From: Caldifarciminota bacterium SM23_42
GTDB lineage: Bacteria > Hydrothermota > Tepidihabitantia > SM23-42
Length of the DNA stretch: 64,000 bases
Assembly (NCBI GenBank): GCA_001303785.1
Contig: LJUJ01000005.1
Span: 1 to 64,000 of the forward strand
Direction of reading: 5' to 3'
Part shown: positions 1 to 64,000 of the stretch, piece by piece
How positions within the stretch are numbered: position 1 is the stretch's first letter
How the letters are laid out: the number at the start of each line of letters is the position of its first letter
The notes under the pieces: model-generated
The model's input: only the letters and a program-made list of their open reading frames with translations
Told to the model about the DNA's origin: nothing
The model's database searches: none
Made by a program: the position numbers and the translations under genes

Positions 1-973
1 CCAAAAGCCGTTGCACAATATCCTCGGCCCTGATCCCCTCGGCCTCAGCCGCGAAATTGGTGATGATACGGTGCCTGAGTACCGGAGCGGCAATGCTCTT
101 CACGTCTTCAATGTTCGGCGAGTACCGGCCTTCCAACGCTGCTTTGGCTTTGGCGCCAAGAATCAAGTATTGAGACGCGCGCGGCCCGGCACCCCAGGCA
201 ACATATTTTTTTATATAATCAGGCGCATCAGGATTCATGGGCCTAGTCACGGCGACCAACTCCACAACCTGATCGATAACATCATCGGCAACTGGCATTT
301 TCCTTATTAGTCGCTGAAACAGCAGAAATTTCTTAGCATCCAGGATCTTTTTCAACTCAACTTCGTATGCCGAGGTGGTTGTCTTGATGATCTCGACCTC
401 TTCGGTGGCGGCAGGATAATCAATGAGGATGGTAAACATGAACCGATCGAGTTGCGCCTCGGGCAAGGGATACGTTCCTTCCTGTTCAATAGGGTTCTGC
501 GTGGCCAGCACAAAAAAAGGTAATGACAATGCGTGGGTCTCACCGCCATAGGTCACCTTGTACTCCTGCATTGCCTGCAACAGAGCCGATTGGGTCTTGG
601 GTGGTGCCCGGTTAATCTCATCGGCCAAGATGACATTGGCAAAGACCGGACCTTTGACAAAACGGAAGTTACGTCGACCAGTACTCAAGTCCTCCTCGAT
701 TACCTGTGTTCCGGTAATGTCTGCCGGCATCAAATCCGGCGTGAACTGGATACGATTAAACCTCAGATCGAGAATACTAGCGATCGTGTTAACGAGCATG
801 GTTTTTGCCAAACCAGGTACGCCAATGATCAAGGAATGACCATTGCAGAACAAGCAAACCAGAACTTGATCAATAACCCGCTTCTGCCCGACGATCAGTT
901 TGGCGATCTCTACACATACTCTCTGATAAGAAACCTCTAGTTCTTCAATCTCCCTGCGATCAGCTTTCGTCAT
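1..973 (-). CDS. MoxR-family AAA+ ATPase (partial, runs off left edge)
   Basis: A MoxR-type AAA+ ATPase, a family of chaperone-like ATPases that usually act with von Willebrand-A and DUF58 partner proteins in envelope assembly or metal insertion. The frame is open from an ATG to the window edge, about 324 codons, so only the last few residues should be missing. Visible motifs are Walker A GVPGLAKT, Walker B with the family signature ILADEINRAPPKTQSALLQ, and sensor 1 VLATQNP. A weak GGAG precedes the start. The gene is the last of a minus-strand run (ilvE, rpiB, UPF0282) but is separated from it by the DnaA-box region. DUF58/VWA partners would be expected just beyond the left edge. Family assignment is secure; the specific role is unknown. 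Confidence 0.93.
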   Translation of the reverse strand, partial: MTKADRREIEELEVSYQRVCVEIAKLIVGQKRVIDQVLVCLFCNGHSLIIGVPGLAKTMLVNTIASILDLRFNRIQFTPDLMPADITGTQVIEEDLSTGRRNFRFVKGPVFANVILADEINRAPPKTQSALLQAMQEYKVTYGGETHALSLPFFVLATQNPIEQEGTYPLPEAQLDRFMFTILIDYPAATEEVEIIKTTTSAYEVELKKILDAKKFLLFQRLIRKMPVADDVIDQVVELVAVTRPMNPDAPDYIKKYVAWGAGPRASQYLILGAKAKAALEGRYSPNIEDVKSIAAPVLRHRIITNFAAEAEGIRAEDIVQRLL

Positions 974-1036
974 GTTTTCTGCTCCAAATTCTCATTAAAA
1001 AGGGGCAAAATAAGAATATGCGTTATTGCGAGAGTT

Positions 1037-1132
1037 TGTGGATAACCCATAAAATGACATATTAAAATCCTGAAAAAAGTTCCTAAATTTCATGCGAAAA
1101 ACTTATCCACAGCTTTTACCAAATTATCCACA
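1037..1132. other. Cluster of three perfect DnaA boxes, candidate oriC
   Basis: Three exact 9/9 matches to TTATCCACA lie in 96 bases: minus orientation at 1037-1045, plus orientation at 1103-1111 and 1124-1132. The sequence between and around them is A/T-rich, and the whole 169-base gap between the MoxR and UPF0282 genes holds nothing else. Such clusters next to A/T-rich DNA are typical of bacterial replication origins. No full-length dnaA is in the window. Elsewhere I noticed only single 8/9 matches inside genes. That this is oriC is an inference. Confidence 0.55.
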
Positions 1133-1142
1133 TTTCAACAAG

Positions 1143-2000
1143 CTATAAAGGCAGCCCGTTGTACATGTCTTTGCGCCTCGCTTCGAGTTGGTCTTCTTCC
1201 TTACCCAAGAAACCTGCTGCCGAACAAACGGTCACGTTATTTCGCAGTTTACCAAGATCCTTGATATAGTCAAACCAATTGAGATCTCTAAGCAAATGAT
1301 GGTCGATGATCATGGTCTTGAGCCGTGTGGAACTGATGATTTTTTTCAGATTCTCAATTGAAAGTTCGATGTCTGCCTTCTTGCAGTGAGAACCAAGCAG
1401 GTACGTCGGCGGTCCGTCAACGATGAAGATATCAGGGTCAACATCAATGACAAAATCCAAAGCCCCACTGTTCAACGGTCCCTGCACATCCGAGGTGAAA
1501 AGAAATCTCTGATCAGCCTCAACCATTACCTGGATGACGTATCCCAGCTTGGCTGTGAGTCCATGCAGGACCGGTTCGGAAAAGGCGACTCGTGCATTAC
1601 CGAAATCAAAAGTCTTACCATCCGCAATGTTGATGGATTTGGCATACTGCTCGATACGGCTCAGAAAACTCGCGGCGCGCTCTTTCTGGCTCTGATTCAA
1701 GAACTCACGTGGGTGTTTGAGAAATACATCCTTGTCCTCGTAGATCTCGGGATGATCTGGATTGTGGTGGTCGAAATGATAGTGGGTGACAACCACAATG
1801 TCCGACATATCGACCCAACGTGTGATGGCCTCCCACATCTCGCGATGACGGTCCAACTCGACGCGGTGTGGAGGGAGCGAATAACGGTCCGGTGACACCG
1901 AAACCCCCGGATCAATGAATATTCTCACGTCCGGTGTCTCAACATAGGTAGCCATGCTGCGTACGCCTAATGAATCAAATGCGATGGGCAGAATCTTCAT
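1143..2000 (-). CDS. UPF0282-family metallo-beta-lactamase-fold hydrolase
   Basis: A 285-residue metallo-hydrolase with the UPF0282 N-terminus (DSLGVRS then ATYVETPDV) and the metal-binding motif THYHFDHHN near residue 93-101. Further likely metal ligands are the HGL and TSDVQGP segments and the IDHH near the C-terminus. The UPF0282 family is best known from archaea, and its substrate is not established. The start overlaps the end of rpiB by 26 bases, indicating translational linkage in the ilvE-rpiB-UPF0282 run. Family assignment is firm; function is unknown. Confidence 0.88.
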   Translation of the reverse strand: MKILPIAFDSLGVRSMATYVETPDVRIFIDPGVSVSPDRYSLPPHRVELDRHREMWEAITRWVDMSDIVVVTHYHFDHHNPDHPEIYEDKDVFLKHPREFLNQSQKERAASFLSRIEQYAKSINIADGKTFDFGNARVAFSEPVLHGLTAKLGYVIQVMVEADQRFLFTSDVQGPLNSGALDFVIDVDPDIFIVDGPPTYLLGSHCKKADIELSIENLKKIISSTRLKTMIIDHHLLRDLNWFDYIKDLGKLRNNVTVCSAAGFLGKEEDQLEARRKDMYNGLPL

Positions 2001-2430
2001 AGTCTTTTATCTTATTGATGCGTCGAAGGTGACGGCCACCCTCGAATTTAGTGTTCAAAAACGTTTCAATAATATCTTGCATGCCTTTGCCAAACTCGAC
2101 AAAGCCAGCGGGCATAACCAGCACGTTCGCATTGTTATGAGCGCGTGCAAACCTTGCATACTCTGGTTCCGTGCAGAATGCTGCCCTCACGCCACGCACT
2201 TTGTTCGCGGCCATGACCATGCCCTGACCCGTATGGCACAACAGGACGCCATAAGTTACCTTACCAGCGGCAACGGCTTCGGCAACTTCGATCGCGATAT
2301 CCGGATAGTCGACCGACTCCTCGTTCTCTGCGCCGTAATCCAAAACCTCGCATCCCTGCTTACGAAGAAACTGGACTATCTGGGACTTTGTCTTGAAACC
2401 TCGATGATCCGTACCTATGCCAATTTTCAT
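1975..2430 (-). CDS. rpiB: Ribose-5-phosphate isomerase B
   Basis: RpiB interconverts ribose 5-phosphate and ribulose 5-phosphate in the pentose-phosphate pathway. The 151-residue protein starts with the family pattern GIGTDHRG. It keeps SVDYPD, the catalytic cysteine in LLCHTGQGM (more often CGTG) and the downstream AANKVRGVRAAFC. A GTG three codons upstream (2439) would also work; the ATG is chosen because RpiB proteins begin directly with the first beta strand. Neither start has a clear Shine-Dalgarno sequence. It lies 41 bases after ilvE and overlaps the UPF0282 gene. The G-to-H change next to the active-site Cys is unusual but does not remove a catalytic residue. Confidence 0.92.
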   Translation of the reverse strand: MKIGIGTDHRGFKTKSQIVQFLRKQGCEVLDYGAENEESVDYPDIAIEVAEAVAAGKVTYGVLLCHTGQGMVMAANKVRGVRAAFCTEPEYARFARAHNNANVLVMPAGFVEFGKGMQDIIETFLNTKFEGGRHLRRINKIKDYEDSAHRI

Positions 2431-2471
2431 GGCTTGCACGGATCAACAGAAAAACAACACATCGGGTAGTA

Positions 2472-3395
2472 CTAAGATACTTTCGTCAACCAATGATGCC
2501 TGTCTGGTTTCCGACCCTCAATGATATCAAAAAACGTCTTCTGTATCTGCTTAGTAATCGGCCCGGCCTTTCCTGCCCCGACCGTTATCTTATCTACCGA
2601 ACGGATCGGGGTTACCTCAGCAGCCGAACCCGTAAAGAACACCTCGTCCGTAATATAAAGGAATTCACGCGCTATCTTTTCCTCAATAACTTCGATTCCT
2701 AAATCTCTGGCAATGGTCATAACGGTATCGCGTGTGATCCCGGGTAAAATGCTGGCATGCAGCGGAGGCGTGTAGATAACGCCATCCTTAACCGTAAACA
2801 GATTCTCCCCTGATCCCTCGCTAAGATATCCGGTGTTATCGAGGGCAATACCTTCGCTGAATCCATAAAGCATGGCTTCCATCTTGATCAATTGAGAGTT
2901 CATGTAGTTCGCACAGCACTTGGCCATTGCCGGGAAAGTGTTCGGCGCCATTCTATTCCAGGAAGAGACCATCACGTCAACACCGTTCTCGAGTGCTTCA
3001 TCGCCTAAGTATTTACCCCACTGTAGAGTAGCGACCGCGACCTGCACTGGACAGGGAAATGGATTGACCCCCAACTCGCCATAGCCTCGAAAAGCAATCG
3101 GTCTGATATATGCCGCCTTCAACCCATTCTTTTTGATGAGCTCGACGGTTGCGTTGTTGATATCGTCGCGGGTAAAAGGAATTTCCATGCGGTAAATCTT
3201 TGCCGAGTTGAACAGACGATCGGTGTGTTCCTTTAACCGGAAAATCGCCGAGCCCTTCGGGGTATCATAGCATCTCAATCCCTCGAATACTCCGGTGCCG
3301 TAATGTATCACATGGGACATGAGGTGAATCTTCGCATCCTCCCACTCGATAAAATTTCCATCCATCCAAACATATTTGGTTTTCGCCATTGCCAT
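2472..3395 (-). CDS. ilvE: Branched-chain amino acid aminotransferase
   Basis: A PLP enzyme that transaminates Val, Leu and Ile with 2-oxoglutarate. The 307 residues match class IV (IlvE type) throughout: [15 protein letters not shown] near the N-terminus, the PLP lysine in MAKCCANY around residue 159, [17 protein letters not shown] and [16 protein letters not shown]. Length is normal. AGGAGG lies six bases before the ATG, and a TTGACT-16-TATAGT promoter gives a short leader. It heads the run that continues into rpiB. It is divergent from the glutamine synthetase gene, so two nitrogen-handling genes share one 94-base control region. Confidence 0.96.
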
Positions 3396-3410
3396 GTTAC
3401 TCCTCCTTGA

Positions 3411-3441
3411 TTAACTATAGTTAAATAGGAACGGAAGTCAA
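3411..3441 (-). promoter_or_regulatory. ilvE promoter with palindrome over the -10 box
   Basis: On the minus strand, TTGACT (3436-3441) and TATAGT (3414-3419) are separated by 16 bases. The -10 lies inside a perfect 14-bp palindrome, TTAACTATAGTTAA (3411-3424). Such symmetry over a -10 would suit a repressor operator, but no regulator is identified. Confidence 0.6.
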
Positions 3442-3455
3442 GGAAAATTGTTGCG

Positions 3456-3483
3456 TTGACAAGACCTCCATTTCATCTATAAT
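3456..3483 (+). promoter_or_regulatory. Glutamine synthetase promoter (leaderless)
   Basis: Consensus TTGACA (3456-3461), 16-base spacer, consensus TATAAT (3478-3483). The GTG start lies six bases after the -10, where transcription is expected to begin, so the mRNA should be leaderless. Confidence 0.75.
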
Positions 3484-3489
3484 AGAACT

Positions 3490-4836
3490 GTGAAAACTCA
3501 AGATGTTATAAGAATAAAAAAGAAACTCGAAAGCGCAGGCACAAGATTTATCGACCTGAAATATCCATCACTCATCGGGAATCTGCATCACATCACGGTA
3601 CCATTCGATAGGTTCGACTGGATGCTCGAGAACGGATTGGGTGTCGATGGTTCCAGTTTACCCGGATACAAGGTCGTAGAGAAGGGAGACATGCTACTAT
3701 TCCCCGATTTATCCACCCTATTTTTCGATCCATTCTTCGAGCACAAGACTGTTTCCTTCCTGTGTAGCATACACTCGCCCGATAAACTCGTTCCCTACAT
3801 GCGTGACCCAAGGACAATTACAATGAAGACGGCTGCTTACGTCAAGGAAGAACTGCACACCGATGCATTCTTCCTGACTGAACTAGAATTCTATATGCTC
3901 GGTGAATGCGCGTATGGTGAGGGTCCTGGTTACAGCTTCTTTAGGATTGGACCTGGAAAGGAAAACGTGCAGAGCATAACATATCCAATAAGGAAAAAAG
4001 GTGGCTACCATGTAGGGCCACCGCAGGATCCGTATTTCAACATCCGTAACTCGATCATCGAGGCACTTTCGCTCTGTGGCATCAAGTCAAAGTACCATCA
4101 CCACGAGGTCGGTGAGAAGGGACAAGTGGAGATCGAGCTGGTGTTCGAACCATTAGTGAAAGCCGCGGATGACGTATTCCTCGCCAAGTATTTGATAAAA
4201 TGCGTTTCGCAGAAGCATGGTAAGTGGGTTACGTTCATGCCCAAGCCTTTCTTTGATGAATCCGGGAACGGCCTACATATGCATCAGTACCTCGGCAGCA
4301 AGAATAGATCTCTGTTCTATGCACCAAAAGGAGAATGTTATATGAGTGAAACGGCACTCAATTATATTGGCGGTATTCTCCACCATTCACGCGCCCTATG
4401 CGCAATAACCAATCCAAGCAGCAATTCCTACAAGCGCTTGATCCCGGGTTTCGAGGCACCTACTTACACCGACTTTGCATATGCAAATCGCACTTCGGCG
4501 ATACGTATTCCTGGTTACTTGAAGAATAAAAAGGTAATCGACATCGAATACCGCATTCCGGACGCAATGGCGAATCCTTTTCTAGCCATTCCCGCCGTTG
4601 TGCTTGCCGGCATCGACGGAATAAAGAACAGAACCAAGCCGCGGCAGAAAGAAAGACTACCATCAAATATGCTTGAAGCTATCGAAGCCTTGAAAAAGGA
4701 CCATGAATTCTTACTGCAAAACGACATTTTCAGCATGGACCTCATCGAAAGTTGGATCGAGGTCAAAACAAAGGAGTTCGAGGAAGTACACATAAGGCCT
4801 CATCCCCGTGAATTCGATTTGTACTTCGGTGCCTAG
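3490..4836 (+). CDS. glnA: Glutamine synthetase, type I
   Basis: Makes glutamine from glutamate, ammonia and ATP. The 448 residues carry the GS landmarks in order: DGSSLPGY, the ELEFYML metal-ligand strand, the HHHEVGEKGQ / EIEL region, GNGLHMHQYL, NPSSNSYKRLIPGFEAP, the SAIRIPGY substrate loop and YRIPDAMANPFLA. It is of the short GSI-alpha-like length and ends FDLYFGA without an NLYxLP adenylylation site, so adenylylation control is not expected. The start is GTG at the predicted transcription start with no Shine-Dalgarno, consistent with leaderless translation. An oxidoreductase gene follows after 14 bases. Confidence 0.94.
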   Translation: MKTQDVIRIKKKLESAGTRFIDLKYPSLIGNLHHITVPFDRFDWMLENGLGVDGSSLPGYKVVEKGDMLLFPDLSTLFFDPFFEHKTVSFLCSIHSPDKLVPYMRDPRTITMKTAAYVKEELHTDAFFLTELEFYMLGECAYGEGPGYSFFRIGPGKENVQSITYPIRKKGGYHVGPPQDPYFNIRNSIIEALSLCGIKSKYHHHEVGEKGQVEIELVFEPLVKAADDVFLAKYLIKCVSQKHGKWVTFMPKPFFDESGNGLHMHQYLGSKNRSLFYAPKGECYMSETALNYIGGILHHSRALCAITNPSSNSYKRLIPGFEAPTYTDFAYANRTSAIRIPGYLKNKKVIDIEYRIPDAMANPFLAIPAVVLAGIDGIKNRTKPRQKERLPSNMLEAIEALKKDHEFLLQNDIFSMDLIESWIEVKTKEFEEVHIRPHPREFDLYFGA

Positions 4837-4850
4837 GCGCGCCGGGTCGT

Positions 4851-5858
4851 ATGAAAAAGAAAATTAATGTTGGTGTCGTCGGGTGCGGTACGCATGCCCA
4901 AATTGCCCACCTGCCGTTCCTTAAGAAATACGATAGATGTAATCTCACCGCAATCTGCGATACCGAGATAAGAAAGATCGATCACTTGGGCTCCAAGTAT
5001 AATATCCCGAAAAGATATCAGGATTTTCAAGAAATGGTCAAAAGCCCTGATATCAACGCCCTTGTCATTGCCACCCCTAACTACCTTCACGCGCCTATGA
5101 CAATAACTGCACTCAAGTATGGCAAGGATGTGTTCTGTGAAACACCCATGGCAATCAACCTCGGAGAGGTGCGCGAAATGATAAGAGCTGCTGAACAAAG
5201 CGAACGCAAACTATTAATCGCCATGAATAACCGCTTGCGACCCGACGTACAGATACTCAAGAAGTTCATCAAAGAAGGAGAACTCGGTGAGATCTACTAC
5301 GCAAAAACGGGCTGGCTCATAGGCACACGTGAGTGGATACTGAGCCCCAAACGCTTAGAAAGCCTATCGAGTGGCGGCGGCGCATTCCTCAGTCTCGGTG
5401 TGCATCTTCTGGATATTGCCTTGTATCTGTTATCGAACAAAACGGCTAATACAATATTCGCCTCGGTACACCGAAAGGAAGCCGAGGCAGAAACCGAAGA
5501 CACCGCGATGTGTACGATCACCTTCGCCGACGAAACTCTCTTGACCATTGAAGTAGGTTGGTCACTACTGTTCGAAAAGGATTTTTTATATTGTAATGTT
5601 TTTGGAAACAAGGGAGCCGCGCTTCTCAACCCGCTAAAGATACAAAAGGAATTACACAACGAGCTGTTCAATGTGACACCAACGATCACTCACAAGAACA
5701 TCTACCGTAGCTCTTACGAATCCCAAACCAAGACGTTTATCGACTGTCTGGACAACAAAACAAAGCCGCCAATCACTCGGGAAGATGGACTTCTCATTGC
5801 CCGAATCACTGAAGCATTCTACTCGTCGGCGAGAAGAAAGCAGTTGATCAAGATATGA
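4851..5858 (+). CDS. Gfo/Idh/MocA-family NAD(P)-dependent oxidoreductase
   Basis: A 335-residue Rossmann-fold dehydrogenase-like protein. The cofactor-binding motif GVVGCGTHAQ is at the N-terminus, IATPNYLHAP follows, and the C-terminal substrate domain contains GGGAFLSLGVHLLDIALYLL. These enzymes usually oxidise or reduce sugars, inositols or related polyols. The motif normally reading EKP is ETP here (in FCETPMAIN), so the conserved active-site lysine is replaced by threonine. The protein may therefore have shifted chemistry or be a binding protein. It lies 14 bases after glnA and is probably co-transcribed with it. The substrate cannot be deduced. Confidence 0.87.
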   Translation: MKKKINVGVVGCGTHAQIAHLPFLKKYDRCNLTAICDTEIRKIDHLGSKYNIPKRYQDFQEMVKSPDINALVIATPNYLHAPMTITALKYGKDVFCETPMAINLGEVREMIRAAEQSERKLLIAMNNRLRPDVQILKKFIKEGELGEIYYAKTGWLIGTREWILSPKRLESLSSGGGAFLSLGVHLLDIALYLLSNKTANTIFASVHRKEAEAETEDTAMCTITFADETLLTIEVGWSLLFEKDFLYCNVFGNKGAALLNPLKIQKELHNELFNVTPTITHKNIYRSSYESQTKTFIDCLDNKTKPPITREDGLLIARITEAFYSSARRKQLIKI

Positions 5859-5895
5859 GGTACATGACGTGTCAGGCATATGGCCTCGGAGGTAG

Positions 5896-7383
5896 ATGAT
5901 GTTTAGATACCGTGACTATTTGCTCCTTGCTGTCGCCGCCTTGCTCATGTCATTATCCTTTCATCCTATAAAACTTCACTTCCTAGCCTGGTTTGGTCTT
6001 GTACCAATGCTGCTCGTGATAGAAGACGTGCGTCCCGGGCAATCGTTTCGAGCAGGTCTCATCTTCGGGTTCCTATTCGCACTATTTACGCTATTCTGGA
6101 TAGTATTCCTACAAATAGAAGTCAACATCAAGTTGCTGATGACCCTTGGACTCATCGTGCTCTTCCTCTATGTCGGTCTCTATTATGGCACCACCCTACT
6201 CATCATAAACAAAACCAACATCTGGATGCTGCCATTTGCAGTGACCGGTTTGGAATTCATTCGCGGGATTGGCGAACTGGGTTTTCCATGGCTAACGCTC
6301 GGCTACACACAAGCACGCTATCCTCTGTTTATTCAGCAGGCCGCAATATATGGCGTATATGGCATTTCTTTCTGGCTGGTGCTGTTGAATGTCTTAATCT
6401 ATCGCGCTGTAAAGAACACAAACGCTAAAAACATCTTGCTGGCAGTATTGGTTTTCGCCCTACCGATCTTGTACGGGATAGTTCGCCAAGAACCAAGCTA
6501 TAAAAGAAGGGTGTCAGTAGGGATAGTACAGCCAAACATCGATCCCAACATGAAATTCAGCAGCGAACTCCGTTACGAAACGTTTAGACGCCTGGTGAAC
6601 CTGTCCACCGAATGCGCGAATGCATCGTGGCGGGAAAATGCTGACTCATTAGATATCATAGTGTGGCCTGAAACTGCGACCCCTGTTTTTTTGAAATCGC
6701 CTGGTACGTACCAAGACCTTATCGTGCAACTGGTAAACAGGTTACGGGTTCCGATATTCACGGGCACTGCAATCTATGAGCGAAGGAACCACGAAATATA
6801 CAACGGTGCCGTACTCATAGAACCAAACCGCGGTATCAATCAGGAATACCGAAAAATCCATCTCGTGCCGTTCGGTGAACACATTCCATTCGACCGTCAT
6901 ATTGCCTTTCTGCGCAAAGTCGATTTCGGGGAGGGCGATTACAGCCCGGGTACCAGTCTGACCGTGTTTGAAACAGAGAAATTCAAATTCGCCTGTCTCA
7001 TATGCTTCGAGTCTATATTCCCCGAATTATGCAGGAGGTTTGTGCACGAAGGTGCCGACATACTCATAAACATCACCAACGATGGCTGGTTTGGCAAAAT
7101 TTCTGGCGCACAGCAGCACAATAACATGGCGATTTTGCGCAGCGTGGAGAACGGGGTAGTGTTATTGCGCAGCGCAAACACCGGGATATCTATGATCGTC
7201 GATCAATTTGGACGGGTCCGTGTAGAAAGACCGTTGTTCATAGAAGATATCATTGTCTTCAGCCTCGATATCGACCCAATAAATACGTTCTATCGAAGAC
7301 TGGGAGACTTATTGCCCATGATCAGTTTGATGTTGGTAACTGTGTTCGTTGCTAGAAGCTATATTTTGAAGCGACGGAAATGA
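5896..7383 (+). CDS. lnt: Apolipoprotein N-acyltransferase
   Basis: Lnt adds the third acyl chain to lipoproteins in the inner membrane, a diderm trait. The 495-residue protein has about six N-terminal membrane segments (residues 1-190), a periplasmic nitrilase-fold domain (about 210-460) and a final C-terminal helix. The triad is visible as Glu in WPETATP, Lys in YRKIHLVPFGEH and Cys in ACLICFESIF. GGAGG lies a few bases before tandem ATGs at 5896 and 5899; either could start. It follows the oxidoreductase by 37 bases. Length and topology match the family. Confidence 0.95.
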   Translation: MMFRYRDYLLLAVAALLMSLSFHPIKLHFLAWFGLVPMLLVIEDVRPGQSFRAGLIFGFLFALFTLFWIVFLQIEVNIKLLMTLGLIVLFLYVGLYYGTTLLIINKTNIWMLPFAVTGLEFIRGIGELGFPWLTLGYTQARYPLFIQQAAIYGVYGISFWLVLLNVLIYRAVKNTNAKNILLAVLVFALPILYGIVRQEPSYKRRVSVGIVQPNIDPNMKFSSELRYETFRRLVNLSTECANASWRENADSLDIIVWPETATPVFLKSPGTYQDLIVQLVNRLRVPIFTGTAIYERRNHEIYNGAVLIEPNRGINQEYRKIHLVPFGEHIPFDRHIAFLRKVDFGEGDYSPGTSLTVFETEKFKFACLICFESIFPELCRRFVHEGADILINITNDGWFGKISGAQQHNNMAILRSVENGVVLLRSANTGISMIVDQFGRVRVERPLFIEDIIVFSLDIDPINTFYRRLGDLLPMISLMLVTVFVARSYILKRRK

Positions 7384-7432
7384 ATCCTTTAGATCCGCAG
7401 ATATTTTGAAATAATATACCGGTCAACGAATG

Positions 7433-7460
7433 TTGACACAGATATCTATCTTGTTATAAT
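7433..7460 (+). promoter_or_regulatory. Promoter of the GAF-GGDEF gene (leaderless)
   Basis: TTGACA (7433-7438), 16-base spacer, TATAAT (7455-7460). The ATG follows five bases later with no Shine-Dalgarno sequence, predicting a leaderless transcript that also reads the downstream peptidase gene. Confidence 0.75.
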
Positions 7461-7465
7461 AAAAA

Positions 7466-9463
7466 ATGCCCAGTAATCAAGTATATTCAAAACTTTCCAA
7501 GCTAACAAAACCGCTGCTGGAACATAGTAACCCAGCAATTGTCTACAAAAGCATAACAAAGAATATCTGCACACTCTTAAAGGCATCAGCGTCGCTGCTA
7601 TTGCTATACGAAAATAAAAAAATACGCATCGCATGCGCGTACAATTTGTCACCTGAGTATCAACGCATCGCCAAGGCAGACGTTGCGATTGCACAAGCGG
7701 CATTAGAGAAGCAAAGGACGAAATTCGTACGAGATATTAAACAACTATACCGAAACGGCGATAAAAACACTCTTGCTTCAATAAGAAAAGAAGGTATCAT
7801 ATCCCTCGTATCGGCACCACTTGGTCGGGCGGATACAGCTGTCGGGTGCATCAATATCTACTACCACCGTTCCCTCAAGTCTTTCAAGATGACCGAAGCG
7901 TTGAGCTTTTTCGTGCGACTATCAACAATTGCCGTTATTCAGGCCCGGATGACTGAGAAGGTCGAAGAAAAAACAAAGATGGTCAAAGGGATCGAAGATA
8001 TCGGATCGTTGTTCGCATCGTCGTTTGAAATAATGGACATGATGAACGCGATACTAACTACCGCCGTAGACATTGCCGACGCCGACGCCGGCGGTCTGAT
8101 ATTGATAGATGAAACGAACAAGCTGGCCATGAACGCCTACGAGTACAAAAGGGGGACCCGCAGGACAATCGAATACGCTTCAACGGCACGGCTGGAAGAG
8201 GGTATATCTGCTGAGATACTAAGGACCAAGAAAGCCATAACTGTGTCTGACCTCACTGCTTACAATAAGGTTAACCCGCTCGCGGTCAAGAAGAAACGCG
8301 TATCGGTAGCCGGGATTCCGTTGATGGCACGCGAGAAGGTAATCGGTATTCTATATCTCGATAGCTTTACAAAGAGAAGATTCGCGAAAACAGAAATTGA
8401 CTATCTAAACATGTTATCCAACCAGGCCGCGATTGCGTTGGATAACATACTCCTCAACAGGCTGGTAAAAAGGGAGGCGAAAGAAACTGCCCTGCTGTAC
8501 GAAGTGAGTCAAAGCCTAATATCTACTCTGGATTTTGACCAACTGTTGGAAAATATATTACAGCATCTCAAAGAAACCTTCGATTTTCTCAATGTGTCGG
8601 TTCTCCTCGTCGATGAGGAGAGACAGGTCCTTTATACGCATTCGAGCATAACCTATTCCCCCGAGGAAAAAGATTTGAGACTCCGAATCGGAAAGGATGG
8701 GATAACCGGACATGTCGCAAAAACCAAGAAAATGTATTATAGCCGCGATGTTCGTAGTGACAGCCATTACGTTGCGGGAAGCCGGGATACAAGAAGTGAA
8801 GTATGTTTCCCGTTGCTCATCGGCGACCGCTTGATTGGAGTCTTGGACGTCGAGAGTTCTGAGGTGAACGGATTCTCGCAGGAATCGATACGCCTGCTAT
8901 CCAGCCTCAGTGCGCAGATAGCAATCGCGATAGACAATGCGCGGTTGTACGCCGAAACTAAGAAATTGTCTTTGACCGATCCGCTTACCACATTGTCCAA
9001 CAGGAGGAGTTTTGATATTTTCATCGATGCTGAAATAAAACGAGCCGAGAGATACCGCCGTACCTTTGTGGTCATGATGATTGACTTCGATAACTTCAAG
9101 GATTATAATGACAGATACGGCCATTCTGCAGGTGATATCGTGCTCCAAAAATTCAGTAGAATAATGAAAGGTATCATTCGGGATGTGGATTTTATCTGCC
9201 GCTATGGCGGTGATGAATTTGTGTCAATATTACCTGAAACCGATGCTAGTTTCGCCCTCGATGTTGCAGAGCGAATGCGAAAAAAAATCGCTACTCAGAA
9301 AATACAACCAAAGATAACGCTCAGTATCGGCATCGCTTCATTTCCCCATGATGCTCGTGATAAATCGAAATTGATCGACCTTGCCGATCAGGCATGCTAC
9401 GAGGCGAAGCAGCGCGGCGGAAATCGCGTTTTGTTCACATTCAAACCAAAGGAGGCAAAATGA
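7466..9463 (+). CDS. GAF-domain diguanylate cyclase
   Basis: A soluble sensor predicted to make cyclic di-GMP. Its 665 residues appear to hold three GAF-like sensory regions (about 20-165, 185-335 and 350-500) followed by a GGDEF domain (about 505-660). The catalytic motif GGDEF is intact at 581-585. An RxxD product-inhibition site (RDVD, 572-575) sits at the usual distance before it, so feedback control by c-di-GMP is expected. No membrane segment is evident. The stop overlaps the start of the C25 peptidase gene by four bases (ATGA), so the two are probably co-translated. GAF ligands are not predictable. Confidence 0.92.
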   Translation: MPSNQVYSKLSKLTKPLLEHSNPAIVYKSITKNICTLLKASASLLLLYENKKIRIACAYNLSPEYQRIAKADVAIAQAALEKQRTKFVRDIKQLYRNGDKNTLASIRKEGIISLVSAPLGRADTAVGCINIYYHRSLKSFKMTEALSFFVRLSTIAVIQARMTEKVEEKTKMVKGIEDIGSLFASSFEIMDMMNAILTTAVDIADADAGGLILIDETNKLAMNAYEYKRGTRRTIEYASTARLEEGISAEILRTKKAITVSDLTAYNKVNPLAVKKKRVSVAGIPLMAREKVIGILYLDSFTKRRFAKTEIDYLNMLSNQAAIALDNILLNRLVKREAKETALLYEVSQSLISTLDFDQLLENILQHLKETFDFLNVSVLLVDEERQVLYTHSSITYSPEEKDLRLRIGKDGITGHVAKTKKMYYSRDVRSDSHYVAGSRDTRSEVCFPLLIGDRLIGVLDVESSEVNGFSQESIRLLSSLSAQIAIAIDNARLYAETKKLSLTDPLTTLSNRRSFDIFIDAEIKRAERYRRTFVVMMIDFDNFKDYNDRYGHSAGDIVLQKFSRIMKGIIRDVDFICRYGGDEFVSILPETDASFALDVAERMRKKIATQKIQPKITLSIGIASFPHDARDKSKLIDLADQACYEAKQRGGNRVLFTFKPKEAK

Positions 9464-12400
9464 TTATTGCGTTGTTGTCTTTACTCATCACCTCAACGCA
9501 GAGTACCGAAATTCAACATGTCGACTTTTATACACGAGATATCCAATACGAATTTGTTGATGGTTATACCAAGGTTCGTATCAAGGGTTGTGAAATAACT
9601 GATGCAGTCGGGGCACCAGAAATACCTGTCAAGGCCATAAGGGTAGCCCTGCCTGCGAACGCAAGGGTTATCAAGGTTCAAATCATTGAAACAGAAACAG
9701 AAGTTTTGGAGGGAGAATATCTGTTGTCGTGCGCGCAACCACCGGCAATCCTATCGCGAGAGGAAGTGGCGCAAAACGTATTACCCGACCAAAACATCTA
9801 CGATTCTGAACGGCTCTACCCGAGGCAGATTATCGAATTAAGCGGGGTAGGACAGTATGACAACTCTCAAATATGCGAACTACTGGTATACCCGCTACAG
9901 TATAAACCCAAATTAAAGCAATTGGTGTATCATAAGTCGATCGAATTCCGCATCACTCATGAGGGTGGCATGCGGCAGCCTTCACGCCGTACCACTTTGG
10001 GCAAGTTGGTCATCAATCCTGAGGACATAATACAGACGAAGCCTTTCACCGCGAGGAGCAATGTCGAATACCTGATGATAACCAACCCGCCAATGGACAC
10101 CGTCTTCGAAAGACTGGCCCAGTGGAAGACAAAAAAAGGCATCCCGACTCAAGTAAGGACAAGAGACTGGATTCTCTCAAACTACACAGGGGAAGACGAC
10201 GCCGCCTGCATAAGAAACTACATAAAAACGCTGCCTGATTCCAATACGCAGTATGTTCTACTGGGGGGTGATACCAACATCGTTCCTTGCCGGTTCGCCT
10301 ACGCGATGACCTGCAGTGCATTCATCTGGGATCGCGAGGATTCTCTGCCGTGTGATCTCTACTACGCAGACTTACAGGGAGATTGGAATTTCGATGATGA
10401 CGGTCTCTACGGCGAAGTAGAAGACAGCATTGATCTCTATCCGGATCTACTGGTTGGCCGGGCACCGGTCAGCTCTATAGCACAGGCCCAGAATTTTGTC
10501 GACAAAATCCTGACGTATGAAAAGAATCCACCGTACGACTATCTTGATAATGCACTGTTGCTTGCCGAAATCCTCTGGTGGAGTCCCTACACAGACCAGG
10601 CAATACACAAAAACAACATCGAGGCACAAACATTCCCGCCGAATCTTAGTGTCACGAAGCTGTATGAAAGCAGTGGCAATGAAAGCCGAAGTTCGGTTAT
10701 GGCGGCAATCAGAGATGGACAAAATATAATAAACCATGACGGCCACGGTAGCACAACGGTCATGGGCGTGGGTAGTGGCTACCTAAACCGTGCAGATTGT
10801 GATACGATCACCAACGCTCCTGAGTATGGAATCCTTTTCTCCATAGGATGTTGGACCGCCGCTTTCGACTTTTATTGCATCGCGGAAGCATGGATGAATA
10901 ATACAAACGGTGGCGGGGTGGCTTTCATCGGCAATTCCAGCTACGGTTGGGGTTCGCCTGGCAATCCTGGATTTGGATATTCAGACATATTCGATAACCG
11001 ATTCTTCTACTCCCTGCTTGTCGAAGACAACCATCACATCGGCGAAGCGCTGAGTATGGCCAAGGCCCATTTCATACCATATTCACGTGAGAAGAATGTC
11101 TACCGATGGCATCAATACCAGCTGAATCTATTGGGCGACCCTGAAATGATGGTTTGGACCGCATTGCCCGAATCGATCGCCGTTGCCGCACCGCAGTCGA
11201 TTCCCCTCGGCAGTAGTCAGATTCTGTTCATGGTCACGAACAAAAACACCGGTGAACCGATCAAGGACGCGCTGGTATGCCTCATGAAAGGCGAGGAATC
11301 TTATGCCTCGGGTCGCACCGACGTAAGCGGCCAGATATTCTTGGAGGCTAGTCCCACCGATCTGGGTGACTTTGACCTCACGGTTAGTGGCCATAATTAT
11401 ATCTCGCTGGAAACAACGATACCGGTAGTAAGCGGGTCTTATGTGAATTATCGTGGATGGCTGATTAATGATTCACTTGGCAACGCGGACGCCATTGCTA
11501 ATCCGAATGAGGACATCTTTCTGTCGGTCATATTGAAGAACGAAGGTAGTACAGCGGCGAGCAACATAAACCTTACTCTGCGTTCTCAAGATTCATACGT
11601 TACGATCGAAGATAGCACCGAATACCTGGGTGTACTCAGTACCGGGGACTCACTCTGTATCGATAATGCATTCGGGATTTCCATAGGCAACGCGACAAAC
11701 GGTCACACGGTATGTTTCGAACTCGAAATAACCGAAACGAGTAGAACCCTCACCTACTATCCGGGGATACTGATAGGAACACCCATCCTGAGCATCGCCG
11801 AATTCTTGGTCTCCAATGCACCCACCATGCCCGGCGATACTGCTATGATCTACTTGAACATCGCCAACACGGGTTACGGGTGTGCACATGCACCAATCGT
11901 TGCCATATCCACCACTGATCCGTACGTTACGCTTTTGTCGGACAGCATCTTGCCTTCAGATATACCACCTGAGACAACCCAAACCGTCGGTCCCTTTAGC
12001 GTCGCCGTGGCACCTACTTGTCCATCAGGACATCACCCACAACTGTCATTTACGCTTAACACAGAATCCTACTCGTACAACGAGGATATCGCACTATTGA
12101 TTGGCGAAACAGGGTTTGCTGACAACATCGAGTCTGGAAGCGGATTGTGGACTACAGGCGGGCAGAACAACATGTGGCACGTATCCGAATTGCGCTCCTT
12201 CTCGCCTACTCACTCATGGTACTGTGGGCAAGAAATTAACGGTCAATATGGTAATAACATGAACTGCTACATTCAGACAGTCCCTTTTATGGTGGATCAT
12301 AATTCCACCGTGCGATTCAGGCGATGGTTTGAGGTTCCGATTTATGGATCAGATGGAATATACGTCATCGTCATGCGCGGGAATGATTCGGACACGCTAG

Positions 12401-12903
12401 ACTTCATCGGCACCGGTGGCGCGCTCGGTAATGGTCGTGGTATACAGGGAGATTGGTTCGAGGAAAGTTATTCACTCGATCAGTACTCTGGAGGCGACAC
12501 AATACAGATCAGAATCGCATTTGTCAGTGATTACGATGGAAGTGTCGCCGAGGGATTCTACATCGACGACGTAAATGTGGAATCGATAACTGCGATTGAA
12601 GAATACGTCAATGAAGGAACACAAATGCTAATGCTTGAGGCATGTCCGAATCCGTTCAGAAGCATGACTGACATTCGATACGAGACGACAAACGCGAACC
12701 AGGAAATAGCGCTGAAGATTTATGATGTTTCGGGCCGCATGGTGAAAAGCTATACCGAACTCTCAGCCGCTGTCGGTCATCAGTCATCAGTAATGTGGGA
12801 TGGCACTGACGAAAATGGCCGAGAGCTTTCGCCAGGTGTTTATTTCATACGACTCTCTACGGGTAATGCCCATGCCTGCGCAAAGGCGGTGCTCGTCCAC
12901 TAA
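9460..12903 (+). CDS. C25 (gingipain-like) peptidase with T9SS-like C-terminal domain
   Basis: A 1147-residue secreted cysteine protease. The order is a short signal peptide (about 1-17), a propeptide-like region, a C25 caspase-like catalytic region (about 205-560), Ig/FN3-like repeats, a carbohydrate-binding-like jelly roll, and a C-terminal sorting domain with CPNPF, IYDVSGRMV, WDGTDENG and LSPGVYFIRL. The likely catalytic pair is His429 in NHDGHG and Cys464 in FSIGCWTAAFD. The ATG at 9460 is chosen over upstream codons because AAAGGAGG ends four bases before it and the encoded N-terminus becomes a signal peptide. It is translationally coupled to the diguanylate cyclase. Secretion by a type IX system is inferred from the C-terminus. 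Confidence 0.92.
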   Translation: MIIALLSLLITSTQSTEIQHVDFYTRDIQYEFVDGYTKVRIKGCEITDAVGAPEIPVKAIRVALPANARVIKVQIIETETEVLEGEYLLSCAQPPAILSREEVAQNVLPDQNIYDSERLYPRQIIELSGVGQYDNSQICELLVYPLQYKPKLKQLVYHKSIEFRITHEGGMRQPSRRTTLGKLVINPEDIIQTKPFTARSNVEYLMITNPPMDTVFERLAQWKTKKGIPTQVRTRDWILSNYTGEDDAACIRNYIKTLPDSNTQYVLLGGDTNIVPCRFAYAMTCSAFIWDREDSLPCDLYYADLQGDWNFDDDGLYGEVEDSIDLYPDLLVGRAPVSSIAQAQNFVDKILTYEKNPPYDYLDNALLLAEILWWSPYTDQAIHKNNIEAQTFPPNLSVTKLYESSGNESRSSVMAAIRDGQNIINHDGHGSTTVMGVGSGYLNRADCDTITNAPEYGILFSIGCWTAAFDFYCIAEAWMNNTNGGGVAFIGNSSYGWGSPGNPGFGYSDIFDNRFFYSLLVEDNHHIGEALSMAKAHFIPYSREKNVYRWHQYQLNLLGDPEMMVWTALPESIAVAAPQSIPLGSSQILFMVTNKNTGEPIKDALVCLMKGEESYASGRTDVSGQIFLEASPTDLGDFDLTVSGHNYISLETTIPVVSGSYVNYRGWLINDSLGNADAIANPNEDIFLSVILKNEGSTAASNINLTLRSQDSYVTIEDSTEYLGVLSTGDSLCIDNAFGISIGNATNGHTVCFELEITETSRTLTYYPGILIGTPILSIAEFLVSNAPTMPGDTAMIYLNIANTGYGCAHAPIVAISTTDPYVTLLSDSILPSDIPPETTQTVGPFSVAVAPTCPSGHHPQLSFTLNTESYSYNEDIALLIGETGFADNIESGSGLWTTGGQNNMWHVSELRSFSPTHSWYCGQEINGQYGNNMNCYIQTVPFMVDHNSTVRFRRWFEVPIYGSDGIYVIVMRGNDSDTLDFIGTGGALGNGRGIQGDWFEESYSLDQYSGGDTIQIRIAFVSDYDGSVAEGFYIDDVNVESITAIEEYVNEGTQMLMLEACPNPFRSMTDIRYETTNANQEIALKIYDVSGRMVKSYTELSAAVGHQSSVMWDGTDENGRELSPGVYFIRLSTGNAHACAKAVLVH

Positions 12904-12923
12904 TAGCTCAGAACAAATTAGGC

Positions 12924-14063
12924 TCATTCTCGACGCCGGTAACGCCTCATTGCGTCGATTACCCGCTCAACTTCTTCTTCGGTGTTGTAAAAGTGGGGAG
13001 AAAACCTTATCCACTCATTGCGTAGCGAAACAACCACGCCTGATTTCTGCAGGTACTCGAAGACAGCCCGCGCACCCTCGCGAGGACGGGCCGTAATAAT
13101 ACCGGACTGCCTGCCCTGCTTCGGGGTCAATATCTGATAGCCTGATTCTTCGAAACTCTCACGCAATCTCGACCTCAGTCCGAGGATTCTTGTCTCTACA
13201 TTCTTCATACCAAATTCAAGTAATACTTTAATATTTTCGCATAAAGCACTTATTCCTATGATATTTCTCGTCCCCATTTCATATTTTCTCGCATCTTGAA
13301 AGAGTGGTGGTCGAACCGTAAGGTCCTCGAATCCCGGCCAATCGGCGCCTAGCCATCCGGTATGCTGCATGCCCAAAGCATCGAAGGTCCTTTTGTTAAC
13401 ATAAAGAAACCCGGCGCCACTCGGCCCAAATAGCCACTTCGCCGCGCCGCAGGCGAGAAAATCAATATCATAATCACGGACATCAAATTCGATGGCGCCG
13501 ATGCCCTGAATGCCGTCAACCACCAAGTATATTCCATGATCCTTTGTAAAATCGTTGAGTCGGGCAAGATCAAACACCTCACCACTCAAGAACTGAACGT
13601 AATCGATGACAACGGCCTTCACGTTCTTGCCCATGGTTTCTTCAACCACTCGGACTGGATCTCTACCTGAGAAGGAAGCGTATATCTTATTAACATGGAG
13701 CAGATTGTGATCGACTATATATCTAACCGTCGGAAAAACCTCATCCATCACGAGGATCGTATCGTCTGGTTTCAGGAGCAGATTCATCAAAGCGATGTAA
13801 ACACCTTCAGAAGTATTGTGAGTAAAAGCTATCTCTGCAGGAGATGCATTTATGAATCGTGCTACGGTTGCACGAACGTCACGCAGCAGCGCAAAATAAT
13901 CCTCGATCTGAAACTCTGCCTGCTTTGAATACGTCTCGATACACTGTTCAATGGCTCTTCGTGCGGGTAGCGATATAGGTCCGGTCCCCGCATGATTGAA
14001 GTATACGCACTCATCCGTAATCGGAAAAAGCGGCCGGTAGTGAGCTAAATCGTGTTTTTTCAA
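12924..14063 (-). CDS. Class V aminotransferase-fold PLP enzyme
   Basis: A 379-residue fold-type I PLP enzyme of the class V group that includes cysteine desulfurases, isopenicillin-N epimerase-like proteins and kynureninase. Visible are YFNHAGTGPIS near the N-terminus, AFTHNTSEGV, the cofactor-binding aspartate in VVDGIQGIG and the PLP lysine in CGAAKWLFGPSGAGF. The cysteine of SufS/CsdA (RTGHHC-type loop) is absent: the corresponding region reads VVSLRNEWIRFSPHFYN. Sulfur mobilisation is therefore unlikely. It begins nine bases after uvrD ends and probably shares its transcript. The substrate is unknown. Confidence 0.85.
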   Translation of the reverse strand: MKKHDLAHYRPLFPITDECVYFNHAGTGPISLPARRAIEQCIETYSKQAEFQIEDYFALLRDVRATVARFINASPAEIAFTHNTSEGVYIALMNLLLKPDDTILVMDEVFPTVRYIVDHNLLHVNKIYASFSGRDPVRVVEETMGKNVKAVVIDYVQFLSGEVFDLARLNDFTKDHGIYLVVDGIQGIGAIEFDVRDYDIDFLACGAAKWLFGPSGAGFLYVNKRTFDALGMQHTGWLGADWPGFEDLTVRPPLFQDARKYEMGTRNIIGISALCENIKVLLEFGMKNVETRILGLRSRLRESFEESGYQILTPKQGRQSGIITARPREGARAVFEYLQKSGVVVSLRNEWIRFSPHFYNTEEEVERVIDAMRRYRRRE

Positions 14064-14072
14064 AATCTGAGG

Positions 14073-15986
14073 TCACTCAAAATCGTAACCTGTGCTAATC
14101 AAATCTGATGGTATTTCGTTTAAGAAGGGTGAAATCTCTGTATAATTAGGTCCAGCGCGGAACATGTCGCGCTGGCGTGCATAGGTCATAAATAGTTTTT
14201 CGCGTGCACGCGTAATACCGACATAGAGCAGTCTCCTCTCCTCCTCGTATTGCCTTTCATCGTGTTGCGATTTGTAGTGTGGTATCAACCCATCCTCCAG
14301 CCCGGTTATGAAAACCACGTCGAATTCCAAACCCTTGGCGTTGTGCAGGGTCATAAGATTCACACGTGCATTCGACTCGTTCCACTCATCGATATCGCTA
14401 CGCAAAGATACCTCCTCTAGATAATTATCTAGTGTGGCACTGGGGCGCTCCCGTACATAGTCTTTTATCGATATGAGTAACTCCTCCACATTCTTGCGAC
14501 GTACGTATTCCCGCTCGGTCTTTTCTTGACTCAAACTCGCCAGGTAACCGGATTCCTTCACGACACGCAGGGCCAATTCATAGATATCAAAACCTTCACG
14601 GCCATCGATAAGACTGTCGATCATTCTTGTGAACTCTTTTATTCTCCGACGCGTCCCCGAATTGATATTCTTAACCTTGTCGATGTCGTGCAACACGTCA
14701 TACAAGGCAATACCATGCTCCTTGCTGAATGACGACATCTTCTCGATGGTCTCATGCCCTATCTTACGAGAAGGAATGTTTATTATTCTCCGGAGACTCA
14801 CAGCATCAAGGTTGTTATTGATCAATCTAAGATAGGCAAGGACATTTTTTATCTCGGCACGTTCATAGAATCTTAAAGAACCAACAACCTCATACGGAAT
14901 GCGGTATGTGATGAAACATTCCTCCAACAGCCTCGATTGATAGTTGATACGGTAAAAAACCGCAATCTCACCTAAGTTGGCGCCCTTTAGGCCCAGTTCG
15001 ATTACCTTTCTCGCAACGAAAGCCGCTTCTGTGTAGGCATCATCGGCTTCGAAAAATTGAATCTGCTCCCCTACTTTATTTTCACACCACAGGGTCTTTG
15101 GCTTGCGGTACTCATTGTTCTTCACGACCGCAGACGCAGCGTCCAGAATGCGCTTCGTGGAACGGTAATTCTGCTGCAGTTTTATGACCGTAGTGTCGGG
15201 GAAATCCCTTTCGAAATCCAAAATATTCCTGATTTCCGCGCCACGCCAAGAATAGATCGATTGGTCATCATCTCCCACAACACATAGATTGCGGTGTTTC
15301 TCAGCAAGCAATTTGGTCAGTACATATTGAGCTCGATTGGTATCCTGATACTCATCGACCATGATGTATTTGAAACGATCCTGATAGTAATCCAGGATAT
15401 CATCGTCGGTTTTGAATAGCTCCACAACCTTCATTATGAGGTCATCAAAATCCAACGCGTTATACTCAAGCAACTTATTATTGTAGTGATTGTAGACGTG
15501 CCTAAGCAAATCATTTTCGATCGCCGTGCTAGACTGCAAATTTTCCTTTATCTTGTTTATCGCTCCCGCAACGTGAGCCGGCGACACGGCTTTTGTGTCA
15601 ATTTCCAAATCTCCCAAGCATTCCTTAACGAGGCTAATCTGGTCATACTCGTCGTAGATCGTGAAGTTGTTCTTAATACCGATACGCTCGGCACCGCCTC
15701 TAAGGATTCGTGCACAGGTTGAATGAAATGTCCTAATCCATACTTCATTGTTGCCACCCAGAAGCTTCTGAATTCTCGTCTGCATCTCCTCGGCTGCTTT
15801 ATTGGTAAAGGTTATCGCCAAGATGTTTCCTGGGCTGACTCCCACCTTGTGTATCAGATAGGCAACACGGTAGGTGATGACCCTAGTTTTCCCGCTTCCG
15901 GCACCGGCCAGGATCAGAATCGGTCCCCTGACGATCTTCACTGCCTTGCGTTGTTCAGGATTAAGCCGGGAAAGGATGTCATCCAT
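14073..15986 (-). CDS. uvrD: UvrD/PcrA-type DNA helicase
   Basis: An SF1A 3'-5' helicase for excision repair and clearing of replication or recombination intermediates. The motifs run in order: LNPEQRKAV (Q motif), AGAGSGKT (Walker A), ITFTNKAAEEM (Ia), VDEYQDTN (II), VVGDDDQSIYSWRGA (III), QNYRST (IV), VNLMTLHNAKGLEFDVV (V) and YVGITRARE (VI). At 637 residues it lacks the long PcrA C-terminal tail but is complete through motif VI. A TTGACT-16-TATAAT promoter ends six bases before the ATG, so its mRNA should be leaderless. The PLP enzyme gene follows. Confidence 0.96.
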   Translation of the reverse strand: MDDILSRLNPEQRKAVKIVRGPILILAGAGSGKTRVITYRVAYLIHKVGVSPGNILAITFTNKAAEEMQTRIQKLLGGNNEVWIRTFHSTCARILRGGAERIGIKNNFTIYDEYDQISLVKECLGDLEIDTKAVSPAHVAGAINKIKENLQSSTAIENDLLRHVYNHYNNKLLEYNALDFDDLIMKVVELFKTDDDILDYYQDRFKYIMVDEYQDTNRAQYVLTKLLAEKHRNLCVVGDDDQSIYSWRGAEIRNILDFERDFPDTTVIKLQQNYRSTKRILDAASAVVKNNEYRKPKTLWCENKVGEQIQFFEADDAYTEAAFVARKVIELGLKGANLGEIAVFYRINYQSRLLEECFITYRIPYEVVGSLRFYERAEIKNVLAYLRLINNNLDAVSLRRIINIPSRKIGHETIEKMSSFSKEHGIALYDVLHDIDKVKNINSGTRRRIKEFTRMIDSLIDGREGFDIYELALRVVKESGYLASLSQEKTEREYVRRKNVEELLISIKDYVRERPSATLDNYLEEVSLRSDIDEWNESNARVNLMTLHNAKGLEFDVVFITGLEDGLIPHYKSQHDERQYEEERRLLYVGITRAREKLFMTYARQRDMFRAGPNYTEISPFLNEIPSDLISTGYDFE

Positions 15987-15992
15987 TTTTTC

Positions 15993-16020
15993 ATTATACC
16001 TGCATTCAATATCAAGTCAA
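15993..16020 (-). promoter_or_regulatory. uvrD promoter (leaderless)
   Basis: On the minus strand, TTGACT (16015-16020), 16-base spacer, TATAAT (15993-15998). The ATG at 15986 lies six bases beyond the -10 and no Shine-Dalgarno is present. Confidence 0.72.
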
Positions 16021-16060
16021 GAAAAGTGCCAATACTTAACATTTGAAAAACGTATTGGTT

Positions 16061-16127
16061 ACTCGTGAATCGTACTCGTGTGAGAAATACGGATAGCATT
16101 GTTATTGCACGAATACTAAACACGAGT
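16061..16127. promoter_or_regulatory. ACTCGTG repeats between uvrD and a secreted-protease gene
   Basis: ACTCGTG occurs directly at 16061-16067 and 16074-16080 (ACTCGTGT at 16074-16081) and inverted as ACACGAGT at 16120-16127. The repeats lie between two divergent promoters and could be binding sites for a regulator; no regulator is identified. Confidence 0.35.
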
Positions 16128-16143
16128 GCGAATGACGCTTATA

Positions 16144-16171
16144 TTGACATATTATCAATGATGACTATAAT
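16144..16171 (+). promoter_or_regulatory. Promoter of the C25-like protease gene
   Basis: TTGACA (16144-16149), 16-base spacer, TATAAT (16166-16171). The predicted leader of about ten bases contains only GGAGG before the ATG at 16189. Confidence 0.75.
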
Positions 16172-16188
16172 GAAAAAACGGAGGAATT

Positions 16189-17724
16189 ATGCATCGATTA
16201 AACCTAATTTTGTTGTGCACTGCATTTTTGTTCGCAACCAATACCGACGAAATAACATTATTGAGATGGGCTGGTCCACCCGGTAGCAGACCAGGAACCT
16301 TCGAAGAATGGATCGCAGAACATCCATATACCGAATTCTACTACACTATGGATAAAGTGTACTACGGTGACGGACGCCTTGGCAACATTGCAATTTTCAC
16401 CGAAGACAGTCTCGCACAGTACCTGACTGCCGAAATATCTCAACTTATGCAACATTTGACCAACGATGGATATACGGTCTATAGCTATAACATATCCGGG
16501 GGTACGCCCGAGACGCTGCGCACTCTCCTCTTAGGTTTGTACAACACCCTTAATATCGAAGGGGCTCTATTCATCGGCGACCTGCCAGTGGCGTGGTTCG
16601 AAGTTTACGACTTCGGCGGAGGTCTGGCCCAGTTCCCGATTGATTTATTCTATATGGATCTTGATGGAATTTGGATCGACACCATAAATACTGGCAACGA
16701 CCGATACGACGGACACATCGGTAACAAGAATCCAGAAATCTATATCGGCCGACTCATGCCTACGGGAATAGGCGTCGACACGACCGTACTGAAAAACTAT
16801 TTCGCAAAAGACACTGATTACCGTAATGGTACGCTGCGTCTGCCAGAACGCGCTCTCGTTTTTGTTGACGATGATTGGATCCCGTATGCATTACAGTGGT
16901 CGAGCGATGTGGCACTGGTTTTCCCAGATACCATGAGTTATTGGCACCCGGAAACTACAAAGGCTGGAATCTACCGTCAGAAACTCGATAGTGCACAGAT
17001 ATGGGTTTCAGTATTTGCCCACTCATGGCCTGGAGGACACCAATTCGTATTTAACAACGGCAATCAACACGACTATTACTACTCGTTTGAATATATTAGC
17101 CAAAATCCACCCACAAACTTCTACAACTTCTTCGCATGCTCATTCAGCCGCTACACGACAAATGGCTATGGTGGCGGACAAGCGATTTTCAACGACGCTC
17201 ATGGTATCGGCTCAATCGGTTCAACAAAAACCGGCAGTATGCTCGATTTCCAATATTTCTACAGACCGCTGAGTCAGGATAGAACACTCGGCCAAGCGTT
17301 TAAGTACTGGTTTGACTGTATCTACGATTCGGTAGGCATGAATTTCGATCGCCTCTGCTGGCACTATGGCATGACTTTGCTCGGTGACCCATTTCTAAAA
17401 CCAACCGGCCACAGTACGCACGTTGTCGAACATGCATCGAATGCGGCTCAGATTTCCCAACTCGTCTTGAAGAGCACGCTGATATCTGACCGAATCGAAC
17501 TGACGCTACATCTCAACCAAATGCAGGAGATAGGAATTACATTGTTTGATTGCTCGGGAAGATTTGTCGGTGAATTGATGAGTGGCATGCTCGAAGCCGG
17601 CACTCATGAATTGGCATTCAGCATCAGAGAGGCGAACAGAAGCAGGCTACCAAACGGGGTTTATGTTCTGAGAGCGGTAGTCGGAAACCAAGTGCTGACA
17701 ACGAAATTTATTAAGATAAACTAG
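16189..17724 (+). CDS. Divergent C25/caspase-like secreted peptidase with sorting domain
   Basis: A 511-residue secreted protein with a signal peptide (about 1-18). A region resembles the C25 fold: FIGDLPVAWFE, then LDGIWID, His278/His284 in FAHSWPGGH, Cys317 in NFFACSFSRY, and HYGMTLLGDPFLKP, which parallels QLNLLGDPEMMVW in the C25 gene at 9460. The His-Cys spacing is close to that protein's 35 residues. The C-terminus (about 430-511) is a short sorting-like domain with LFDCSGRFVG and LPNGVYVLRAVV. GGAGG precedes the ATG by four bases. The propeptide and Ig repeats of classical gingipains are missing. Protease activity is inferred from fold and residue placement only. Confidence 0.7.
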   Translation: MHRLNLILLCTAFLFATNTDEITLLRWAGPPGSRPGTFEEWIAEHPYTEFYYTMDKVYYGDGRLGNIAIFTEDSLAQYLTAEISQLMQHLTNDGYTVYSYNISGGTPETLRTLLLGLYNTLNIEGALFIGDLPVAWFEVYDFGGGLAQFPIDLFYMDLDGIWIDTINTGNDRYDGHIGNKNPEIYIGRLMPTGIGVDTTVLKNYFAKDTDYRNGTLRLPERALVFVDDDWIPYALQWSSDVALVFPDTMSYWHPETTKAGIYRQKLDSAQIWVSVFAHSWPGGHQFVFNNGNQHDYYYSFEYISQNPPTNFYNFFACSFSRYTTNGYGGGQAIFNDAHGIGSIGSTKTGSMLDFQYFYRPLSQDRTLGQAFKYWFDCIYDSVGMNFDRLCWHYGMTLLGDPFLKPTGHSTHVVEHASNAAQISQLVLKSTLISDRIELTLHLNQMQEIGITLFDCSGRFVGELMSGMLEAGTHELAFSIREANRSRLPNGVYVLRAVVGNQVLTTKFIKIN

Positions 17725-17761
17725 TCGAATCTACAATTCACAAACGAGAATTTTGCGCACA

Positions 17762-17792
17762 AAGAAAGGGCGCTGTTTCAGCGCCCTTTCTT
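17762..17792. terminator. Bidirectional terminator hairpin
   Basis: A 14-bp perfect stem, AAGAAAGGGCGCTG, TTT loop, CAGCGCCCTTTCTT, lies between convergent genes. A-rich and T-rich flanks let it work as an intrinsic terminator in either direction. Confidence 0.88.
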
Positions 17793-17804
17793 ATTCCTCC
17801 AGTC

Positions 17805-18770
17805 TTAGTGTAGCTTAACAACCTTTCCCAAATGCTCACCATGTTCATCTTGTATGAAGTACACGCCGGGCGCCAGCACCTTACCAGCCGCATCACGCCC
17901 GTCCCACCTTACTGATAACTGATGACCGGTAACCGATGACAGCCCAAAAAGATTCCTGACCAGTCGACCTGAAATATCGTATACTTTCAAAACGACTTCT
18001 TGGCGGTTATCTGTTATCTGCCATTTAATATCCGTTTCGTGGGTGAACGGATTCGGCTGAACCGTCAGAAGACTCGGCGCCTCATGACCGAGTTCTGCGA
18101 CTCCGGTTGGCTCAGCGCGTACGATGATATTGTCACATACGGTTGAATCAGTGGCCGCCATGTTAAAAACATATACCCCAAAGTAGCCCTTTTGAATGGT
18201 ATTATCGATGAACGGACAATCCGGTAATAATACATCATCATAATAAGCCCATATCGAATCCTCAACGATAACAAGCTTGAACTTGTGCCATGATGAGGTG
18301 GCGGGTACGCCACCGGGTATTTCTACAGAACTCCAATCCCTGATAACAATCGGGAACATACCACCGGTGAACATACCCAATCTAATGCGCTGATCGTCAT
18401 CGAAATCGGCTACCAAACGGTAATAGAACCCTGAGTCTGCTTGCATTCTCATGGCAATACCATTATAGGGACCAGCCGCTGTACTGACCACGGTGTATAT
18501 CCAAGCCTCGATCGAATAGTCTTCCAAACCAGGATCCCCGGCGTAAGTCAGACCGGCGACACCCATAACTTCGTTTGATATTACACCGGCCCAACCATCA
18601 CCGCCCGGGGTCGTCGGGTCACTGAGTACGCGCATGCTGTCGCCGATTCCTCCGGTCTCAAACCACGGATGCCAGTCGAGCTGCATTCCACCATCCGTGA
18701 AATACTCCTCGTATAGAATCTGGCCCGAGAGCATGCTACACAACAAACATCCAATCACACAGATTTTCAT
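17805..18770 (-). CDS. Secreted LamG/concanavalin-like protein with sorting domain
   Basis: A 321-residue secreted protein: signal peptide (about 1-16), one beta-sandwich region (about 20-215) resembling LamG/DUF1080-type folds (DYSIEAWIYT, YYRLVADFDDDQRIRLG, SSWHKFKLVIVEDSIWAYYDD), and a C-terminal sorting domain (about 232-321) with VQPNPF, VYDISGRLVRN, WDGRDAAG and LAPGVYFI. No catalytic residues are recognised; binding of a polymer or glycan at the cell surface is plausible. AGGAGG precedes the ATG. The gene converges on the C25-like protease gene through the shared terminator. Confidence 0.8.
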   Translation of the reverse strand: MKICVIGCLLCSMLSGQILYEEYFTDGGMQLDWHPWFETGGIGDSMRVLSDPTTPGGDGWAGVISNEVMGVAGLTYAGDPGLEDYSIEAWIYTVVSTAAGPYNGIAMRMQADSGFYYRLVADFDDDQRIRLGMFTGGMFPIVIRDWSSVEIPGGVPATSSWHKFKLVIVEDSIWAYYDDVLLPDCPFIDNTIQKGYFGVYVFNMAATDSTVCDNIIVRAEPTGVAELGHEAPSLLTVQPNPFTHETDIKWQITDNRQEVVLKVYDISGRLVRNLFGLSSVTGHQLSVRWDGRDAAGKVLAPGVYFIQDEHGEHLGKVVKLH

Positions 18771-19055
18771 AAAACCTCCTTCATTTAAAAAAGCTTAAGA
18801 GAATCGTTTAACGTTGTACAATTACGATGCCCGTATCGTATAGCGTCCAACGCCTTTCGAGTTGAAATATTATCCGCGCTTCCTGCGAGTGCAACGATAC
18901 TGCGAGCGAAGCGATACTGCATTGGGCTATTCATTCATCCATCGCCATTCTATACACGTCTAATCCCCTATAACTCTTAATCTTCACCACCTAAACCATC
19001 TCCTTGTCCCCTGCTCTCCTTGTCTCCCCGTTTCAAACTCTCCTCGTCTCTTTAT
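18771..19055. other. Intergenic stretch without a recognised gene
   Basis: 285 bases with no credible ORF. The part nearest 19,000 is strongly pyrimidine-rich on the plus strand (CTCCTTGTC-like runs). A similar C/T-rich stretch lies at about 20,030-20,100. No promoter, tRNA or clear hairpin is seen. Confidence 0.5.
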
Positions 19056-19913
19056 CTATTCAGTGGGTCGCTCCGGAACTGTCCGGATGCCCCGCATTCG
19101 GCCCGGAGTGTTATCGAATTCCTCAACAATATAAAACAACAACAGAGGATACATGCGCGGAAACTCACCATGCATATAAGAATGGGCAAGATTGACAAAT
19201 TCGAGCAGCTTCTTCTCCGAAGGCAGCGCGTTCTTGTCATCGGGATGTACGATACGTGCAATCGTCCGCAGCTCGAGTGACGGAATATCAAGGAACACCA
19301 ACGTGGCAATTGGATTATCCATGACGTTCAAGAAGGTGTGAGTTTCAAAATCAGGTGTAGCGTATAATTCGAGTGAGGTCTGCTTACGCCAGTCGATGAA
19401 GTCAGGGTTCTCGTAGAAAGACTTCAACACATCCATCTTCTCAGGCATCGTGCTCTTGTAGGTATCCTTCAATCGCTTGATAGCCTTGTCGATGTTGTCG
19501 TCCTTAGGCGCCAGGCCAATACCTTTTATCGCGTTGTTCAACGTGAATCTCGAATCGAGACGACCGAGGCCATAGGTCGCGACCGCACCGGAATGTGGTC
19601 CACCCAGCTCCGGCATCTTCCCCGTCTTGATACGCTCCAGGAACTCAATGCGTTTCTTGGTGTTCCATTCGACGAAATCTTTGCTTGCTTTCCGTATCTT
19701 GAATTCCTGCCACTCACCATCTATGCGCGCCTTTATCGTGCCCTTTTCATAGGAGGACATTTCCACTGTTTTCTGAACGAAATCACTGTTTTCCCAAAAA
19801 TTCTTATTGCCATGTTCCAACTTTCCTGCCCATAGCAACTTTGGTATCTTACCGAAAAAAACTACTAGCGGGGTCAAAAAACCAAGTGTCTTCAAAAAAC
19901 CTCGTCTATCCAT
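19056..19913 (-). CDS. Hypothetical protein with Tat-type signal
   Basis: A 285-residue protein I do not recognise. It begins MDRRGFLKTLG followed by a hydrophobic stretch to about residue 29, the pattern of a twin-arginine signal peptide, so export of a folded protein is likely. The remainder is hydrophilic and mixed alpha/beta, with no cysteine pairs or metal motifs that would name a cofactor. A histidine-containing segment (NLAHSYMHGEFPRM) is near the C-terminus. It is flanked by two gene-free C/T-rich stretches and appears to be transcribed alone. Tat translocase genes are not in this window. Confidence 0.6.
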   Translation of the reverse strand: MDRRGFLKTLGFLTPLVVFFGKIPKLLWAGKLEHGNKNFWENSDFVQKTVEMSSYEKGTIKARIDGEWQEFKIRKASKDFVEWNTKKRIEFLERIKTGKMPELGGPHSGAVATYGLGRLDSRFTLNNAIKGIGLAPKDDNIDKAIKRLKDTYKSTMPEKMDVLKSFYENPDFIDWRKQTSLELYATPDFETHTFLNVMDNPIATLVFLDIPSLELRTIARIVHPDDKNALPSEKKLLEFVNLAHSYMHGEFPRMYPLLLFYIVEEFDNTPGRMRGIRTVPERPTE

Positions 19914-20170
19914 ACAACCTCCTTACGTTTATGCTTTAAAAGATTCAAGAAGGCTGACAAATGGCTTAAAGAAGGCTACCATGGGCTATTAACGGCATGG
20001 ACTTCGTTTACTGCAACCTAAGCCCTCATATCCCTTCATCGCCTTCTTTGCCTTCTTCCGCCTTTTCATGCCCTTGCGGTTTTTGCCCAAATTCAATATT
20101 TGGCCGCAAGAATCAGCATTCCGTAGCAAGTGAGTGCTGCTGGGCTATGAGCCATTTCGAGCCCTCTCAC

Positions 20171-21199
20171 TCAAAACCCTATCGCCAGCGAAATCCGATG
20201 CGTCGCGTCTAAAACATCCATGTCTACGTAGGCATAGTCAACAGCAAATTCCCTTGCTCCAATGGCAAACTTCATTCCTGCCCCAGCGGTGAACCTTTGC
20301 GTATCGTAGTTTATTTTGTATCCACCTCTCAGGAAGAAAATATCTTGAAACCCATATTCCATACCAAGCTGAAGCTTCTCGTCTCCATCATTTGGATGGA
20401 TACCGTCTATGGCAATAGTGACACGATGACTATTATCTACGAAAAACGCTCGCTCAACACCAATCAGATCAAAAGCAAGACCCAGCTTGAATGCGAGTGG
20501 CAACGGATATGACTCAGTAGTGATTCTCGCCTCGACATCTGGGTTTCCTGGATAATCGGGCCACGGATCGGCCTGAATTATCAAATCATTCCCAAACAAC
20601 CGCATACGCCCGCCATAATTCACCAAACACATTCCGAGCCGCACGCCTTTCCATGGCGTCCTGAAGATTGAACCAATATCAAATGCAAATGTTGAAGCAT
20701 TCTCATTGTACAGTGATTGCTGTATGTATTTACCGGATATCCCAATTGACAGAAGATCAGAAAAGAAAGCCGACACGGTGAACCCCAGTAAGCCATCTAC
20801 GTACCCGAAGTACAGTCCTGTTGTACCCTCGGGGTCCTCAACAGTTGTCACAGGAATGTTTTCGCTATATAGAAATGATCCCCAGAGCGAAAAATTCACG
20901 CGGCGCGTCGGGAGGATGAACGTCGCATAGTTGTATTTCAAATCCGCAAACCAGACGGTATAACCACCCATGAAACATACCTTTTCTACTTCGGCAACAC
21001 CAGCCGGGTTGTAATATATACCGGACGCGTCATTAGCTAAAGCAACAAAAGAACCACCCATACCCACGGGACGCGCGCCGTACTCAATTTTCAAAAACGG
21101 CGCCGCAGTTGTACCCACCTTAGTGAAAGAGGAACCAAGCCCGAAGGTCATAGCCAAAATTACAATTCCAGCCTTGAACGGTGATCTTAATATTATCAT
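20171..21199 (-). CDS. PorV/PorQ-family outer-membrane protein
   Basis: A 342-residue beta-barrel of the UPF0164/PorV-PorQ type. A signal peptide (about 1-24) is followed by EYGARPVGMGGSFVALAND and ASGIYYNPAG, the characteristic FadL/PorV-like N-terminus, then amphipathic strands, ending THRISLAIGF with a terminal aromatic. PorV acts in type IX secretion as a shuttle receiving cargo at the outer membrane. GGGAGG lies before the ATG. It is the last gene of a tight operon (gaps of 9 and 10 bases) after a TonB-dependent receptor and a sorting-domain cargo. A role specific to this operon's cargo is inferred. Confidence 0.82.
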   Translation of the reverse strand: MIILRSPFKAGIVILAMTFGLGSSFTKVGTTAAPFLKIEYGARPVGMGGSFVALANDASGIYYNPAGVAEVEKVCFMGGYTVWFADLKYNYATFILPTRRVNFSLWGSFLYSENIPVTTVEDPEGTTGLYFGYVDGLLGFTVSAFFSDLLSIGISGKYIQQSLYNENASTFAFDIGSIFRTPWKGVRLGMCLVNYGGRMRLFGNDLIIQADPWPDYPGNPDVEARITTESYPLPLAFKLGLAFDLIGVERAFFVDNSHRVTIAIDGIHPNDGDEKLQLGMEYGFQDIFFLRGGYKINYDTQRFTAGAGMKFAIGAREFAVDYAYVDMDVLDATHRISLAIGF

Positions 21200-21208
21200 G
21201 CTTCCTCC

Positions 21209-23926
21209 CTACTTGATGATGGCGAACTTGCCTTTTGCCTTAGTGCCGTTTTCTGTCTGAACAACGTAGATGTACATACCATAAGCTACCTCTATTCCAT
21301 ACTTTGTCCTGAGGTCCCAATAAGCGTAACCGAGACCACTCGTGTGTTCTATTGTGTTAATATGCTCACCTGCTACATTGTAGATCATGATGCGACACTG
21401 TTCAGGTAGATTAGTGAACATGAGTCGACGGTCATATGGTGTGCTTTCGAACTTGGATACGAGAATGTATGGGTTCGGTACCACCCGCACGTCACCCAAC
21501 TCTATTTCTGCAGAATCAATCGACGGAGGAACCATGGTGAATTCGTACTCTATTGAGTGTGAAAACGGCTTGAACGTAATAATCGTGAATTCATCGCCCT
21601 CGGATGGTGCAATCGCGGTACTGTCTCCATTCTGTGTGGCGAAATAGGCTGCATCACCATTAGCATTTTCACAACCGATCTGGTCCACAAAACCCACTGC
21701 AGCCCAGTCGGGATGTGGATTGTAACCCGCGCCTCCGGGAATCAGATCCCAACCAGGCGGACCAAAATGAGCAGTATCGCCGGGAAATGCGTACGCGTAG
21801 TCAACCAACCAACACCAATCACTGACGTCGACCTGGTTCAGGGTATCGGTGATATCGTATATTCTAATCGGTATCTGAATCGGTGGATAAGAACCTCCGA
21901 AACCATCTATTATGCCAACCGTCGCCGGATTTGCATGATCCACCACGATTCGGAAATCGGCCGATCCACTCGCGTACGTCTCACCAGCCATCGTTCCCAG
22001 ATATCCAGTCCACCACTGAAAGGTACACGTATCACCAGTAACCAATGTCCATTCCATCGACTTCACTCCACTCGCAGTGTTGAACAATACTAATCTGAAA
22101 CCATCCACTACTGGGATGTTATCAAGCGAAGAATCTGAAAGCTCATTCCTGTAAAGCAATGTTTCTTGGGTAGTGACGTCGCAGAGATTAAACGTTGTAA
22201 TGTTAATAGTGTCGTTGATTACTGTATCATGAAAAGACACTCGATAAGTATGAGGTAGTACTTGCACCGGGTCTAGGATATTGACCAAGGCTAACCCTTC
22301 ACACGGACCCCCGATTGGCTGAAGTGTATCACTACCTTGTATAGAGGCAGATACATAGCCTGAGGGCATCGATGCAGGTGTCGTCGACACCACATGAGTT
22401 GCGCTCGGTCTACCCTTGGAATTCTCGTAAGAAGGCTCAAGCGAATCAGGGTGCTGATTGCCTCGGTCATAGGCGGCGACACAGTACCAGTATTCAATGC
22501 CGTTGTACACGGTGCTATCCACAAAAGTGTGTTTAACACCAGTTTCATTTCCCAAGGACTGATATGGAAAAGCTGGATCGACACCGTAAATTCCGTCTAC
22601 CAGGTCGAACTGCGCAAGAGGAACGTAACCAACCACATAACCTTGATGATTTGTGATTTCTGCGCCCCAGGTCCGACCCTGGTCTTCACTCCGGTATATC
22701 TTGTATCCCTCAAAATCCTGCCGACCCGTCATGATGTCGGCTGAAGACTCAGATGGCTCTGCTTCCCAATATAGTGTCACTTTCTTGTACCCCGACACCG
22801 CGGTGACCACAGGCGCTGTAGGTGGCCCGCTACCCAGGAAGTAATTTTCGGCCATCGTGAGTGCCACAGTCAGATTCTGAAACAAGCCTACAGAATCCTC
22901 AGCGCAAATGATCGCGCAGGTGAACTGCAACGTATCATCTGGTGTTATTGTCTTGGGCCCAGTCGATACTATATAGTTATAAGCGCTGGTCGATTCGGGT
23001 GGCAAAGCTTGAACGAACGAGGGGTCGTCGATGTTGATGTCATCGCCATGAAAATAGAGTGACGAATCGAGGTACGAGGGTGAAGGATCCGATGTGATTA
23101 TTGAGTACAATTTACTCTTGTAGAGAGAATCTTCTCTGCTCAATTCGTCTTCCTTTTTATAATAATGAAAGTTTTCGATCTCCTGATTCAAGAACGCAAC
23201 ACCAATCATGCCTACTGATTCCCAAGGATCAAAAGGAACGCCGTCAGCATCCCAATAGTAGACAAAGGTAACCATCGAATCACGATACAACCCAATGTAA
23301 TCCTGCATATCGTAGTCACAACGGAATTTGCCCCGGAAACCTAGGTGGATGTCTCCGATCGTGGTATCCACGTTACTATATACTTTCATGTCAAAGAAAA
23401 TAAAATCCTGGGCATAAATTCGGCCGTAGGAATAGACCGATTGATCTACCTGCAAACCAAACACGCCCTGGTCGTTAAATATACAGAATAAATCCCGATC
23501 TGAGGTGAATTCACCTTCTACTGGCTGCCCGAGCGTATCCTTACGCCAAGGTCCGGGCCAAAAACGCTCTCCCGCCACTAATGGCCACGTTTCAATGTCA
23601 TCTGATGTAGCCATGATCGGAGTACCACTCGGATCAGTCACTTCCCCTGAATAGAGCGTACCGTAAGACCCTTCGAGGGGCATCCATTCCGGATAGACAT
23701 GGTCCATCGATTCAACAACACTGTATTCTTTTGCGGCGAAAAACCCGAATCCCACACAATACTGTTGCGGAAAGGGAGCCGCATTCGGCCAGTGGCAGGC
23801 TGGTGTGACGTAGTGGTGGTAAGAAAGAAGACCAAAATTGGAGACGACATTTGACAACTCTCCCTTATCCGATATGCCGATTCCCTCACCTGGAATTTGT
23901 ATCATGAAAAAGAATAGTAATATCAT
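21209..23926 (-). CDS. Large secreted protein with FN3 domain and T9SS-like sorting domain
   Basis: A 905-residue secreted protein. After a short signal-like N-terminus come beta-rich regions and a fibronectin type III domain (about 370-520; PPTAPVVTAVSGYKKVTLYW, EGYKIYRSED). The C-terminal sorting domain (about 820-905) carries VVPNPYI, MIYNVAGEHINTI and VAYGMYIYVVQTENG. No catalytic motif is recognised. It lies between the TonB-dependent receptor and the PorV-like gene, suggesting it is exported and held at the surface with them. Related long proteins with this ending are common in candidate-phylum FCB genomes. Function unknown; capture of a surface ligand is one possibility. Confidence 0.78.
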   Translation of the reverse strand: MILLFFFMIQIPGEGIGISDKGELSNVVSNFGLLSYHHYVTPACHWPNAAPFPQQYCVGFGFFAAKEYSVVESMDHVYPEWMPLEGSYGTLYSGEVTDPSGTPIMATSDDIETWPLVAGERFWPGPWRKDTLGQPVEGEFTSDRDLFCIFNDQGVFGLQVDQSVYSYGRIYAQDFIFFDMKVYSNVDTTIGDIHLGFRGKFRCDYDMQDYIGLYRDSMVTFVYYWDADGVPFDPWESVGMIGVAFLNQEIENFHYYKKEDELSREDSLYKSKLYSIITSDPSPSYLDSSLYFHGDDINIDDPSFVQALPPESTSAYNYIVSTGPKTITPDDTLQFTCAIICAEDSVGLFQNLTVALTMAENYFLGSGPPTAPVVTAVSGYKKVTLYWEAEPSESSADIMTGRQDFEGYKIYRSEDQGRTWGAEITNHQGYVVGYVPLAQFDLVDGIYGVDPAFPYQSLGNETGVKHTFVDSTVYNGIEYWYCVAAYDRGNQHPDSLEPSYENSKGRPSATHVVSTTPASMPSGYVSASIQGSDTLQPIGGPCEGLALVNILDPVQVLPHTYRVSFHDTVINDTINITTFNLCDVTTQETLLYRNELSDSSLDNIPVVDGFRLVLFNTASGVKSMEWTLVTGDTCTFQWWTGYLGTMAGETYASGSADFRIVVDHANPATVGIIDGFGGSYPPIQIPIRIYDITDTLNQVDVSDWCWLVDYAYAFPGDTAHFGPPGWDLIPGGAGYNPHPDWAAVGFVDQIGCENANGDAAYFATQNGDSTAIAPSEGDEFTIITFKPFSHSIEYEFTMVPPSIDSAEIELGDVRVVPNPYILVSKFESTPYDRRLMFTNLPEQCRIMIYNVAGEHINTIEHTSGLGYAYWDLRTKYGIEVAYGMYIYVVQTENGTKAKGKFAIIK

Positions 23927-23936
23927 AGCAACTCCT

Positions 23937-26483
23937 TTATCGAACCTTCACTCTCACACCGGCTTTGATCGCACGTCGCGGACCAACATTAGAGGGGTCA
24001 ATAATGTAGTCAGGAGAGCCCATTAAACCACCAGCTTTGTCACCAGAATCCCACGGATCGCCGGTCCGCGAATACACGTAAAGCGGATTCAAGGCATCAG
24101 TCAGATTAGTACCGCTAACAAAGAGGTCGAGCACACTATTACCAAATTGTATACCCTGATGAATAAGTATATCCAGGGACAAACTCCATCGCATGCGCGC
24201 GGAGTTTGCCTCTACGACAATGCCCTCGCCTAAGTAGGGAGTGTAAGGAAGTCCGCTCGTCAGCCGGAAATTCATGCCAACACCGCCCAGTTTATTGAAG
24301 AGAAATTGCCACGTACTCGACAGCGTGTGTCGCCGATCGAAATCAAGATTATATTCTTGTTTTCTCTCGGGTTGTCCAGTATATACATCATAAAAACCCT
24401 GCATTGCAAAAGACGCGGTACCACGTGCAACCTGATAAGTGTAGTTGATGCTGAAACCGAAATTCGAAACCAATTGTCGATTCAGTGTGATATCGACCCC
24501 TTGTACACTGCCAAAGTCGTTGTTTGTGTAGACAATGTATTCGTACGGGTACATGCGAACTGCGGTGGTCGCTAGCAGATCCCTGATGTCCTTAACAAAT
24601 AATGTAACATCAATCCCGTATATCTCTTGGAGTGCATACTTAACACCGACCTCGTAGGCGGTCGTGCGTTGCGGTAAGATACGAGGATTGCCGACAAGAC
24701 CGTAGCGCGGCATGCTCTCGGGATGCACTATGTAGTTGCTACTGAAATACATAATCTCATAGGGCGGCGTCTGGAAGAAATGACCATATGCAAAATGTAG
24801 CATTGCATTATCTGTAATGGGATGAGACAAGCCGAGACGTGGGGATACCTGGTATTGAGGTTTAACGTCACTGACCTCTGAACTCGGGTTTTCGATATCT
24901 TGCCACATCACAGTATTGGCATGACTGTAGTCGAAGCGTATGCCCGCATTGACGACCAGATGTTTATGCTCGATTTTATCTTGCACGAACACAGCTCCAT
25001 CACGTGGCTGTCTCTCGTATCGCTGATAAATAATCGGCGTATGCGCAAATAGCTGTTGCCTCTTGGCAACTTCGAATCGATAGAAGTTCTGCTCGCCACC
25101 GAATTTGATGTTGTGTATCCTGCCCAGTTGCCAGCTGAAGTCGGCTTTGATAACATACTGCCTGGTATTAACCTCCTGCCGGTATTGGGGATAACCAAAT
25201 ATGTAGAACTCCGAAAAGTTATCGCGAATCGGTGCCGGTAGATAACTTGCATACAAGTCTGCGGTGTCTTCGGGTACCTTTGTGTCCAATCTATCTTCAA
25301 TGTACCCGACGCGCACATTGTAGAAAAAATTATTGGCCGGCGCATGATTCAACCCAATAATCCCACGCAGGCTTTTCCCTCGACTCACGAGATAATTTTC
25401 GTACAAATACTTGTACAGATGATTGTAGCCCTGCGACTCATCATCACTATACTGTAAATCGAGTAGCAGCTTGAAATTAGGGCCAAATTTACGCGTGAGT
25501 TTTCCGTTAACTGACCGTGATAAGTCATAGCCGAATGGCAAATACGATTCCTTATTGAGATAATTGCCAGCCACAAAGAAACGCGTTGCCATATCTCCAG
25601 GAAACGGCCCCGATGCACTCGCATTGATTGCACCCCGAAATGGTACATTGTCGAATGTCTTGATTTCCTGCACTTCATACAATGAAACTAAATTCATATC
25701 GCGATGTGAATCATAATACAGAGTATCCAAGTCATTTATCCAATCCTTCTTGCGGTAGGGCGAAGAGTTCACCGCGAACGATGTGTACTCAAGATTCATT
25801 GATATCTTATTTCCACCCTCTGGAGTAATTATGTTCACGACACCACTCATCACATTACCGTACTCGGCATTAAAGGTTCCCGATAACAGAGACATTTCGG
25901 ACACAAAATTCTTGTTGAGCACTGGTTCAGTACCAAGCAACGCATTCGATACCTCAATGCCTTCAATATAATAGGCCAGTTCATCACTGCGGCCGCCTCG
26001 AACGTGGATATCACCGGCCGCACCAGTTGTCACACCACCTTGAAGTGCGATGGCCTCACTTGGTGTCTCGACGGGCGTGATGTCGAATTGTTCGCGTGTG
26101 ATACGTGCCTCTTTCGACGTCATGTCAATTTCAATGACGGGTTTCTTGGCAATCACTACAACCGGTTTATCAATTTCAATAACCGTTGGCTTTAGCCTGA
26201 AATCAAGATATGTAGTACGGTCAGCGAAAACCTGGACATCTTTCTGAATCCGAGCCTGATATCCAATCATCGAGGCCTCAATATCGTAGGTGCCCGGTGG
26301 AATATTGAGGATGAAGTAGTGCCCATCTGTATCAGTCGCACCGCCCGCCTGTAGTACATCAATAAAAACATCAACTGCGATGAGGGCATCGTTTGTTTCG
26401 GCGTCTATGACGCGGCCAGCTATCTTGCCCACAGTGCCAGCTGAAACAAGAAGAGGAAACAGAATGATGACTAGTTTATTCAT
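23937..26483 (-). CDS. TonB-dependent receptor with CarboxypepD_reg-like N-terminal domain
   Basis: An 848-residue outer-membrane receptor. A signal peptide (1-15) is followed by a carboxypeptidase-regulatory-like beta-sandwich (about 18-100; GKIAGRVIDAETNDALIAV), a plug domain (about 125-240; VETPSEAIALQGGV, IHVRGGRSDELAYYIEGIEV) and a 22-strand-type barrel to the C-terminus. This is the SusC/CirA-like arrangement, importing oligomers or metal chelates with TonB energy. AGGAGG precedes the ATG, and a TTGACG-16-TATAAT promoter gives a leader of about 20 bases. It heads the receptor-cargo-PorV operon. The substrate is unknown; no SusD-like lipoprotein accompanies it. Confidence 0.9.
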   Translation of the reverse strand: MNKLVIILFPLLVSAGTVGKIAGRVIDAETNDALIAVDVFIDVLQAGGATDTDGHYFILNIPPGTYDIEASMIGYQARIQKDVQVFADRTTYLDFRLKPTVIEIDKPVVVIAKKPVIEIDMTSKEARITREQFDITPVETPSEAIALQGGVTTGAAGDIHVRGGRSDELAYYIEGIEVSNALLGTEPVLNKNFVSEMSLLSGTFNAEYGNVMSGVVNIITPEGGNKISMNLEYTSFAVNSSPYRKKDWINDLDTLYYDSHRDMNLVSLYEVQEIKTFDNVPFRGAINASASGPFPGDMATRFFVAGNYLNKESYLPFGYDLSRSVNGKLTRKFGPNFKLLLDLQYSDDESQGYNHLYKYLYENYLVSRGKSLRGIIGLNHAPANNFFYNVRVGYIEDRLDTKVPEDTADLYASYLPAPIRDNFSEFYIFGYPQYRQEVNTRQYVIKADFSWQLGRIHNIKFGGEQNFYRFEVAKRQQLFAHTPIIYQRYERQPRDGAVFVQDKIEHKHLVVNAGIRFDYSHANTVMWQDIENPSSEVSDVKPQYQVSPRLGLSHPITDNAMLHFAYGHFFQTPPYEIMYFSSNYIVHPESMPRYGLVGNPRILPQRTTAYEVGVKYALQEIYGIDVTLFVKDIRDLLATTAVRMYPYEYIVYTNNDFGSVQGVDITLNRQLVSNFGFSINYTYQVARGTASFAMQGFYDVYTGQPERKQEYNLDFDRRHTLSSTWQFLFNKLGGVGMNFRLTSGLPYTPYLGEGIVVEANSARMRWSLSLDILIHQGIQFGNSVLDLFVSGTNLTDALNPLYVYSRTGDPWDSGDKAGGLMGSPDYIIDPSNVGPRRAIKAGVRVKVR

Positions 26484-26510
26484 ATTCCTCCTTTCTATTT
26501 TGATTTTTCT

Positions 26511-26538
26511 ATTATACTATCAAATACGCTCGCGTCAA
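26511..26538 (-). promoter_or_regulatory. Promoter of the TonB receptor operon
   Basis: On the minus strand, TTGACG (26533-26538), 16-base spacer, TATAAT (26511-26516), then a short leader with AGGAGG before the ATG at 26483. Confidence 0.7.
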
Positions 26539-26562
26539 GCCATTTGCACATTCTCTTAGATG

Positions 26563-26591
26563 TTGACACATTTGATGATTTTCAGTATACT
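26563..26591 (+). promoter_or_regulatory. Promoter of the SLBB gene (leaderless)
   Basis: TTGACA (26563-26568), 17-base spacer, TATACT (26586-26591). The ATG lies six bases later, which fixes the gene start and excludes the longer reading frame upstream. Confidence 0.72.
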
Positions 26592-26597
26592 TCAGCC

Positions 26598-27845
26598 ATG
26601 AAGTACATATTCATATTAATTATTATCATCACGCCTCTCGCCTATGATTCGGAGGCGTCTCCATACGATATTTCCGAATACGGGACAAGAACCGAACTTC
26701 CCAACCCCATAGTAACTGAGGATTACATCCTCATGCCGGGTGATTCGGTATTGATAACTATCACTGGAGCAACGAATTATTCATATATTACCGGTATCAC
26801 ATATGAAGGTAAGGTAACGCTTAATATGCCAGTAGCATCAGTACCCACTATGCAGGGTGTGTACGTGCCCCAATATGACGTCGTTGCCGCCATTCCGGTT
26901 TATGGACTCAGCTTGCATACTGCCAAGGATTCCATTGCAAAAGTATTTTCACGATACCTACGAAATGTGGACATAGACGTCACACTGCTTGGTATGCGCA
27001 CATTTGTTGTGCTAGTCGTGGGTGAAATCACTACGCCTGGAATGGTTGAGGCCACCCCTATTTACCGCGTATCCACGGTCATCGATGCCGCCGGTGGCAT
27101 CACAGCAGTCGGTTCGCGTGCTCACATAGAACTAAAAAGAGGAAGACAATCTACTCGGGTTAACCTAGATGAATTCGAACGAACCGGAAACGTTGAAGCC
27201 AACCCATATGTTCAGGACGGTGACATTATTGTAATACCCGTAATGAGAATGTCGGTGGTCATAAAGGGAGCGGTATTTGGGAAAAGAGAATATGAACTTA
27301 GAGTTGCTGAATTAACTGCTTCGCGGGAAAGAACCAGTGAGGGGCTATACGAACTCATCGAAGGCGAACGGGTCTCTGATCTGCTTGTGAAGGCCGGTGG
27401 TATCACACCGTGGGCCGACGCAACTCATGCTTACATTGAGAGAGGTGTCCAAAAAATATACGTAAATGCCTCTGCAGTCAGTACTAATCCAGATACATCC
27501 GAGAACATTAGAATGCTCGACGGGGACGTTCTGGTAGTGCCCTCGGTTTCTTCAGTTGTATATGTTCAGGGCCAGGTAGTGGCACCTGGTGCATTTCCAT
27601 TTCAACCTTATACTAAAGTAAGCAATTACATCGGCGTGGCAGGCGGTCCTCTCGGCGATGCCAACACGTCAGGTGCTCACATAAAGCGAGGACAAGACAA
27701 AATACCAATAAAGGATGACCCCTTTGTTGAAGAAGGAGATATCATATTCGTTCCTCGTCAAGTACTCAAATGGTGGCAGGATTACTTGGAGATAACCGCT
27801 GTGGTCGCATCACTAGTAATCGCATATCTCTCGATTACGAAATAG
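26598..27845 (+). CDS. Polysaccharide-export (Wza-like) SLBB protein
   Basis: A 415-residue envelope protein. After the signal peptide (about 1-20) comes a Poly_export domain (about 40-140; YILMPGDSVLITITG) and three SLBB-type beta-grasp units (VVLVVGEITTPGMVEATP; SVVIKGAVFGKREYE; SSVVYVQGQVVAPGAFPF). A C-terminal hydrophobic helix (about 395-412) follows. Such proteins form the outer-membrane channel for capsule or exopolysaccharide. I use the ATG at the predicted transcription start; an in-frame ATG 54 bases upstream lies before the -35 box. No glycosyltransferase or Wzc genes are nearby. The following 231-base gap precedes the DUF6754 cluster, with which it may or may not work. Confidence 0.87.
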   Translation: MKYIFILIIIITPLAYDSEASPYDISEYGTRTELPNPIVTEDYILMPGDSVLITITGATNYSYITGITYEGKVTLNMPVASVPTMQGVYVPQYDVVAAIPVYGLSLHTAKDSIAKVFSRYLRNVDIDVTLLGMRTFVVLVVGEITTPGMVEATPIYRVSTVIDAAGGITAVGSRAHIELKRGRQSTRVNLDEFERTGNVEANPYVQDGDIIVIPVMRMSVVIKGAVFGKREYELRVAELTASRERTSEGLYELIEGERVSDLLVKAGGITPWADATHAYIERGVQKIYVNASAVSTNPDTSENIRMLDGDVLVVPSVSSVVYVQGQVVAPGAFPFQPYTKVSNYIGVAGGPLGDANTSGAHIKRGQDKIPIKDDPFVEEGDIIFVPRQVLKWWQDYLEITAVVASLVIAYLSITK

Positions 27846-28000
27846 CTTGTACTACAAAGATATTAAACGAACCATAAGACCCCATAAAAAAGAAAGTCAA
27901 AGATACAATGCAAGCATAATTCTTATTCTTGTTCCGTATTCGTGGGGCAACAATGACATTCTGGTTCTCTGTACGAATACGATTCACCAATAAACAACGC

Positions 28001-28025
28001 GTGGTCTACTCTATCATAAGACCAC
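28001..28025. promoter_or_regulatory. Inverted repeat upstream of the DUF6754 cluster
   Basis: GTGGTCT (28001-28007) and AGACCAC (28019-28025) form a perfect 7-bp inverted repeat with an 11-base centre that contains TATCAT. It lies 51 bases before the first gene of the cluster. The spacing suits a dimeric regulator or a small hairpin. No clear -35 accompanies the TATCAT. Confidence 0.4.
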
Positions 28026-28076
28026 TCCACTATTGTCTGGTAATGCCCAAAATTAGCATCATGTAAGGAGGCCATT

Positions 28077-29171
28077 ATGCAAATACTACTCATACTTGTC
28101 GTGGCATCGATTGAAACAATTGGCACACCGATTGTCAGGGACAACCCCAATGACGACGGAAGCAAGGTTATAATTACCTGGCAGGAAACTGGTGAGGCTA
28201 TAGCAATCGATGGCTACGAAATACTGCGCGCCGAAGAAGCAGATGAATTCGAAAGAATCGCGCGGGTAAATCGATCAGAAAAACAATACACGGATCCCGA
28301 AACGAGAGATGGAGTATCATACCGTTATCAGGTTGTAGCCGTTAAGAATGACAAAGTCGTCGCACAATCAGCGATTTCGGCACCGGTCGTGAGTAGTCAA
28401 CAATGGTTTAACACGAGCCGTACCAACGTACTGATCGGCGTCATCACCTATTCTATATTAGTGCTCTGGTTCATCTATCGTGCACGTGCCGGCAAGAAAT
28501 TGTTCATCCGTAGACTACCCGGGCTTGATGCACTCGAAGAAGCCGTTGGTCGAGCAACCGAAATGGGTAAGCCGATCTTATATGTGCCGGGTTTGTCCTC
28601 GATAGAAGACATCGCGACGATTGCTTCACTAAACATATTGTCTCAGGTTGCCAAGAAAACGGCCGAATACAACACAACGCTGCTCGTACCGAACCGGAGT
28701 CCGGTGGTCTATGTTGTAGCTCGAGAAATAGTAAAGGAATCCTACACCGATGCTGGTAGACCAGATGCCTTTAACTCTGATAATATCTATTTTGTTACAC
28801 AAAACCAATGGGCCTACGCGGCCGCAGTATGCGGTACAATGGTCAGGGAAAAACCTGCTACGAATCTTTTCTTGGGCTATTTCTGGGCTGAGTCACTAGT
28901 TCTCGCTGAAACCGGTGCGTCAACCGGTGCGATCCAGATTGCGGGTACAGACTCAGTATTCCAGCTTCCATTCTTCATAACGGCATGCGATTATACACTA
29001 ATCGGAGAGGAATTGTACGCAGCATCTGCATACTTATCCAAAGAGCCCCTCTTACTGGGTTCGCTGAAGGGACAGGATTGGGGCAAAATGATTGTACTCA
29101 GCATACTCATTGTAGCATCGGCACTCATCATGTTCGGACTTCGCGAGATATACGCATTATTCAATATATAG
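28077..29171 (+). CDS. FN3-TM-DUF6754 membrane protein
   Basis: A 364-residue protein: signal-like N-terminus (1-15), an extracytoplasmic fibronectin type III domain (about 18-103; GYEILRAEEADEFERIARVN), a membrane helix (about 117-135), a cytoplasmic domain that I recognise as DUF6754-like (about 140-330; LFIRRLPGLDALEEAVGRAT, GKPILYVPGLSSIEDIATIA), and a C-terminal helix (340-362). The family has no known function. AGGAGG lies five bases before the ATG. It starts a cluster of four membrane proteins with gaps of 15, -4 and 100 bases. The fixed extracytoplasmic / cytoplasmic layout suggests a signalling or transport scaffold, which is inference. Confidence 0.75.
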   Translation: MQILLILVVASIETIGTPIVRDNPNDDGSKVIITWQETGEAIAIDGYEILRAEEADEFERIARVNRSEKQYTDPETRDGVSYRYQVVAVKNDKVVAQSAISAPVVSSQQWFNTSRTNVLIGVITYSILVLWFIYRARAGKKLFIRRLPGLDALEEAVGRATEMGKPILYVPGLSSIEDIATIASLNILSQVAKKTAEYNTTLLVPNRSPVVYVVAREIVKESYTDAGRPDAFNSDNIYFVTQNQWAYAAAVCGTMVREKPATNLFLGYFWAESLVLAETGASTGAIQIAGTDSVFQLPFFITACDYTLIGEELYAASAYLSKEPLLLGSLKGQDWGKMIVLSILIVASALIMFGLREIYALFNI

Positions 29172-29186
29172 TTAAGGAGGACGACA

Positions 29187-29813
29187 ATGAAAAAACGAAT
29201 ACCACTTATAATATGCATGTTCCTGGGCATTGCCATGATCATACAATTCTTCATTCCTCATTCTATCAGCACTCATTTCTATGACCATACAACACGATGG
29301 TTCCTTGCGATCGTTGGCTTTGCCTGGGTACTCGGCATAGGTAGTATCATCGACCACCACACAACCCGCATCAGACAAAAGAAAGAGAACTGGTATTTCA
29401 GTTATGTCACTCTGGTAGGGCTCGTGGTAATGGCGATCCTCGGGCTATTCTGGGGTATTCAAAGGGGTACCCTATTCATGACGCTGTGGCAACACATCGT
29501 GTTACCACTCGGTGCCACTATGTATGCAATGCTTGCCTTCTATATGGCTTCCGCTGCCTATCGCGCATTTCGCGCACGGACAAAAGAAGCAACAATACTG
29601 CTAATCGCGGCTTTCGTGGTTATGCTTGGTATGGTGCCATTTGGTTACTACATCTCACCCAAGCTTCCAGAATTTGCAGAATGGCTGCTACGCGTTCCTA
29701 ACGCCGCTGCAAAACGGGGCATCATATTTGGCGTAGCTTTTGGAAGTATTTCGACCGCACTGAAAATAATCCTTGGCATCGAACGATCCTGGCTCGGAGG
29801 AGGTATCAAATGA
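29187..29813 (+). CDS. Uncharacterised six-helix membrane protein
   Basis: A 208-residue protein with about six membrane helices (for example [54 protein letters not shown], and a long pair around 105-160). I do not recognise a family. Short loops contain a His/Arg-rich segment ([13 protein letters not shown]) after helix 2. AGGAGG lies six bases before the ATG. The end overlaps the next gene by four bases (ATGA), so the two are translated together. It probably forms an integral-membrane complex with the other three proteins of the DUF6754 cluster. Confidence 0.7.
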
Positions 29814-30664
29814 AAATTCTGGAATCATTAACCAAAATCCCACGGCAGATCATCTTCTTGGTAATCGCATTGGCAGTCGCCGGCCCATTGATCATACCGA
29901 TCGGCATTCCGGTCAATGTTATGCCGCAAACGCAAAAATTATTCAATGCCATGGAGGAACTAGGACCGGAATCGAAGCCCGTACTCATTTCCTGTGATTT
30001 TGATCCACAATCACTACCCGAGTTGTATCCAATGCTACTGGCTATTATGCGTCAGTGCTATGCGCGAGATGTAAAGGTGGTACTCATGGCATTGTGGCCT
30101 CAGGGCACCAGCATGGTGGAGCTGGCATTCGAGGAATTAACTGCGGAATTCACCAAGGAGTACGGTGTTGATTACGCTTTCCTCGGATATAAAGTCGGTG
30201 CTGCGGCTGTCTTGCTGGGTATGGGTGAGAATATCGAAAGTGTTTTTCCCAACGACTTTTACGGCACGCCGACGAACTCTCTGCCTTTGATGTCCTCTGT
30301 GAAGAACTACAAAGACATCAGTCTTGTTGTTACTCTCTCAACCGGCGACCCAGGTTGGCGCTTCTGGCTACTGTATGCCCAAGCACGATACGGGGCACGC
30401 TTAGGCGTCGGGGTCACAGCAGTTTCTGCCGCTGATGTCTATCCCTATGTTGAGACTGGTCAGGTGATCGGTCTGCTCTCCGGTATGAAGGGAGCATCTG
30501 AATACGAAACCCTCGTATCACAAAAGCAATATTCGAGAGGAATCCTACGAGCTTCTCAAGGTATGGATGCACAATCACTCGGACATTTGTTCATCATGAT
30601 ATTCATACTCATCGGTAATATCGGGTATTTCATTCAGCAAAGAAGCAGGAAGGTGCAGAAATGA
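29810..30664 (+). CDS. Uncharacterised membrane-anchored protein of the DUF6754 cluster
   Basis: A 284-residue protein with an N-terminal helix (about 14-33), a soluble alpha/beta domain (about 45-245) and a C-terminal helix (about 255-275). The soluble part starts [18 protein letters not shown] and contains [12 protein letters not shown] and [12 protein letters not shown]. It ends with a pattern ([12 protein letters not shown], then [16 protein letters not shown]) reminiscent of the DUF6754 region of the first gene (AGTDSVFQLPFFIT, then LIGEELYAASAYLS). The two may share a fold. AGGAGG is six bases before the ATG. No catalytic motif is recognised. Confidence 0.7.
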
Positions 30665-30725
30665 CGCGAAGACAACTACCTGATAATAATATCGGTGTAA
30701 TCTGTTTTTCATCGCCGGCATCGAA

Positions 30726-30750
30726 GCAAGAAGTTCTCCAAACTTCTTGC
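30726..30750 (+). promoter_or_regulatory. Intra-operon hairpin just before a Shine-Dalgarno site
   Basis: GCAAGAAGTT and AACTTCTTGC form a perfect 10-bp stem with the loop CTCCA. AAAGGAGG follows one base later. There is no T-run, so a simple intrinsic terminator is unlikely; RNA processing, stability or translational control of the next gene is more plausible. Confidence 0.55.
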
Positions 30751-30764
30751 TAAAGGAGGAAAAA

Positions 30765-31394
30765 GTGAATATCGCTACTAATCCCTGGATCTGGCTCTCC
30801 GCGATATTGACACTATGCATCTTCTCGTTTCTCTATCGTGATAACATGCTATACCGTTTTGCCGAACATCTCTTTGTCGGTGTCTCAGCAGGTTATTTGA
30901 TCGCCCTGACGTGGCACAATCAAATATACCCAAATCTCATGCGCCCGTTATTCGTTGAGGCTAACTTCCTCTATATCATACCACTCGCTTTCGCCTTGTG
31001 CTACTTCGCACGTTTCATTCCAAAATTCGCTTTCTTGGTTCGACTGCCGATTGCCTTTGTCATCGGATGGGGTTCAGGTGTGGTAATTCCGGCATATTTC
31101 CAGAGAGATATCCTGAGACAGGCACAAGGCACTCTGCTGTTACCAGAAGCATTCGCGAAATGGGATACCGGTTTGTGGGCGATTGTGGTACTCGTTGGTG
31201 TAATTTGTACACTCATATATTTCTTCTTTTCACGAGAGAGAAAGGGTATTATCAAACCTGCTGCCAACTTCGGCATCGTCTTCCTCATGCTTGGCTTCGG
31301 TGCCTCGTTCGGCTATACGGTCATGGCACGTATCAGTCTGCTCATAGGCAGACTACAATTTCTATTGGGAGATTGGCTAGGGATAATTAGATAG
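30765..31394 (+). CDS. Uncharacterised polytopic membrane protein, end of DUF6754 cluster
   Basis: A 209-residue protein with about six membrane helices (NPWIWLSAILTLCIFSFLY, LFVGVSAGYLIAL, FLYIIPLAFALCYFARF, LPIAFVIGWGSGVVIPAYF, LWAIVVLVGVICTLIYFFF, and a long final pair). I do not recognise a family. The GTG start is chosen because AAAGGAGG ends five bases before it; an in-frame TTG further upstream lies within the hairpin arm. It is separated from the previous gene by 100 bases containing that hairpin, so its expression may be set separately from the first three genes. Confidence 0.68.
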   Translation: MNIATNPWIWLSAILTLCIFSFLYRDNMLYRFAEHLFVGVSAGYLIALTWHNQIYPNLMRPLFVEANFLYIIPLAFALCYFARFIPKFAFLVRLPIAFVIGWGSGVVIPAYFQRDILRQAQGTLLLPEAFAKWDTGLWAIVVLVGVICTLIYFFFSRERKGIIKPAANFGIVFLMLGFGASFGYTVMARISLLIGRLQFLLGDWLGIIR

Positions 31395-31460
31395 GACGCT
31401 GCACGCATTACGCCATACGCCTTTCCTGACAAACAGTATGCGGAGGCAGCATATCAAAAG

Positions 31461-31536
31461 ATCAGGGTACCAGCAGGAAGGACATCAGATTATCAGGACA
31501 TCAGTGAAAGGGATACCAGGACACCATGATATCAGG
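31461..31536. repeat. Short degenerate direct repeats in an intergenic gap
   Basis: ATCAGG/ACCAGG recurs at 31461, 31492, 31515 and 31531, and GGACATCAG at 31480-31488 and 31496-31504 with a variant GGACACCAT at 31519. The rest of the 262-base gap shows no gene apart from the promoter at its right end. Confidence 0.5.
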
Positions 31537-31622
31537 CCTATAACTTGGTAATCGTGCATCGTTCCCGATCCCCGGCGCTCCGGTCTACCTATTCTCCGTC
31601 TCTGTATATGAGTAGTAGAACA

Positions 31623-31650
31623 TTGACAATTCAGTCGGTGTGAATATACT
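31623..31650 (+). promoter_or_regulatory. Promoter of the SEC-C gene (leaderless)
   Basis: TTGACA (31623-31628), 16-base spacer, TATACT (31645-31650), with the ATG six bases later and no Shine-Dalgarno sequence. Confidence 0.72.
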
Positions 31651-31656
31651 TGAAGT

Positions 31657-32223
31657 ATGGTACTAGCAGATATACAAAAAAAGAGCGCGGAAGAGCGCAA
31701 GCGAGAAAAACGCCTGGTGCACCTTACCAATGCGCTGAGTCGCGATTTCTTTGAATCAAAAAGGCTTAGGGCGAACGTTCAAAAGGCGGAGGCGGAATAC
31801 TTGACCAAAAGCATGCTTGACTACCTCTTCTTTGAAGAAAAAAAAGAACTCAGAGAACTGAACGAACATCATATTCAGCATTTCATGCTCGTGCATTCAC
31901 CCCGTAGATTGAATCTTACTGCAGAGACAGGCAAGGTTGCACCAGAGATCCTCAACAGTTTCCTCTCGTTCCTTGACGAAACGGGTCACATCAACAACGG
32001 TGAACAGCTCAGAGACACAGTCCAAGCCAATAAGCGCGCCTTCCTAGAATTAATGCCTAAAGCCAAGAAAAGCACCAAAGCCACGAAAAAACCGACGACC
32101 AAAAAACCGCGCCGGACAAGAACAGCAAAAAGACCCCCAACCGAGGTTAAAGCTGGCCGCAACGATCCATGTCCATGCGGCAGCGGCAAGAAGTATAAGA
32201 AATGCTGCGGTAAAAGCGACTGA
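31657..32223 (+). CDS. SEC-C zinc-finger protein
   Basis: A 188-residue protein. The N-terminal 130 residues are helical and charged ([36 protein letters not shown]). A Lys/Thr/Pro/Arg-rich linker (about 131-165) follows. The C-terminus is a complete SEC-C zinc-binding motif, [19 protein letters not shown]. The same motif ends SecA and many unrelated proteins and binds Zn, often for contact with SecB or ribosomes. The basic linker suggests nucleic-acid or ribosome binding. It is monocistronic, with a leaderless promoter upstream and a convergent symporter gene downstream. Specific function unknown. Confidence 0.8.
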
Positions 32224-32300
32224 CCGTTTGTGTAATCGGAACTACTAATCCTTATCTAACGAAAACTACTCATCATTCACACTACACTACATAAAAGCAA

Positions 32301-33731
32301 TTAATCACGCTTCCCTGAAAACAACAACGTCGCCAAAACTGCGCAGACAAAAGCAATGATAAAAGTCGCGGCTCGCGCCGTGAACATCGCATCGAGGCCG
32401 GTGGTCATCCAGATAACCGTCGTTACAAAACCCGAGACCAATGATGCAATCACACCGGATGCAGAAAATCTTTTCCAGAAGAAGGATAGAATCACCGCCG
32501 GAGCGAATGAACAACCGATGCCAGCCCATGCCCAGCCAACGATCGTGTAGATCAAGCTCTTAGAAGTAAAGGCCATGACGAGTGCAATCACACCCACGAC
32601 GAGAATCGTGATACGTGAAATCAGAACCAGCTTGCGATCATCAAAATCCTTGTGCATGGCTTTGTGAATAATGTCCTCACTGATCGATGATGTAGCGATG
32701 AGCAACTGAGAATCAGCCGTCGACATCATAGCTGCTACTGCGCCGGCCAGAAGGATTCCCGCTAACCAAGGCGGCATCATTTTAAGAAGCATGAAGGGAA
32801 GAATCTGCTCGGGATCAGCGACCGCACCGGTTCCGAATAGTGTTATCGCCGCAATACCCAGCGTGATCGCACCCACATAGGCAAGCACTGTCCAGGTGAT
32901 TGCGATAGCGGCACCGATTTTCACGTCTTTCTCACTACGCATCGCCATCCAACGCGCATCAAGTTGCGGTTGTCCGCCCAAGTAACCGAAAAACCACGAG
33001 AAATTATTGAATATCAAAGTACCAGCGGCGAATCCGACTGCGCCCCCGGTCCAAGAATCTAAACCTCCACCAGCAGACGAAAGCGCGCTGGCGATCGAGA
33101 GATCACTACGTGCAATAGCAACCAGCGCAACGATCGGGGTAACAACCAGGGTGATTATCATCAGTATGGCTTGCAGCACATCGGTCCAGACCACAGAGAA
33201 GAAACCTCCGGCCATTGCATAGAGTATCACGACGATCGCCGAGATCACAATGCCCCAAGTGACCGGGATGCCAAAGGTGATGTTGAGTGTCTTTCCCCCA
33301 CCGCTAAACTGTGCTGCCACGTACAGCACGAAGAAAAAAATGATAATGATACTCGAGAACCACCTTATGAACTTACCCCGTGTTGCATACTTGGTCGCCA
33401 GATAATCAGGCAAGGTAAGGGTATTGTATTTGTCGCGCTCTTTTCTAAATTCATTGGCTAACCATAGCCAGGAAACAGTAATTCCTATAACACAGCCGAT
33501 CGCGATCCAAACCGATGATAGACCGGCTGCAAACGCAAACCCGGTCAGTCCCAAAAGACACCAGGCAGACTCTCCGGTAGCCCTCTCTGATAAGGCAAGA
33601 GCCCATCCCGGAATCTTCTTGCCCCCAAGATGGAAGTCGGCCTGACTCATCTTCTTACGAGCAAAGTAAAACCCGACGCCCAATATCAGGGCCAGGTACA
33701 CAACAAATTCAACAGCCACAACGCTATTCAT
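32301..33731 (-). CDS. Sodium/solute symporter, PutP-like
   Basis: A 476-residue SSS-family transporter with about 13 membrane helices. The segment ALSERATGESAWCLLGLTG, followed by LTLPDYLATKY and GGFFSVVWTDVLQA, resembles the Na+/proline symporter PutP, including its serine-rich Na+ site region (MMSTADSQLLIATSSISED). Proline is a reasonable guess, but other amino or organic acids are possible. GAGGAG precedes the ATG. It starts 12 bases after the second ABC permease gene and is the last gene of the ABC operon. Length is standard. Confidence 0.86.
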   Translation of the reverse strand: MNSVVAVEFVVYLALILGVGFYFARKKMSQADFHLGGKKIPGWALALSERATGESAWCLLGLTGFAFAAGLSSVWIAIGCVIGITVSWLWLANEFRKERDKYNTLTLPDYLATKYATRGKFIRWFSSIIIIFFFVLYVAAQFSGGGKTLNITFGIPVTWGIVISAIVVILYAMAGGFFSVVWTDVLQAILMIITLVVTPIVALVAIARSDLSIASALSSAGGGLDSWTGGAVGFAAGTLIFNNFSWFFGYLGGQPQLDARWMAMRSEKDVKIGAAIAITWTVLAYVGAITLGIAAITLFGTGAVADPEQILPFMLLKMMPPWLAGILLAGAVAAMMSTADSQLLIATSSISEDIIHKAMHKDFDDRKLVLISRITILVVGVIALVMAFTSKSLIYTIVGWAWAGIGCSFAPAVILSFFWKRFSASGVIASLVSGFVTTVIWMTTGLDAMFTARAATFIIAFVCAVLATLLFSGKRD

Positions 33732-33743
33732 GATCTCCTCCTT

Positions 33744-34616
33744 CTAATAGATTGAGAGTGAACCCCTCTTCCGACCAAAGCGATCCATAATCAAAAAAAC
33801 AAGCATGCCAAACGTGAGCCACACTACCAGTATGATGGATAGCCTCAGAATTATTGTGGGCAAGCCTACCACCAACTCCTCGCCGAGAAGAAAATGCCTG
33901 ACGCCAATTATGCCATATGTTGTCGGTAAGAACATCGATACTTTGCGAAGTACGAAGGGCAATACGGCAAGGGGATAGGCAATAGGAGTCACAACCACGA
34001 TCAGTGTGGCGAGTGCCTCCGAGACGACCCACCACTGTTTCAAGGCAATCGTCAAACCGGCAACTATGATACCCAAACCGTACAAGCCGAGCAGCATGAG
34101 CAACACAACCACAAGGGATAGGAATAAGCCACTCGTTTGCAGGACGATGGCAAAGAATGTGGTAATTACTACTGCCTGGATAAGCATTATCAATCCCTGA
34201 TGACAGGTCGAGTGCAGAGCCATGCCGGCGACATACACCCAGCGCGGGACCGGTGCAACAAAGATCGTCTCGAGCGTGCCAAACCATTGTTCCTTGCGCA
34301 AAGAGAAACCCATGGCCCAACAAGCTGTGTTCAAGAAACCGATGAACAAATAGCCGATGAAGGTGTAAGCGATCATGTCACTGATACCGGTGAGACTCCT
34401 GAGGTGTTCAGAGTACCTTCCGCCAAGCAAGGCAAATCCATAGAGGAAATAGGGGAACAAATAGACAAAGGGCTCAAAGAATTGGCGGATAAAATCCGGC
34501 TTGTATTTAAGCTCGATTCTCCATTCCTTGATGTTTTCCGCGTTTATTGCCCGCAGGTAGTGGAAAACCCTATCTTTCACTCTCCATAGTCGTGAAGGTT
34601 GTCTCTCTTCCCTCAT
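33744..34616 (-). CDS. ABC-2 type transporter permease (second subunit)
   Basis: A 290-residue ABC-2 permease with six membrane helices and the family region LRKEQWFGTLETIFVAPVPRW (residues in the first cytoplasmic loop). A reading frame extends 41 codons further upstream, but that part overlaps the preceding permease gene. The ATG at 34616 lies five bases after that gene's stop and is preferred. With the other permease and the ATPase it should form an asymmetric exporter. Substrates of this class include drugs, glycolipids and polysaccharides; none can be named here. Confidence 0.85.
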   Translation of the reverse strand: MREERQPSRLWRVKDRVFHYLRAINAENIKEWRIELKYKPDFIRQFFEPFVYLFPYFLYGFALLGGRYSEHLRSLTGISDMIAYTFIGYLFIGFLNTACWAMGFSLRKEQWFGTLETIFVAPVPRWVYVAGMALHSTCHQGLIMLIQAVVITTFFAIVLQTSGLFLSLVVVLLMLLGLYGLGIIVAGLTIALKQWWVVSEALATLIVVVTPIAYPLAVLPFVLRKVSMFLPTTYGIIGVRHFLLGEELVVGLPTIILRLSIILVVWLTFGMLVFLIMDRFGRKRGSLSIY

Positions 34617-34621
34617 AGTGT

Positions 34622-35425
34622 TCAATAATCGGCTAAGGTGCCTCTTGTTTTCGTCCTTTTTTCGATTTTGTAGAATATGAACAAACCAAGAGGTATTATT
34701 GCACAATCGATACCGAGCAGGATAACACTGTTCTTCCAAAAGTTGAAGTCGATGTTGAGCAAAAGACCGCGCAGAGCAATGAGTGCATAAGTGAGTGGTA
34801 TGAAAACGCTGATTGTCTTGGTAATGGGATTGACTTCCACCGGATAACGAATGGGCGAGAATAGAAACAGTACATATTCAAAGAGGTGTATTATACCATG
34901 GGATTCTTTTATCAAGAGCGTTACTGCCGCGGCCATGAAGCCAATGCCGTAAAGACCAACAATGAGCAGGAGTAAAAAAAGAAAAATCGGAAAAATCTTT
35001 GCGAGGGTGATCTCTAGGCCAAAAATGAATACGCAGATAAGAAGTTGTACGATTACAAACAACGTTGAGAGAACGGAGTTGTACACACCTTTACCTACCA
35101 GGATGTACACCGGCCTCACTGGTGCAGACAGAATATGCTCAAGAGTGCCGTAATAGGTCTCGTCACGGAATGAATTACCCATGCTCCAAACCGCGGAAAA
35201 CATGTAGGTACTTATGATCGCGCCGATCAACACATAAGGAATAAACTCATCAGTGCCGGCAAGGGCACCGAACGGAGTACTGCTGAAGGCGCCGATCAAC
35301 GCCTTGCCTTGAAAAACCAATGGTATAACCCACAAAAGAGGAGAGAATATCCAGAAGACGACTTCTACCGGATAGGCAAAGAGTATCGCAAAACTCTTTC
35401 TTACTTCCTCAACGATTACCCACAT
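34622..35425 (-). CDS. ABC-2 type transporter permease (first subunit)
   Basis: A 267-residue permease with six helices and a loop equivalent to its partner: RDETYYGTLEHILSAPVRPV. The two permeases are clearly paralogous across this loop, supporting a heterodimeric channel. It lies 31 bases downstream of the ATPase gene and five bases before its partner. Length and topology are typical of ABC-2 (NodJ/DrrB-like) subunits. Function is probably export rather than import, since no binding protein is encoded. Confidence 0.85.
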   Translation of the reverse strand: MWVIVEEVRKSFAILFAYPVEVVFWIFSPLLWVIPLVFQGKALIGAFSSTPFGALAGTDEFIPYVLIGAIISTYMFSAVWSMGNSFRDETYYGTLEHILSAPVRPVYILVGKGVYNSVLSTLFVIVQLLICVFIFGLEITLAKIFPIFLFLLLLIVGLYGIGFMAAAVTLLIKESHGIIHLFEYVLFLFSPIRYPVEVNPITKTISVFIPLTYALIALRGLLLNIDFNFWKNSVILLGIDCAIIPLGLFIFYKIEKRTKTRGTLADY

Positions 35426-35456
35426 TATCTCTCCGCTTTACTCCCATGATGGTTGG

Positions 35457-36431
35457 TTAGCCATCCTTCAAGCTCGCCCCGGTAAGATGCACGAAGACGT
35501 CTTCAAGTGTCGGAACGGTCACCCGCACCGAGAATATTTGCGCCTTTTCTCTAATTAACTCAATGATGCTGCTCAAGATAACCTCGGGATTATCTGTATT
35601 CATCCTCAAGTACACGAAACCATCCTCATGTGAAATATTGATACTCGCTGCCTCTCGCACATCACTGAATGTCTCCTTTTCGAGTGTCCCCTGGCACTTA
35701 ATCTCCAGCGTCTGCTTTTGTGGCATACTTTGTTTGAGTCGATCTGGAGTGTCGAGGGCCTCGATCTTTCCTCGATTCATGAACGCTATCCGATCGCATA
35801 GCTCATCTGCCTCATCCATGTAGTGGGTAGTGAGCAGTATCGTCTTATGCAACTTCTTATTCAACTCATTCTTTATAAAATCCCTAATGAAGCGGGCGAA
35901 ATACGGATCCAACCCGAGCGTGGGCTCATCAACCAGGAGAATCGGGGGGTCATGTGCAAGTACTCTAGCCAATGAAAGTTTCTGCTTCATGCCTGAGGAA
36001 AGCTTCTCAACCCGGACGCTTGCCTTATCAGTCAAACCCATCAAATCGAGCAAGTAATCAATCCGGTCCTTTATGACCTTGCGCGGCACACCATATAGGG
36101 TAGCAAAGTATCTCAGGTTCTCAACCGGCGTCAGTTTCCAATACAGTGAACGCTCGCCACCGGTAAGCACGCCAATATGCTGTCTCACCCGCAGTGGCTC
36201 ACGCTTAATGTCGAACCCACCCACACTTGCTGACCCGCCGTCAGGGATCAAGAGCGTTGAGATACATTTAATCAGCGTCGTCTTGCCGGCGCCATTTGGG
36301 CCCAACAGACCAAACAGTTCGCCCTTTCTGATACTGAAGCCAACGCCATCCACCGCCCTCACCTCGTCAGGTTTCCCCTTCTTGAAAACCTTGCACAGCG
36401 CCTCAACTACAATATCGCTATTCTCGAGCAT
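35457..36431 (-). CDS. ABC transporter ATP-binding protein (ABC-2 exporter)
   Basis: A 324-residue nucleotide-binding protein of the DrrA/NatA group. Visible are Walker A GPNGAGKTT, signature LSSGMKQKLSLARVL, Walker B ILLVDEPTLGLDP and the switch histidine in TTHYMDEADEL. A C-terminal extension of about 90 residues resembles the DUF4162 tail of these exporters. A longer frame exists upstream, but it crosses the divergent promoters and lacks family similarity. The ATG at 36431, five bases after a TATTAT -10, is preferred. It energises the two following permeases; the PutP-like symporter ends the operon. Confidence 0.9.
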   Translation of the reverse strand: MLENSDIVVEALCKVFKKGKPDEVRAVDGVGFSIRKGELFGLLGPNGAGKTTLIKCISTLLIPDGGSASVGGFDIKREPLRVRQHIGVLTGGERSLYWKLTPVENLRYFATLYGVPRKVIKDRIDYLLDLMGLTDKASVRVEKLSSGMKQKLSLARVLAHDPPILLVDEPTLGLDPYFARFIRDFIKNELNKKLHKTILLTTHYMDEADELCDRIAFMNRGKIEALDTPDRLKQSMPQKQTLEIKCQGTLEKETFSDVREAASINISHEDGFVYLRMNTDNPEVILSSIIELIREKAQIFSVRVTVPTLEDVFVHLTGASLKDG

Positions 36432-36436
36432 AGTCA

Positions 36437-36464
36437 ATAATACACATTGGTTCACACTTTTCAA
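36437..36464 (-). promoter_or_regulatory. Candidate promoter of the ABC exporter operon (leaderless)
   Basis: On the minus strand, TTGAAA (36459-36464), 16-base spacer, TATTAT (36437-36442), five bases before the ATG. Both boxes deviate from consensus. A second TATAAT (36471-36476) upstream has no good -35. Confidence 0.5.
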
Positions 36465-36483
36465 GCTTGGATTATAGCAGACA

Positions 36484-36512
36484 TTGACATGGATAATGAT
36501 AAAATATATAAT
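36484..36512 (+). promoter_or_regulatory. Promoter of the K+ channel gene (leaderless)
   Basis: TTGACA (36484-36489), 17-base spacer, TATAAT (36507-36512). The ATG at 36520 is seven bases on. An in-frame TTG start is part of the -35 box and can be discarded. Confidence 0.75.
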
Positions 36513-36519
36513 TGAATTG

Positions 36520-37521
36520 ATGGTACAAAAGCGTATAACAACAATAATCATCGCATTCATCACAGTCATCTTCGGAGGCACCATCGGATACACGATAATT
36601 GAAGGGTGGCCGTTCAACGAGGCATTATACATGACCATCATAACTGTCTCAACGGTCGGTTTTCAAGAAGTAAGACCGTTGAGCATTACCGGCCGTATTT
36701 TCACGATCATCCTTATTCTGAGTGGTATCATGATAATTGCGGCCGGGGCCAACTTCATTTTTTCTTCCATCATTCACGGCACATTTAGAGACGTTTTCAG
36801 GAGGCAAGGAATGGAAAAAAAACTAGCAAAGATAGAGAACCACTTTATCATCTGCGGTTTAGGCACGATCGGAGAGGATATTATTAAAGAGTTCATTCGT
36901 GTGGGTAAGCCGTTTGTCTTGATCGAAATGCAAAAAGAAGTTGCGGAGAAAATGGAAAAAGACCACCCAGACATGCTCTACGTTATTGGAAACGCGACTG
37001 ACGACGAAGTACTGAAACGTGCAGGAATCGATAAGGCGAAAGGCGTCATCGCAGTGCTACGTCACGATGCCGACAATCTGTACATTTGCTTGAGTGCGCG
37101 ATCCCTGAATCCTAAGTTGCGCATAATCTCAAGAGCAATCGAAAGCGAATCGATCGATAAGCTGAGGAGAGCCGGCGCAGACTATGTATTTTCCCCAGAA
37201 AGAATCGGTGGTGTCAGTCTGGCCGCAGCGGCGCTTCGCCCCACGGTAACGTCCTTTCTCGATACGATATTAAAGGGTGAGCATCTCAATCTGTTACTCG
37301 ATGAAGTAACGGTCCGTAGGAACTCCGCCGTAGCTGGTAAGACATTGAAGGATGCTGATATAACGAAGAACATCGGTATCATCATTCTCGCCATCAAATC
37401 GGCGACTATTGATAAACTGACCTTCAATCCCAGCTCTGACACGGTGATAAAACCCGACGACACCCTAATTAGCTTTGGTGCTCCTGAACAGATGACGCAG
37501 CTGAAGAAAATATGCTCGTAG
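36520..37521 (+). CDS. K+ channel with RCK (TrkA-N/TrkA-C) regulatory domains
   Basis: A 333-residue two-helix potassium channel. Helix 1 is at about 5-27, the pore loop carries the filter TVGFQE (45-50), and helix 2 is at about 60-85. A TrkA-N Rossmann domain follows (about 105-225; IICGLGTIGEDII) and then a TrkA-C domain (about 250-333). The layout matches MthK-type ligand-gated channels. The filter GFQE instead of GYGD is a known style of variation. No Shine-Dalgarno is present and translation is probably leaderless. Downstream by 19 bases is an amino-acid permease with an EIIA domain, possibly co-transcribed. Confidence 0.9.
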   Translation: MVQKRITTIIIAFITVIFGGTIGYTIIEGWPFNEALYMTIITVSTVGFQEVRPLSITGRIFTIILILSGIMIIAAGANFIFSSIIHGTFRDVFRRQGMEKKLAKIENHFIICGLGTIGEDIIKEFIRVGKPFVLIEMQKEVAEKMEKDHPDMLYVIGNATDDEVLKRAGIDKAKGVIAVLRHDADNLYICLSARSLNPKLRIISRAIESESIDKLRRAGADYVFSPERIGGVSLAAAALRPTVTSFLDTILKGEHLNLLLDEVTVRRNSAVAGKTLKDADITKNIGIIILAIKSATIDKLTFNPSSDTVIKPDDTLISFGAPEQMTQLKKICS

Positions 37522-37540
37522 CCTTCCAGGGAATTGATTT

Positions 37541-39391
37541 ATGATGGCTTTGAGAAAAGAGCTCGGTTTATTCGAAACATTTGCGATCGCCGCCGGCGCA
37601 ATGATCAGTTCCGGGTTGTTTGTCCTCCCAGGATTGGCTTTCGCGAAAGCGGGTCCGGCCATGATTCTTTCTTACATCATCGCTGGCGTGCTCGTCATAC
37701 CTGCGCTCTTCAGCAAAGCAGAACTCGTGACAGCCATGCCTAAAGCAGGGGGCGATTACTTTTACATCACCCGAAGCATGGGCTCAGCGGCTGGTACGGT
37801 CGCTGGGTTTGCCAGCTGGCTCTCACTCAGTCTGAAGACAGCATTTGCACTGATGGGTATGGGCATATTCGCAATCCTGATTGATCCGACACTCAGCATA
37901 CCGGAAATAAAGATCATCGCAATTGGTCTGTGCTTGATTTTTATGCTAATAAATCTCTTAGGCATCAGAGAAGCCGGCATCACCCAAATCCTCCTTGTGT
38001 TGTTTCTTGTCGTCATACTCGGATCCTATGTGGTACGCGGTTTCATTAACATTGACCCCAGTAGATTTGATAACTTTGTACCGTACGGATTCGGTCGGGT
38101 ATTGGCAACAGCCGGACTCGTTTTCATATCATTTGGCGGATTGACAAAAGTTGCCAGCGTAGCCGAAGAGATAAAGAACCCCAAAATAACCATACCCCTT
38201 GGTATGATATTGGCTTATACAGTAGTGCTGGGATTGTACGTTTCCGTTTCCTTCATTACAGTGGGTGTGCTCCATCCTGACACTCTACGAGAATCACTCA
38301 CACCAATTTCAGCGGGTGCGCGAACCTTCTGGGGTATTGGTGGCGTGGTCGTAACCGCTATCGCGGCTCTCTTGGCCTTCGTTTCAACCGCCAACGCAGG
38401 CATTATGTCTGCATCTCGGTATCCCTTGGCAATGAGCCGCGACCGTATTCTACCACGCTTCTTCTCAAACATAAACAGGAAATTCAAAACACCACACAGT
38501 GCGATATTCATGACGACCATGATCATGATCATCACAATAGTGTTCCTCGACCTCGAGGTTTTAGTTGAAGCGGCTTCAACAATGCTCCTATTGCTCTACA
38601 TCTCTGCAAATCTGGCAATAATCGTGATGCGTGAGAGCCGCCTGCCTGGTTACCGACCAAGCTTCCGTGCACCACTATATCCATACCTTCAAATCACAGG
38701 CATCCTGGGCTATCTATTCCTCATCTATGATATGGGCTTCGTTACTCTAGTAATGACCGCAATTTTCATTATCTTCGCGCTCTTCTGGTTCTTTTTCTAT
38801 GTCCGCCCGAAGATAACCCAAGAATCCGCCCTTATGTATGTTGTCGAACGGATGACCGACCGTCAGATAGTCACAGATTCGTTGAGGGATGAGCTGCGTG
38901 AAGTGGTGAAAGAACGTGAGGACATAATTGAAGACGAATTCGATCACATCATTAAAGATGCACTTATTCTTGACCTAGACAGGAAAATGCACTTCAACGA
39001 ATTCATAGACATTGCATCAGAAGAGTTGAGTCACAGAGTAGGCGTCAAGAAAGAGAAGTTCATTCAGCTTTTCATCGAACGCGAGAAACAATCCTGCACC
39101 GCACTGAGACCCGGTCTTGCAATACCACACATAATCATCGAGGGACAAGACAAATTCGATGTGCTGCTGGTTAGAGCAAAGCAGGGCATCATCTTCCCGG
39201 ACGCACCCGAACCAGTCCACATAGTCTTTGTCCTCGTCGGTACGCGTGACCGAAGACGTTCGCACTTACGGGCACTGATGGCAATTGCTCAGATAGCCCA
39301 GCAGCACGATTTTGATGAGCAATGGCTCGCCGCCGGGACAACAAAGGACCTCCGCGATATCATACTGCTCGGCGAAAGAAAAAGGCACTGA
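37541..39391 (+). CDS. APC-family amino acid permease fused to a PTS EIIA (type 2) domain
   Basis: A 616-residue fusion. Residues about 1-430 form an APC superfamily permease with 12 helices (FETFAIAAGAMISSGLFVLP, then FISFGGLTKVASVAEEIKNP). A charged linker (about 435-470) follows, then an EIIA(Ntr/Fru)-like domain (about 470-610) with the phosphorylatable histidine (about residue 530) in PGLAIPHIII. The permease should import or exchange amino acids, with activity controlled by phosphorylation or binding through the EIIA domain. ATGATG starts at 37541 with only a weak AGGGA upstream. The neighbouring K+ channel is of interest because EIIA(Ntr) regulates K+ transport in enterobacteria. Confidence 0.88.
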   Translation: MMALRKELGLFETFAIAAGAMISSGLFVLPGLAFAKAGPAMILSYIIAGVLVIPALFSKAELVTAMPKAGGDYFYITRSMGSAAGTVAGFASWLSLSLKTAFALMGMGIFAILIDPTLSIPEIKIIAIGLCLIFMLINLLGIREAGITQILLVLFLVVILGSYVVRGFINIDPSRFDNFVPYGFGRVLATAGLVFISFGGLTKVASVAEEIKNPKITIPLGMILAYTVVLGLYVSVSFITVGVLHPDTLRESLTPISAGARTFWGIGGVVVTAIAALLAFVSTANAGIMSASRYPLAMSRDRILPRFFSNINRKFKTPHSAIFMTTMIMIITIVFLDLEVLVEAASTMLLLLYISANLAIIVMRESRLPGYRPSFRAPLYPYLQITGILGYLFLIYDMGFVTLVMTAIFIIFALFWFFFYVRPKITQESALMYVVERMTDRQIVTDSLRDELREVVKEREDIIEDEFDHIIKDALILDLDRKMHFNEFIDIASEELSHRVGVKKEKFIQLFIEREKQSCTALRPGLAIPHIIIEGQDKFDVLLVRAKQGIIFPDAPEPVHIVFVLVGTRDRRRSHLRALMAIAQIAQQHDFDEQWLAAGTTKDLRDIILLGERKRH

Positions 39392-39448
39392 CTAGCTCCT
39401 AATCTTAACGAAAGTATCATAAGAATAGCTGGACAACTGCCCTCATGC

Positions 39449-39477
39449 TTGACTTTTGCCAAACTCCCGAATAGAAT
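39449..39477 (+). promoter_or_regulatory. ispF promoter (leaderless)
   Basis: TTGACT (39449-39454), 17-base spacer, TAGAAT (39472-39477). The ATG follows after five bases, with no Shine-Dalgarno sequence. Confidence 0.62.
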
Positions 39478-39482
39478 AGTAA

Positions 39483-39971
39483 ATGGTTGGTTTTGGCTAT
39501 GACATCCATCAACTCGTACCCAACCGCAGACTTCTACTGGGTGGTGTGGAGATTGAATTTCCAAAAGGACTGCTTGGGCATTCTGATGGTGATGTCCTAA
39601 TTCATGCAATCTGCGATGCCCTTTTGGGTGCGGCAAGTCTGGGCGACATCGGCATGCATTTCCCACCCAGTGATAAGCGTTACAAAAACATTTCAAGTTT
39701 AAAAATACTGAAGTCCGTGAGTAAATTTCTCGAAGACTCAGGATTTATGATAAAACACATCGATACCGTAGTCATTGCTCAAGAGCCAAGGCTTTCACCC
39801 CATATAAAAGAAATGAAGGCTACGATCTCAAACGCAATTGGCATCTCGGAAGACACGATTTCAATCAAGAGCAAGACTAACGAAGGACTTGGTGATATTG
39901 GTTCAGGTAGAGCAATAGCTGCCTGGGCAATATGCGAAATAGGAAGAATATATGCTACCTCTGAAGGATGA
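39483..39971 (+). CDS. ispF: 2-C-methyl-D-erythritol 2,4-cyclodiphosphate synthase
   Basis: The fifth enzyme of the MEP isoprenoid pathway, forming the cyclic diphosphate with release of CMP. The 162 residues show the zinc site (Asp7 and His9 in GYDIHQL, His in LLGHSDGDVL), LGAASLGDIGMHFP, AQEPRLSPH and KTNEGLGDIGSGRAIAAWA. Length is normal. It is translated from a leaderless start and overlaps the rhomboid gene by 20 bases. Its presence shows that this organism uses the non-mevalonate route. Confidence 0.96.
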   Translation: MVGFGYDIHQLVPNRRLLLGGVEIEFPKGLLGHSDGDVLIHAICDALLGAASLGDIGMHFPPSDKRYKNISSLKILKSVSKFLEDSGFMIKHIDTVVIAQEPRLSPHIKEMKATISNAIGISEDTISIKSKTNEGLGDIGSGRAIAAWAICEIGRIYATSEG

Positions 39972-40623
39972 TTTAAAGTCACGCACAAGACCGATCGTCG
40001 TCTATGCAATTCTCGCGGTTAACATCATCGTCTATTTATACGAGATTTCTCTTGGTCCAGCCCTCAACGACTTTGTTATACAATTTGGAGTTACTCCGTA
40101 CAACTTGTTTCACCCGACAGGAATCGGAGATTACGTGACAGTGTTTACGAGCATGTTCATCCATGCCGACAGCATAATGCATATCGTCGGTAACATGCTC
40201 TTTCTCTGGATTTTTGCCGACAACGTTGAAGACCGATTGGGCCATTTCAAGTTTCTGCTGTTCTATTTCGTCTGCGGGATCGCTGCCGCACTGCTGCAAA
40301 GTGCGATCGACCCCACTTCTAAAATACCAATGATCGGGGCAAGTGGTGCTGTATCCGGTGTCTTAGGAGCCTATATTCTGTTGTTCCCAAAGGCACGTGT
40401 TCTTGCCCTTATTCCCCTGGGTTTTTTCCTTAGAATTTCATATCTACCGTCATTCATATTTCTGGGCATATGGTTTTTGTATCAATTTCTGTTCGGCGTA
40501 TCGTCGATCGGTGCACGCGGTGGCGTGGCTTATTTTGCTCACATTGGAGGATTTGTTGCGGGTCTACTTTTAGCTCTCCCGTTTAGAAAAAGGAAAAAGA
40601 ATATTGAATACCAAATATATTAG
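39952..40623 (+). CDS. Rhomboid-family intramembrane serine protease
   Basis: A 223-residue protease with six to seven membrane helices. The catalytic serine is in GASGAVSG, the catalytic histidine in FAHIGGF, and HIVGNMLFLWIFADNVE matches the conserved helix 2 region. Cleavage targets single-pass membrane proteins. GGAAG lies before the ATG, which overlaps the end of ispF. Length and topology fit the bacterial rhomboid group with an extra C-terminal helix. The gene probably depends on the ispF transcript. Confidence 0.93.
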   Translation: MLPLKDDLKSRTRPIVVYAILAVNIIVYLYEISLGPALNDFVIQFGVTPYNLFHPTGIGDYVTVFTSMFIHADSIMHIVGNMLFLWIFADNVEDRLGHFKFLLFYFVCGIAAALLQSAIDPTSKIPMIGASGAVSGVLGAYILLFPKARVLALIPLGFFLRISYLPSFIFLGIWFLYQFLFGVSSIGARGGVAYFAHIGGFVAGLLLALPFRKRKKNIEYQIY

Positions 40624-40667
40624 AAAAAAAAATTGAGCATATTGAAAGATAGCAAAAAGGAGGCTTG

Positions 40668-43358
40668 ATGTTGGTAATTCTGTTCGTGCTGGGAGTCATG
40701 TATGACTACCGAGCTCCATTGGAAAACAAGGTTGACCCCAGGTGTTATTTAAATGATCATATCCGGGCATGGGTCTATTTTACAGATAAAGGTATTGGTA
40801 CGGATCGATATGATAATGCCATTCGGGCGGTAAGAAAACAGATATCGGAAGCTTCTCGGGAAAGAAGAGCAGTGAGACAGGGCGTAACCGATTATGCAGA
40901 CATCCCGCTATATGAAGACTACGTTAACGAAGTCGAGGCACGTGGTGGTTTACTCGTGACCCAATCAAAATGGCTAAATGCGGCGAGCTTCATCGTTGCA
41001 CGCGATGATATTGACCAAATCGCCCAACTTGATTTCGTACACAAGATCGTAAAAGTCGCGCCGTTTCGTGCACCCCAAGAAGCGGCGGTCGCAGTCGAGG
41101 ACACCGCGGTATATGGACTCACCTATCGTCAATCGCAGATGTTTGGAATCGACCGGGTACATGAAATGGGCATATTCGGCTCCGATGTCAGGGTTGGGTT
41201 TCTTGACACTGGTTTCCGACGCACTCCTCTGGCAGTGGCTAATATTAACGTTCTTGCGGAACACGATTTTCTGGAGGGCGATCAAGTATTCTTCGAAAAT
41301 ATCCCGGTAGCTGACAGATATGGCATTTATAGTGACATCGCCTTCCACCAAACTAGTCCGCCGCGCTATAACCTTTTCCTGGCTGGAGATACAGTCCGAT
41401 TTTCCAGCCCAGTACGTGACTTGATGTACACTTATACTTCTGACCTTGGTACACCATGGTCAACGCCGATAAAGCTAGCAAATGTTGGCTTTGGTAATTG
41501 GGTACGAGAAATCGATGTGTGCGGCAGAGACACAATGTTTTTATTTTACCGCGACCGTTACGGACTAAAATACTTGATCTACAGCGACACGCTACTCGTC
41601 CAGCCCATGCCCCTGACCGGGCTCGGACGGCGCGAACCATCGGCCGTACAAATCGGAGACACGGTATATGTTACATACCATAGCAAAGGCAGCGACAGAA
41701 CATACCTTATGTTGAACCAAGTAACAATATCTGGATTCGCATCAGAGATTGCCATCGATTCTTCCTTTTCTAGCATCAAGGCACCTGAGGCAATCAACGG
41801 TGGCTCTGAAATCGGAATATTCTACCATATCACACCAGAAGACACGCTATACTTTGTCAGGACCTATGGGGCACCAGACTCCTTCACGCAGACTTTCAAG
41901 ACATTGGGCAAGGACGCACAAGCAGTTACCCTCGGCGATACGATATTCCTGATCTGGAAAGACGCATCCAACGACCCATTATTCAGAGTCGCGTTTGCCA
42001 AATCCGCCGATTTTGGCACGTCATTTGACCCGCCGACATTCATTTCAGATGACGTCAACTCAATAGGCAAAATATCGATTGCCAAAGATGCCGAGCAGGT
42101 GAGCGTGGCGTGGGAAACGGCAGGAAAAATCTATTATCGCAATTCCTACGACAACGGTTTCACATTCGGCAGTACGGATTCACTGAATAGACAATTTGCA
42201 TATCTACCGACGCTGGGCACGTCAAACGCCGGGATTCTCAAATTCTACGTGACACGCGGTGACTCACTGACCGATGGCTATTCACCCACGGACCCTGATT
42301 ATTACTACCCCAGGCACGGGACCGAAATGCTCGGACTGGTAGGCGGCTACTTCAGTGGACGCTACATCGGCGTAGCTCCTGGTGCACAATTCATCGTAGC
42401 AAAAACCGAGAACCCAGATTCCGCATATGAATATCCTGTTGAAGAGGATACATATATCGCAGGGCTCGAGTGGTGCGAATCAATGGGTGCGGATATCGTG
42501 TCTAGTTCGTTGGGCTATTCAGAGTGGTATTCCTGGCCTGACGACTTTGATGGACGCACATCACCGGCATCGGTTGCCGCTTATGAAGCGACAAAGCGTG
42601 GTGTGCTGGTTGTGACCGCGACGGGCAACGTATATGTGCCGAGATTGGAAATCCCTGGCGATGCCATGGACGTGATTACGGTCGGAGGAATTGACTCTGT
42701 GTACAACCGCTGGCAGTATTCGGGATACGGACCCACTTACGACGGCCGTCTTAAACCGGAAATCATGTGCCTTTCGGCAGCACCTGTTGTCGTTAATCCA
42801 GATTCGAGCGACTCCTATCTATACTCTTTTGGAACATCGGGCGCGACCGCGATGATGACGGGAATATGTGCGTTGCTCCTCGAAGGGCATCCCAATTGGA
42901 ATGTCGATTCAGTGCGCAATGCCTTGTTTAGCACGGCAAGTTTTGCGGGGGTACCAAGTGACAGCATGGGTTATGGCTGGCCTGACGCATATGCAGCGAT
43001 CAACTTCTCGCCGCTTCAGGTCGAGCCTGTTACGGGCAGCGCCTGGTTGACTCCCTATCCAAATCCGTTCGTGCTAACCCAGCATGACAACATATACGTA
43101 CCCTTCAAATTGGATCGGGAATCAGCAGTTGAGATTAAGGTGTATTCAATGAGTGGCCGCTTGGTCAAGCAAGAAGAAAGACCCAGCATATTATTACCCG
43201 GACGGTACACAGCAAGAAATCCATCGGCATACAACGTAGCCTTCATGTGGGACGGCACAGATATCGATGGCAACGAAGTTAACAGTGGAATGTACTACTG
43301 CGTGCTAATTACACACGGCGCGGGTAATGATGTTGTGAAAATTGCAGTGGTTAGGTAA
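40668..43358 (+). CDS. Subtilisin-like (S8) protease with inserted propeller-like domain and sorting domain
   Basis: An 896-residue secreted serine protease. The triad is Asp180 (VGFLDTGF), His550 (RHGTEML) and Ser724 (GTSGATAMM). About 370 residues separate Asp and His, against roughly 30 in subtilisin. The insert (about 215-535) looks like a BNR/sialidase-type beta-propeller (AFAKSADFGTSFD, IYYRNSYDNGFTFG). The N-terminus holds a signal peptide and an inhibitor-like propeptide. The C-terminus (about 790-896) is a sorting domain with PYPNPFV, VYSMSGRLVKQ, WDGTDIDG and NSGMYYCVL. ATG 40668 is used because AGGAGG lies four bases before it. The stop directly abuts that of convergent purL. Confidence 0.9.
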   Translation: MLVILFVLGVMYDYRAPLENKVDPRCYLNDHIRAWVYFTDKGIGTDRYDNAIRAVRKQISEASRERRAVRQGVTDYADIPLYEDYVNEVEARGGLLVTQSKWLNAASFIVARDDIDQIAQLDFVHKIVKVAPFRAPQEAAVAVEDTAVYGLTYRQSQMFGIDRVHEMGIFGSDVRVGFLDTGFRRTPLAVANINVLAEHDFLEGDQVFFENIPVADRYGIYSDIAFHQTSPPRYNLFLAGDTVRFSSPVRDLMYTYTSDLGTPWSTPIKLANVGFGNWVREIDVCGRDTMFLFYRDRYGLKYLIYSDTLLVQPMPLTGLGRREPSAVQIGDTVYVTYHSKGSDRTYLMLNQVTISGFASEIAIDSSFSSIKAPEAINGGSEIGIFYHITPEDTLYFVRTYGAPDSFTQTFKTLGKDAQAVTLGDTIFLIWKDASNDPLFRVAFAKSADFGTSFDPPTFISDDVNSIGKISIAKDAEQVSVAWETAGKIYYRNSYDNGFTFGSTDSLNRQFAYLPTLGTSNAGILKFYVTRGDSLTDGYSPTDPDYYYPRHGTEMLGLVGGYFSGRYIGVAPGAQFIVAKTENPDSAYEYPVEEDTYIAGLEWCESMGADIVSSSLGYSEWYSWPDDFDGRTSPASVAAYEATKRGVLVVTATGNVYVPRLEIPGDAMDVITVGGIDSVYNRWQYSGYGPTYDGRLKPEIMCLSAAPVVVNPDSSDSYLYSFGTSGATAMMTGICALLLEGHPNWNVDSVRNALFSTASFAGVPSDSMGYGWPDAYAAINFSPLQVEPVTGSAWLTPYPNPFVLTQHDNIYVPFKLDRESAVEIKVYSMSGRLVKQEERPSILLPGRYTARNPSAYNVAFMWDGTDIDGNEVNSGMYYCVLITHGAGNDVVKIAVVR

Positions 43359-46175
43359 TCAAACCACTTTCCTCAACCACTTCTTTCTCAGGAGTAATAG
43401 CGGTAGGTCGACTAGTTTGATGTCGCCTGAGTGTACTGCTAACCGCTTATCCCTTATTGTCCGACCGATCCGGGCGAGCGGTAGATCATCAAACAAGCGC
43501 GCAAAATCCTCCACGTTTTCTTCACGTACCTCAACCAAGAACCTAGTATTGGATTCGGAAAAGAGCAATGTATCATGACGTCTCCTTGTGCCGGCAAAGG
43601 AGACTTCTTGCAGGTCCAGCTCAACACCAATATCACCGCTAAAGGCCATCTCCGTAACGGCCAGAGCGAGCCCGCCCTCAGAAATATCATGACAGGCGAG
43701 CACCAAACCTTGCTCAATAGCTGCCTGCAGCCGGGCCATGATTATTGGCGCGGTCTTGAAATCGAGGCCGGGAACAACACCTCCCTGAACGCCCAATAGC
43801 CTGAAATACTCAGACCCCCCGAGTTCGTCTCTGGTCTCGCCGATCAGGAATATTGGGGAGCCTCTATCCTTGAAATCCATCGTGATACATTTGTCGATAT
43901 CCTCAACAACTCCGATTGACGATATCAAGAGTGTCGGTGGGATCGAGAAGACCTTACCATCTGCATCCATCCACTCATTGTACAGACTGTCCTTGCCAGA
44001 AATGAACGGCACACCAAAGCACTTGGCCGCGTCATAACAGCCGCGCGCCGACAGTACCAAATCGCCGAGAACTTCTTCTCTCTCAGGGGACGACAGACAG
44101 AAATTATCGAGCATGGCGGCTTTTCGTATATTACCTCCGGCAGCCACCAGGTTTCTCAATGACTCATCAATGACTGAAAGCGCCATATTGTAGGCATCCA
44201 GGCGGCCAAAGCTCGGATTCAATCCGCACGAAACGACTATTCCCTTCTTCTTGTCAAGCCTCGGTCGAATAACAACGGCATCCTGCGGCCCGATGCCGGA
44301 TACACCGACCAACGGCTTTATGACACTAGCACCCTGCACTTCATGGTCGTACTCCCTTATCACCCATTCCCGTGAGCAGGTGTTGAGACTACTAACGATT
44401 TCGAGAATCAGCGAGTTGAAATCTATCGGCTTGGGCAAATCGACTTCTTGCTCACGCTTAGCCCTCCTCTTTGCCTTCTTCACCGGCATGGGCAATCCAT
44501 TATGCAAGAAATGCATAGCCATGTCGCAAACCTTATTTTCTTTGTAGTAAAGAACGAGACGCTTTTTGTCTGTGAACTCTCCAATGACTGTCGCCTCGAC
44601 ACCCTCCTGCTCGAATATCTCTATCACACGCTGAAGTGTATCCCTGGGTACTGCGAGAATCATCCTCTCCTGGGATTCGGATATCCAAATCTCACGGGGG
44701 GACAATCCCTTATACTTCAGAGGAACCCGATCCAAGTATACCTTAACACCCGTTTCCTTACCCATTTCACCGACGGCACTCGATAATCCACCGCCACCGC
44801 AGTCGGTAACCGAATGGAGTATACCCTCTTCACTCACCTTGAGCAAACAATCCATGACACGTTTTTCCATGATCGGATTCCCTATCTGCACGCACGATTT
44901 CTCTGATTTACCCGACAGCTCGGCCGAGGCAAAAGTCACTCCGTGAATTCCATCGCGGCCTGTCTTGCCCCCGACCAGCACCACTGCGTCACCTGACTTG
45001 GCGTTCTTGTCAATCCGTTCTTTTCGGATCAAACCAACACAGCCACAATACACCAACGGGTTGTACAAGTAAGCGTCATCAAAATATATCGCACCACTCG
45101 CCGTTGGTATTCCCATCCGATTACCGTAATCGCGTACTCCGCGAATCACACCCTTGATGATTGTCTTCGGGTGCAGAATACCACCGGGCAAATTGTGATA
45201 ATCGAAATCAGGTAACCCAAAACAGAAAACATCGGTATTCATTATCGGTTTTGCTCCCAATCCGGTGCCGAGGATATCACGAATTACACCACCAATCCCC
45301 GTAGCGGCACCACCGTATGGTTCCAGCGCGGAAGGATGATTGTGCGTTTCTACCTTGAAGCAAACACCGTACTCATCGTCGAAATCAATCACACCGGAAT
45401 TATCATGAAACACCGAAAGGCACATCGGATGTTTTATATCATTGGTAGCCTTCATGATTGTGTTCTTTAAGAGATTGTCGATCTGTTCACCATCAAACAG
45501 TATCTTGCCCAAAAAAGTCTTGTGCCGGCAGTGCTCACTCCAGGTCTGGGCAATCGTCTCCAGCTCCACATCGGTCGGTTTTCTCTCTTCCTCTTCGAAA
45601 TAGCGTTTTATCGTATCCATTTCCGTCTCCGAAAGGGATAGACCCATATCGCGGCTCAGTTTCATCAAATCACCATTCAGATCTATATGCAGTATGCGCA
45701 ACTGATATGGCGGAGGGTTATACACTTCTTCATCACCACGTTTGATGTGTTGTATGAGCGGATTGTAAAGAAACAACTCGGCACATTCAACGAGCCTCTC
45801 GCGTTTGAAATCTCCCTCGATCACATAGTTGTTACCTGTCTTCACAGAGGCAACTTCAATCCCGAGATCAGCAATCGCCTTCCTGACACTTTCTTCCTTC
45901 GGATCGGTGACTCCAGGATTATAGAGTATTTCAAAACCGTCTTTACTATCACTAGTGCCATCGATGTTGTATTGCTCGACTACAGGATCACAGAGCAAAT
46001 CTTGCGCAATCAATTCTATCTGTTCGTCGGATAAATTTCCTATCACGTAGTATATATCGCTGACCGAAACATGTTCAACGCCAACGAGGCCAAAAGAATG
46101 AAAGGATTCTTTAATAAAATTACCCCGCGGGTCTGCTTTTCTGACTATTTCAATACGAAATGATTGATTTGCCAT
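43359..46175 (-). CDS. purL: Phosphoribosylformylglycinamidine synthase II with N-terminal PurS-like repeats
   Basis: Step 4 of purine synthesis: FGAR to FGAM using ammonia delivered from a glutaminase subunit. Of 938 residues, the first 150 form two PurS-like units (about 5-70 and 80-147; the second begins FEILYNPGVTDP). The remainder is PurL proper: TWSEHCRHKTF, VKVETHNHPSALEP-type substrate loop (FKVETHNHPSALEPYGGAA), VTDCGGGGLSSAVGEM, and the second half with CHDISEGGLALA. No glutaminase domain is present, so a separate PurQ is needed. It follows ctpA and may belong to the ino1-tmk-ctpA run, although 139 bases intervene. The ATG lacks an obvious Shine-Dalgarno. Confidence 0.93.
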   Translation of the reverse strand: MANQSFRIEIVRKADPRGNFIKESFHSFGLVGVEHVSVSDIYYVIGNLSDEQIELIAQDLLCDPVVEQYNIDGTSDSKDGFEILYNPGVTDPKEESVRKAIADLGIEVASVKTGNNYVIEGDFKRERLVECAELFLYNPLIQHIKRGDEEVYNPPPYQLRILHIDLNGDLMKLSRDMGLSLSETEMDTIKRYFEEEERKPTDVELETIAQTWSEHCRHKTFLGKILFDGEQIDNLLKNTIMKATNDIKHPMCLSVFHDNSGVIDFDDEYGVCFKVETHNHPSALEPYGGAATGIGGVIRDILGTGLGAKPIMNTDVFCFGLPDFDYHNLPGGILHPKTIIKGVIRGVRDYGNRMGIPTASGAIYFDDAYLYNPLVYCGCVGLIRKERIDKNAKSGDAVVLVGGKTGRDGIHGVTFASAELSGKSEKSCVQIGNPIMEKRVMDCLLKVSEEGILHSVTDCGGGGLSSAVGEMGKETGVKVYLDRVPLKYKGLSPREIWISESQERMILAVPRDTLQRVIEIFEQEGVEATVIGEFTDKKRLVLYYKENKVCDMAMHFLHNGLPMPVKKAKRRAKREQEVDLPKPIDFNSLILEIVSSLNTCSREWVIREYDHEVQGASVIKPLVGVSGIGPQDAVVIRPRLDKKKGIVVSCGLNPSFGRLDAYNMALSVIDESLRNLVAAGGNIRKAAMLDNFCLSSPEREEVLGDLVLSARGCYDAAKCFGVPFISGKDSLYNEWMDADGKVFSIPPTLLISSIGVVEDIDKCITMDFKDRGSPIFLIGETRDELGGSEYFRLLGVQGGVVPGLDFKTAPIIMARLQAAIEQGLVLACHDISEGGLALAVTEMAFSGDIGVELDLQEVSFAGTRRRHDTLLFSESNTRFLVEVREENVEDFARLFDDLPLARIGRTIRDKRLAVHSGDIKLVDLPLLLLRKKWLRKVV

Positions 46176-46199
46176 GATGTTTGATTTAGTGAAACACCC

Positions 46200-46314
46200 T
46201 TACCTTGACCAACGCCAAATAATTAGGACCAATGTTAAGACAAGAATGACTAACAGGTATGCTATCCAAGCCTGAGGAGGTCCCTTCTCGCCAACGCCTC
46301 GTTCGTCGTCCGAA
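46200..46314 (-). pseudogene. Open frame encoding a linker, one TM helix and a basic tail, no start codon
   Basis: Directly after the ctpA stop, the +1 frame is open to a TAA at 46200. It reads SSDDERGVGEKGPPQ, then the hydrophobic AWIAYLLVILVLTLVLIIW, then RWSR. No ATG, GTG or TTG exists between the preceding in-frame stop (inside ctpA) and the hydrophobic part. It could be a gene remnant, a C-terminal extension reached by frameshift, or a sign of a base error in ctpA. The linker-helix-basic layout resembles a membrane-anchor or sorting tail. Confidence 0.4.
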
Positions 46315-47997
46315 CTACTGCTGTGCGAAACGAAAAAGGTCTGGGGGTAACGTCACCTCCTTCAATAGCTCGACGGCTTTCTGGACCAGAGGATCATCAG
46401 CGACCCTTATCCGGTAGCCTTCTTTCAAACCCCACAGATTCGTGAAAAAATCCTGCTTCAACCTCTTGCGGAGATCCGACTTTACCTCATCGAATTCCTT
46501 TTCAGAGAACTCAAGATCTCGTTGCATAAGGTATACAGCAAACTCCCTCAGAATACCTTCATCTACTTTGAAATCCGTGTCAATTTCCGGATGCTCTGCC
46601 GTATACTTCACCACAAAATCAAAGGTCAGCCCCTTGGTCACAATATCAGTCTCCAGCTTCGACACTCGTGGCGGTTTCATTTCAATATCCGGTGTGATAC
46701 CACCCTCGCCGTATACTGTGCGCTTGAGTGGACCCAGCGTGGTGAATTCCTTCTGCTCGTCTAGCTCTGCCGAGTCTAAGCGCAGCCGATATATATCATC
46801 TTCCAAGTCAAGCAAATTGCTTTCAATGCTTGATATTATGTTTATCTCGTCATCGGTCTGTGCCTCTGTCCTTAGCTGTTCCAGCCCGTCCTTCAATTTG
46901 TCAACAATCCTCTGTTGTGCAGAAGTGACTCTACCATCCATGCCATCCCAATCCACGGGTTTATCAATGCTCCTTCCTGAAGGTGTATACCAGCGCGCGG
47001 TGGTCAATTTAAGTGCTGTACTATCTTCGAATGCTTTGATATTCTGTACCGAGCCTTTACCGAACGTCGTGGTGCCGATGATTAAACTCCGCTCCCAGTC
47101 TTGGAGTGCACCAGCAACAATTTCAGAAGCCGACGCCGAACCCCCATCTACCAACGTAACCATCGGGAAATCACCGTAACCGTAGTCCTTTTGCGATTTA
47201 AATATTCTTTGGCGTGTATTCCTACCCCTTGTCGTGACAATGTCCTTGCCCCTTTCTAGGAATAACTCGCTGACGGTCAATCCTTCATTGAGCAAACCAC
47301 CAGAATTAAGCCGCAGGTCAAAGACTATCTTCTCCGCACCGATTGCGAAAAGCGAATCAAGAGCTTTCTTGAGTTCTGTATCGGCGGTCATCGAGAAGTT
47401 CCGTAAGTACACGTAGCCAATGTTGTCGTTGAGCATACCAAAATACGGTACCGCTTCCAGCTTTATAATCGCGCGCGTTATTTCAACATCAAAAGACTCC
47501 TCAATTGATGAACGGTGTATAGTGAGGACAACTTTGGTCCCCGGATCACCCCGAATCTCCTTAACCACCATGTCTACGCTCTTCCCCTCAGTCAATACTC
47601 CATCTACCTGCAGAATCACATCGCCTGGATGTAAGCCTGATCGGTATGCAGGCGTACCTTCCAAGGGCGATATGATTGTGATTTGCTCATTGCGCTTGCC
47701 GATCGTAGCCCCGATACCGCCAAACTCACCTTTGGTTGATTCCACCAGAGCAGTATATTCAGCCTTGTTCAAGTAATCGGTGTGTGGATCATTCAAAATT
47801 CCGATCATGCCGTCTATGGCACCCACAATCAGGCTATCAGAACCGATCTCCGTGACGTAACTGTCCTGTAACTCCTTGAGAATCTTATTGAAAATGCGGA
47901 GCATCGCGTAGGTGTCAGGGGCCGCCCACAGCCTTTGACCGATGAACATCCCGCATATCAAGGATATCAATGTTAATAATATAAATGCTCTTTTCAT
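46315..47997 (-). CDS. ctpA: C-terminal processing peptidase (S41, PDZ)
   Basis: A periplasmic serine protease that trims or degrades envelope proteins. The 560 residues contain a signal/anchor (1-25), a helical N-terminal domain with LNDPHTDYL, a PDZ domain (about 90-175; GIGATIGKRNEQITIISPL), and the S41 catalytic core. Ser is in DGGSASASEIVAGAL and Lys in TFGKGSVQNI. A long C-terminal region follows (about 370-560) with a typical GGITPDIE segment. The ATG overlaps the tmk stop (ATGA). The +1 frame beyond the stop encodes a membrane-helix tail, noted separately. Confidence 0.93.
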   Translation of the reverse strand: MKRAFILLTLISLICGMFIGQRLWAAPDTYAMLRIFNKILKELQDSYVTEIGSDSLIVGAIDGMIGILNDPHTDYLNKAEYTALVESTKGEFGGIGATIGKRNEQITIISPLEGTPAYRSGLHPGDVILQVDGVLTEGKSVDMVVKEIRGDPGTKVVLTIHRSSIEESFDVEITRAIIKLEAVPYFGMLNDNIGYVYLRNFSMTADTELKKALDSLFAIGAEKIVFDLRLNSGGLLNEGLTVSELFLERGKDIVTTRGRNTRQRIFKSQKDYGYGDFPMVTLVDGGSASASEIVAGALQDWERSLIIGTTTFGKGSVQNIKAFEDSTALKLTTARWYTPSGRSIDKPVDWDGMDGRVTSAQQRIVDKLKDGLEQLRTEAQTDDEINIISSIESNLLDLEDDIYRLRLDSAELDEQKEFTTLGPLKRTVYGEGGITPDIEMKPPRVSKLETDIVTKGLTFDFVVKYTAEHPEIDTDFKVDEGILREFAVYLMQRDLEFSEKEFDEVKSDLRKRLKQDFFTNLWGLKEGYRIRVADDPLVQKAVELLKEVTLPPDLFRFAQQ

Positions 47998-48635
47998 ATT
48001 TTGTACCCCTTTCTCGCTAAAACTTCCCTAACATGATGAATCACTTCGTTGTGTAATATCTCCACAGATTTCTCCCCGTCGAGTATCTTACAGCGTTTTT
48101 TCGCCCTTGCGGCAAGGTACCTGTAACCATTGCGCACTTTCTGGTGATAATCCTCCGCCTCGGTCTCCATACGATCCGAAAACTTGCCCCTCTCCATTCT
48201 TTTTTTTGTATCGATATCAACAAGGAACGTGAGATCAGGTTTCAAACCAGCTGCCGCAAACCGATTAAAGATGGAAATCAATCGACGCGGCAGATCACGC
48301 GCGTAAGATTGATAAGCAAAGGTGGAATCAGAGAAGCGATCGGTGACAACTACCTTTTTATCTTTCAATGCTGGCAGGATTTTTTCGTGCGTTAATTGAC
48401 TGCGCGCCGCCAAGAATAACAACACTTCACACTTTGCGTGCATCCCGCAATTATTTCTACTTAGAAGGATATCTCTTATCTTTTCTCCGATTCTTGTACT
48501 ACCGGGATCTCGAATGAAAATATGTGGTATTCGGTTCTTCGTCAACCAGTCAACCAACGCCTTAGCCTGAGTCGTCTTTCCTGAACCCTCAACACCCTCG
48601 AAGCTAATAAATACGCCGCGCTTGACACCATGCAT
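47994..48635 (-). CDS. tmk: Thymidylate kinase
   Basis: Phosphorylates dTMP to dTDP. The 213 residues show the P-loop FEGVEGSGKTT, the substrate segment IRDPGSTRIGEKIR (commonly REPGGT), VTDRFSDSTFAYQ and a LID region around KKRMERGKFSDRME. The preceding TTG could also start, but the ATG is preferred. It lies 11 bases after ino1 and overlaps ctpA by four bases, so the three genes probably share one transcript. Length is normal. The GG-to-GS change in the first substrate motif is conservative. Confidence 0.94.
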   Translation of the reverse strand: MHGVKRGVFISFEGVEGSGKTTQAKALVDWLTKNRIPHIFIRDPGSTRIGEKIRDILLSRNNCGMHAKCEVLLFLAARSQLTHEKILPALKDKKVVVTDRFSDSTFAYQSYARDLPRRLISIFNRFAAAGLKPDLTFLVDIDTKKRMERGKFSDRMETEAEDYHQKVRNGYRYLAARAKKRCKILDGEKSVEILHNEVIHHVREVLARKGYKI

Positions 48636-48646
48636 CAAGGACTACT

Positions 48647-49738
48647 CTATTTCCGTCTCTTGCCTTTCCCGTATTTCTGAATGTATTTCTCTGTTTTCTC
48701 ACGACAAATGTAATCTGGGTACTGCTCGGGCGGTGATTTGAAGAAATAGCTGGAAGGCGCAACCACTGCGCCGCTGAGCTTGTTTTCAAGAGCCAGCTTC
48801 GCACATCTTATTGCATCAATGACAACACCTGCCGAGTTCGGAGAATCCCAAACTTCGAGCTTCAGTTCGATATTGAGCGGCACATCACCAAAGGTTCTGC
48901 CCTCAAGCCTCATGTGCGCCCATTTACGGTCCTTCAGCCATGCAACATAATCTGACGGACCAATATAAACATTATCCGCACCGATGTCATATTTCAAGAG
49001 TGAAGTAACCGCGCGCGTCTTGGAAACCTTTTTCGACGCCAGTCGTGAACGCTCGAGCATATTCAAAAAATCCGTATTACCGCCAACATTCAATTGCGAC
49101 GTCCGCTCAAGTTTCACGCCCCGGTCGTTAAAGAGATTGACCAACACACGATGCAAAATCGTCGCACCCACTTGTGACTTAATGTCATCTCCCATCACAG
49201 GCAGACCCTTCTCGATAAAACGCTTTTGCCAATACTTCTCACTGGCAATAAAGACCGGAATACAATTGATGAAAGCACAACCAGCGGTCAAGACCTGCTC
49301 GACATACCATTTAGTGGCTTCCTCACTTCCAACCGGGAGGAAATTGATAACCACGTCGGTTTTCGTTTCGCGCAATAGTCCTATGATATCAGCGGTTGGC
49401 CCAGGTGCCTTTTGAATGATTTGCGACAAATAGTACCCCAGTCCATCATGGGTCATCCCCCTAACCACTGGAATATTCAACTTCGGCACATCACAAAACT
49501 TGTAAGTGTTATTCGGCTTAGCATAAATAGCTTCAGCTAAATCTTTACCTACCTTATTCTTATCTATGTCAATACCAAAAGAAAACTCAATATCACCCAC
49601 GTGATAACCACCCAAACGGGTGTGCATAATTCCTGGAATTATGTCGCCTTCTTTGGCATTCTTATAGTAGGTAACGCCCTGAACCAAACTGGAAGCGCAA
49701 TTGCCGACGCCAATTATTGCGACTCTGACTTTAGCCAT
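48647..49738 (-). CDS. ino1: Myo-inositol-1-phosphate synthase
   Basis: Converts glucose 6-phosphate to myo-inositol 1-phosphate with NAD. The 363 residues match the short prokaryotic (actinobacterial/archaeal) type: [16 protein letters not shown] at the N-terminus, then [64 protein letters not shown] and [26 protein letters not shown] lies four bases before the ATG, and a TTGACT-16-TAAAAT promoter gives a leader of about ten bases. Its product is the substrate expected for the SuhB-type phosphatase at 53.2 kb. Inositol may go into phospholipids, osmolytes or glycans. Confidence 0.95.
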
Positions 49739-49755
49739 TAATCCTCCTTAGAGCT

Positions 49756-49783
49756 ATTTTACACCTTTTGTAAAAAAAGTCAA
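49756..49783 (-). promoter_or_regulatory. ino1 promoter
   Basis: On the minus strand, TTGACT (49778-49783), 16-base spacer, TAAAAT (49756-49761), then a leader of about ten bases with AGGAGG. Its -35 lies two bases from that of the divergent folD-side promoter. Confidence 0.7.
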
Positions 49784-49785
49784 GA

Positions 49786-49813
49786 TTGACAATAAAGCTA
49801 TTCTGAATATTAT
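49786..49813 (+). promoter_or_regulatory. Candidate promoter upstream of folD
   Basis: TTGACA (49786-49791), 16-base spacer, TATTAT (49808-49813). This would leave an unusually long leader of about 120 bases before folD. The leader contains a possible 16-codon ORF starting at 49842 with three cysteines. No THF riboswitch pattern is recognised. Confidence 0.5.
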
Positions 49814-49939
49814 TATAAACTGAGGATCCTGTAAGATAACTATGCAACTTTGTTTTTGCTCTAAATATCGTCACTTTAACTTATGCAGATAAGAACTATA
49901 TCATCCGTGCCTTAGTACAAGGACGGTAAGGGAGGTTTA

Positions 49940-50827
49940 ATGGCAATAATTCTGAGTGGTAAAGAACTAGCCGAAACCATGCGTCAAGAGATGAAGGCTG
50001 AAATCGAACGGCTAAAGGAAAAACACAATCTCGTACCTGGTCTAGCGGTCGTGCTCATCGGCGATGATCCCGCGTCCGTATCTTATGTCAAGGGCAAAGA
50101 GAGGGATTGTGCCAAAGTAGGAATTCTATCCCGGGAATATAAATTCGACGCCGACTATAAAGAAGAAGCACTCTTAAAACTGATCAACGACTTGAATCGC
50201 GACATAGAAATCCACGGCATACTAGTCCAACTGCCATTACCCAACCACATCAACGAGGATAGAGTTTTGTATGCAATCGATCCGGAAAAAGATGTGGACG
50301 GATTCCACCCCGTGAATGTCGGAAGAATGATGATCGGCACCCCAGGATTCCTTCCATGCACCCCGCACGGTATCCAGCAGCTGCTCATGCGTAATGGTAT
50401 CGAGATCGAAGGCAAACATGTTGTCATTGTCGGGCGGAGCAACATTGTGGGCAAACCCTTGGCAATGATTCTAGTTCAGAAAAAACCAGGCGCAAACGCC
50501 ACAATCACGATTTGTCACACCCGAACGAAGAATCTTGCCGAAATCACCCAGAGTGCTGACATCCTGGTTGCCGCCGCCGGTCGACCACATACGGTTACGG
50601 CAGATATGGTCCGCGAGGGAACCGTGGTAATTGATGTGGGCGTTAATCGTATCGAAGACAAGACTAGAGAAAGGGGATACAGATTGATCGGTGACGTGGA
50701 TTTTGAAGCGGTTAGTAAGAAAGCGTATGCCATATCGCCTGTTCCCGGAGGAGTGGGCCCGATGACAAGAACCATGCTTCTCTACAACACCATTCAGTCC
50801 GCCAAGAATCATGCCGGGATCGAGTAG
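49940..50827 (+). CDS. folD: Bifunctional methylene-THF dehydrogenase / methenyl-THF cyclohydrolase
   Basis: Interconverts 5,10-methylene-THF and 10-formyl-THF, supplying one-carbon units for purines. The 295 residues contain the catalytic Tyr-x3-Lys region (SYVKGKERDCAKVGI), ILVQLPLPNHI, PEKDVDGFHPVNVG, PCTPHG, VVIVGRSNIVGKPLAMIL, DVGVNR and SPVPGGVGPMTRTML. GGAGG lies four bases before the ATG. It overlaps mtnA by 17 bases. Length and motifs are standard. An upstream leader of about 120 bases contrasts with the very short leaders elsewhere. Confidence 0.97.
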   Translation: MAIILSGKELAETMRQEMKAEIERLKEKHNLVPGLAVVLIGDDPASVSYVKGKERDCAKVGILSREYKFDADYKEEALLKLINDLNRDIEIHGILVQLPLPNHINEDRVLYAIDPEKDVDGFHPVNVGRMMIGTPGFLPCTPHGIQQLLMRNGIEIEGKHVVIVGRSNIVGKPLAMILVQKKPGANATITICHTRTKNLAEITQSADILVAAAGRPHTVTADMVREGTVVIDVGVNRIEDKTRERGYRLIGDVDFEAVSKKAYAISPVPGGVGPMTRTMLLYNTIQSAKNHAGIE

Positions 50828-51830
50828 TCCAGTGCAATTCAAGACAATCGAGTATGATACACAAACTAATAAAATAGTAATACTCGACCAAACACGGTTG
50901 CCGAATGAAGAAATCTACGTAAGACTCGAAAACGTTGACGATGTGTACCATGCGATCAAAGACATGCAGGTGCGAGGTGCTCCGCTCATTGGGGTGACCG
51001 CCGCATACGGCGTGGTGCTCGCCGCCGCATCCGGAAACCGAGAGGCAGTCATGAAGGCTGCGGATTATCTCAACAAAGCACGACCCACGGCAGTCAATCT
51101 CAGCTGGGCCATCGAGCGCATGAAAACCCGGGTATCGAGGGCAAAGGATTTATCCGCCGAGCTGCTGGAAGAGGCGCGCATGATCGAAAGAGAGGACCAA
51201 CAGGCGTGTTTGAGAATCGGCGAGCTGGGAGCTGGATTAATCACCGGCGATTCGAAGATCATGGTTCATTGTAATGCCGGAGCACTGGCCACGAGCGGCA
51301 TTGGTACGGCGCTCGGTATCATTTACAGGGCCCAACAAAACGGCAAGAAGTTCGTCGTATATTCCAGCGAAACAAGACCCCTGTTACAGGGTGCGAGATT
51401 AACATCATGGGAACTGACCAAGAACGGCATCGAGACGTTCACAATCTGTGACAACATGGTCGCGACCTTCATGCCCGACATCAGTTTGGTATTAGTGGGC
51501 GCGGACCGTATTGCCAATAACGGCGATGTTGCCAACAAAATCGGCACCAGGGGATTAGCCATAATTGCACAGTATTACAATGTCCCGTTTTATGTTGCAG
51601 CGCCCTTATCCACCTTTGACTTTGCCCTAACTTCAGGAAAGCAGATACCCATAGAAGAAAGGCATGAAGACGAAATCAGAAAATTCCATGATGCGTGCAT
51701 AGTAGCATCCTCGGCCAAAATATGTAACCCTGCGTTTGACGTCACACCCGCTGAGTTAATCACGGGAATCGTCACTGAGAAATTCATCGTGACCCCTCCT
51801 TACTCGGAGAATATCAGGAAACTTCAATAG
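50811..51830 (+). CDS. mtnA: Methylthioribose-1-phosphate isomerase
   Basis: Aldose-ketose isomerase of methionine (5-methylthioadenosine) salvage, related to eIF2B. The 339 residues show VRGAPLIGVTAAYG, MVHCNAGALATSGIGTAL, SSETRPLLQGARLT, LVGADRIANNGDVANKIGT (the acid Asp) and NPAFDVTPAELITGIVTE. The ATG overlaps folD; a GTG at 50832 (just after the folD stop) would give the shorter N-terminus typical of the family and cannot be excluded. No other salvage genes (mtnK, mtnB, mtnP) are in the window, so a nucleotide or ribose-1,5-bisphosphate role is also possible. Confidence 0.9.
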   Translation: MPGSSSPVQFKTIEYDTQTNKIVILDQTRLPNEEIYVRLENVDDVYHAIKDMQVRGAPLIGVTAAYGVVLAAASGNREAVMKAADYLNKARPTAVNLSWAIERMKTRVSRAKDLSAELLEEARMIEREDQQACLRIGELGAGLITGDSKIMVHCNAGALATSGIGTALGIIYRAQQNGKKFVVYSSETRPLLQGARLTSWELTKNGIETFTICDNMVATFMPDISLVLVGADRIANNGDVANKIGTRGLAIIAQYYNVPFYVAAPLSTFDFALTSGKQIPIEERHEDEIRKFHDACIVASSAKICNPAFDVTPAELITGIVTEKFIVTPPYSENIRKLQ

Positions 51831-51910
51831 CATGACGTAAACTGTGTGAACGTGCTAAGCCATTACCAAGCATATACCCGAAAGCAATCCTATTCATTTG
51901 TATCATACCA

Positions 51911-53164
51911 ATGATCTTCTTGGCTTTTTTGATCGTATACGATTCTCTCCCGCCATTGCCTGACCTCTCAAGACTGTACTTTCCAGAACCCGTATTGTGG
52001 GTCGAGCCAGCCGAGAGGTCCATAACCCTTGCCGGCTACGCCGGCCAATTCGGTGGCGTCCGTGTAAACACGAGAGTCCCGGGTCTAGACATAAGGGGAG
52101 CATTCGAAAGCAAGAATGAATGGGATTCTACGGAAACCGGTAACGCGTACGTGTCATACTCGATGCGACTGCCACGAATATGGTTTAGGCCCCGAATTGG
52201 TGGATACTTGCTAACCCGTGGCGACGAATACCAATTGCTGACCCCAGGCTTTGATTTGATTGTATTCTCATCCTTTGCGTTATTATCGAGCGAAGTGGAT
52301 TACAACCGGTGGAAGATAAACGGTGTAAGATCTTCTGAATCCGGCGGAACGATCTCCTTGATATTTGACCGTACTAAATACTTGCCTTCGTTGACATTTA
52401 GTGGCCGCTACACTAATCAAGAATTCAAACCTACGTTGGCTGGTAAGCTGCACACCAAAAATCTCCATTTGACACTGGGCTCAGCCGTTGCCGGGGTTCT
52501 GTCACCACTCTTGCGCGTGGTCTACTCACAACCTGTCATAACAATTGCCGCACAAATTCGCAGGGGCATTGAGTTTAATACACTGTACGAATACTTCCAA
52601 CCTGAAATACCACTGCAATACCGAATTCCGATACCCGACGAAACATTAAGGGTCAGCGTCGATCTGGATACGAAATTGAATTTCTATGATCACTCGATCA
52701 CAATACGTGTTTCATACAAAGACTGGCAATACCGGTTGGCTCCCGGCGGTGATTATCAAGTCTCTCACACAAAAGACACGCGCGAAGTCAACGCGCGACT
52801 TCGAATTCACGATATTTTTCAATCGAATCTTCTGGATATTCGTAACACATGTAATATTCATTATACTTGGACAGACAGCACAATCAGTTTCTTGCCCAAG
52901 TATGTAATATCTGACACGTTAGACATATTCTTTGGCCTGTTGGAAATTGGCGCCGATTTGCGCTACGTATCCAGCAGGCCGGGCCTCGAGGATTCCCTAC
53001 CTCACTATTACCTCATAAGCACTAACATCGGCCTGCGTATTAAATATTTCAAGCCGTACTTCTCAATATACAACATAAATAACACGAGGAGTAAAATCTT
53101 TGATGATTACTACTTGGCAGGAAGACAATACGGTGGTGGGTTGAATGTCAGTTGGCGATTCTAA
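51911..53164 (+). CDS. Predicted outer-membrane beta-barrel protein
   Basis: A 417-residue protein with a short hydrophobic N-terminus, many alternating amphipathic strands and a terminal aromatic (GGGLNVSWRF), typical of an outer-membrane barrel. The middle shows repeated aromatic-flanked strands (SITIRVSYKDWQYRLAPGG, IGLRIKYFKPYFSIYNI). It resembles TonB-receptor or putative-porin barrels without the plug domain. No Shine-Dalgarno is evident; TATCAT ends five bases before the ATG, but no -35 is seen. Transport role unknown. Confidence 0.65.
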   Translation: MIFLAFLIVYDSLPPLPDLSRLYFPEPVLWVEPAERSITLAGYAGQFGGVRVNTRVPGLDIRGAFESKNEWDSTETGNAYVSYSMRLPRIWFRPRIGGYLLTRGDEYQLLTPGFDLIVFSSFALLSSEVDYNRWKINGVRSSESGGTISLIFDRTKYLPSLTFSGRYTNQEFKPTLAGKLHTKNLHLTLGSAVAGVLSPLLRVVYSQPVITIAAQIRRGIEFNTLYEYFQPEIPLQYRIPIPDETLRVSVDLDTKLNFYDHSITIRVSYKDWQYRLAPGGDYQVSHTKDTREVNARLRIHDIFQSNLLDIRNTCNIHYTWTDSTISFLPKYVISDTLDIFFGLLEIGADLRYVSSRPGLEDSLPHYYLISTNIGLRIKYFKPYFSIYNINNTRSKIFDDYYLAGRQYGGGLNVSWRF

Positions 53165-53184
53165 ACGCGAACCTGCCGCGCCGA

Positions 53185-53991
53185 TCACTCGGGATTGAGT
53201 ACCCGCATCATCTGGCGATGTATGTAACCGTTCGTACCCAACACCTCGTTGCCATAGACGTCGAAATCTCGACCGCTGAAGTCGGTTATTCGGCCCCCGG
53301 CTTCACGTAAGATCAGTGAACCAGCTGCTTGATCCCAGGGCGACAGTTTCAATTCCCAATAACCGTCGAATCGTCCACAAGCAGTATAGCATAGATCTAA
53401 TGCCGCTGACCCCAACCTTCTGACGGCTCGGGCGCGGACCGCAAAGGCATTGAAATGCCTCAAATTGTTTTTCTTACTCCGTCTGATGTCATAGGGGAAT
53501 CCTGTAACCAGCAAGCTATACTCAAGCCTCTTTGCCTTTGATACGTGAATTCTCCGACCGTTTAAATGAGCACCACGACCCTTCAGGCCCGAGAATGTCT
53601 CTCTTCGATTGGGGTCATACACGACACCAAGCAAGATATCTTTTTCGACCTCCAGTCCTATCGAAATCGCCCATATCGGCAAACCATGAGCGAAATTTGT
53701 TGTACCGTCTAGCGGATCCACTATCCATTTGATTGCTCTGTCGGTGTTTGTGTCGATGTCTTCTTCGCTCAAGATACCGTACTCGGGGAAATTCTTCCTC
53801 AGGGCATCGACTATCAATCGCTGTGCCTCTCGGTCGAACTGGGTAACAAGATCAATTTCACCCTTGAATGATATCCGTTTCTGCTGACTCGCCTTCTTAA
53901 GTATCCTGCCGCCAACATCTTGGACCAATTTTTTTGTGAAATCGAGTGCGTACTTGGCACTCCTGTACGATATTGTCACTTCGACACCCAT
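53185..53991 (-). CDS. suhB: Inositol-1-monophosphatase family protein
   Basis: A Mg-dependent phosphatase of the IMPase/SuhB group. Metal and catalytic motifs are GEIDLVTQFD, GILSEED (Glu-Glu-Asp), WIVDPLDGTTNFAHG and the late SPWDQAAGSLILREAGG. The frame extends 23 codons upstream into the DUF4388-TPR gene; the ATG at 53991, 13 bases past that gene's stop, gives the usual N-terminus and 268 residues. It probably dephosphorylates the inositol 1-phosphate made by Ino1 at 48.6 kb. It is the last gene of the Roadblock/DnaA-like operon. Related roles (fructose-1,6-bisphosphatase, PAP phosphatase) are less likely. Confidence 0.9.
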   Translation of the reverse strand: MGVEVTISYRSAKYALDFTKKLVQDVGGRILKKASQQKRISFKGEIDLVTQFDREAQRLIVDALRKNFPEYGILSEEDIDTNTDRAIKWIVDPLDGTTNFAHGLPIWAISIGLEVEKDILLGVVYDPNRRETFSGLKGRGAHLNGRRIHVSKAKRLEYSLLVTGFPYDIRRSKKNNLRHFNAFAVRARAVRRLGSAALDLCYTACGRFDGYWELKLSPWDQAAGSLILREAGGRITDFSGRDFDVYGNEVLGTNGYIHRQMMRVLNPE

Positions 53992-54004
53992 GCGAAAAGA
54001 GACT

Positions 54005-55591
54005 CTACTTCGACTTAACGGAACGGAGAGTTTGTAGATCGTGGACGACGTCGTCATCATCAGGGTCTAACTCGTGCGCCTGTTCCCAAGTATTCAACGC
54101 ACGTTCCCTGTCACCCTGCAATAAATATATGCGTCCAAGATTCTTGAGTGTTAATGGGTCGCGCTCAGCTGCCGGCATCTGCTCATAGCACTCGCGAGCA
54201 GCACCATAGATTCCCAGTCCAAGAAATATCTTAGCTAGGTTCTTGATTGCAACTGTCTCTCCTGGCTGTACATTCAGGACCTGACGGTAGAGCTTTTCAG
54301 CTTCTTCATATTTCCCGCTGCTTTGGTACAACACGGCGAGATTATTCTTGAGTGCCGCTAATCTCGGGAATTTATCGATTGCCCCCTTCAACCAATCAAT
54401 TGCCTTATCCGTATCATCTCTCATCACATTAATGAGGAATAAGTAGAGGTAAGGTAGTACAATGCCTTCCGAGCACTCTAAGCTCTCTTCGAGAATCGTT
54501 GCAGCTCCTTCCAAGTCACCCATTCTGTACCGGGTAATACCGAGATTGAGCATAACCTTCGCATTGTCAGGCGCTAACTCGTGTGCTCGCTGCAAATATG
54601 TGAGCGCATCTTCGTACAGTTTCATCTGACCACACACGTAACCGAGTGCAATTAGTACCGAAAGTCGACTTTCCTTTTCTAATGCTTTTTGTAAGTTATC
54701 TCTCGCGACTTCATTGTGATGCCGAATCAGCGCAATCAAACCGAGATAAAACAATGCCTCAGCATTGTCGGCGTCATGTTCTATTACCTTCGCGAATTCG
54801 CGCTCGGCTTCATCGTACAGCGCCGTCTTGTAGAATGCAAAACCTCTGTTCTTACGCTCACTCATATCACCCGACATTGGTTTTTTTTCTGCAGGTTTCT
54901 TTGGCTTCTCAATAACCCCAGCCGTCAACAAAACATTGACAACCTTACAAGCTTCGCGGAAGTCAAGCCCAGATATTTTAATCACACGATCGACACTATT
55001 ATCACCATCGATGAGTGACAAAACCATGCTTTCTTGTTCTGTAAGTTTCAGATCCGGTATATCTTCCCGCTTAACCAACACGGTCTCGAAGGGCGGCAAT
55101 TTACTTTCTATTTTCTGCCATTCTTGAATTCGCCGGGCTCCCTTTAGCAAGAGTTCCTGTGCGGAGAGCTCTATTGTATACTCCGCTGATGATGGTAATA
55201 GGCCTTCTTCGAAATTAAAGTACCCGGTTTCCCAAGTAAGCATGGTTAGTATCGTTTCTTCTATTTGTTGTCTTAACTCCTTTTCTAAAACTACGCGTGA
55301 TATCGCACCCATCTCCACCAGGATCTCACCGATCCTTTTCTTCTTCGTCTTCTGAATTCCTACCGCTCGGTCCATAATAGTCTGATCGAACAGTTTCTTT
55401 TCGAGCATCGTATCTCCAATACGCATTCTCCTATTTAGAATCGTGGCATAGATGACCCGACCATCCCTTAGAAAAATATTGCCAAAATTCCTACCGTCCG
55501 TAACAGAAAGACACCCAGATTTGAGTGAATAAGTCAGCAGCTGTATAACATCAGGAAGTGAAGCCTCACCGAGTGAACCCTTGATCGCCAA
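54005..55591 (-). CDS. DUF4388 (PATAN-like) and TPR-repeat protein
   Basis: A 528-residue scaffold. The N-terminal region (about 1-110) is a DUF4388/PATAN domain (GSLGEASLPDVIQLLTYSLK, SGCLSVTDG), a fold found with response regulators and Roadblock/GTPase systems. A middle region (about 175-240) looks like a winged-helix-type segment. Residues about 255-525 hold seven to eight TPR repeats (AEALFYLGLIALIRHHNEV, AKVMLNLGITRYRMGDLE). The start is TTG, six bases after TAGGAG. It sits between the DnaA-like ATPase and suhB, suggesting it scaffolds a complex with the ATPase and the Roadblock protein. Its specific job is unknown. Confidence 0.85.
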   Translation of the reverse strand: MAIKGSLGEASLPDVIQLLTYSLKSGCLSVTDGRNFGNIFLRDGRVIYATILNRRMRIGDTMLEKKLFDQTIMDRAVGIQKTKKKRIGEILVEMGAISRVVLEKELRQQIEETILTMLTWETGYFNFEEGLLPSSAEYTIELSAQELLLKGARRIQEWQKIESKLPPFETVLVKREDIPDLKLTEQESMVLSLIDGDNSVDRVIKISGLDFREACKVVNVLLTAGVIEKPKKPAEKKPMSGDMSERKNRGFAFYKTALYDEAEREFAKVIEHDADNAEALFYLGLIALIRHHNEVARDNLQKALEKESRLSVLIALGYVCGQMKLYEDALTYLQRAHELAPDNAKVMLNLGITRYRMGDLEGAATILEESLECSEGIVLPYLYLFLINVMRDDTDKAIDWLKGAIDKFPRLAALKNNLAVLYQSSGKYEEAEKLYRQVLNVQPGETVAIKNLAKIFLGLGIYGAARECYEQMPAAERDPLTLKNLGRIYLLQGDRERALNTWEQAHELDPDDDDVVHDLQTLRSVKSK

Positions 55592-55628
55592 AAAGAACTC
55601 CTAACGTTTATACGCCATTGTCGCTAAT

Positions 55629-56885
55629 TCAGAATGTTTCTTCAATCAACTCGCTCATTACATCAGGTATCATATAGTTGTTTTCATCACGCGCATTCAC
55701 TGGAGTACTCTCCAGCAATTTCTCTGCAATACGTTCACTAGTCGTCATTTTATCATCGCCCAACTCAAACATCTCAGATTGCGGCGGCGATTCTTCACCG
55801 GGAAGACCCAATGGTACGACAGCCGTCGTGTCCTTCCCCTCGCTTGTTCCGAGGAATTCATTATCTTCTTCAAAACCCCGGACCATTTTTTCTATGTCCT
55901 GTACCCTCGCCGGGTCAAAGAGCATAGACTCGATTTTCATTGCCTCAACCGGGTTCTTCCCCCGGTCAATATTAATGAATAAACTCTGCAGCCTGAGCAA
56001 TCTCCTCACCCGTTCGGTAAAATACTCATATGCCTGCTTCAATTCATCATCATCTCCCCCAGACCTTTCCCTTAGTGACGACACATCAAAACCCTTCATC
56101 TCGAACAAGTGCATCTTCAGCTCGTATTCATACCTTAAATCACGGCCTCCTATATCACTCAGCATCCAGAACTCTTTTTTATTTATCTCCTTCAATATCG
56201 ACGATACAAAAAGCCCCTTTTTCTTCGGGTACGACTCCTTGAGTATCAAACGTATGCTACCTGTGTCAATTGGTAGGTTACCCATTGATGAATATGTGAC
56301 CAAACGGCTTATCATATTCTCCAGCATTGTAACTGAACCAGTGGCAACGTGAGCCAACTCGGTAGCAACTTCATCAGAAAGAATAATGCCGGCTTCATCT
56401 GCTTTCATTCGGATCATCTCGATCCGGGCTTGCCCATCGGGAGGTTGTAACTCGCATATGAGTCCGCTCTCAATCAACGAGCACAATTTAGGACTGAAAT
56501 TCCTGATCGCCTGGGGTGGGGCATCAGCCGAGAAGCACACCTGAATATTATCAGTCAGAGCACGCTCAACGATGTCCTGTAATCCTTCCTTGTAATCATC
56601 ATGCATCAAGTGCAAATCATCGACGATGAGCGGTGAATCGAGCCCTCTGTTCTCCTCAATACTTTTTTCAAATGCATCCACCGATAAAAAGAGTGTCGTG
56701 AATCTCCTACTCAAATCATTGTTTATGGCACGCAGCAAGTGTGTCTTACCCAACCCCTCAGCCCCATAGACATAAAACGGGTTGAATATCTCACCAGGTA
56801 ATTCGACCACTTTTTTTGCCGCGAGACAGGCAACTTTGTTGCCTTCGTACATGTGGAAGTTCTCAAACGTGTAGTCGCGGGTCAT
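55629..56885 (-). CDS. DnaA/Hda-like AAA+ ATPase without the DnaA DNA-binding domain
   Basis: A 418-residue ATPase. The first 215 residues match the DnaA/Hda AAA+ core: YTFENFHMYEGNKVA, Walker A GAEGLGKTH (41-49), Walker B LIVDDLHLM (86-94), SADAPPQAI and the lid region GSVTMLENMISRL. After that it departs from DnaA. There is no domain IV helix-turn-helix; instead a charged region continues to an acidic C-terminal tail. It therefore should not bind DnaA boxes as DnaA does. Its ATG overlaps the Roadblock gene stop (TAATG). Role unknown; an Hda-like regulator or a positioning ATPase are options. Confidence 0.85.
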   Translation of the reverse strand: MTRDYTFENFHMYEGNKVACLAAKKVVELPGEIFNPFYVYGAEGLGKTHLLRAINNDLSRRFTTLFLSVDAFEKSIEENRGLDSPLIVDDLHLMHDDYKEGLQDIVERALTDNIQVCFSADAPPQAIRNFSPKLCSLIESGLICELQPPDGQARIEMIRMKADEAGIILSDEVATELAHVATGSVTMLENMISRLVTYSSMGNLPIDTGSIRLILKESYPKKKGLFVSSILKEINKKEFWMLSDIGGRDLRYEYELKMHLFEMKGFDVSSLRERSGGDDDELKQAYEYFTERVRRLLRLQSLFINIDRGKNPVEAMKIESMLFDPARVQDIEKMVRGFEEDNEFLGTSEGKDTTAVVPLGLPGEESPPQSEMFELGDDKMTTSERIAEKLLESTPVNARDENNYMIPDVMSELIEETF

Positions 56886-57289
56886 TATTCAGTTTCTAAT
56901 ACCCTCACCGCTTCGGCACAAAAATCTACAGATGCAACCTTTACTAACCCGGGTAATGTTCGATCATCAAACAACGTGACCAATAGATAATCCTCATCGA
57001 CACAGGTATAGTACATGCTTGCGTTGATGCCCTCCTGTAAGAAACTTGAAAATTTCTTATCACCTACGATATGCGCTAATTCCGCCGTTGAGTTGAAAAT
57101 GCTGCAGGCGATAGCATTGATCGTCAAGACATCAAAAGAATTGACAAAACCCCGCTGCACAACGAGCTGGCCAGCGAGGGTCGTGAACAAAGCCCATATC
57201 GTGTTGGCTTGATTGCAGAAATCTTCGAGTAGAAACCCGAGTTGTTCGTACTTGTTCTTTGAAATTACTATTACTTCCGGTACTTGCAT
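56885..57289 (-). CDS. Roadblock/LC7-like protein
   Basis: A 134-residue single-domain protein of the Roadblock/LC7 type: a long first helix (LGFLLEDFCNQANTIWALF), a central sheet (LAGQLVVQRGF), the second helix and a final pair of strands ending MYYTCVDEDYLLVTLFD. Such proteins (for example MglB) usually regulate or bind small Ras-like GTPases; no GTPase gene is in the window. It starts the four-gene operon and has its own promoter whose -10 ends eight bases before the ATG. It is translationally coupled to the DnaA-like ATPase. The fold call rests on pattern and length, so moderate certainty. Confidence 0.72.
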   Translation of the reverse strand: MQVPEVIVISKNKYEQLGFLLEDFCNQANTIWALFTTLAGQLVVQRGFVNSFDVLTINAIACSIFNSTAELAHIVGDKKFSSFLQEGINASMYYTCVDEDYLLVTLFDDRTLPGLVKVASVDFCAEAVRVLETE

Positions 57290-57297
57290 CTCTAAAA

Positions 57298-57326
57298 ATT
57301 ATACTGAAGAATTGCCTTTAAGTCAA
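57298..57326 (-). promoter_or_regulatory. Promoter of the Roadblock operon (near-leaderless)
   Basis: On the minus strand, TTGACT (57321-57326), 17-base spacer, TATAAT (57298-57303), then eight bases to the ATG. It separates this operon from parAB transcription. Confidence 0.72.
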
Positions 57327-57444
57327 TAGCAACAATGCACACACAGCATGCCTCACGTATAAATGCTACGCCTAGTTTCGACTGACACAACTGAACTTAT
57401 AATTATGGAATCGGTGGAGATGTCTTATCTTTGGAATACAGCCG

Positions 57445-58302
57445 TCAGGTCTTGGGCTGTCTGATTTTCTTCAATATATCGTATATGCGATTGAAATCAT
57501 CAACACTATGGCAATGGATCATTATGGACCCATAATTTCTTTTCCACTCTATGCTGACCTTGGTGCTCAGAAGCTTGGATAATTCATCTTCGAGCATGAC
57601 AATATTCGGCTCCTTTTCCTTCGCCGGTACGATACGCGGTTTCTGTCGAATTTTCCTTACCAAAGCCTCAGCCTGCCGAACCGACAGGTTGTCCCTCACA
57701 ATGCGCTCGGCAACTTGTAGTATCTTAATCTCATCATCGAGAGCAAGAAGGGCCCGTGCATGACCAGCATTCATTTTGTTGCTACGCAGATATTCCACAA
57801 CGCGCTTAGGAAGGGCCAGCAATCTCAATGCATTGGTCACTGTGGAACGGTCTTTCCCCACTAACAGTGCTATTCGGTCATGGGTCAACCCAAAATTCTT
57901 ATTCAACTGATCATAGGCCTGCGCTTCTTCGATTGGATTCAGGTCCTTACGCTGTAGATTCTCGATAAGACCGATCTCGAGAAGTTCTTGCTCACTCAAA
58001 TCCCTTATTATTGCCGGGATCTCTTTCAAACCTGCTATCCGCGCGGCTTTCAGGCGTCTCTCGCCAGCGGCAAGCACAAAATGATCATTGCTCCTTTTCA
58101 CAACGATGGGCTCGATGACACCCTTGTCCTTAATCGATGAAACCAGGTCCTTGACGTCTGCATCCTCAATCTTCGCCCTTGGCTGATACGGATTCCTCTT
58201 GATCACATCAACCGGAATCATTCGGTAGCCTTCTTGAAAAACCTCGTTTTCCTTTACGGGAATCAGAGCTTCGAGCCCTTTACCTAAAGCACGCCTACGC
58301 AT
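57445..58302 (-). CDS. parB: Chromosome-partitioning protein ParB
   Basis: ParB binds parS sites near oriC and slides as a CTP-dependent clamp. The 285 residues contain the N-terminal CTPase region (PYQPR, then AGERRLKAARIAGL), ENLQRKDLNPIEEAQAY, a helix-turn-helix (TVTNALRLLALPKRV) and a C-terminal dimerisation segment. The N-terminus RRRALGKGLEALIP is the typical ParA-interaction motif. The start overlaps the end of parA by eight bases. I found no convincing parS sequence in the window. Confidence 0.96.
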   Translation of the reverse strand: MRRRALGKGLEALIPVKENEVFQEGYRMIPVDVIKRNPYQPRAKIEDADVKDLVSSIKDKGVIEPIVVKRSNDHFVLAAGERRLKAARIAGLKEIPAIIRDLSEQELLEIGLIENLQRKDLNPIEEAQAYDQLNKNFGLTHDRIALLVGKDRSTVTNALRLLALPKRVVEYLRSNKMNAGHARALLALDDEIKILQVAERIVRDNLSVRQAEALVRKIRQKPRIVPAKEKEPNIVMLEDELSKLLSTKVSIEWKRNYGSIMIHCHSVDDFNRIYDILKKIRQPKT

Positions 58303-59053
58303 GATTCAACAGCTCCCTTGTCAAATTCAAATACGCCTGAGCACCTGAAGAAACGATACTATAGTGAATGACTGAGTTACCGTAAGAAGGAGACTCAGCA
58401 ATCCGTACCGAACGCGGAATCACAGTTTTGAAAACAACCTCAGGAAAGTGCGCCTGAATATCCTCGACTACATCCTTGGCCAGATTCAACCGTGCATCAT
58501 ACATGGTCAAAAGAATTCCCTCGATGACAAGATTACTGTTCAACCCGTTCTTTACTGCCTTGAGCGTCTTGAGCAACTTCTCTAAACCCTCCAATGCGTA
58601 ATACTCGCATTGTATTGGAATGATGACGCTGTCGCAAGCTACCAAAGCATTGACGGTCAAGAGTCCAAGCGAAGGAGGGCAATCGATAATACCGAAATCA
58701 TAGTCAAAATCGATTAGCGAAAGTACCTTTTTGAGCTTCCCTTCACGGTCATCTTTATCAACGAGCTCGATTTCCGCGCCTGCCAAGTCAGTGGTCGACG
58801 GCACAATCGAAATCCTTGGCCATTTTGTCTTCAGTATCGTTTCTCTCACCAGATCCGGTTCGTAGAGGCAATCATATATTGATTTCTCGAGGGTTTTGTA
58901 ATCAACTCCCAGCCCGCTCGTTGAATTTGCCTGCGGGTCGATATCGATGAGCAGGACGTTCTTTTCTGCCAAGGAAAGACCAGCCGTAAGATTGATAGCG
59001 GTTGCGGTCTTGCCTACACCGCCTTTTTGATTACAAACCGCAATCTTTTTCAT
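58295..59053 (-). CDS. parA: Chromosome-partitioning ATPase ParA (Soj)
   Basis: A deviant Walker ATPase that segregates chromosomes with ParB. The 252 residues start KKIAVCNQKGGVGKTATA (Walker A with the signature lysine) and include IDIDPQANSTSGLG, IIDCPPSLGLLTVNAL and the C-terminal RSVRIAESPSYG. This is the small chromosomal type without an N-terminal HTH. A TTGACT-16-TAAAAT promoter ends seven bases before the ATG and no Shine-Dalgarno is present, so translation should be leaderless. parB follows directly. Confidence 0.97.
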   Translation of the reverse strand: MKKIAVCNQKGGVGKTATAINLTAGLSLAEKNVLLIDIDPQANSTSGLGVDYKTLEKSIYDCLYEPDLVRETILKTKWPRISIVPSTTDLAGAEIELVDKDDREGKLKKVLSLIDFDYDFGIIDCPPSLGLLTVNALVACDSVIIPIQCEYYALEGLEKLLKTLKAVKNGLNSNLVIEGILLTMYDARLNLAKDVVEDIQAHFPEVVFKTVIPRSVRIAESPSYGNSVIHYSIVSSGAQAYLNLTRELLNHA

Positions 59054-59060
59054 TTTTTCT

Positions 59061-59088
59061 ATTTTACCAAGAATTACAGAAAAGTCAA
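59061..59088 (-). promoter_or_regulatory. parAB promoter (leaderless)
   Basis: On the minus strand, TTGACT (59083-59088), 16-base spacer, TAAAAT (59061-59066). The ATG at 59053 is seven bases beyond the -10. Confidence 0.72.
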
Positions 59089-59357
59089 CATGAACTACAC
59101 GCTATATGCCTCACACCGTATGCCGTGTCAGCCCTAACCTCCCCGTTGACAAGTTGTCCGCGCATACGGTCTTAAATCTTACGCCTGCTCTAAGCCTACA
59201 AAACTTTACTGTTCGAGCGTAGTCGAGAACGTAGCTTTTCTGTTAACTTCGCAACCGAATCGCTTTTCCAACACGTACAACGAAAGGTATCTTCTGACGT
59301 CCAAGGATCACGAGGCCTTAACCGTAAGACGTTACCAGCGCTGAAAAAAAGATGTCG
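59089..59357. other. Gene-free stretch between divergent parA and guaA
   Basis: No credible ORF, tRNA or parS consensus is seen. It contains GACAAGTTGTC, a small palindrome near 59155, and GTTCGAGCGTAGTCGAGAAC (59211-59230), an imperfectly symmetrical sequence. The sequence is less A/T-rich than the promoter regions. Confidence 0.45.
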
Positions 59358-59385
59358 TTGACATCGTGCTCATTATGTGTAATAT
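59358..59385 (+). promoter_or_regulatory. Candidate promoter of the GMP synthase subunit gene
   Basis: TTGACA (59358-59363), 16-base spacer, TAATAT (59380-59385). A leader of about 12 bases carries AGGAGG (59395-59400) before the ATG. Confidence 0.58.
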
Positions 59386-59404
59386 GGAAAGAAGAGGAGG
59401 TTTG

Positions 59405-60340
59405 ATGGCATTCAATGCAAAAAAATTCGTCGAAGACACGATCGAAGAAATTCGAAATACCGCTGGCAACAAAACCGCTCTCTGTGCGACGAGTGGAGGC
59501 GTTGATTCGATGGTCTGCGCCTTCTTGGCCTACCGTGCAATAGGCAAGAACCTCACTGCCGTATTCATTGATGACGGATTGATGCGTGAGAACGAACCGA
59601 AGAGAGTGACGAGTGTGCTGCGCAGTAGAGGTGTGAGGACGGTACTAATTAGTGCAGCGAACGACTTTTTTAGAGCATTAAAAGGCAAGGAAGACCCTGA
59701 AGATATGCGTAAAGCCTTTCGCCACGCTTTTTACAAAACTCTGGGCAAAGCCGTAAGAAAACATCGTGCTAAGTATCTTATTCAAGGCACGATTGCTGCA
59801 GATGTTGCCGAAACCAAAGGCAAAATCAAGTCGCAGCACAATGTTTTGGAACAGATCGGCATTAGCCCGAGTCGATACGGTCTGAATGTCATCGAACCAT
59901 TGGTCAAGCTGTACAAACCGGATGTACGCAAAGTAGGTAAGGCACTCGGGCTACCAAAATCGATCTATCAGAGAATGCCCTTTCCTGGACCCGGGCTGGC
60001 AACCAGGGTTGTTGGTGAGGTTACACCGGATAGGGTGAGGATGCTACGTAAGGCGACGACAATCGTCGAGCGCGAGTTGAAAAACGTCAAGGCATTCCAG
60101 ACGTTTGCCGTCTTGCTCAGTGACCGAGCCACTGGTATCAGAAAGGGCAAGCGGGCATTCGGTAATATCATCGTAATCCGAAGTGTACAGTCAAAAAACG
60201 CGTTGACTGCCTCCCCGACTCACATACCGTACCAGATACTAGAAAGAATCCAGAAAAAAATCACACGGCGAATCCCCGAAGTCACGAAGGTCTTGTATGA
60301 CATCTCTCCTAAACCACCAAGTACCATCGAGTACATCTAA
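59405..60340 (+). CDS. guaA: GMP synthase, ATP-pyrophosphatase subunit (stand-alone)
   Basis: Aminates XMP to GMP using ATP and ammonia. The 311 residues contain only the ATP-PPase and dimerisation domains: CATSGGVDSMVC (PP-loop), IDDGLMRENE, LIQGTIAADVAE, MPFPGPGLATRVVGEVTP, and the C-terminal KPPSTIEYI. The N-terminal glutaminase of bacterial GuaA is absent, the arrangement usual in archaea (GuaAb). A separate glutaminase subunit should be encoded elsewhere. Codons further upstream are in frame, but AGGAGG four bases before this ATG and the family N-terminus fix the start. Confidence 0.94.
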   Translation: MAFNAKKFVEDTIEEIRNTAGNKTALCATSGGVDSMVCAFLAYRAIGKNLTAVFIDDGLMRENEPKRVTSVLRSRGVRTVLISAANDFFRALKGKEDPEDMRKAFRHAFYKTLGKAVRKHRAKYLIQGTIAADVAETKGKIKSQHNVLEQIGISPSRYGLNVIEPLVKLYKPDVRKVGKALGLPKSIYQRMPFPGPGLATRVVGEVTPDRVRMLRKATTIVERELKNVKAFQTFAVLLSDRATGIRKGKRAFGNIIVIRSVQSKNALTASPTHIPYQILERIQKKITRRIPEVTKVLYDISPKPPSTIEYI

Positions 60341-60394
60341 ACACACCGGGGAACGTTAAGCGGTTACGAAGCCCGCCGACTAAAGAACAAGCAC

Positions 60395-60582
60395 GAAATT
60401 CGAATATCTAAATCCGAAACAAACTCAAAATCCGAATTACCAAAATACAAACCTCGATCTTTGTATTAGTTTGCAATTTTCGTAGCGAGTTTCTGTATCC
60501 CTGAGTCCATAACACTGTTTTGAATTTCGGTAATTTGACATTCGATATTGTTTCTTATTTCGAGTTTAGTATTTCGGATTTT
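60395..60582. repeat. Degenerate inverted repeat element, copy 1
   Basis: An A/T-rich, CGAA-punctuated sequence (AAATCCGAA, CGAATATCTAAAT, CAAAATCCGAATTACC) whose two halves are imperfect inverted copies. The clearest arms are AATTACCAAAATACAAAC (60435-60452) and GTTTTGAATTTCGGTAATT (60517-60535). Similar CCGAAAT-type elements occur between genes in several candidate-phylum genomes. It could fold as a long hairpin between convergent guaA and tsaD. No ORF is present. Confidence 0.6.
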
Positions 60583-60599
60583 GCCTGACATAGTCAGGC
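60583..60599. terminator. Hairpin overlapping the tsaD stop codon
   Basis: GCCTGAC-ATA-GTCAGGC is a perfect 7-bp stem with a 3-base loop and includes the TGA stop of tsaD. No T-run follows on either strand, so its action as a terminator is uncertain; it may protect the 3' end. Confidence 0.45.
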
Positions 60600-61583
60600 G
60601 ATGTTGTCAAGCGGCTCCCGCGATACGGCATCAATTGATAATTCAGATGGTCCAAACTTTTTGAAGCGTTCAAGGCCGGCACGGGCGATCATCACGCCGT
60701 TGTCCGTGCAATACTGCATTTCTGGTATGAGGAGCGCGATGTTCTTCTGGGTTGCTAAGATGCCGAATTTTTCACGTAACCTCTTGTTTACCGAAACGCC
60801 GCCAACCAACCCGAGATGCCGTACCCTCGTTTTGTGAAGAACTCTGGTCACAACCTGCACCAGGTGTTCCAGCGCGGCTTCCTGAAAATTTGCCGCCACG
60901 TCGTTCACGCTGTACCCTGGGTTGTCTCTTGTGTAGTAAAGCACGGCCGTTTTCAACCCTGCGTAGCTGAAACTGAAACGCTTCGGCTGGGGAACCGGGA
61001 ATGCGATTGCCCCTTGTCTACCCTCTCTTGCATGCTTCTCGATATACGGTCCCCCCGGATACGGCAAGCCTAATAACTTTGCCACCTTATCAAAGGCCTC
61101 ACCGCAGGCGTCGTCGAGCGTCCGGCCGATTGTGTGATAGCTGAAGGCTTGTTCGACCAAGACGACTTCGGTATGGCCGCCCGAGACGAGCAGCACGAGA
61201 TAGGGATAGCTTGGCAATTCCGAACGCAGCTGCAGTGCGTGTATGTGCCCCTCGAGATGGTTCACGCCCATCAATGGCTTATTGAGCGCTATCGCCAACG
61301 ACTTCGCAAAGGACAGTCCGACCAACAATGCACCAACCAATCCCGGGCCTCTCGTGACGCATATCAAATCTATATCGGTCAATTTCCTGTTTGCTACTTC
61401 AAGTGCTGCCTTTGTCAAAGGCACAAGCACTTTAACATGATTCCTTGCTGCAATCTCAGGAACCACTCCTCCGAATTTTGTGTGAGCGATTTGCGATGAT
61501 ACAATATTGGCCAGTACCTTGCCGTCGTCAATGACCCCGATGGCCGTCTCATCACACGATGTCTCTATGCCTATTGCAATCAT
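60594..61583 (-). CDS. tsaD: tRNA N6-adenosine threonylcarbamoyltransferase
   Basis: Transfers threonylcarbamoyl to A37 of ANN-reading tRNAs, with TsaB, TsaE and TsaC. The 329 residues start IAIGIETSCDETAIGV and include VPEIAARNH, CVTRGPGLVGALLVG, the metal ligands HLEGH, LVSGGHTEVVLV, TIGRTLDDACGEAFDK and the final YCTDNGVMIARAG. It is essential in most bacteria. The gene stands alone between two copies of a degenerate repeat, and a hairpin covers its stop codon. Confidence 0.96.
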   Translation of the reverse strand: MIAIGIETSCDETAIGVIDDGKVLANIVSSQIAHTKFGGVVPEIAARNHVKVLVPLTKAALEVANRKLTDIDLICVTRGPGLVGALLVGLSFAKSLAIALNKPLMGVNHLEGHIHALQLRSELPSYPYLVLLVSGGHTEVVLVEQAFSYHTIGRTLDDACGEAFDKVAKLLGLPYPGGPYIEKHAREGRQGAIAFPVPQPKRFSFSYAGLKTAVLYYTRDNPGYSVNDVAANFQEAALEHLVQVVTRVLHKTRVRHLGLVGGVSVNKRLREKFGILATQKNIALLIPEMQYCTDNGVMIARAGLERFKKFGPSELSIDAVSREPLDNIA

Positions 61584-61631
61584 GCGTTATTGTAGCAAAA
61601 GTGATAGAGAAATCAAGACCTACCTCCTGAC

Positions 61632-61672
61632 GAAAATACGAAATCCGAATATCTAGATTCAAATATCAAAAC
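61632..61672. repeat. Degenerate repeat element, copy 2 (fragment)
   Basis: A short copy of the element on the other side of tsaD: AATACGAAATCCGAAT followed by CGAATATCTAGAT and AAATATCAAAAC. The CGAATATCTA core is identical to that at 60401-60410. Confidence 0.5.
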
Positions 61673-61746
61673 GGTCATGGGATGAACGACAGATGTTTAA
61701 TCTTCGAGCGAGCGAAAGCGGGTCGATAATCCACGCTTACGTTGAA

Positions 61747-61827
61747 CGGTTTCGAAAATCGCATCGATTGCGAAGTTCGGTTTCGTTCTAGAAGCAATTT
61801 GCATACGACAGCGTGTATCGAAACCGA
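61747..61827. promoter_or_regulatory. CGGTTTCG direct and inverted repeats
   Basis: CGGTTTCG occurs at 61747-61754 and 61778-61785, and inverted within CGAAACCGA at 61819-61827. TCGGTTTCG (61777-61785) and CGAAACCGA form a 9-bp stem with a 33-base loop. It lies 24 bases before the PrsW -35 box. Confidence 0.4.
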
Positions 61828-61850
61828 GGACCGATCAACCAATGAAAACG

Positions 61851-61878
61851 TTGACTTACGTAGAAATATGAATATTGT
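61851..61878 (+). promoter_or_regulatory. Promoter of the PrsW-like gene (leaderless)
   Basis: TTGACT (61851-61856), 16-base spacer, TATTGT (61873-61878). The GTG start follows six bases later with no Shine-Dalgarno sequence. Confidence 0.58.
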
Positions 61879-61884
61879 TGTCCT

Positions 61885-62619
61885 GTGATAATAATTAGTC
61901 TACTCATCGCATTAGCACCAGGTCTTTTCTTGTTCTGGTACTTCAATCACCGTGATAAGTATGAACCAGAGCCGAAGAGAAAGATCGTAAAAATATTCTT
62001 CCTCGGCGCGCTAATGGTAATACCTGCAGCGATAATTGAAATGCTATTGATGACTGTGGTAAATAGAAGCACGGCGGGGTTATTGAATATATTTGTTCTA
62101 TCCTTCCTCGTGATCGCACCAATTGAAGAACTGCTAAAATATTTGGCGGTCCGAAAGTGGATTTACAAATCCCTGGAATTCGACGAGATCATGGACGGCA
62201 TTGTCTATACAGTATCTGCGTCACTGGGTTTTGCGACCGTAGAAAACGTGATGTATGTTTTGCGGCTTGGTATTGAAACTGGAATCGTGCGCGCCTTCCT
62301 GGCCGTACCAGGCCATGCGCTCTTCGGCGCTTTAATGGGTTACTATATTGGGAAAGCTAAGTTCAACAAGGAAAAAGAAACTCAGCTTATTCTAAGAGGC
62401 ATAATATATGCAATACTCTGCCATGGCATATACGACTTCTTAGTCCTTGCCCCCAGCGCGCTCTCGTCACTCGTCATACTCCTACTCGTTGTACTCCTAT
62501 TGTGGATCAGAAAACAATTAAAAAAGGCCGAAGTCGACAGCCGGCAGAGGATGACCCATGCTGAACATGTCCAACTCGCAAAAGAAGTCATGAACACAAG
62601 CGATAAAGATGATCACTAG
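61885..62619 (+). CDS. PrsW-family intramembrane metalloprotease
   Basis: A 244-residue membrane protein with about seven helices and the PrsW/CAAX-like motifs: FNHRDKYEPEP after helix 1, APIEELLKYLAVR (Glu-Glu), ATVENVMYVLR, PGHALFGALMGYY and CHGIYDFLVLAP. PrsW in Bacillus cleaves an anti-sigma factor; the target here is unknown. A charged cytoplasmic tail of about 30 residues ends the protein. The GTG start is taken because it lies at the predicted transcription start. The small DUF2273-like gene follows after its own promoter. Confidence 0.88.
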   Translation: MIIISLLIALAPGLFLFWYFNHRDKYEPEPKRKIVKIFFLGALMVIPAAIIEMLLMTVVNRSTAGLLNIFVLSFLVIAPIEELLKYLAVRKWIYKSLEFDEIMDGIVYTVSASLGFATVENVMYVLRLGIETGIVRAFLAVPGHALFGALMGYYIGKAKFNKEKETQLILRGIIYAILCHGIYDFLVLAPSALSSLVILLLVVLLLWIRKQLKKAEVDSRQRMTHAEHVQLAKEVMNTSDKDDH

Positions 62620-62629
62620 TCTTTTTTCG

Positions 62630-62657
62630 TTGACAGCAGTGGAAAATTGGATATTAT
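62630..62657 (+). promoter_or_regulatory. Promoter of the small DUF2273-like gene (leaderless)
   Basis: TTGACA (62630-62635), 16-base spacer, TATTAT (62652-62657). The ATG follows six bases later. Confidence 0.65.
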
Positions 62658-62663
62658 AAGAAG

Positions 62664-62822
62664 ATGGTGAAGATGAACAAAGCGATACTCGGTGCTGCTA
62701 TTGCCGGCGTGGTAGGTGTCTTCTTCGCTACAGTTGGCTTTTGGCGTACAATAATGATCGGCTTCCTGGTTGCCCTGGGTTATCTTGTTGGTTCCTATCT
62801 AGAGACGACAAGGAAAGAATAA
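62664..62822 (+). CDS. Small DUF2273-like membrane protein
   Basis: A 52-residue ORF below common length cut-offs. It reads MVKMNKAILGAAIAGVVGVF, then a short FFATVGFWRTIMIGF turn, then a second helix ending GYLVGSYLETTRKE. Two helices joined by the GFW motif are the pattern of DUF2273 proteins, which often accompany Asp23/Gls24 envelope proteins in Firmicutes. The near-consensus promoter placed exactly for leaderless translation supports that it is real. An ATG three codons in (62673) is an alternative start. No Asp23-like partner is in the window. Confidence 0.72.
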   Translation: MVKMNKAILGAAIAGVVGVFFATVGFWRTIMIGFLVALGYLVGSYLETTRKE

Positions 62823-62876
62823 TCACCTACAGGGTATTAACCGAAGACCCCAGCTACATCCCTAAGAATCAAATTC

Positions 62877-63929
62877 TCACCAGAGAACAAAAGGTTGTGG
62901 TACAAATGTTAGTATCAATATGATAAGCGGAACAATGGCATACGCCTTTTCCCTGACGGTCAGCGGAGTTATGGTATCCTGGATAATCGGATCACGGCGG
63001 GCAATGAAAAACGCAATCAGAATCCAAAAAAACCAACCAGGCCAGAGGAAACCCAAGGCAATGAGCACACCAAATATGGGGGCGTACAAATACCTTCGTC
63101 TTTTCAAGAACAAACTAAACAGAACGTGCCCGCCATCGAGTTGTCCTATTGGTATCAGATTCATCGATGTCACAAACAATCCTATCCAACCAGCAAATGC
63201 GACAGGATGAATGAAAAGGTCGTATCCTTGCGGTATACTGGGATGAATGATCCTGGTGAGAACCATGAATAACAGAGAATCTCCAAGCTTCAAGAAACCC
63301 GTAGTCTCGGGCGCCGGCCCTATTTCCGAAAGATAAATACCGACGATACAAATAGGTACTGCAACGACGAATCCGGCCAAGGGTCCAGACAAACCGACTT
63401 TAAGCAACGACTTCCGGGACGGAACCAATGATTTCATTTTGATTACCGCACCAAATGTTCCAAGAAAATGTAGCGGCATAGGGATAAAATACGGCAACGT
63501 CGTTATCATTCCCTCTTTACGCGACACGAAGTAATGACCTAATTCATGGCACGTCAGGATAGCCATGATCGAGAAGGAGAACGGAATCCCGAGCATCAAT
63601 TCAGAGAGATCTCGAAAAGGATTGCCCCCGCTATTGAGAGACCCGGCGAATATTGTAGACAATATGGTAGCAACAAAAAGTAGTACATTCAACCAGTACT
63701 TTGGTTTTGCATCGTGTTTCTTAAAAATGCCAAACTGAACAATATGCTGGTCACCTTCCTGAATAAACAGCGGCGTATATTCAGTGCCGGAAAAATACTC
63801 CCTAATATCACGAATGGTTTCCACAAATGGTGGATAAATCTTCCCTTTCAGCTTGGTCATCATCAACGAATCAACCACCTCTTCTACTGACATCTTTGTT
63901 TTCAGATACTCAATAATCTGTTCTTTCAT
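62877..63929 (-). CDS. Site-2 protease-like (M50) membrane metalloprotease
   Basis: A 350-residue intramembrane zinc protease. A soluble N-terminal region (1-75) is followed by about seven helices. The zinc site is HELGH (in LTCHELGHYFVSRKEG) and the second motif is NLIPIGQLDGGH. The spacing and N-terminal domain resemble the EGY1/S2P-like branch rather than RseP, and no PDZ domain is seen. Its start overlaps the stop of the next upstream gene (ATGA), so it is co-translated with that gene. Substrate unknown. Confidence 0.92.
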   Translation of the reverse strand: MKEQIIEYLKTKMSVEEVVDSLMMTKLKGKIYPPFVETIRDIREYFSGTEYTPLFIQEGDQHIVQFGIFKKHDAKPKYWLNVLLFVATILSTIFAGSLNSGGNPFRDLSELMLGIPFSFSIMAILTCHELGHYFVSRKEGMITTLPYFIPMPLHFLGTFGAVIKMKSLVPSRKSLLKVGLSGPLAGFVVAVPICIVGIYLSEIGPAPETTGFLKLGDSLLFMVLTRIIHPSIPQGYDLFIHPVAFAGWIGLFVTSMNLIPIGQLDGGHVLFSLFLKRRRYLYAPIFGVLIALGFLWPGWFFWILIAFFIARRDPIIQDTITPLTVREKAYAIVPLIILILTFVPQPFVLW

Positions 63930-64000
63930 TTCTTCTGCCCGGATGATTTCTTAAGGTGTAACAGCAATAGTAATATATCTGAGGGGCTAATCCCCTGAAT
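63926..64000 (-). CDS. C-terminal end of an unidentified protein (partial)
   Basis: The frame is open from the right window edge to a TGA that overlaps the M50 protease ATG. The 24 visible residues end SDILLLLLHLKKSSGQKK. This is too short to name; the overlap indicates a real gene co-transcribed with the protease. Confidence 0.6.
   Translation of the reverse strand: MQGISPSDILLLLLHLKKSSGQKK

Follow-up and report, generated by a model that had tools for sequence, protein, structure and literature searches.

What does a DnaA-like ATPase do in an operon with a Roadblock protein, when the partition genes parA and parB stand beside it? The question is raised by a locus within a 64,000-nt stretch of DNA (hereafter the window; positions 1 to 64,000, forward strand, of contig LJUJ01000005.1, assembly GCA_001303785.1), for which a first-pass annotation had proposed a system linking cell polarity or signalling to chromosome replication or segregation. 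The four genes it had described are all present on the minus strand, namely an MglB-type Roadblock protein (RB, 134 aa; 56885..57289), a DnaA-core AAA+ ATPase in a reduced, one-AAA+ form that we call DnaL (418 aa; 55629..56885), a DUF4388 (PATAN)-TPR protein (528 aa; 54005..55591), and the inositol monophosphatase SuhB (53185..53991; PF00459, E=7e-67), with the RB and DnaL reading frames sharing one base. SuhB had been listed as 53185-54060, while the conserved start is the ATG at 53991 (268 aa), which is the likely one, as the listed frame would run into the DUF4388-TPR gene. In the f1 and f2 relatives suhB keeps its place, but it is missing from distant loci and, standing last in the operon, is probably a bystander. 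At 51911-53164 the window also encodes an outer-membrane-barrel-like protein of unassigned family, whose gene is conserved in its position behind folD-mtnA and converges with suhB in most relatives.

A sigma-70-type promoter (57298..57326, minus strand; TTGACT, 17-nt spacer, TATAAT) lies 8 nt 5' of the RB ATG and predicts a near-leaderless mRNA. This element had been read from the sequence in the first-pass annotation, and we take it to be real because it is conserved wherever the genus has the locus, in seven genomes (the window and six others). The parB and parA genes (57445..59053, minus strand) stand in front of RB at the same seven loci, and the description of the operon as lying directly downstream of parB holds for the window genus but fails in other genera: no parAB was found at that place in Gemmatimonadota, nor in the other genera, in which bPH-DHH-MglA, fmt-rsmB, or other genes occur instead. 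With this synteny absent elsewhere, a functional parAB linkage was rejected outside the genus, and parA and parB are not part of the module. At 59366-60340, the window encodes a 324-aa GMP synthase that is apparently the ATP-pyrophosphatase part only, with no in-frame glutaminase domain.

The RB of the window matched no Pfam family (Robl_LC7 included), and its match to the NCBIfam MglB model NF052242 (E=4.7e-8) falls far short of that model's equivalog cut-off (200 bits). A family profile (A2, from 17 RB orthologues) matched the solved MglB chains of PDB 6h5b with E=1e-16, and Robl_LC7 matches the Gemmatimonadota Roadblock member at its cut-off; on sequence grounds, RB is MglB-like. Within the genus it is 81-92% identical and under stronger constraint than ParB. 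Between the window and the relative G006, dN and dS were 0.05 and 1.5 for RB and 0.33 and 2.1 for DnaL, values in which dS is near or past saturation and only the direction of dN versus dS is meaningful, and that direction is a clear signature of purifying selection on both proteins.

DnaL matched PF00308 (Bac_DnaA) with E=1.2e-23 and nothing else of weight, domains I and IV are absent, and no HTH family in Pfam or NCBIfam was matched. In its AlphaFold model, an AAA+ core is confidently predicted, together with a helical domain and a tail that is disordered (pLDDT <50), and Foldseek returned DnaA domain III as the best PDB match (TM 0.80 by target length), followed by Hda, while the score against the Hda model TIGR03420 (73 bits) did not reach the cut-off of 195. 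An ordinary IstB/DnaC-type ATPase, which the first-pass annotation had held out as the opposing identity, is ruled out, with the DnaA and Hda models far outscoring DnaC/DnaI.

In the usual DnaL layout, two AAA+ domains (AAA1 and AAA2) are separated by a middle domain that is ~110 residues long and contains a KGF motif, and a disordered tail ends the protein. The middle domain of the window's protein (55878..56207, minus strand; alignments A3 and A4, and the model) is helical in the predicted model and has no credible known-family match in Pfam. AAA2 is absent from the DnaL of the window and of G006, whereas typical relatives have two AAA+ domains. Across the window genus, the arginine finger (SRLEGGL, changed to CSLIESGL in the window) and the sensor-2 arginine (SIRTIEG, changed to SVTMLEN) are gone, while both are present in most f1 and f2 relatives and in Gemmatimonadota, where DnaL has two full DnaA domains that also include the initiator-specific helix; this helix is missing from the window's DnaL and from most WOR-3 copies. 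The DnaL architecture is that of a DnaA AAA+ core that was duplicated, with a new middle domain between the copies; the window's DnaL has been reduced to one AAA+ domain. A tree of the AAA+ domains, built to date the duplication, gave no resolution of the deep branches, so that the case for a single DnaL origin across the two phyla is made by synteny and the middle domain. In the closed assembly of G004, a second, N-interrupted DnaL copy (L047 8231-10258) is probably an assembly chimera.

The predicted disordered tail (55632..55862, minus strand) contains a VVPLGLPGEE motif and the C-terminal ELIEETF. Tails in the window's order carry one to three VPLGLPGEE motifs, and most DnaL members end in a hydrophobic-acidic-aromatic motif (e.g., ELIEENY, RLIEEY, and RVIEEF). 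The terminal EETF of the window's protein is close to NWETF, the C-terminal CheR/CheB-docking sequence of chemoreceptors, and a CheR/CheB-docking role for the tail was considered; it is disfavoured because the genus that lost CheB retains the tail, and a TPR partner fits better.

That partner could be the product of the next gene. The DUF4388-TPR protein matched PF14332 with E=3e-32 (111.5 bits versus a gathering score of 25) and also has TPRs. PATAN is the published name of DUF4388, for which an alpha-helical insertion has been described (Makarova 2006, as cited in PMC7690835). In the window's protein, the insertion (55265..55423, minus strand) contains an MshEN-type tandem motif (24-5-24) that is visible in the sequence, scores just under the cut-off of the MshEN-type model NF053729 (E=1.2e-8; 34.7 bits versus 38), and lacks the usual glycine at position 10 of its first half. 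The family profile matched PilF (4e-22), MshE 5htl (1e-10), and also PilB. The DUF4388-TPR protein carries a motif of the c-di-GMP-binding type like that of pilus motor ATPases, with the same tandem 24-residue motif and 5-residue spacer as in MshE, PilB, and PilF; in those ATPases MshEN stands at the start of the protein, whereas here the motif is inserted in a DUF4388-TPR protein.

The association of RB, DnaL, and DUF4388-TPR, on which the first-pass annotation had built, is borne out in relatives. DnaL is present in 26 of the 27 genomes of the window's family and order, and the locus is retained in 7 of the 8 genomes of the window genus, the exception in each case being a genome that is 67% complete. 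Throughout the family and order, the DUF4388-TPR gene comes directly after DnaL in every locus with enough sequence and RB almost always before it, and RB-DnaL is translationally coupled in the order. Most other genera have CheR, CheD, CheB, and a TPR protein between DUF4388-TPR and SuhB. A first scan of genome contigs with the DnaL sequence as query gave no match. Candidate division WOR-3 (Stahlbacteria), to which the source organism belongs judging by its named relatives, was surveyed with a DnaL profile from which the first AAA+ domain had been left out. Genuine DnaL, recognised by its middle domain, was identified in at least ~54 of 147 WOR-3 genomes among the matches listed, the rest being DnaA itself. 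At 20 WOR-3 loci of other families, DUF4388-TPR follows DnaL in all 20, CheR (usually together with CheD and CheB) is downstream in 18, and MglA or RB precedes DnaL in 17 of the 19 with a visible upstream gene. Many WOR-3 loci further have pilT close upstream of mglA-DnaL, along with accC and thiE, and locus L132 reads CheY-CheA-CheC-TPR-TPR-Roadblock-Roadblock-RB-DnaL-DUF4388-CheR-CheD-CheB. At a single WOR-3 locus (L118 12945-13778), an ExeA/GspA-like AAA+ gene comes after the module's TPR gene.

The same arrangement recurs in Gemmatimonadota. A weaker profile of the middle domain (A3) matched 4 of 200 Gemmatimonadota genomes, and the profile with those four members added found the DnaL middle domain in 163 of 298. 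The typical order is CheA-CheC-TPR-Roadblock-MglA-DnaL-DUF4388-CheR-CheD-CheB; locus L143 has CheA-[CheC position]-TPR-TPR/Roadblock-Roadblock-MglA-DnaL-DUF4388-CheD-CheB-TPR, and L142 matches it, with CheC and CheR called. Among the best 30 Gemmatimonadota DnaL loci, DUF4388 is directly downstream in all 30 and MglA directly upstream in 22; at the other eight, one of which starts at a contig end, no MglA was found within ~0.8 kb upstream. The DnaL-DUF4388 adjacency holds wherever both genes are visible, in two phyla, and the RB/DnaL/DUF4388 gene set is far beyond chance.

A Ras-like (MglA) partner, for which the first-pass annotation had suggested a search, is encoded next to RB-DnaL in Gemmatimonadota as well as in most related genera, and in the source genome the operon-type orthologue (MglA1) lies outside the window operon, on contig C5, where it again follows the DHH gene. 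A canonical MglB-MglA2 pair on contig C36 (L066 9165-10296), inside a polysaccharide/O-antigen biosynthesis cluster, suggests that the cell has a further Mgl system. Type IV pilus motors are encoded on contig C18 (PilT over the cut-off and two PilB-like ATPases). CheA was not found in the source genome and CheB in none of the 8 genomes of the window genus, whereas other WOR-3 families and Gemmatimonadota have CheA, CheR, and CheB.

From its genes and their surroundings, we consider it probable that the locus represents a chemosensory-Mgl polarity module, most likely controlling where and when type IV pili work, and with them surface movement; the window has a reduced copy of it. The Che, Mgl, and pilT neighbours, the MglB match, and the MglA partner favour that part of the first-pass proposal which saw a Roadblock/DUF4388 polarity-signalling system. 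Control of type IV pili is suggested by the PilT linkage, the MshEN-type motif, and the published roles of MglA, SgmX, and PATAN proteins: MglA-GTP works on PilB via the TPR protein SgmX (PMC7519303), the PilB1 motor is an interaction partner of the PATAN regulator PixE (PMC7690835), and some MglA or MglB genes have already been noted beside PATAN genes (PMC4316618). In the proposed pathway, MglA-GTP would mark the cell pole and RB would limit or modulate MglA, while DnaL, in an ATP-dependent way, would serve as a scaffold or switch linking Mgl to an adaptor, the DUF4388-TPR protein; the TPRs of this adaptor could bind the conserved C-terminal tail of DnaL. Like PATAN proteins and SgmX in other systems, the adaptor would make contact with the pilus motors, and it would sense c-di-GMP; in the full form CheA, CheR, CheB, and CheD would supply sensory input, an input that appears to be gone in the window genus. 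Because residues for efficient ATP hydrolysis are lost, the window's DnaL is probably an ATP-bound scaffold; that it holds the DUF4388-TPR protein by its tail is speculative. A duplicated DnaA-type AAA+ protein may have been recruited, in at least two phyla, into the core of a chemosensory-Mgl pathway, where it would be an ATP-driven polarity switch that connects MglA to a PATAN-TPR adaptor of type IV pili able to read c-di-GMP.

The roles could also be divided differently, with the RB-DnaL pair as the working unit, Roadblock regulating the DnaL ATPase directly, and MglA a separate, exchangeable partner. Such an arrangement would suit the translational coupling in the window's order, the loci in which RB precedes DnaL with no MglA between them (L130, L132, L133, and L135), and the identity of RB in the genus, still 85-92% after MglA moved away, and a role of Roadblock proteins in regulating NTPases has been proposed (Koonin and Aravind 2000, as cited in PMC4316618). 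We nevertheless regard it as unlikely, given that MglA, not RB, lies directly before DnaL in other WOR-3 families and at most Gemmatimonadota loci.

The reading of DnaL as an Hda-like DnaA regulator, and with it the first-pass view that the operon couples polarity signalling to replication or ParAB segregation, is improbable. It agrees with the DnaA/Hda-type AAA+ core and with parAB directly upstream at all seven genus loci, but that adjacency is missing in other genera and Gemmatimonadota, the operon has its own conserved promoter, the conserved neighbours are Che, Mgl, and pilT, and DnaL has no domains I and IV and, in the window, no initiator-specific helix. Hda has an N-terminal clamp-binding motif, and the DnaL proteins of the window's order begin only ~6 residues before the AAA+ N-box, so they have no room for one. 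We likewise give little credence to the operon of the window genus being a decaying relic of a motility module with no function of its own: the Che genes, the second AAA+ domain (in the window and G006), the arginine finger, and sensor 2 have indeed been lost, yet every reading frame is intact, dN is well below dS, the promoter is conserved, and the locus is kept in 7 of 8 genomes. Least probable of all is that DnaL tethers a cytoplasmic chemosensory/polarity cluster to the nucleoid, to be placed and inherited with the chromosome, for although DnaL is of DnaA ancestry, retains the initiator-specific helix in Gemmatimonadota, and has a parallel in the nucleoid-associated Frz chemosensory arrays reported from Myxococcus (PMC6952110), it has no DNA-binding domain and the helix is missing in most WOR-3 copies.

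The chemosensory-Mgl module that we favour resembles several known systems in part. It shares MglA, a Roadblock protein (MglB), and chemosensory input with the Frz/MglA-MglB/SgmX system of Myxococcus xanthus (PMC7519303, PMC3441718), and a TPR protein as well, SgmX being a cytoplasmic TPR adaptor to PilB. In Myxococcus, however, the genes are not in a single operon, the SgmX papers searched contain no DnaA-like ATPase, and SgmX, unlike the module's TPR protein, has no reported DUF4388/MshEN domain. The cyanobacterial PATAN-CheY regulators of PilB1 (PixE, PixG, and LsiR; PMC7690835) similarly tie a chemosensory-type system to pili through PATAN, but there PATAN is fused to a receiver domain, whereas the module's PATAN is fused to TPRs, with MglA, Roadblock, and DnaL alongside. 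DnaL has the AAA+ domain III fold and sequence motifs in common with DnaA and Hda, and differs from them in lacking domains I and IV, in its new middle domain and usual pair of AAA+ domains, and in its Che/Mgl gene surroundings. The Streptomyces conservon (CvnA-D) likewise has adjoining genes for a Roadblock protein and an MglA-type GTPase, with signalling genes, but includes a histidine kinase (CvnA) and lacks both DnaA-like and DUF4388 proteins.

No description of a DnaA-like ATPase in an Mgl/Che/DUF4388 system was found in the open-access literature searched, which included few subscription journals and preprints. We know of no earlier case of a DnaA-type AAA+ protein acting in cell polarity rather than in replication, and the role proposed here would, if true, be the first; the module makes a role outside replication likely for such proteins. 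Most of what is known of Mgl-type polarity systems comes from Myxococcus, Bdellovibrio, and Thermus. In Gemmatimonadota and WOR-3, where to our knowledge surface motility has hardly been studied, a chemosensory-Mgl pathway that is encoded in an operon and includes a DnaA-derived ATPase now seems to be common. With the genes in one compact operon, the links of chemosensory input, small GTPase, c-di-GMP, and pilus motors become testable. The module itself is widespread and, in the literature searched, undescribed, and its reduced copy in the window happens to adjoin parAB in this one genus, a warning that a DnaA-like gene beside parAB need not mean replication control. A bPH-DHH phosphoesterase-MglA triple (L065 8311-10422, and many WOR-3 loci) is conserved upstream of the module in several genera and has been relocated as a block in the window genus.
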